Shown here: positions 1 through 21,476 of the stretch, piece after piece
How the letters are laid out: each line of letters begins with the position of its first letter
How positions within the stretch are numbered: position 1 is the stretch's first letter
Source: a virus
DNA length: 21,476 nucleotides
Virus record (IMG/VR): IMGVR_UViG_3300022539_000157
Location: 1-21,476 of that record
Reading direction: 5' to 3' (one strand)
The notes under the pieces: generated by a model
Seen by the model: the letters and a program-made list of their open reading frames with translations, nothing else
Told to the model about the DNA's origin: nothing
Databases searched by the model: none
Program-made: the position numbers and the translations under genes

Positions 1-1
1 A

Positions 2-703
2 ATGACCCCCGAAGTCAATAAAATATACTGTGGTGATTGTCTGGAAGTTATGCAGGATTGGGATGATGGTATTATTGATTGTGTTATCACTGACCCGCCT
101 TATTTTTTACCAGCAACTCATTATCAAACAAGGAAAAAATTTGGTAGAAATTTTTCAGATTTGGGAATGTTAGACCATTTTATAAATGATTTTTTTAAGT
201 TAGGAGTTCAAAAAATAAAACAGAGTGGGATATTTTATGTATTCAGTAATTGTGATAGTTACCCGATATTTTATTATCATCTTTATTCATATTGTAGAAA
301 ACTTCGTTCTATAATATGGGATAAAAAAAGAAGTTTTTTAGGTTACACTTGGAGACATCAACACGAAATTATTCTTTTTGGTGAAATGCCTGAAGCAAAA
401 CCCGTCAATACAGGAGATGGAGATATTATTAAGTGTGATGTTGTGGGTATAAATAATAGATTACATCCTGCTGAAAAACCAACTGAGTTATTAAAAAAGT
501 TAATTGAGAAATCAACTAACGAAAACGATCTTATCCTTGACCCGTTTCTTGGAAGTGGTACGACTGCGGTGGCTTGTAAGCAACTTAATCGTAATTTTAT
601 AGGAATCGAAATAAGTGAGAAATACTGCAAGATTGCAGAGCAACGTTTAAGGGATACCGACCCGTTATTTCATCAGGGAGAAAAACAAAAATGGCTATTA
701 TGA
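2..703 (+). CDS. DNA methyltransferase, N6-adenine/N4-cytosine beta-type
   Basis: Transfers a methyl group from S-adenosylmethionine to the exocyclic amino group of adenine or cytosine in DNA. The catalytic motif TDPPY lies at residues 30-34. The SAM-binding motif DPFLGSGTT lies at about 180-188 and is followed by NRNFIGIEISEKYC. Catalytic motif before SAM motif is the order of the beta class (N6_N4_Mtase family). The N-terminus NKIYCGDCLEVM is a typical family start, so the gene may be complete at 233 aa, but the window begins one base before the ATG and no ribosome binding site can be judged. No restriction endonuclease is adjacent, so it looks like an orphan phage methylase, perhaps protecting phage DNA from host restriction (inference). 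Target base and site cannot be read from sequence alone. Confidence 0.93.
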   Translation: MTPEVNKIYCGDCLEVMQDWDDGIIDCVITDPPYFLPATHYQTRKKFGRNFSDLGMLDHFINDFFKLGVQKIKQSGIFYVFSNCDSYPIFYYHLYSYCRKLRSIIWDKKRSFLGYTWRHQHEIILFGEMPEAKPVNTGDGDIIKCDVVGINNRLHPAEKPTELLKKLIEKSTNENDLILDPFLGSGTTAVACKQLNRNFIGIEISEKYCKIAEQRLRDTDPLFHQGEKQKWLL

Positions 704-715
704 AAGGAGGCAGAT

Positions 716-937
716 ATGAAAAAACAAGAATTAATAGAAGAAAATAAAAGGTTAAAAGCAAGTTTAAAATATATTATGTTATTAGCAAGTAAGAAAAACC
801 CTCATTTTGGAAGACCGAGACTTTCAGATGCAAGTTGTATTTATTGTATGGCTTTTTTTGCATTAAAAAATGGTGCTTATGGAGAAAGAATAAGTGAGGA
901 AGATTATATTTATTTAGCGAAAAAATTAAAATCGTGA
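716..937 (+). CDS. Small hypothetical protein with one CxxC pair
   Basis: I do not recognise this 73-aa protein. The first 20 residues are Lys/Glu-rich and probably helical (ELIEENKRLKASLKYIM). They are followed by a segment with GRPRLSDASCIYCMAFF, where one Cys-x-x-Cys pair could form half of a metal site or a disulphide. The ribosome binding site AAAGGAGG at 702-709 fits the ATG well and overlaps the stop of the methyltransferase gene, so the two are probably co-translated. Codons are strongly AT-rich. The coding call rests on the ribosome binding site, the open frame and the position in a packed operon. Confidence 0.7.
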   Translation: MKKQELIEENKRLKASLKYIMLLASKKNPHFGRPRLSDASCIYCMAFFALKNGAYGERISEEDYIYLAKKLKS

Positions 938-956
938 TAAACCTCGAGGAAATAAT

Positions 957-1010
957 ATGTGCAATCATTCTTTGGTTAAAAGAGAAGTTGCACTTGTGAA
1001 AGGAGAGTGA
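957..1010 (+). CDS. Possible 17-aa mini-gene
   Basis: A very short open frame (MCNHSLVKREVALVKGE) starts 9-10 bases after a GAGGAAAT ribosome-binding-like sequence and ends one base before the next gene's ATG. It fills the only gap between two small genes. It may be a leader peptide that couples translation, the remnant of a larger gene, or chance. There is no homology evidence. Confidence 0.25.
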   Translation: MCNHSLVKREVALVKGE

Positions 1011-1011
1011 G

Positions 1012-1281
1012 ATGGGAAAGTTAAATGAAATAGTTGAAAAAATAATAAAAGCCACTTATAAACAAACTCAATTTTGGGAAAGAAACAAAATGAAAAAGGA
1101 AAAGTTTGATAGAAATATCGCAATAATAAAAGAGTCAGGCAAGCGAGAAATCCTCGACTTGATTGAGAAGTGTAAAATAGGAGGCATAGGGTCTATGAGG
1201 AGTTATGACTATATTTATAATTCAGCAATAGGAGATATATTGACAAAACTGCGAGGTGAAGAAATCGAAAGGGGGAATTGA
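1012..1281 (+). CDS. Small charged hypothetical protein
   Basis: An 89-aa basic protein I do not recognise. It appears largely helical and is rich in Lys, Glu and Ile, with a short Gly-rich turn (KIGGIGSMRSYDY, around residues 55-67). The start is supported by AAAGGAGAG at 998-1006. An internal Met at 1090 lacks a comparable site. The stop (1279-1281) lies two bases before the next ATG, so translation is probably coupled to the zinc-ribbon gene. Confidence 0.7.
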   Translation: MGKLNEIVEKIIKATYKQTQFWERNKMKKEKFDRNIAIIKESGKREILDLIEKCKIGGIGSMRSYDYIYNSAIGDILTKLRGEEIERGN

Positions 1282-1282
1282 G

Positions 1283-1444
1283 ATGGAACGAATCGGTTCT
1301 TGCCCGAATTGCGGGCATCCGCTTTATTTGAAAGATAAATATAACGATACTCAGTTATATCCAAGAAAACCAGAAATATTAGTTAATTATTACAAATGTC
1401 AGAATTGTGAACAAATAATTTGTCAAACTGAGGTAAGGAAATGA
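1283..1444 (+). CDS. Small zinc-ribbon protein
   Basis: A 53-aa protein with two Cys pairs, CPNCG near the N-terminus and CQNCE near residue 41, separated by about 30 residues. This is the spacing of a zinc ribbon. I chose the ATG at 1283 rather than an in-frame ATG at 1256, because GGGGG at 1271-1275 gives an acceptable ribosome binding site and the Cys pair then sits right at the start, as in similar ribbons. The stop overlaps the next ATG by four bases (ATGA at 1441-1444), indicating coupling to the nuclease gene. It could bind nucleic acid or a protein partner; the function is unknown. Confidence 0.75.
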   Translation: MERIGSCPNCGHPLYLKDKYNDTQLYPRKPEILVNYYKCQNCEQIICQTEVRK

Positions 1445-1827
1445 AACGCAAAGAGCAAAGTCTTATCAAGGGAGTTTCAGGCTACTTGCAACCTTTTGAA
1501 AATCAAGGTTACTTGATGTTTGAGCGACACAATACGGGTGCGGTTATAAAAGAATATATCAATAAGAGGGGTGAACGAAAACAATATTATTATTCATACG
1601 GAAAACTTGGAAGTTCAGATTTCGTTATCTATTTTAAAGGTGGCAGGACTATATTCCTTGAATGTAAAAGAGAAGGCGGAAAGTTGTCAGACGCACAGGT
1701 ACTATTTCGTATCAAGGCACATAAACTTGGATATCGAGTTGAGGTTGTTACGGATATGAATGAAGTAATAAAATTGGTAGAGAAAGAAGTGAGACAATTT
1801 TTCACCCAATTTGATCCTACTAAATAA
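1441..1827 (+). CDS. VRR-NUC domain nuclease
   Basis: A 128-aa stand-alone nuclease of the VRR-NUC branch of the PD-(D/E)XK superfamily. The core is visible in order: GSSDFVIYF with D60, then IFLECKRE with E74-x-K76, then LSDAQVLF with Q86, then GYRVEVVTD. These match the expected metal and catalytic residues. Stand-alone phage members act on branched or flap DNA such as Holliday junctions during replication or packaging; that role is family knowledge and was not tested here. It overlaps the upstream zinc-ribbon gene by four bases. The segment NKRGERKQYYYSYGKLGSSD holds the usual basic substrate-facing stretch before the first catalytic Asp. Confidence 0.88.
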   Translation: MKRKEQSLIKGVSGYLQPFENQGYLMFERHNTGAVIKEYINKRGERKQYYYSYGKLGSSDFVIYFKGGRTIFLECKREGGKLSDAQVLFRIKAHKLGYRVEVVTDMNEVIKLVEKEVRQFFTQFDPTK

Positions 1828-1935
1828 AGAAAGGTTGGAATTGGTATGATAACCTTAACAAAGACAGGCAAAAGGAGATGAAGGACACAATGGGGAATTT
1901 GAGGGAAATTGAGGAAAGATTGGAGGTGAGAAGAG

Positions 1936-2127
1936 ATGATGAAAGTAAATTATGATTACGATGAAGAATTGGTTGTTGTAGAATCCGAAGATTATGTGTG
2001 GGAATTTACGAAAGATGAAGCTCATTTAGTTTTCTTGGCTTTAAGAGAACTTGAAGATATAGCCCTTGATTTTGAGAACGCTATCAATGTCAACCTTGAA
2101 TTTGAATTAGATGAAAGTTGTAGTTAA
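1936..2127 (+). CDS. Small acidic hypothetical protein
   Basis: A 63-aa, very acidic protein (many Asp/Glu, almost no Lys/Arg). The pattern is a beta hairpin (EELVVVESEDYVWEF) followed by a long helix (KDEAHLVFLALRELEDIALDFE). The charge suggests a DNA mimic or a protein-binding adaptor, but this is only a compositional inference. The ribosome binding site is GGAGGTGAG at 1922-1930. Two tandem ATGs (1936 and 1939) are possible starts. The 108 bases upstream (1828-1935) hold no convincing gene, only overlapping frames of 11 and 25 codons. Confidence 0.65.
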   Translation: MMKVNYDYDEELVVVESEDYVWEFTKDEAHLVFLALRELEDIALDFENAINVNLEFELDESCS

Positions 2128-2155
2128 AATCAACAAAGGAGGTTATAACTCGAAT

Positions 2156-2172
2156 AAGCACGGGCTTTTTTT
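2156..2172 (+). terminator. Weak intrinsic terminator candidate
   Basis: AAGC-ACGG-GCTT forms a four-pair stem and runs directly into seven T residues (2166-2172). The stem is short for an efficient intrinsic terminator, and the overall layout (one strand, packed genes) does not require termination here. It may only attenuate. Confidence 0.25.
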
Positions 2173-2184
2173 ATCAATTAGCGG

Positions 2185-2252
2185 TGCAAGCGGGGGTTAG
2201 CGGTAGTGCCGAAAGACGGCAATGATACAATATATAGTAGCCCCCGCTTGTA
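2185..2252 (+). other. GC-rich structured non-coding element (nested hairpin)
   Basis: Bases 2187-2199 pair with 2238-2250 in a 13-pair stem that contains five consecutive G-C pairs and one G-T wobble. Positions 2185-2186 extend it against 2251-2252. Inside it a second perfect hairpin forms, TGCCG (2207-2211), loop AAAGA, CGGCA (2217-2221). The octamer TTAGCGGT occurs twice, 19 bases apart (2178-2185 and 2197-2204). The element lies in a 141-base gap between genes, just before the AAAGGAGAG ribosome binding site of the next gene. It is much richer in G+C than its surroundings. It could be a structured RNA or leader, a protein-binding site or a DNA cruciform. It is not a tRNA, because it is too short and lacks a T arm. 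An extended -10-like TGATACAAT lies inside (2223-2231). Confidence 0.6.
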
Positions 2253-2268
2253 ATGAAAGGAGAGTATT

Positions 2269-2424
2269 ATGAGAAAGAGAAAATGGGAAAATTTAGTTAG
2301 AAGAGTAAATGCTTTAGAATGGGAAATTAAAAATCTTAAACAAGTCTACCAAAATGGATTAACAAAATGCGAGTTATGCGGAAAAGTTATAATTAAAAAA
2401 TATCACTTAAAGGAAGTAATATGA
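2269..2424 (+). CDS. Small coiled-coil/CxxC protein
   Basis: A 51-aa protein beginning with ATG at 2269, with a good AAAGGAGAG site at 2256-2264. Residues 4-28 look like an amphipathic helix (RKWENLVRRVNALEWEIKNL). CELCGKVI at residues 34-41 supplies one Cys pair. Its stop overlaps the next start (ATGA at 2421-2424). Function unknown. The single Cys pair suggests dimeric metal binding or a truncated zinc ribbon. Confidence 0.65.
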   Translation: MRKRKWENLVRRVNALEWEIKNLKQVYQNGLTKCELCGKVIIKKYHLKEVI

Positions 2425-2735
2425 TACCTTATTGCAAAACCGCACTCCAATCAATCTGCCCTTGTGATAAGTTCAAACAAATTGACAACAACGGGATTGT
2501 TGAAACCTGTCAAGAGGGCGTCAATCTCAAATGTCAAAATATGCTTGACTTTGAGAAGATGACACCTTTTGAGTGGCTTGCATTGGCTTACTCAATAGTG
2601 AACTTTGAGAAATTTATTATAAAGCCTGAATATGATAATAGAAAAGTTAGAGGTAAGTGTGAAGAAATAAAAGAAACAATGGCTAAAGAACTTAAAATAT
2701 CAAGTAGACTTCTTCATAATAAGTTGTTTACGTAA
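2421..2735 (+). CDS. Cysteine-rich hypothetical protein
   Basis: A 104-aa protein I do not recognise. The first 40 residues carry six cysteines (CKTALQSICPCDKF, ETCQEG, LKCQN), which resembles a small metal- or cluster-binding module. The rest is helical (FEWLALAYSIVNFEKFI, then a Lys/Glu-rich helix and KISSRLLHNKLFT). It is translationally coupled to the preceding gene by a four-base overlap. It is the last gene before the packaging module. Confidence 0.65.
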   Translation: MIPYCKTALQSICPCDKFKQIDNNGIVETCQEGVNLKCQNMLDFEKMTPFEWLALAYSIVNFEKFIIKPEYDNRKVRGKCEEIKETMAKELKISSRLLHNKLFT

Positions 2736-2825
2736 AATTAGTAATTACTACACTTTTTTGTAAAATCCCCTTTTTACATTTTTCTGTATAGATTAAAAAA
2801 CTTTTATCCATTATCTTTCAGAGCA

Positions 2826-2900
2826 ATGAAAGTTTTGGAGAAAAATGCTGAAATTGATTTGTTTGATTTAAAGAATAAGAAGGCGGTTAAGATTGGCTAA
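2826..2900 (+). CDS. Doubtful 24-aa frame before the small terminase gene
   Basis: The 157-base gap 2736-2892 is AT-rich and holds no clear gene. One frame is open from 2745 to the stop at 2898-2900, with a protein-like composition, but its only ATG (2826) has no good ribosome binding site. The stop overlaps the TTG start of the small terminase gene. It may be a coupling peptide or the tail end of a decayed gene. The gap also holds the perfect palindrome TAGTAATTACTA (2739-2750). I see no convincing promoter. Confidence 0.18.
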   Translation: MKVLEKNAEIDLFDLKNKKAVKIG

Positions 2901-3294
2901 TAAACATAAACCGAAAAAGAAGAAAAGAGGTAGACCTCTCATAAAATTCGATTTAAAAGTCGTTGAAGCTTTTGGGGCTGTCAAGGCTTCGTATAGATTT
3001 ATGGCTGATTATTTCGGTTGTGAATTAAAGACTATTGATAGGCGGATGAAAAAAGAAGATGAAGATTTTTGTCTACACTATAAAAAAGGACTTGCAAAGA
3101 CTAAATTCAATCTTGCTAAAAAACAAATAGAGATTGCTATGGCTGGTAATGTTACTATGCTTATATGGCTTGGTAAACAATTACTTGAACAAAGCGATAA
3201 ACAAGAGATAGGAAAACCAGGGGATTTTGAAAGCACTGCTAAAGTCAATCTCAAACCTCTAAAGAAAAATGCAAGAAACAATAACAAGAAATAA
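2893..3294 (+). CDS. terS: Terminase small subunit
   Basis: This 133-aa protein would recognise the phage packaging site and regulate the large subunit. It has a Lys-rich N-terminus (residues 4-12), then a helix-turn-helix region of about residues 25-55 (AFGAVKASYRFMADYFGCELKTIDRRM). The segment GNVTMLIWLGKQLLEQSDK at about 89-107 is characteristic of phage small terminases. The start is a TTG with a modest AAGGCGG site at 2880-2886. No ATG lies earlier in the frame near a ribosome site. The C-terminal 25 codons overlap the large terminase gene, which is usual for the pair. The assignment rests on the sequence motif and on the position directly before the large subunit. Confidence 0.88.
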   Translation: MANKHKPKKKKRGRPLIKFDLKVVEAFGAVKASYRFMADYFGCELKTIDRRMKKEDEDFCLHYKKGLAKTKFNLAKKQIEIAMAGNVTMLIWLGKQLLEQSDKQEIGKPGDFESTAKVNLKPLKKNARNNNKK

Positions 3295-4498
3295 GCATAA
3301 TCTCGATGTTGAGATGGTGCATCCTGAAACTTATAATTTTCTTGAAAAATATCTTTATTTCTATGGAGGCAGAGGTGGAGGCAAGAGCAAGACGGTGGCA
3401 CGATTAGTTCCTCTACATTGTTGGGAGAATCCCGGCACGGTTGCCTTAATAACCCGTAAGACCTTCCCGTCTCTCAGAATAACCGCTATGAAGGATACGC
3501 TCAAAGCAATAGAAGAAATGAATATACCTGGTATGTTTTACAAGTCCGACAGTTATTTTCTGTATGTTAATGGTTCAATTATCTATTTTCTGCCTCTCTA
3601 CACTTCGACAGGTGGTAAGAACGAAAGGTTGAAATCACTCGACCTTAATATTGTCTGGATGGAAGAAGCGACCGAATGTGCGTTGTCTGATTTTATGACT
3701 CTCAATCCGAGCGTGAGATTGGAAGGAATACGGAAATGGTATTTTACTTTCAATCCCCCTGAGACTTCTCAACATTGGCTTTATAAGACATACGACATAC
3801 AGAAATCAGAAGGGACTGCGAGACGTGTGCATTTTGGATTGAAAGACAATCCGTTGTTGCCTGTTGAAATCATAGAGGAACTGAACAACCTCAAAAACAT
3901 AGATGAGGGGCTTTATTTGAGGTTCGCCAAAGGCGAATGGGGGATAGATGTATTGAGAGAGCGAGTGTGGGATAACGTTCACAGAGGAAAATTGACAGAC
4001 AAGAAGCCGAAGTTTGGGGCTATTGACTGGGGCTGGAGCGACCCGACCGTCTTCAATCCTTACGGATTGCAAGACAACGACGTTTATGTGATGAACGAGA
4101 TATACAAACGAAGAAAGCAACCTGAAGAAATAGGGGATATGATTATCGAAATGCTGAAAGGTTATCATATTTCTAAAGGCGGTATTCCCATCTATGCCGA
4201 TTCAGAAGCCCCTGAGAAGAATGCTAAACTTACGGATATGGGTTTGTGGATAGTTCCCGTCAAGAAAGGCAAGGGAAGCGTTGAGAAAGGGATTGTCAAG
4301 GTGCGGACTTTAACCGTTTACATTGACGAGGACAAATGTCCGAATACGTGGCGGGAAGTTACCAATTGGATATACCCGAAGGACAAAGACGGGAACACTA
4401 AAGAGAAACCCGTGGAATATAACGACCATTGTTGCGATACTTTGAGATATGGCGTTGTAGGATTTATGGGTGAAGAACTTCAATTATCGGTAGTGTAA
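3269..4498 (+). CDS. terL: Terminase large subunit
   Basis: ATP-driven packaging motor and headful or site-specific nuclease, acting at the portal. The ATPase has Walker A GGRGGGKS (residues 33-40) and Walker B IVWMEEATE (about 128-136) with the catalytic E. The RNase H-like nuclease has the expected acidic residues: D253 in FGAIDWGWSDP, D311 in YADSEAPE and D386/D390 in YNDHCCDTLRYG. At 409 aa it is a full-length member of the PBSX/Terminase_3-like group. The ATG at 3269 lies inside the small subunit gene, so the two are coupled. Nothing appears broken. Confidence 0.97.
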   Translation: MQETITRNKHNLDVEMVHPETYNFLEKYLYFYGGRGGGKSKTVARLVPLHCWENPGTVALITRKTFPSLRITAMKDTLKAIEEMNIPGMFYKSDSYFLYVNGSIIYFLPLYTSTGGKNERLKSLDLNIVWMEEATECALSDFMTLNPSVRLEGIRKWYFTFNPPETSQHWLYKTYDIQKSEGTARRVHFGLKDNPLLPVEIIEELNNLKNIDEGLYLRFAKGEWGIDVLRERVWDNVHRGKLTDKKPKFGAIDWGWSDPTVFNPYGLQDNDVYVMNEIYKRRKQPEEIGDMIIEMLKGYHISKGGIPIYADSEAPEKNAKLTDMGLWIVPVKKGKGSVEKGIVKVRTLTVYIDEDKCPNTWREVTNWIYPKDKDGNTKEKPVEYNDHCCDTLRYGVVGFMGEELQLSVV

Positions 4499-4507
4499 GG
4501 AGAATTT

Positions 4508-4696
4508 ATGGCTTATAAAAAAGAAAGAGAGGTATTAGCAGAAGATACTTTAATTTGTTTAAATTGCGGAAAAGAATTTTATTCTGATATTGGTAGTGAA
4601 TCTTATATATTAAAGTTATGTCCAAAGTGTTATGAAGATTATGAAAAGTTAGAAGATGCAGAATTACAGGATTTAAAGGATAGCGAGGAAAACTAA
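4508..4696 (+). CDS. Small zinc-ribbon protein inserted between terL and portal
   Basis: A 62-aa acidic protein with CLNCGKEF (residues 17-24) and CPKCYEDYE (about 38-46), a two-pair zinc ribbon, followed by an acidic tail (EKLEDAELQDLKDSEEN). The site TAAGGAGAA at 4496-4504 supports the start. It is clearly richer in A+T than terL and the portal gene on either side, which suggests a later insertion into the packaging module. Function unknown. Confidence 0.75.
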   Translation: MAYKKEREVLAEDTLICLNCGKEFYSDIGSESYILKLCPKCYEDYEKLEDAELQDLKDSEEN

Positions 4697-4698
4697 CT

Positions 4699-6642
4699 AT
4701 GCTTGAATTTGTCAAGAATAAAATGCGTGACTTTCTGGGGATTGAAACTAAAAGCTCTGGTTCTTATTCTTTGAATCTATTTCCAGAATGGGGACGGTTC
4801 GAGAAAGTCAAAGAGGGCGATTATGCCTCAATGGTGCGAAGCAACAAAGACTATGTGTATGCTTGCATAAATTGCCTTGCGTTCAACGTTTCCAAAGTTC
4901 CCTTCTATATATACAAACATACAGCCAAAGAAGATGTATTGATTCCAGAACATCCCTTCTATAATCTGCTTAAAAATCCCAATGAAAATATGTTGCCTAA
5001 CGTATTGCTCTATCTCTTGCAGGCTTTTCTTGACGCAACGGGCAACGCTTATCTTTATCACCCTTTGACTCCTGTCAATAGACCGGGTGCGTTGTATATC
5101 CTCGAGTCCCATCTTGTCAATCAAAGAATAGAAAAGGGCGTGTTTCTATATGATTACAATCACGGCGGACAGATGAAGACTTTCACGGGTGCTGAGGTTC
5201 TCCATTTTATGTATCCGAATATGGCGAATAAATACAGCGGGCTGGGACCAATAGAGGCGGGGCGGATGGGAATCAATCTCAATGAGTATATGAGTCAATA
5301 TCAGTTGAGCCTTTTGGCTAACAGGGCGAGACCTGATGGGGTTCTCAAGACAGACCAAGACATCGGCAAGAAAGAGAGAAGACGTGCGGGCAAAGAATGG
5401 ATGAAGCAATACGGAGGCGTTGACAAGGCGGGTAGAGTTGCGGTTCTCGGAAAAGGGCTTGACTATGAAGTTATTGCGTTATCACCAAAAGACCTCGCTT
5501 TTGTTGAAAGCAAGAATATGACAATAAAAGATATATGCGTAATGTTCGGAGTGCCTCTGTATAAACTTGGAATAGTTGAAGATGTCAATAGAGCCAATGC
5601 GGAAGCTTTAGAGCATTCGTTTCAGAAAGATACTATCGGCCCACGTTTGTATTGGAGGGACGCTTACTTCACGAAGTTGGTGCAGTTATATGACCCTCGA
5701 TTGATAGTGAAATCTGATAATGTAGTTCCCAGAGACAAAGATTATATTCTCAAAGAGCGTGAATTGAATCTCAAAACGGGTGTATGGGTTATCAATGATG
5801 TCAAGAAACAAATAGGAGAGGATGAAGTTTCTTATGGCAGGTTGCCTTACCTTCCGTTTAATCTTATGCAGGTTGGTTCTGCTCCTTCGGAGAAACCAGA
5901 AAAGGTTTATGTAGACACAAAAAATATCAAACAATGGAAGGAGCAGTATTGGAAGGTTTACGTTCGCAAGACTATCAATGAAGAAAGGTTAATGATTGCC
6001 AAACTTAGATTATATTTCGATGAGCAGATGAAAATAGTGCTTCGCAACATCAGAAAATACGGAAAGGGTTACAAGACAGACGTGAGTTTCTTTTTGTTCG
6101 CTATGAGCGAATGGAATGATAAGTTAGCTAAGATAATGAAACCGCTTGTTCAAGCGTCGGTTCTTAGCGGTGGTGAAAGTCTGATAGAAGACTTTGGGTT
6201 GGATGTGACGTTTGACATTACATCCCCTTTTGTAAGCGATTTCTTCTCAATGCGTGAAATGAAAATCAAACATATCAATAGAGACACATTCGATAAACTC
6301 ACTAAATCATTAACAGAGGGAATACAAGACGGTGAAACTATTAAAGAGTTATCCGCAAGGGTTGAAACCGTGTATTCAGACGCAAAGGGCTATCGTTCGA
6401 GAATGATAGCAAGAACTGAGACTAACATCGCCAACAACTTCGGGCATATGGAATCAATGAGATTAGCAGGCATAGAGAGAAAGGAATGGGTTACAGCGGG
6501 TGATGAAGATGTAAGATTTGAACACGACTTGAATGGTGACCAAGGGTGTATTGATTTTAATTCAGAATTTTACGGGACAAATGAGCAATACCCCGGTGAA
6601 ATAAATTGCAGGTGTGTTGTGATTCCCTGCTTGGAGGAATAA
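4699..6642 (+). CDS. Portal protein fused to MuF-type head protein
   Basis: The 647-aa product joins two head proteins that are often separate. Residues 1 to about 400 are an HK97-type portal, the dodecameric channel for DNA entry: DYVYACINCLAFNVSKVPFY, LLQAFLDATGNAYLY, SGLGPIEAGRMGINL and MFGVPLYKLGI fit the family. Residues from about 520 to 647 are a phage Mu F-like domain: ARTETNIANNF (from about 571), KEWVTAGDEDVRFEHDLNGD, and the terminal INCRCVVIPCLEE. A helical linker (about 410-520) connects them. MuF proteins are minor head proteins, and some are injected or guide the scaffold. The ATG follows two bases after the upstream stop; the ribosome site AGCGAGGAA (4682-4690) is moderate. 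Confidence 0.93.
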   Translation: MLEFVKNKMRDFLGIETKSSGSYSLNLFPEWGRFEKVKEGDYASMVRSNKDYVYACINCLAFNVSKVPFYIYKHTAKEDVLIPEHPFYNLLKNPNENMLPNVLLYLLQAFLDATGNAYLYHPLTPVNRPGALYILESHLVNQRIEKGVFLYDYNHGGQMKTFTGAEVLHFMYPNMANKYSGLGPIEAGRMGINLNEYMSQYQLSLLANRARPDGVLKTDQDIGKKERRRAGKEWMKQYGGVDKAGRVAVLGKGLDYEVIALSPKDLAFVESKNMTIKDICVMFGVPLYKLGIVEDVNRANAEALEHSFQKDTIGPRLYWRDAYFTKLVQLYDPRLIVKSDNVVPRDKDYILKERELNLKTGVWVINDVKKQIGEDEVSYGRLPYLPFNLMQVGSAPSEKPEKVYVDTKNIKQWKEQYWKVYVRKTINEERLMIAKLRLYFDEQMKIVLRNIRKYGKGYKTDVSFFLFAMSEWNDKLAKIMKPLVQASVLSGGESLIEDFGLDVTFDITSPFVSDFFSMREMKIKHINRDTFDKLTKSLTEGIQDGETIKELSARVETVYSDAKGYRSRMIARTETNIANNFGHMESMRLAGIERKEWVTAGDEDVRFEHDLNGDQGCIDFNSEFYGTNEQYPGEINCRCVVIPCLEE

Positions 6643-6798
6643 ATGGAAATAATATATCGTGGTTGTAGAATTGAAATCAAGAAAGTCTATGAGATTTATA
6701 AAGGAAATAATAGAATTGCAAGTGGTGAAATCGAATCATCGGAGAAAATTGAAGAACTTATAACAAGATTAAAATTATGGATAGATAAGAAAAAATGA
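6643..6798 (+). CDS. Tiny hypothetical protein
   Basis: A 51-aa basic protein (MEIIYRGCRIEIKKVYEIYK at its start). It looks like a small beta sheet (IIYRGCRIEIKK, YEIYKGNNRIASGEI) followed by a helix (EKIEELITRLKLWIDKKK). The ATG directly follows the portal stop (TAA then ATG), and TTGGAGGAA at 6631-6639 is the ribosome site. The stop overlaps the next start by four bases. AT-rich compared with the portal gene. The sheet-helix pattern resembles small phage proteins of unknown function. Confidence 0.6.
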   Translation: MEIIYRGCRIEIKKVYEIYKGNNRIASGEIESSEKIEELITRLKLWIDKKK

Positions 6799-6944
6799 AA
6801 AAGATTGATGAATATTATGTTGTAATTTCAAGTAATGGATTCAAGTGGCTATTTCCTAAAAATAACAGTTCTTTTATGACTATCAAAGAATTGGAAGATA
6901 TTGACAATGGGATAGTGTCAAAACAATGGAAGAAATTCAAATGA
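6795..6944 (+). CDS. Tiny hypothetical protein
   Basis: A 49-aa protein starting MKKIDEYYVVISSNGFKWLF. It has a predicted beta hairpin with aromatic residues and a short C-terminal helix. It starts within the stop of the upstream gene (ATGA at 6795-6798) and ends inside the next start (ATGA at 6941-6944), so all three tiny genes are chained. No recognised family. Confidence 0.55.
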   Translation: MKKIDEYYVVISSNGFKWLFPKNNSSFMTIKELEDIDNGIVSKQWKKFK

Positions 6945-7132
6945 AATCACTAATTCAATCAGAGAAGAAAAGAAGTTTTGTTGACAAGTCGAAGATTGGC
7001 ATTGTGTGGATACCCGACCCGAATTGTAAGATATGTTACGGACGTGGATACATAGGGAAATATGTAAAGACGGAGCATCACGTTCCTTGTAAATGTTTGA
7101 AAGAGAACAAAGACAGGAGGATTGTAATATGA
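6941..7132 (+). CDS. Small protein with a DnaJ-like zinc motif
   Basis: A 63-aa basic protein. CKICYGRGYIG near the middle matches the CxxCxGxG element of DnaJ-type zinc fingers, and CKCL about 18 residues later offers the second Cys pair. I prefer the ATG at 6941 over the in-frame ATG at 6926. The former sits in an ATGA overlap with the previous stop and has GGAAG upstream; the latter has no ribosome site. The stop overlaps the next ATG (7129-7132). Only one finger is present, so it is not a chaperone. It may be a metal-binding adaptor. Confidence 0.65.
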   Translation: MKSLIQSEKKRSFVDKSKIGIVWIPDPNCKICYGRGYIGKYVKTEHHVPCKCLKENKDRRIVI

Positions 7133-7890
7133 AAAGTAAAATAGCAATGGCGTTTCTTCTGGGTATTTTTGTTATGATTTCGATAGGTGCGAGAAAATAT
7201 TTAACAACTCAACAGATATTGAATGATGTTTTAGTCAGAGGCGGAACTGCTATCAACGGGCATCACACTACACAGCAAGCTTTGAATATGGCGCATAACG
7301 TCAATGATAATGCTTTGAACATCTGGATTGATACGCTTGATTTTTTAGTGGTAACCGATAGCATAAAGGCGAGTTCGGGAATTTGGTGGTATTGCAAGTA
7401 TATAGACGCACTCAATGTCGCAGAAGGTGCTTCTGGCGCAACTTGGACAGCCCCGACATACAATACAATAGGAGGCTATCAACTTAACGCAAATACTGAA
7501 TATTTATATTTCAACGGGAATGTATGCAATAATTGGATTGGTGCGAGTGATATTGAAATTGTAATAGTGTGGGAATTGAATGTCGCTTCCGTTTCCGCAA
7601 CGGACACCGTTGAACTCGATTTGTTATGCTGGTATAAAGGGGAAACTGAAGACACGACAAAATATCAAGCGTTGAATGTGAGGACTTGCGTGGGGAATGA
7701 AACTCGATATACAATGCACAGAATCACATTTGAAATGGATTGGGATTTGGCTAACAATGTCATTGAAGTAGGAGACATTATTTCTTTTCGACTCAATCTC
7801 GATACAGCCAACTCAGACAAGGACGATGTGATTTTCAATTTTACAAATTATCGTTATTTGACGGATGTGCCACAAGTTAAAAATTATTAA
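7129..7890 (+). CDS. Signal-peptide-bearing beta-rich protein, possible virion surface protein
   Basis: A 253-aa product starting at the ATG preceded by AGGAGG (7115-7120). An earlier in-frame ATG at 7093 has no site. Residues 1-20 (MKSKIAMAFLLGIFVMISIG) form a Sec-like signal or membrane anchor, without a lipobox Cys. Residues 21-75 include TTQQILNDVL and HHTTQQALNMAHN. The remainder is a long beta-rich domain with ASDIEIVIVWELN and DTVELDLLCWYKG, reminiscent of beta-sandwich decoration or fibre proteins of phages (weak resemblance by eye). It lies between portal and protease, where virion components are expected, yet a signal sequence is unusual there. Whether it is exported or keeps the helix inside the virion cannot be decided here. 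Confidence 0.75.
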   Translation: MKSKIAMAFLLGIFVMISIGARKYLTTQQILNDVLVRGGTAINGHHTTQQALNMAHNVNDNALNIWIDTLDFLVVTDSIKASSGIWWYCKYIDALNVAEGASGATWTAPTYNTIGGYQLNANTEYLYFNGNVCNNWIGASDIEIVIVWELNVASVSATDTVELDLLCWYKGETEDTTKYQALNVRTCVGNETRYTMHRITFEMDWDLANNVIEVGDIISFRLNLDTANSDKDDVIFNFTNYRYLTDVPQVKNY

Positions 7891-7900
7891 GGAGGATGGT

Positions 7901-8377
7901 ATGAGGAAATGTGAATTTTTTATTTTGTTTATCTCGCTTGCAGTAATTTTCACTATCGGCTGGCGATGGACTAACGTCGGGCATACTTGGAACTTGCGAC
8001 CTCTAACCGTTACAAGCGAGGCTCAATTCTGGGTTGTATCTGATAGTGATACGGTATGGACTGAACACGTGGCGGACAGACTCATAGACTCATTGTTTGT
8101 CATTGGTGGAGTTGAACGAGGCGTAACACTTGAGTTCTTTTTCTGCCCGTATGGTGATAGCGGGAAAGTAACTCTGTTATGGTTTTACGGAAATGACAGA
8201 TACACATTGCTTGTTGATACGATTGTGGATACGACTTTGGCAAGCCTTGATACATTACACGAAACTTACGCAATGACACACTTTCAAGATAAGTGGGCAT
8301 CCGTTATGTTCGGGGATAGCATAGACCCGACCGCTGGTGATAGCGTAAGATATTGGCTTGTTGAATATGACCAATAA
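7901..8377 (+). CDS. Second signal-anchor protein, small beta-rich
   Basis: A 158-aa protein beginning MRKCEFFILFISLAVIFTIG, a hydrophobic N-terminal helix followed by GWRWTNVGHTW. The rest is beta-rich with repeated Asp-Ser/Thr-hydrophobic turns (SDTVW, DSLFV, DTIV, DTLHE, DSIDP, DSVRY). I chose the ATG at 7901 with AAGGAGGAT (7889-7897). A Met 12 codons upstream lies in the previous gene without a site. It is tandem with the preceding signal-peptide gene, separated by 10 bases. No clear AxA cleavage site is visible, so it may remain anchored. Function unknown. Confidence 0.72.
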   Translation: MRKCEFFILFISLAVIFTIGWRWTNVGHTWNLRPLTVTSEAQFWVVSDSDTVWTEHVADRLIDSLFVIGGVERGVTLEFFFCPYGDSGKVTLLWFYGNDRYTLLVDTIVDTTLASLDTLHETYAMTHFQDKWASVMFGDSIDPTAGDSVRYWLVEYDQ

Positions 8378-8386
8378 GGAGGAAAA

Positions 8387-8602
8387 TTGAAATATCAATT
8401 TGTAAATTGGTTTCCTGAATTTGTTGGATTTGGATTTGTTAGATTAAATATTTCAAGTTCAAATTTAGCCTTGATATATGATTGGTCTTTTAGATTTGGT
8501 TTTTGTAAATTAAGAAAATGGCACAAGATAACTTCTGAAGATTTGCAAAAATCAAGTAAAATAGATGAATTATACAATAGGTTTGTAAGGGGGGCGATGT
8601 AA
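8387..8602 (+). CDS. Small hypothetical protein with TTG start
   Basis: A 71-aa basic, aromatic-rich protein (KYQFVNWFPEFVGFGFVRL). The TTG at 8387 is chosen because AAGGAGG (8377-8383) sits just upstream, and no ATG follows until the very end. Its stop shares a base with the protease ATG (TAATG at 8600-8604). It is AT-rich relative to the protease gene. No family recognised. Confidence 0.55.
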   Translation: MKYQFVNWFPEFVGFGFVRLNISSSNLALIYDWSFRFGFCKLRKWHKITSEDLQKSSKIDELYNRFVRGAM

Positions 8603-9963
8603 TGGATAAAGAAAAGATGTTATATAAATATTTCGATACTTCCGCTTGCAAGATTGTTGAGTCTGATGATGAGGAACGGACTTTGATTTTCACCATTTCA
8701 GATGAAACGGTAGATAGATACAAAGAGATAATGAAGGCGAAGGGTTGTCAATTGGAAGAATATCTGAAAAATCCCGTTGTCTTGTGGGCTCATAACAGAA
8801 ATCAAGAATTGCCTCCGATTGGAAGGGCTGAATGGGTTAAGAAAGTAAAGAATTCACTCAAGGCAAAGGTGCAATTCGCACCGACTGAGTTTGCAACAAG
8901 TATCTATGAACTTTATAAAAAAGGATTTATGAATGGCGTTTCAGTTGGCTATATCACTTTGGAATGGAAGGATGTTGTTGAGGATAACGACACACCTGCC
9001 AGAAAGATAATTGAGAAATGGGAGTTGCTTGAATTCTCAGCCGTGCCCGTGCCTGCCAATCCCAACGCTTTGATTTCAGCAAGAGATGCGGGAATAGAAG
9101 TTCCCGAATTGGCAATGAAATCCTTTGAAGATTGGTGTAAAAAAGAAACTAAATTCTGTCAAGCACATTCTTGCTCAAAATTCCCTTGTGAAAACAGCAA
9201 AGAAAGAGATGTAGTTTTTGAGAAACTATATAAAGAAGAAACTCCAATAGAGGAAACCCCAGAGATAGCACTATCAGAAGAAGAAGTAAAACTCTTGCTC
9301 GAAGAAAAACCTTTTGAGAATGAGCATAGTTGCAGGTTGGAAGATCCGAAACAGTTCGACAAGTTCAATCGCAAGAATTGCCAGCAGAAACACGACGGGA
9401 AATGTATCGACGTTATCTTTGGAATCAAGGCTAATAAGTCGAAGATTCAAGCGTTGAGATACAATAAGAAAGTATGGACGGAAGGAAGTGCAAAAGCACA
9501 TTGCAAGACCAGAGAGGGAAGATTTGAGCCTGCGAAAAAAGACAAGAAAGATATTGATTATAATGCTTTTATCGGAATAGTTCACGGAGATGATTATACT
9601 TCGGATTATATTTGTATACACAAAGACCTTGTTGAGTTATTTGGTGAAGAAAAAGCAGATGCAATATGGACAGGAGAACTTGATTTGATAGAAATATTAA
9701 AATCAATTCTTAAAAAAGACCATAACGAAATTGACCTTGAAAATATCGAGGTTAATGATGGCGAGGAAATTAACCTTGCCGAAATAGAAGTCCTTGAGAC
9801 TGGACTGGAGAGTTCAGATAAAGATGTTCTCGACCTTACCGAAAAGGACGTTGAGGATTTGATAAAAGACCTCAAAAAAGAATTCGGTGAAGAAATCAGC
9901 GAAAAGGTTGTGAACGGATTTATTGGAGAACTCAGGACAAAGTATCTGGGAAAAGTTGACTAA
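8602..9963 (+). CDS. HK97-family prohead protease with long C-terminal extension
   Basis: A serine protease (peptidase S78-like) that cleaves capsid and scaffold segments during head maturation. The N-terminal ~165 residues carry the signature: H64 in LWAHNRNQ, S114 in NGVSVGY, and LEFSAVPVPANPNAL. At 453 aa it is more than twice the size of a bare protease. Residues about 240-310 hold a Cys/Trp-containing module (NRKNCQQKHDGKC, then KVWTEGSAKAHCKTREGRFE). A WT..A..HC type motif occurs in other phage proteases. Residues about 360-450 are strongly acidic and leucine/isoleucine-rich helices. The acidic tail may act as a built-in scaffold (inference). Ribosome site AAGGGGGG at 8588-8595. Confidence 0.92.
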   Translation: MDKEKMLYKYFDTSACKIVESDDEERTLIFTISDETVDRYKEIMKAKGCQLEEYLKNPVVLWAHNRNQELPPIGRAEWVKKVKNSLKAKVQFAPTEFATSIYELYKKGFMNGVSVGYITLEWKDVVEDNDTPARKIIEKWELLEFSAVPVPANPNALISARDAGIEVPELAMKSFEDWCKKETKFCQAHSCSKFPCENSKERDVVFEKLYKEETPIEETPEIALSEEEVKLLLEEKPFENEHSCRLEDPKQFDKFNRKNCQQKHDGKCIDVIFGIKANKSKIQALRYNKKVWTEGSAKAHCKTREGRFEPAKKDKKDIDYNAFIGIVHGDDYTSDYICIHKDLVELFGEEKADAIWTGELDLIEILKSILKKDHNEIDLENIEVNDGEEINLAEIEVLETGLESSDKDVLDLTEKDVEDLIKDLKKEFGEEISEKVVNGFIGELRTKYLGKVD

Positions 9964-9986
9964 AACTTTTAACCCAGGAGGTTCTT

Positions 9987-11189
9987 GTGGAAACCACAAA
10001 AACCATAACGTATGAGAAACTTAAAGATAAACTGAAAGGAGAAATCTTTGGTGAACTCATACCAGAAACCTCAAAGAAAATCATTGAAGACCTCTTTGAA
10101 AAACCAGAGATGAAGAAACTCTTTGAGGAACATAACAAACTTGTGGCTCAGGGCGTTGACCTTAAGAAACAAGCGGAGCAAGACGTTCCCTTTGCTCAAT
10201 CTGCAAGATTCATCAGAGCACTCCACGCTGATGATAGAAAGACACTTGCGGAAATTCAGAAGGCGGAAATCGATAAGTGGGAAAGAAAGAACGGATTGAC
10301 TTATATGAGCGAAGGCGACAACGTTCAAGGCGGTTATCTCGTTCCCGTCGAATATTACGATGAGATTATGAGACTTCCCTGTGCTTACGGTATTGCAAGG
10401 AGAGACTGTCGGATTATCCCGATGAACAGCAGTGTAATGCACATAACCACATCCGCCGGGCTTCCAACAACTTACTGGATTGGCGAGGCGGCTCAGAAAG
10501 TAGAAAGCAAGCCAACTTTTGGAAGGGTAACATTGACGGCGGTGAAACAAATTGCCCTTGTCGTGTTTACCGACGAACTGCTTGCCGATGCGACACCTCC
10601 ACTCGTGCAGTATATCATCGAGGTTACAAGAGAAGCCATTGCACAGGGCGAAGATGAAGCTCTGTTTAATGGCAACGGTGGAGCGGGTATCACGGGCGTT
10701 CTCGCTTGTGGCACTCAGGTGACGATGGATAACAACAGACAGTCATTCACTCAGGTTCACACGGACGACATCATTCGCTTACCTGATGCGGTCGCTTGCA
10801 ACGCTGAAGTTGGAGGGAAATATTACTTCCATAAAAACATCTTGACGCATCTTAGACTGTTAAAGGCCACAACAGGCGCTTACATTCTCAACGAAGTTCC
10901 CGTAACAGGCGGGCCAGGAACATTGAACGGTTATCCATTTGAGGTAAGTCCTCAGATGCCGAACAATGCCGATGATGCAGTTGACACTCCCTTCATCATT
11001 TTCACTAATATGAAAAGAACAGTCGCATTCGGAGACAGACAGATGCTTACAGTGAAAATGGCAGATCAGGCAACGATTACAGCAGTGAACTTGTTTGTTT
11101 ATGATATGCAGGCTTTACGCTTTGTCGAAAGGCTCGACATCGAGTGCCTGCTTCCAACTGGTATTGCAGTTCTTTACACCGCACCATAA
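9987..11189 (+). CDS. Major capsid protein, HK97 fold
   Basis: A 400-aa coat protein. Residues 1 to about 105 are charged and helical, like the delta or scaffolding domain of HK97-type coat proteins that the protease removes. GGYLVPVEYYDEIM at about 115-128 marks the usual start of the mature subunit. TTYWIGEAAQKVESKPTFGRV and KQIALVVFTDELLAD follow, as in HK97-type E-loop and spine-helix regions. The start is a GTG with a near-perfect AGGAGG (9976-9981); the nearest ATG lies inside the domain. GTG on an abundant protein is unusual but well supported. It lies directly after the protease, the normal order. Confidence 0.93.
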   Translation: METTKTITYEKLKDKLKGEIFGELIPETSKKIIEDLFEKPEMKKLFEEHNKLVAQGVDLKKQAEQDVPFAQSARFIRALHADDRKTLAEIQKAEIDKWERKNGLTYMSEGDNVQGGYLVPVEYYDEIMRLPCAYGIARRDCRIIPMNSSVMHITTSAGLPTTYWIGEAAQKVESKPTFGRVTLTAVKQIALVVFTDELLADATPPLVQYIIEVTREAIAQGEDEALFNGNGGAGITGVLACGTQVTMDNNRQSFTQVHTDDIIRLPDAVACNAEVGGKYYFHKNILTHLRLLKATTGAYILNEVPVTGGPGTLNGYPFEVSPQMPNNADDAVDTPFIIFTNMKRTVAFGDRQMLTVKMADQATITAVNLFVYDMQALRFVERLDIECLLPTGIAVLYTAP

Positions 11190-11201
11190 AAGGAGGGAAA
11201 A

Positions 11202-11720
11202 GTGAAAAAGATATTTATTATTGCAATGCTTCTCGCACTTATGATTTCTGTCCCTCTTTTCTCGCAGATAAAACCCGCCCCTATTTATTGGGCGAAGTTT
11301 ACGGGTTTTGTGAGCATTACAGGAGTGGACACTATTGTTGGAACTGCAACAGACACCATCATCATAAACATTCATAATTGTTATGAGAACTATTATGCTC
11401 CAGCGGATACTCAAGCTTCATTAGTAAGGACTGTATGGTGTCTTGCTATTTATGCCAATGAGGCGGTCAATGATTCTGTCGATTGGGATTTGGATTTATC
11501 GCTGAGTCCCGACAGTCTTCATTGGAATTACAGAGGCGAAATAGGACCGCATACGATGTCGGCAGATTCGCTATTGTTATATAGCATAACTAAAGATGCC
11601 GATTTAATGGAATGGCTGAGAATCATACGTGTCGGCGGAGCGGCCAACGACGCAAGTGCAGGTTCGATAGGTGAGATATTTTTGATATGGCGAGTTCCGA
11701 ACATCAGAGGGAAATACTAA
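11202..11720 (+). CDS. Signal-peptide protein in decoration-protein position
   Basis: A 172-aa product that starts at a GTG preceded by AAAGGAGGG (11188-11196). Residues 1-22 (KKIFIIAMLLALMISVPLFS after Met) form a classical signal peptide with a plausible cleavage before QIKP. The rest is a beta-rich domain with many Asp-Ser/Thr turns (DTIVGTATDTIII, NDSVDWDLDLSL, PDSLHWNYRG, SADSLLLYS). The length and the site immediately after the capsid gene are those of head decoration proteins, but a signal peptide is not expected for one. It resembles the 7901 and 21257 products in composition. No family recognised. Confidence 0.78.
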   Translation: MKKIFIIAMLLALMISVPLFSQIKPAPIYWAKFTGFVSITGVDTIVGTATDTIIINIHNCYENYYAPADTQASLVRTVWCLAIYANEAVNDSVDWDLDLSLSPDSLHWNYRGEIGPHTMSADSLLLYSITKDADLMEWLRIIRVGGAANDASAGSIGEIFLIWRVPNIRGKY

Positions 11721-11730
11721 AGTAACTTAA

Positions 11731-11770
11731 AGAGGGGTGGGCGTTGACTGAGTTGATGGTCTGCCCCTCT
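11731..11770 (+). other. mRNA hairpin downstream of capsid region
   Basis: AGAGGGG (11731-11737) pairs with CCCCTCT (11764-11770), extended by TGGGC against GGTCTG-side bases with wobbles, closing a loop of about 16 bases. There is no T-run afterwards, so it is not an intrinsic terminator. It lies directly before the AAAGGAGG ribosome site of the next gene. It could stabilise the capsid mRNA end or mark RNA processing. Confidence 0.5.
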
Positions 11771-11787
11771 ACAAAAGGAGGCGTTAG

Positions 11788-12021
11788 ATGGGAAAGATTA
11801 CAGTTAAGGCTAATCACCCTGTTTACAATTCGCTTGGAGTCAAGGGATTTCCGAGAAGGGTGGACTGCGGTGAAGAAATCACGGCGGACGAGAATGTTCT
11901 CAGATGTTTTGGTATGAAGAACTTCACCGTTGTCAGTGGCAAAAAGACAAAAGACATCCCCGGTGATACTGACAAGAAAGAAAGCAAAGCAATGACAACT
12001 AAAGACGGAAAAAAAAAGTAA
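11788..12021 (+). CDS. Small Lys-rich protein, possible frameshifted gene
   Basis: The 77-aa zero-frame product starts with a compact N-terminal part (GKITVKANHPVYNSLGVKGF, then RVDCGEEITADENVLRCFG) and ends in a Lys-rich tail. I do not recognise the family. The position between capsid and connector is typical for small head-joining or capsid-associated proteins. Ribosome site AAAGGAGG at 11774-11781. The final codons are GGA AAA AAA AAG TAA. A -1 slip there would add 19 residues, giving 96 aa, and end at 12077 immediately before the next ATG. Confidence 0.75.
   Translation: MGKITVKANHPVYNSLGVKGFPRRVDCGEEITADENVLRCFGMKNFTVVSGKKTKDIPGDTDKKESKAMTTKDGKKK
12012..12018 (+). promoter_or_regulatory. 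A-AAA-AAG slippery heptamer at a stop codon
   Basis: The heptamer is in the correct zero-frame phase and is followed at once by TAA. After a -1 slip the frame reads GTA ACA GCT ATT... and stays open to TAA at 12075-12077, which abuts the ATG at 12078. An imperfect hairpin (TAAC-A-GCT against AGC-A-GTTA, 12019-12042) starts right after it. A AAA AAG is the heptamer used by E. coli dnaX (known). Use here is inferred; a nine-A run could also be a sequencing or natural indel. Confidence 0.55.
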
Positions 12022-12077
12022 CAGCTATTGATAAAGCAGTTAACAGAATCCTAAAAAAGAAAGGATGTGCGGGATAA

Positions 12078-12854
12078 ATGAGTCTGATTAGTCTTGCTGA
12101 TTTGAAAAGTTTCATTGATATGAGTTTGACCGAGACTTTTGCCGATGTCAAATTGCAGGGGATAATCGACGGAACTATTGCGGAAGTCGAGCAACGCATA
12201 GGGCAGGTGCTTACCGCTGAAACCATCACGGAGTTATACGATGGCGATAGAACTAATACTATCCTGCTTGACAACGGACTTGTAACGGGAGTTACGCACG
12301 TCAAGATTGACGGTGTGGCAATGGCTGTGGCTGATTATGTGTGGAACGCCGAAGGTGAGATTATTTCAATAGGAGGATATTTCTACAAAGGCTTGCAGAA
12401 TCTCGAAGTCAGATATACGCACGGATATTCGTCCGTAACAGTTGTAGCGACCAACCTTCCCGTTACCATCGGTTTCAGCGTTTACAAAGACAGACCGTCG
12501 AAAGTATGTGACGGTTATTATTCGGGGCTTGCGAGCGTCGTTCTCAATTCGTTGGCAAGCGGTGCGGGTATAACCTATGTCGAAGGCACGGACTATACGG
12601 TTATGGAATTGACGGGCGAAGTCGTCGCACTCGAAGCGGGTGCTATTGTTAGCGGTGCGACTTTGTATATCGAATCGGGAACTTACACAGAATATTCTAA
12701 TCTGCCGAAGGATTTAGAACTCGCCTTGAAAAAGATAATGTCAAATACATATCACGGTTCGCTTGTAGTTGCGGAAGTCGAAGGCTCGCCGAAAGTTTTT
12801 TCTCAAACTGAGATTAACGCAGTGATAGGAAAATACACGAGGTTGGCAATATAA
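12078..12854 (+). CDS. Head-tail connector (gp6-like) with inserted domain
   Basis: The 258-aa protein has the helical connector signature at both ends. The N-terminus is SLISLADLKSFIDMSLTE, DVKLQGIIDGTIAEVEQRIG and ITELYDGDRTN...VRYTHGY. The C-terminal helix is NLPKDLELALKKIMSNTYHG. These form the adaptor ring under the portal. Between them, residues about 118-204 look like an insertion, ending in ITYVEGTDYTVMELTGEVVA. A similar VEGTD motif occurs in the tail protein encoded at 14142. The nearest Shine-Dalgarno-like AAAGGAT is about 12 bases off and weak. The ATG abuts a stop in the -1 frame of the previous gene, which suggests translational coupling. Confidence 0.78.
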   Translation: MSLISLADLKSFIDMSLTETFADVKLQGIIDGTIAEVEQRIGQVLTAETITELYDGDRTNTILLDNGLVTGVTHVKIDGVAMAVADYVWNAEGEIISIGGYFYKGLQNLEVRYTHGYSSVTVVATNLPVTIGFSVYKDRPSKVCDGYYSGLASVVLNSLASGAGITYVEGTDYTVMELTGEVVALEAGAIVSGATLYIESGTYTEYSNLPKDLELALKKIMSNTYHGSLVVAEVEGSPKVFSQTEINAVIGKYTRLAI

Positions 12855-12863
12855 GGAGTGAAA

Positions 12864-13010
12864 ATGGATACTTTTGCAGTAAGATTATATCGTAATAACA
12901 AGAGAAAAAAAAGTAATGAATTGACGAAAAAGGAAGCGAAAAATTTCTTGATTGCCGTAAAACATCTTGAGAAATATCTCAAAAAGGAATATGACGTAGA
13001 CAAAAAATAA
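12864..13010 (+). CDS. Tiny Lys-rich hypothetical protein
   Basis: A 48-aa very basic protein (MDTFAVRLYRNNKRKKSNEL, then a Lys/Glu helix AKNFLIAVKHLEKYLKKEYD). Ribosome site AAGGAGTG at 12853-12860. The stop is followed by a three-codon frame (ATG GAC GAA TAA, 13010-13021) whose stop overlaps the next gene's ATG, so two TAATG junctions occur in a row. Function unknown. Confidence 0.55.
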   Translation: MDTFAVRLYRNNKRKKSNELTKKEAKNFLIAVKHLEKYLKKEYDVDKK

Positions 13011-13020
13011 TGGACGAATA

Positions 13021-13503
13021 ATGAAACCAAAACTGATAATTCACGATAAAAAAGTTAGAGCGAATATGGACAAGTTGAGAAGGAAAACCCCTGACGCTTC
13101 TGAAAGGGCAATGTTGCGAGCGGTGGAATTATTGAGAGGTTACATCGTCAAGAATAAGTTGAGCGGGCAGATTCTCAAGACAAGAACGGGAAGATTGAAA
13201 GGAAGTATCCAGCAAGAAGTTATCAGCAAAAAAAATGAAACAATCGGCAGAGTTGGAAGCAACCTCAAATACGCACGAATTCACGAACTCGGTGAAATCA
13301 TACCAGCACATACCATCTATCCCGTCAAGGCTTCGGCTTTACATTTCTATATGAATGGTCAAGAAGTATTTTGCAGGAGTGCGGACATACCCGATGTTAA
13401 AATGAGAGAGAGGCATTACATAAGAGATAGTATGGAGGAAATGACTCCACGATTGCAAAAAGAAATAGGGCAGAAATTCTGGACAGAGGTGACAAGTGGA
13501 TAA
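13021..13503 (+). CDS. HK97 gp10-like head-tail joining protein
   Basis: A 160-aa basic protein of the HK97 gp10 / tail completion group that joins the connector to the tail. The motif KTRTGRLKGSIQQ (about residues 53-65) followed by VGSNLKYARIHELGEIIPAH (about 78-97) is the signature of the family, and RHYIRDSMEEM near the end is usual. Its start has only a weak GGACG site. The preceding TAATG chain suggests re-initiation. The 3' end overlaps the next gene by eight bases. Confidence 0.85.
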   Translation: MKPKLIIHDKKVRANMDKLRRKTPDASERAMLRAVELLRGYIVKNKLSGQILKTRTGRLKGSIQQEVISKKNETIGRVGSNLKYARIHELGEIIPAHTIYPVKASALHFYMNGQEVFCRSADIPDVKMRERHYIRDSMEEMTPRLQKEIGQKFWTEVTSG

Positions 13504-13954
13504 AGAAACTGCCTGGGATGAAGTTGTTACAAGATTGGAAGCCATCACGGGAATCAAAAAAGTCTATGAGGGATTCAGAGACCTTGATTCAATTCCCGAT
13601 TCTCATAAACCTTGCATTATGCTTGAGCCTGACATTACGGATGTTCTTGAGGAAAATTACGATGAAGTTGGTGGCAATTACGCACTTGAAGAAGTTCACC
13701 TCATTCTCTGGGTGCTTTTCGTATTATTTGAAAAAGATAAACAAGTAACGGGCAAGACTGGAATCAATGGAGTGTTCGATTGGGAAAAAGCGGTCAAGAA
13801 CAAGCTCACGGAAGCCCCGAAACATCTTGACAATAAAGTTGCAAAGATAAGATTCGATAGCGTTATATATCTGAGAAGTGTAGGAGAAACCACGAAAGGA
13901 ATTGTAAGACTCGTTCAAATAGAAGTCGGATTGTTAGGAACATATTCTACATAG
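13496..13954 (+). CDS. Tail terminator/completion-like protein
   Basis: A 152-aa protein in the place of the tail terminator, between the gp10-like gene and the tail tube gene. It starts with a helix (DKETAWDEVVTRLEAITG) and has beta strands (EEVHLILWVLFVLF, VAKIRFDSVIYLRSVG, GIVRLVQIEVGLLGTY) consistent with the alpha-beta fold of these ring proteins. The start is GTG at 13496 inside the upstream gene, with GAGGTGA at 13486-13492. The call rests on gene order and size more than on a clear motif. Confidence 0.68.
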   Translation: MDKETAWDEVVTRLEAITGIKKVYEGFRDLDSIPDSHKPCIMLEPDITDVLEENYDEVGGNYALEEVHLILWVLFVLFEKDKQVTGKTGINGVFDWEKAVKNKLTEAPKHLDNKVAKIRFDSVIYLRSVGETTKGIVRLVQIEVGLLGTYST

Positions 13955-13962
13955 GAGGTTAT

Positions 13963-14142
13963 ATGAGTAAGGGCAAGAAAGAAGAAGCAACACCAAAGAA
14001 GAAAAAGAAAACCGTCAAAGAATTGAAAGCGGAACTTGCAGAAATCAAGAAAGAATTTTTACAGGTTCAGATTGATTATAAAAAACGGATTCTTTCTTTG
14101 ATAAAACGGATAAACAAGAAAGTATTAGGAGGTGATAAATAA
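13963..14142 (+). CDS. Small Lys-rich coiled-coil protein
   Basis: A 59-aa protein with a highly basic N-terminus (KGKKEEATPKKKKKTVKE) and a predicted long helix (ELKAELAEIKKEFLQVQIDY). Ribosome site AGGAGG at 13953-13958. The stop shares a base with the tail protein ATG (TAATG, 14140-14144). No family recognised. A coiled-coil adaptor or nucleic acid binder is possible from composition only. Confidence 0.6.
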   Translation: MSKGKKEEATPKKKKKTVKELKAELAEIKKEFLQVQIDYKKRILSLIKRINKKVLGGDK

Positions 14143-15152
14143 TGGGATACGGTGATTATGTAGAAATCAGAACAGGCACGGGAACGATTGACAGAGGCTC
14201 AGGACCCGTAAGCGTCGGCAACATAAAACTCCATTCATTCACTCCAAACAAGGAAATCCACGAAGTTATATCAGGACCAACAAAAGGAGTGATTGATACC
14301 AAAGAATTTGTTGATTTTACCTCTATGAAATGGACTCTTGACAAACATACATACGCTCTTGTTCAAGAACTGTTTGGAGTTACAGCGGTGGTGGCAGGTG
14401 CGTCAAGGACACTAATCACGGCTGAATCGTTTGTCTTGAGCGGAACTAAACTCGGTGGTGATGCGGTATCACTCAATCACGGACAGGCTTCTGAAAGACC
14501 TATATCAATCGAATGTATCGAATTGATATTTCAAGTAGCGGCATATACGGATTGCATACCAGGTGATATAGGGTTACAAGTTCTCGGTGGAGTTAGTGGT
14601 GATACAGGAACTCTAATCGCTTACGATAATGCCACAAGAACCTGGTTAGTTGCAAGGGACACTCACGCAGACGTCTATCAGGCAGAGGCGGTGACTATAC
14701 CATTAGGCACAGGAGCAGGCACGATTGCGGCAGGCGGTGATATAACACCTTGCGGATTGTGGCCTGACGCATTACAGGCAGGAGCGGAATGGGTAGAAGG
14801 CACGGACTTTGACCTTGACTTCCACGACGGGCAGGTTTCAAGGCTTGTAGGTGGTGGAATAGGCGACCCTGAGACGGTTTATGGTTGGTATTCTTACGCC
14901 ATAGTAGCATCCGCAACGATGAATTTCCCGAAGGGCGATACACCAATAACAACAAGGGGAGAATATATATATAGCCATAAACTTCAAAATAGTAAGACAC
15001 AGGAAATTAAAATACCAGATGGCTATATCACAAATAACATTGAGATTGTTCACGCACCAGACGGCTTGACCGAATACATCATAGAAATCAAGTCAGTTGA
15101 ATACGGCACAGATGTCGATGCAGAACACGGACACGATAAGAGAATAACATAA
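14142..15152 (+). CDS. Probable major tail (tube) protein with accessory domains
   Basis: A 336-aa protein placed between the terminator-like gene and the chaperone pair, where siphoviruses encode the tube subunit. The N-terminus (YGDYVEIRTGTGTID, NIKLHSFTPNKEIHEV, VDFTSMKWTLD) and the C-terminus (TTRGEYIYSHKL, EYIIEIKSVEYGTD) are beta-rich, as in tube subunits. Residues about 128-201 form an extra domain with IPGDIG, GVSGDTGTLIAYDN. Without gaps it resembles residues 20-92 of the protein encoded at 20060. Residues 216-253 (EWVEGTDFDLDFHDGQVSRL) resemble the insert of the connector. AGGAGGTGA (14127-14135) is the ribosome site. The tube role is inferred. Confidence 0.68.
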   Translation: MGYGDYVEIRTGTGTIDRGSGPVSVGNIKLHSFTPNKEIHEVISGPTKGVIDTKEFVDFTSMKWTLDKHTYALVQELFGVTAVVAGASRTLITAESFVLSGTKLGGDAVSLNHGQASERPISIECIELIFQVAAYTDCIPGDIGLQVLGGVSGDTGTLIAYDNATRTWLVARDTHADVYQAEAVTIPLGTGAGTIAAGGDITPCGLWPDALQAGAEWVEGTDFDLDFHDGQVSRLVGGGIGDPETVYGWYSYAIVASATMNFPKGDTPITTRGEYIYSHKLQNSKTQEIKIPDGYITNNIEIVHAPDGLTEYIIEIKSVEYGTDVDAEHGHDKRIT

Positions 15153-15164
15153 AGGAGGATTTGA

Positions 15165-15518
15165 TTGGATTATGAAATAAAGGAATTTCTCTTTACGGAT
15201 TTTGATAAGGTTAGAAATGCTTGGATTCAAATGGCGGATGTAAAAAAAGAGGAAGAGGTTGGTAAATATCAGAGAATAATCACCGCTTGCGGATTGCATC
15301 TGGCTCTATCAGAATTTGAGAAACTTGTCAAAGAAAAAGAAACTACAATATCTCAAGGACAGGATTTGTTCTTTGAGGTATTGTGGAAAAACAAGGTTTT
15401 TTTTTCGACTTCCTCGAAGGATTACTTGGAAAAAATGAAAGAGTTTCTAAAATCCGTATTACCGAAGGAGACATCTTCACAACCTTCGCAACCAGAGGAA
15501 TCCCCCCCTCCGAGCTAA
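15165..15518 (+). CDS. Tail assembly chaperone, upstream frame (G-like)
   Basis: A 117-aa protein directly before the tape measure gene, the normal place for the chaperone that coats the tape measure during tail assembly. It is helical and charged (KEFLFTDFDKVRNAWIQMAD, ITACGLHLALSEFEKLVKEK) and ends in a Pro/Ser tail (SSQPSQPEESPPPS). The start is TTG at 15165 with a strong AAAGGAGG at 15151-15158; no ATG is in frame nearby. A second frame (-1) is open across its 3' part and runs on to 15661. Confidence 0.75.
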   Translation: MDYEIKEFLFTDFDKVRNAWIQMADVKKEEEVGKYQRIITACGLHLALSEFEKLVKEKETTISQGQDLFFEVLWKNKVFFSTSSKDYLEKMKEFLKSVLPKETSSQPSQPEESPPPS

Positions 15519-15661
15519 AGCGTCTGACTTATTCTGAATATTCAAAGATACTTGAAAGTTGGTGTAAATGGGTGCGTATACGAAAAGGAGACCCCATTTA
15601 TAAAGATTTAACAACTGAAGGAATTAAAGAGTTTGAAGAAAATATGATGAAAGGTGGATAA
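15165..15661 (+). CDS. Tail assembly chaperone, -1 frameshift product (GT-like)
   Basis: A -1 slip at C-CCC-CCT (15503-15509) would fuse the first 115 residues of the upstream frame to 50 residues that have no good start of their own (SELKRLTYSEYSKILESW ... KEFEENMMKGG), giving about 165 aa. A GIPPSELKRLTYSEY-like segment in the -1 frame resembles the T part of known chaperones. The product's stop shares a base with the tape measure ATG (TAATG). A second possible slip site, T-TTT-TTT (15398-15404), lies earlier but would replace a well-formed helix and Pro/Ser tail, so I prefer the C-run. This organisation is known from lambda G/GT; the exact site here is inferred. Confidence 0.7.
15503..15509 (+). 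promoter_or_regulatory. C-CCC-CCT candidate slippery site of the chaperone pair
   Basis: The heptamer obeys the X-XXY-YYZ rule in the zero frame and sits nine bases before the stop of the upstream frame, similar in position to the lambda G site. After slipping, reading continues with TCC GAG CTA AAG. Confidence 0.6.
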
Positions 15662-17406
15662 TGCCTCGATATAAACTCGGTGAAATTTACGGAGAATTAC
15701 GTCTCAAGACAAAAAACTGGCAAGAGAATCTTGGAAAGTCAGGAAGACTGACAAAAGCAACAACGCAAGAGATGAAGAGGGCTTTTATGGCAACTACTAT
15801 CGCTGTTGTTGGTGTTGGTATGGCAATTGGTAAGGTTCTCAAAGATACAATCCGATATGGTGTAGAGACGGACAAATTTGCGAAACAGTCAGGGATGTTG
15901 GTTGAAGAAGTTCAAAAACTTCGTTACGCTTTCGACCAAGAACACGCAAGTTTTGAAACTCTAACAAAGGCATATCCTATTTTGACGAAGTATATGGCAG
16001 AGGCGAGAGACGGGATGGCGACTTATAAAGACGAATTCGATAAGATGGACATATCCGTTGTTGACGCTCAAGGGAATTTGAAAACTACAAACGAAGTATT
16101 TTTTGAGATGTCTGACTGGATGAGCAAAGAGGGAATTCCCGATACTGAAAAACTTGCAGTGGCGACAAACCTGCTCGGCAGACGTGGAGCTGAACTTATT
16201 CCCGTTCTCAAAAAAGGCAGAGAATGGTTTGAGAAAATGGGTGATGAAGCACAGAAACTTGGTCTTGTTTTAGACAAAGAAATGATAAGGACGCTCAAAG
16301 AGACAGATGACGCTATGACAAAAATGCAAGGCTCAATGCAGGGATTTAGAATGATATTAGCAACTCAAACTATCCCTGCGTTAAATGTGGCAATCAGACA
16401 ATGGACTGAGTGGATGGTTGTTATAAACAAAGTCAGTCAAGAAATAATGGGTATGGCTGAAAAGGAAGAACTTGCAGGGGTATTAGAAAGAACAAGCGAA
16501 ACGGTTCTTAAAATGAATGCAAGATTAAGAGAACAAAGAACGGAATTGAAGGAACTTAAAGAGCAAGGAATAACTTCAGGAGCAACTTATGAATATTTAG
16601 AGCGAACCATAAAATTAACAACGGATAAGATACAGGAATTAACGGGGAATGCAAAAACTCTATACACAGAGGGTCTCAATCCTGTTGATTATTCAGTTAA
16701 AGATTTAACTTCTTCTTTTGAGGGAAAAACATCAGCAATAAAAGACCAGAATGCCGAAGAAGAAAAAATGATAAGAAATGCAAAAGAAGCAACTATGTCT
16801 TTCACTCCTTTCAGAGAAAACGTAGAAGGTTGGACGGAAGCCGTGATGTATGGAGCAGAAAAGGAAAAAATATTTACAGATAATACTATCGACTTAACAT
16901 TAAGACAAAAGGATGCAAAAAAAAGCACACGCGATTTAACTCAAACATTTCAAATATTCGGAAGTGTTATGGATAAGGTTTTTGAAAAAGGCAAATTTAC
17001 TATTGAGGATTTTGCAAAGATACTGATAAATTTATCCGCAATGATGGTAGGTGGTGGAATTCCTGGATTCGGATTTTTGAAAGGATTGACTGGATTTGAC
17101 AAAGGTGGCGCTATGCTTCCAAGAGGAGTTAAACCTTATTTTATGCAAGAAGGCGGTGCAACACTTGTCAAGAAACCAACTGAAATGACACCTATGGGCA
17201 ACATTGCACACAGAGGAGAATTTGTTATGACTCCCGCTCAAGTGAACGCTCTTGTCAATCGACCTATCATTATTAAAATGTTCAACACCAATCCCGATAC
17301 TTATGCGGAAAGAGTTATGGAAAGTTCGATGGGAATACAGCAAAAATTCGGCAGATTTATGACAAAGGTTATGGACGAACGTGAGAGATTGAAAGGGAAT
17401 TTATGA
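15661..17406 (+). CDS. Tape measure protein
   Basis: This 581-aa protein sets tail length and is carried inside the tube. It has the usual features: a basic helical N-terminus, a hydrophobic segment at about residues 42-60 (FMATTIAVVGVGMAIGKVL), then long helices (FAKQSGMLVEEVQKLRYAF, TETVLKMNARLREQRTELKE-like coiled coil) and a glycine-rich hydrophobic patch near 460-480 (MMVGGGIPGFGFLKGLTGF). The C-terminal MLPRGVKPYF and HRGEFVMTPAQVNAL match the common C-terminal motif of tape measures. At roughly 0.15 nm per residue the tail would be about 90 nm. It starts at TAATG after the chaperone frame and overlaps the next gene by four bases. Confidence 0.92.
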   Translation: MPRYKLGEIYGELRLKTKNWQENLGKSGRLTKATTQEMKRAFMATTIAVVGVGMAIGKVLKDTIRYGVETDKFAKQSGMLVEEVQKLRYAFDQEHASFETLTKAYPILTKYMAEARDGMATYKDEFDKMDISVVDAQGNLKTTNEVFFEMSDWMSKEGIPDTEKLAVATNLLGRRGAELIPVLKKGREWFEKMGDEAQKLGLVLDKEMIRTLKETDDAMTKMQGSMQGFRMILATQTIPALNVAIRQWTEWMVVINKVSQEIMGMAEKEELAGVLERTSETVLKMNARLREQRTELKELKEQGITSGATYEYLERTIKLTTDKIQELTGNAKTLYTEGLNPVDYSVKDLTSSFEGKTSAIKDQNAEEEKMIRNAKEATMSFTPFRENVEGWTEAVMYGAEKEKIFTDNTIDLTLRQKDAKKSTRDLTQTFQIFGSVMDKVFEKGKFTIEDFAKILINLSAMMVGGGIPGFGFLKGLTGFDKGGAMLPRGVKPYFMQEGGATLVKKPTEMTPMGNIAHRGEFVMTPAQVNALVNRPIIIKMFNTNPDTYAERVMESSMGIQQKFGRFMTKVMDERERLKGNL

Positions 17407-20063
17407 AAACTCTAACCCCTGCATTTGTCAAGGCACAGAAAAAAAAGAATGTTAAAACGTGGAGAAAAGTAATTCTTGAGGAAATCTCAACTGATGCACA
17501 AGTCGATATAACCGAATATGTTGAAAATGTTAGTAAAGTCGAACAACAAATAGAAGAAAAATTTTGTGAATTCATACCGACGACCGTAACTTTCACCGTT
17601 ACAGATAAAGAAACTCAAGATTATGATTTCTTTACGCAAGGAGAAACAACGGGGTTTTTTGACAAATTAATTAAAGCGACAGTGCAAGGATATAAAATAA
17701 TTCTCAAGGAAGGTATAGATGGGATTGCTGATGAGATAGTGAGTTTCGATGGTGAGGTAGATATTGAAAGCGTTCATCGGATAGATAGACAAACGATAGT
17801 ATTCACAGCAACGGGTTGGCTAAGAGATGCAGGAAGATATGATGCCTCGATTATTTCAGACCCCGATAATCCTCCGTTCAAAAATGTTACAGGTATTACA
17901 GTTAATTATCCAGGAGGTGGTATACAGGGTGTTCCTGGGGGGAAATATATCGAAACAGGAGGAAAGACAGGTTCGGGTATAGAAGAAAAATGTTGGATAA
18001 GTTATAATGGAGGTAAAAAAGAATGGCTGACATATCCTGGGGGGAATACCTTTATTTATGAACCGAATTATAAAGGAAAAATGTGGATTACTTACACTCT
18101 TGCTGATATTCCCGAAGAACCAGCAAAAGATTATTTTTCTGTAAGAATGTATGAAGGTGCGTTAATTGCTTGTGGGTATTATGAGCATATACCTATAGAA
18201 GAAGCAGTTGATTTAATATGTGATGAATGGTGGGGGGAAGGAGTTGGCACAAGAGACATACAAGTAGAAGAAATCGGTGGCGGAATTTTAGAAAAACATT
18301 TCATATACCTTGCTCCGATTTATGATGCGGGCAACAAATCGGATGTTAAAATAACAGCAAGCAAGGTGATAAGTTATGCAGGCAATCTTATCACAATGCT
18401 TGTGGCTATTGAATGGAAGAAGGCAGATAATACTAAAATTTACAAAGTCGTTATTGATGTTAATGCAAGAACCAGAACAGTTACAGAAATGGCAGAATGG
18501 TATGCGGGAGTCAGAGTAGCAAGATTTTTTAATGCTAACGGTCGATGGTGGGGGCTTGTTGGACAGGAAGTAACGGGCATCCTGGGGAAAGAATGGTATG
18601 GTGTGGCATTCTATAAATTCAATGTTGCTTTGACTGGTATTGAGTTAGTTCGTAATATTCCTTTCAATCATACTCTCCCAGGTTGGTATCATTATAATCT
18701 CTATTCCTTCACGCTTAAAAACGAAGGTGTGGCAGGAAGCAAGGATTTTTACTGCATCCGTCAAAACGCCGAAGCAGGAATGGTTTATACTGTGAAATTA
18801 TATAAATACGATATAAATGCGGATACGTGGACAAGTGTAGTAACTATGATAAATAATGCAGTTGCTTATAATAAAGGAACGTGGGCTATCTTGGAGGGTA
18901 ACATAGAATATTATTATTTTGCTTGCAAAAAATATATCGGGGGGACAATAGTCCATACAACAAGTTACATTATGGCATATAAAATGACGGGCGTTCCTGG
19001 ACTTACTGAAATAACGACTTTTACAAGTTCGGTATCAACTGTAATAAGTGATTGCTATTGGAGGCAAAAAATTGGTTCTCCCAATTCTGTCTTTTTGAAA
19101 TTTGAAGACCCAAGTTCAGAACTTGCTTATAAACTTCATCACTTGCTTTATGAAATAATTCCGAATGGAGACAAGATTAAATATTTCGGTGGGAATAATT
19201 TATTTGATGACCGATATACTGCTTGGCGATATGAAGACGATCAATGGCGGATAATGTTTTTTTATGGCAGTTTCTATTTTGGCGGAAATGTTCAAACCGA
19301 AGATATTTTAGATTCTGATTATGTCGGAAATATAATACATCCACGAATCTTCAAAGATTTTGGAAGTGGGAATTATTATTATTGTGGATTTGTAACCGAT
19401 GAAAGTAATAGAGTGATTCCTTTTCTCTATATTAAAGAAACAACTACCGCTCATACAATCAAAGAATTAGATTTAACAGATTGGACAATATGGGAGGCTC
19501 TTAAATATCTTGCTCAAGGTTTCTTGTGTTACTTTGTAGTTCCTGAGTATCAAAAAATACAATTTTATCACCGCAAGAAAAACAAAGGAGTTTTGACTTT
19601 AGTAAAAGAAGATTACAAGAAACAACCGAATATGAGAATATACAATAACTTTGCCGATGGTGTTCATATCGAAAATTCAAAATATGAACTCAGTGAAAAG
19701 CGGGGCAATACACTCAAAAAATCAAAAGTTTTTGCATTCGATAATAGATTAACAAGCGAGGACAGTATTGGTATTGTTGCTGATTGGTATTATGCTTTTC
19801 TTGTAACTGACGGAAGAAGAAAAGAGTTTGAGGTCGTTGCTCCGTTCAGGATAGAAATCGAGCCGATGGATAAAGTTACGCTTATTCTTTACGATAGATT
19901 TCTTAACACATTTTGGACTAAAGAGACATTAGTATATGAAACATCTTCTGAACCTTGGGTAAACAAAGAGGCAGCACACGATGTTATCTTAAAACTAATT
20001 GAGAAAGAAGGTGAAGGAGATATTCACGAACTTATACCAGAACGAAGGAGTGTATCTGTATGA
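17403..20063 (+). CDS. Tail-tip/baseplate hub protein with propeller-like insert
   Basis: An 886-aa protein following the tape measure with an ATGA overlap. Residues 1 to about 150 look like a distal-tail or hub N-terminus (VDITEYVENVSKVEQQIEE, VSFDGEVDIESVHRID, VFTATGWLRDAGRYD). Residues 160-230 are Gly-rich (YPGGGIQGVPGGKYI, YNGGKKEWLTYPGG). Residues about 300-680 show five to seven irregular beta repeats with aromatic ends (KIYKVVIDVNART, VKLYKYDINADTW, SYIMAYKMTGV), like a beta-propeller. Residues about 690-886 (IWEALKYLAQGFLCYFVVPE, KIQFYHRKKNKG, RNTFWTKETLVYE-like end) resemble a gp27/hub-type domain. No separate distal tail protein gene is seen, so this one may combine both roles. The domain reading is by eye. 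Confidence 0.78.
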   Translation: MKTLTPAFVKAQKKKNVKTWRKVILEEISTDAQVDITEYVENVSKVEQQIEEKFCEFIPTTVTFTVTDKETQDYDFFTQGETTGFFDKLIKATVQGYKIILKEGIDGIADEIVSFDGEVDIESVHRIDRQTIVFTATGWLRDAGRYDASIISDPDNPPFKNVTGITVNYPGGGIQGVPGGKYIETGGKTGSGIEEKCWISYNGGKKEWLTYPGGNTFIYEPNYKGKMWITYTLADIPEEPAKDYFSVRMYEGALIACGYYEHIPIEEAVDLICDEWWGEGVGTRDIQVEEIGGGILEKHFIYLAPIYDAGNKSDVKITASKVISYAGNLITMLVAIEWKKADNTKIYKVVIDVNARTRTVTEMAEWYAGVRVARFFNANGRWWGLVGQEVTGILGKEWYGVAFYKFNVALTGIELVRNIPFNHTLPGWYHYNLYSFTLKNEGVAGSKDFYCIRQNAEAGMVYTVKLYKYDINADTWTSVVTMINNAVAYNKGTWAILEGNIEYYYFACKKYIGGTIVHTTSYIMAYKMTGVPGLTEITTFTSSVSTVISDCYWRQKIGSPNSVFLKFEDPSSELAYKLHHLLYEIIPNGDKIKYFGGNNLFDDRYTAWRYEDDQWRIMFFYGSFYFGGNVQTEDILDSDYVGNIIHPRIFKDFGSGNYYYCGFVTDESNRVIPFLYIKETTTAHTIKELDLTDWTIWEALKYLAQGFLCYFVVPEYQKIQFYHRKKNKGVLTLVKEDYKKQPNMRIYNNFADGVHIENSKYELSEKRGNTLKKSKVFAFDNRLTSEDSIGIVADWYYAFLVTDGRRKEFEVVAPFRIEIEPMDKVTLILYDRFLNTFWTKETLVYETSSEPWVNKEAAHDVILKLIEKEGEGDIHELIPERRSVSV

Positions 20064-20731
20064 TAGGTGGAAAGGGATATGCTAAAATCAGATTAGTATA
20101 TGAGATACGAAGGACGTTGACTTTTGTGGCTAATCCTGGTTTCGTTCCTGGGGATATAGGGAAAACTTGCAAAGGAGCAGTAACGGGTGATACGGGAGAA
20201 TTGATAAGTTATAATAATGTTGCAAAAACCTGTGTAATTGAAATGGACGATTCAGGGGATTTATTTGACCAAGTCGAATTGGTATCCGTAACAGGGGGGG
20301 TAGGTTCGGGAAATACAACAGGAGCAAGTGTTCTTACCGAAAGCGATTATTTTCAATTTACCGCAAGAGAGGAAAAAAACATTTTCTTAAAATTTGTTCC
20401 CGTCCTTGATTGTGAAGATAAAAGAATGGAAAGTGGATTCAAAAGGTTTGAGCAAGGTTCGAGATTTTGGTGTTATTTAGATTTTCTTGCAGACGATTGG
20501 GTTATAACACTTTCAAACTTAGGTTATTCACTTCAAAAATTCATTAAAAATATGCAGAATTGGAAAGAATTGATTTATATAATTTCGCATATAGACAAAC
20601 CCAATCAAGAATATCTTGTTAAAAGAATGCATGAATACGGTTTCGATTATCCATTTGAAAGATGGGTTGGACAGGAAGGAAGTTTTGTATTTCGTGGTGA
20701 TGAAATATTAGATGTTGATTTAGAGGAGTAA
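20060..20731 (+). CDS. Tail-tip protein with shared accessory domain
   Basis: A 223-aa protein starting within the stop of the hub gene (ATGA at 20060-20063). Residues 20-92 (VPGDIGKTCKGAVTGDTG, ELISYNN, then SVTGGVGSGNTTGAS) align without gaps to residues about 130-202 of the probable tube protein. The remaining two thirds (FKRFEQGSRFWCYLDFLADD, YSLQKFIKNMQNWKELIYII) appear alpha-beta and match nothing I know. A homopolymer of seven G (20294-20300) is in frame. Position suggests a baseplate or tail-tip component. Confidence 0.7.
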   Translation: MIGGKGYAKIRLVYEIRRTLTFVANPGFVPGDIGKTCKGAVTGDTGELISYNNVAKTCVIEMDDSGDLFDQVELVSVTGGVGSGNTTGASVLTESDYFQFTAREEKNIFLKFVPVLDCEDKRMESGFKRFEQGSRFWCYLDFLADDWVITLSNLGYSLQKFIKNMQNWKELIYIISHIDKPNQEYLVKRMHEYGFDYPFERWVGQEGSFVFRGDEILDVDLEE

Positions 20732-20733
20732 AT

Positions 20734-21246
20734 ATGGCTAATGAAAAAACGATAATCGATGAAGTTACAGTAAGAGACCAACACGGAGAGGCACAACCAG
20801 GATTGACAACGGTTTGGTGGTATCCTTGGAAAACAGTGGTTAATGGAACTCAAGGAACTGATTTAACCGATGGGCGTTACAGAGCAACAATAAATAGTGT
20901 GAATACTGGAAAGATTGCGAAATATTACGACCTCTATATTGCTGGTGCTAAGAAAATCGAGAAAATACCCATAGGTGTTTCGTGGGAATGGATTATCGAC
21001 GTTGCAGTCAACACCAACCCGAAGACAGTAACGTTCAACGGTTTAGTTGACGCTTTACAAGGTGGAAATTTGCCGACCACAATCCCCGATGTTCTGGTAG
21101 AAATAATGTCTTCAGAAAAAGGCAGGAGTTTTTATTTGTATGACATAACCACGACGAATTTCAAGATAGGAGTGCAGTTGGGAGGCGACGACAATGCGGG
21201 ATTGCCCGTAACGGTCAGAATAAAAGTAACAGTTGGAGAAAGTTAA
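20734..21246 (+). CDS. Hypothetical tail-tip protein
   Basis: A 170-aa protein after the hub region, with the ribosome site GAGGAG at 20723-20728. The N-terminal 60 residues (TVRDQHGEAQPGLTTVWWYP, LTDGRYRATINSV) look like a beta-rich attachment domain with a Gln/Pro-rich turn. The middle has a short helix (GLVDALQGGNLP). The C-terminus is beta-rich (RSFYLYDITTTNFKIGVQLG, GLPVTVRIKVTVG), typical of a phage tail-fibre-associated or carbohydrate-binding fold by composition only. No family recognised. Confidence 0.65.
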   Translation: MANEKTIIDEVTVRDQHGEAQPGLTTVWWYPWKTVVNGTQGTDLTDGRYRATINSVNTGKIAKYYDLYIAGAKKIEKIPIGVSWEWIIDVAVNTNPKTVTFNGLVDALQGGNLPTTIPDVLVEIMSSEKGRSFYLYDITTTNFKIGVQLGGDDNAGLPVTVRIKVTVGES

Positions 21247-21256
21247 AGGAGGTATT

Positions 21257-21476
21257 ATGAAGAAATTGATTTTTATTGGTTTAATGATAGTGGCTTTATT
21301 CTTGTCTGGTTTGTTTATGTGGGGTTATACGATTTATGACAATGTTTTGAGATTGGGAAGTGCGGATGCACCTGCGGGAATAGATAGTTTATTTTACATT
21401 GTGAGAGTGAGAACGGGCGGGGACGACACGGTTACGACAATCGACACATTGTGGAATTACACGATTTTCGCAGACA
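21257..21476 (+). CDS. Fourth signal-anchor protein, 3' partial
   Basis: The gene runs off the end of the window; 73 residues are visible. ATG at 21257 with AAAGGAGG (21245-21252). Residues 1-23 (KKLIFIGLMIVALFLSGLFM after Met) are a hydrophobic signal or anchor. Then come GIDSLFYIVRVRTGG and DDTVTTIDTLWNYTIF, with the same Asp-Ser/Thr turns as the 7901 and 11202 products. Position behind the tail-tip genes suggests a virion or host-surface role. Function unknown. Confidence 0.72.
   Translation, partial: MKKLIFIGLMIVALFLSGLFMWGYTIYDNVLRLGSADAPAGIDSLFYIVRVRTGGDDTVTTIDTLWNYTIFAD

Follow-up and report, generated by a model that had tools for sequence, protein, structure and literature searches.

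A tailed-phage contig carries, inside its structural operon, four genes for proteins with predicted Sec signal peptides, and the mature parts of these proteins are rich in the sequon of Bacteroidota general O-glycosylation. We propose, with a probability of about 0.5, that they are late proteins exported and glycosylated by the host, and that they most likely serve as outer appendages of the virion.

Locus and signal-peptide genes

The window (the whole stretch of DNA analyzed) is a viral contig of 21.5 kb, positions 1 to 21,476 of IMG/VR record IMGVR_UViG_3300022539_000157. Its late operon runs in the order terminase, portal, SP1, SP2, prohead protease, major capsid protein (MCP), SP3 and head-tail genes; it continues with the tape measure, tail-tip genes and an Ig-like protein, then SP4 at the contig end. 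SP1–SP4 are the four signal-peptide proteins. The features discussed are as follows; sequon counts refer to the motif defined below.

4699–6642, + strand: portal protein with a fused Mu-F-like domain (portal match to phrog_2662, 2e-78)
7115–7120, + strand: ribosome-binding site of SP1, AGGAGG, read in the sequence
7129–7890, + strand: SP1, 253 aa, predicted signal peptide (about residues 1–21) and beta-rich mature part; 5 sequons, 1.1 expected
7901–8377, + strand: SP2, 158 aa, predicted signal peptide (about residues 1–20) and beta-rich mature part; 7 sequons, 1.0 expected
8602–9963, + strand: prohead protease (Peptidase_S78, 3e-11)
9987–11189, + strand: MCP (alignment and tblastn to annotated major capsid proteins)
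11202–11720, + strand: SP3, 172 aa, signal-peptide protein directly 3' of the MCP gene; 5 sequons, 0.8 expected
20734–21246, + strand: Ig-like distal tail protein lacking a signal peptide (weak Pfam Big_1 match, below cut-off)
21257–21476, + strand: SP4, N-terminal part of a signal-peptide protein encoded 3' of the distal tail genes, truncated where the contig stops

A sequence-only reading of the window had described two tandem genes with Sec-like hydrophobic N-termini between portal and protease, and similar genes at 11202 and 21257, four in all. This description holds. Both tandem open reading frames are present, flanked by the portal and protease genes and preceded by strong ribosome-binding sites (AGGAGG at 7890–7895 for SP2). 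An in-frame ATG at 7093 lies upstream of SP1, but the ribosome-binding site favors the start at 7129. SP3 has a GTG start with AGGAGG at 11191–11196. All four N-termini are of the same type: an n-region with K/R, then an h-region with a Kyte-Doolittle value of 2.8–3.3 over 12 residues, then small residues. A second membrane segment was found in none of them, nor was a lipobox within the first 40 residues.

Signal peptides were called from hydropathy, charge and c-region. Among genes of at least 90 aa, this rule selects 3 of 20 in the window, a count that leaves out SP4 as too short because of its truncation, versus 12 of 588 in more distant portal-related contigs, so that the window holds more such genes than chance would give.

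Two other observations concern the operon itself. The putative tail tube protein (14142–15152) and a distal tail protein (20060–20731) have in common a module of about 65 aa with 38% identity, probably a duplicated domain. From portal to tail, members of the clade have homologous genes, whereas most terminase genes (window 3269–4498 versus L002, L008, L012 and L017) have no blastp match, and the window terminase is only 23–25% identical to those of L004 and L010; this mismatch suggests that the packaging module has been exchanged.

Conservation and selection

Relatives of the window are contigs from IMG/VR scans, which are metagenomic and mostly partial. SP1 and SP2 occur together at the same place in L002, with 76–80% identity in the best segments. 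The SP1 copy of L002 (4073–4612) is 77% identical and shortened: it stops after 179 aa and its C-terminal residues recur downstream in another frame, so it is either a deletion or frameshift variant or an assembly error. The SP2 family is found between portal and protease in L002, L008/L009, L012/L013, L017 and L024. Between the window and L002, SP2 is 79% identical, compared with 65% for the portal and 57% for the protease.

The gene after the MCP encodes a signal-peptide protein in the window, L003, L004, L005, L006, L007, L008, L012, L017, L030 and L115, that is, in all clade members whose contig spans the slot. Seven contigs that are more distant but have a recognizable MCP lack a signal peptide in the product of the next gene. 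Within the clade the slot is common but homology is unproven: a profile comparison of the two SP3 groups (window/L012 type and L006 type) gave a probability of only 1.8%, and the window SP3 matches the L012-type group.

Full-length counterparts of SP4 are 437 aa (G001) and 465 aa (G003) long and follow the Ig-like gene on contigs of 34 and 35 kb. The G001 counterpart has fibre-like repeats, as judged by eye. Neither a Pfam or PHROGs match over cut-off nor a tblastn match to cultured phages was found for these counterparts. In a further clade member, another signal-peptide protein of the same style (L010 699–1130) is encoded immediately 5' of the terminase gene.

The signal peptide is kept in every homolog of SP1–SP4 that we found; homologs without the N-terminal helix, which would have spoken against export, did not appear among them. 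Using unsaturated dS only, dN/dS of the mature parts is 0.03–0.06 for SP2 and SP3 and about 0.05 for SP1. These ratios indicate that purifying selection on the mature parts is strong. The signal regions change faster in most comparisons: dN is 0.21 in the signal region versus 0.05 in the mature part for SP2 of L008 and L017, and 0.40 versus 0.13 for SP1 of the window and L002. The exception is SP3 of L003 and L006, which shows no such difference. Despite this faster change, signal regions stay hydrophobic. A region that drifts and yet remains hydrophobic points to a cleaved export signal, unlike a helix packed in a capsid.

A match to the O-glycosylation sequon of Bacteroidota

The target of Bacteroidota O-glycosylation is D followed by S or T and, at the third position, mostly L, I, V, T, A or S, and it is used only in non-cytoplasmic proteins; in Bacteroides fragilis E is not tolerated in place of D, and the same sequon is reported to be enriched in Fibrobacterota too (PMC12871550). 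We write the sequon D-(S/T)-(L/I/V/T/A/S/M) and counted it as D-[ST]-[AILVMT] against composition shuffles.

The four SP mature parts in the window contain 20 sequons, compared with 3.5 in shuffles, and the other window genes contain 8, compared with 14.4. The Ig-like distal tail protein, an internal control, has none. Across the window clade, signal-peptide proteins have 69 sequons where 14 are expected (z=16, about five-fold). The excess is repeated in G001 (16 versus 3.2), G003 (21 versus 4.5) and G005 (9 versus 1.3), and it holds independently in a set made up of L003, L006, L030, L010 and L024. When genes are divided by the presence of an N-terminal hydrophobic segment, the 18 that have one contain 73 sequons (14.5 expected) and the 118 others contain 61 (64.8 expected). 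Beta-rich virion proteins without signals are depleted (8 versus 20.7 expected), which argues that the sequon is not general to beta proteins.

D precedes [ST][LIVTAM] 84 times versus 19.6 expected, and E-substituted, N-substituted, reversed and transposed motifs show no significant enrichment. The third position favors V/L/T/I/S/A (P=2e-13), as in the published sequon (PMC12871550). Motif residues are also preferentially conserved: 11 of 14 in SP2, versus 17 of 122 other residues, and 10 of 10 in SP3 of the L006 type, versus 50 of 167. The sequence-only reading had noted Asp-Ser/Thr-hydrophobic repeats in these proteins and taken them for turns. The repeats are real, but they match the O-glycosylation sequon and do not look like mere turns.

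A spanin-like, membrane-anchored protein of a lysis cassette (L020 8977–9681; G001 26976–27680) also carries more sequons than expected (4 versus 0.7). Such an excess would be expected if, in this host, every phage protein that is exported bears the motif.

A separate N-x-S/T lineage

N-x-S/T shows no excess in the window clade. An unrelated tailed-virus lineage (L062, L066, L074 and L096; whole contigs L120–L127) encodes signal-peptide fibre-like proteins of 400–1100 aa that are rich in N-x-S/T:

L062, 7007–8962: signal-peptide fibre-like protein rich in N-x-S/T
L066, 10759–13569: the same type
L074, 13459–14372: the same type
L096, 13544–14372: the same type

There N-x-S/T occurs 241 times versus 126 expected (z=11.3), and D-S/T-hydrophobic is not in excess. 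One of the fibre-like proteins has a Laminin_G_3 lectin domain (5e-14); Peptidase_S74, looked for in this lineage, is absent. We tentatively infer an archaeal host for it.

Family, structure and host searches

The sequence-only reading knew of no described family that fits, and this stands for the databases we searched. SP1–SP4 had nothing over cut-off in Pfam and PHROGs, nor did SP1, SP2 and SP3 against PDB sequences, and tblastn of P0001 against cultured phages gave no match. The four proteins show no mutual sequence relation in the comparisons run, and a profile comparison of SP2 with SP3 gave no convincing relation.

Structure prediction gave models of SP2 (6 sequences) at pLDDT 53 and SP3 (11 sequences) at pLDDT 57. 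In these low-confidence models the mature parts are beta-rich and the N-terminal helix is a separate element. Nor do these models show the helix packed into a known fold, the outcome that the sequence-only reading had named as contrary to its view. Matches of the models to BFVD folds had TM below 0.6, mostly below 0.5, and were dropped as evidence.

Scans of genomes with the MCP alignment found no host or prophage, and scans with the portal alignment found only two weak matches to the Mu-F domain. Four cultured Bacteroidota phages (11b, B124-14, P12002L and FCL-2) have no such signal-peptide gene in their head modules. The few exported, lysis-type proteins of cultured Bacteroidota phages carry the sequon above chance in 3 of 4 (P about 0.03 each), and no sequon excess is seen in the stretches taken from two phages that infect other hosts. 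Strong ribosome-binding sites precede 19–42% of first ATGs in the window clade, versus 0–11% in cultured Bacteroidota phages. Because of this usage, an ordinary member of Bacteroidia is an unlikely host.

Proposed explanation and alternatives

We propose that SP1–SP4 are late proteins of a distinct clade of tailed phages. They would be exported by Sec into the host periplasm and lose the signal peptide there, and the host would attach O-glycans to their numerous D-(S/T)-hydrophobic sites. Afterwards they would become outer appendages of the particle: SP3 a head decoration, SP4 a tail fibre, and SP1 and SP2 further accessory appendages. They would join virions at or after lysis, and the virion would then wear host sugars. 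The steps differ in strength. Export is very probable from sequence: the signal peptides are conserved in all homologs, mostly drift faster than the mature parts and go together with an export-linked sequon, all of which supports the export suggested by the sequence-only reading. Glycosylation is probable, given the sequon. Attachment to virions falls a little short of an even chance. It is favored by slots that adjoin the MCP, portal and tail tip and by the strong conservation of SP2. In the textbook picture, both synthesis and assembly of tailed-phage structural proteins are cytoplasmic. An exported protein could therefore not reach the virion before lysis, which counts against attachment.

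The main rival to virion attachment is action on the host envelope. Proteins with beta domains, exported and glycosylated in the same way, may stay in the envelope and, late in infection, alter surface receptors or make them inaccessible, for superinfection exclusion or to stop progeny sticking to debris. Lom, Llp and Cor are well-known examples of phage proteins that are exported and affect the host envelope, and the export and sequon evidence serves this explanation equally; we regard it as a serious possibility, at clearly less than even odds. It does not account for SP2 being no less conserved than the portal and the protease between the window and L002, unlike fast-changing exclusion factors, or for the fibre-like repeats in the G001 counterpart of SP4, and SP1–SP4 have no lipobox, second membrane segment or match to a membrane or outer-membrane family in Pfam or PHROGs. 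The sequence-only reading had named both host surface modification and a virion role; the fixed slots lean toward virion appendages.

Other explanations deny modification, export or a place in the particle. D-S/T-hydrophobic may be a structural trait of a beta fold, a turn followed by a strand, in proteins that are exported and unmodified. The mature parts are beta-rich, and many of the motifs could begin strands. However, the depletion in the remaining beta-rich virion proteins of these phages, the failure of E or N to replace D, and the excess in proteins of other folds (the G001 spanin-like protein and the exported ones from cultured Bacteroidota phages) make this unlikely, as does an excess common to SP1, SP2, SP3 and SP4, for which the comparisons run gave no mutual sequence relation. 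It is less likely still that SP1–SP4 are cytoplasmic virion proteins whose hydrophobic helix serves for anchoring or packing and not for export. Their genes do lie within the structural operon, and the helix is modelled, at low confidence, as a separate element; against this stand the n/h/c architecture with small residues ahead of the mature part, the faster drift of the signal region in most pairs, and the concentration of a sequon of non-cytoplasmic proteins in the SPs together with its depletion in signal-less beta-rich virion proteins. Phage proteins exported late in infection often function in lysis, and SP1–SP4 could be accessory lysis proteins that weaken the envelope from beyond the cytoplasmic membrane. 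This is very improbable, as G001 and G003 have a lysis cassette elsewhere (Amidase_3 at 2.6e-25, small membrane proteins and a spanin-like protein) and SP1–SP4 have no enzymatic or spanin features in Pfam or PHROGs.

Relation to known systems

The proposed modification resembles Bacteroidota general O-glycosylation in its sequon, its concentration in proteins with export signals and the failure of E to replace D (PMC12871550). It differs in that the putative targets are late-operon proteins of a phage, and in a host that is probably no ordinary member of Bacteroidia.

Head decoration or fibre proteins such as phi29 gp8.5 and lambda gpD are encoded beside the major capsid gene. SP3 is like them in that its gene adjoins that of the MCP and its product is small and beta-rich; it is unlike them in its Sec signal peptide and export-linked sequon, and, as a candidate decoration protein, it had no sequence match in Pfam, PHROGs or PDB. 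Superinfection-exclusion proteins of the envelope (Llp, Cor and Lom) are also phage-encoded and exported. In contrast to these, SP1–SP4 have no lipobox or membrane domain and form a multi-gene set in fixed slots of the structural operon. We rejected identity with superinfection-exclusion lipoproteins because no lipobox cysteine follows the h-region.

The archaeal head-tailed virus HRTV-DL1 has structural proteins with host-type sequons, and glycoprotein staining is reported for it (PMC10384203). It too is a tailed virus with host-type sequons on proteins of the structural operon, but the modification is N-glycosylation and the host an archaeon. Infection was unaffected by impaired host N-glycosylation, and the paper does not discuss signal peptides (PMC10384203).

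Our searches of the open-access literature turned up neither a description of Sec signal peptides on structural-operon proteins of tailed phages nor one of phage targets for Bacteroidota O-glycosylation. Tentatively, and at well under even odds, some tailed viruses may route outer appendages through host Sec and glycosylation and add them to completed particles at lysis, a route that would have arisen at least twice, with O-type sequons in this clade of bacterial viruses and N-type sequons in the unrelated lineage.

Implications

An exported, sequon-rich set of proteins in a head and tail operon would point to one of two things: virion surfaces glycosylated by host machinery in a way new to phages, or a new group of secreted late effectors. 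If outer appendages do take the host route, virions could bear host sugars although the phage has no glycosyltransferase of its own. Phage-encoded glycoproteins could serve disguise, adhesion or receptor competition. With the sequon, a simple sequence screen could find further examples, and it also hints at which group the host belongs to.
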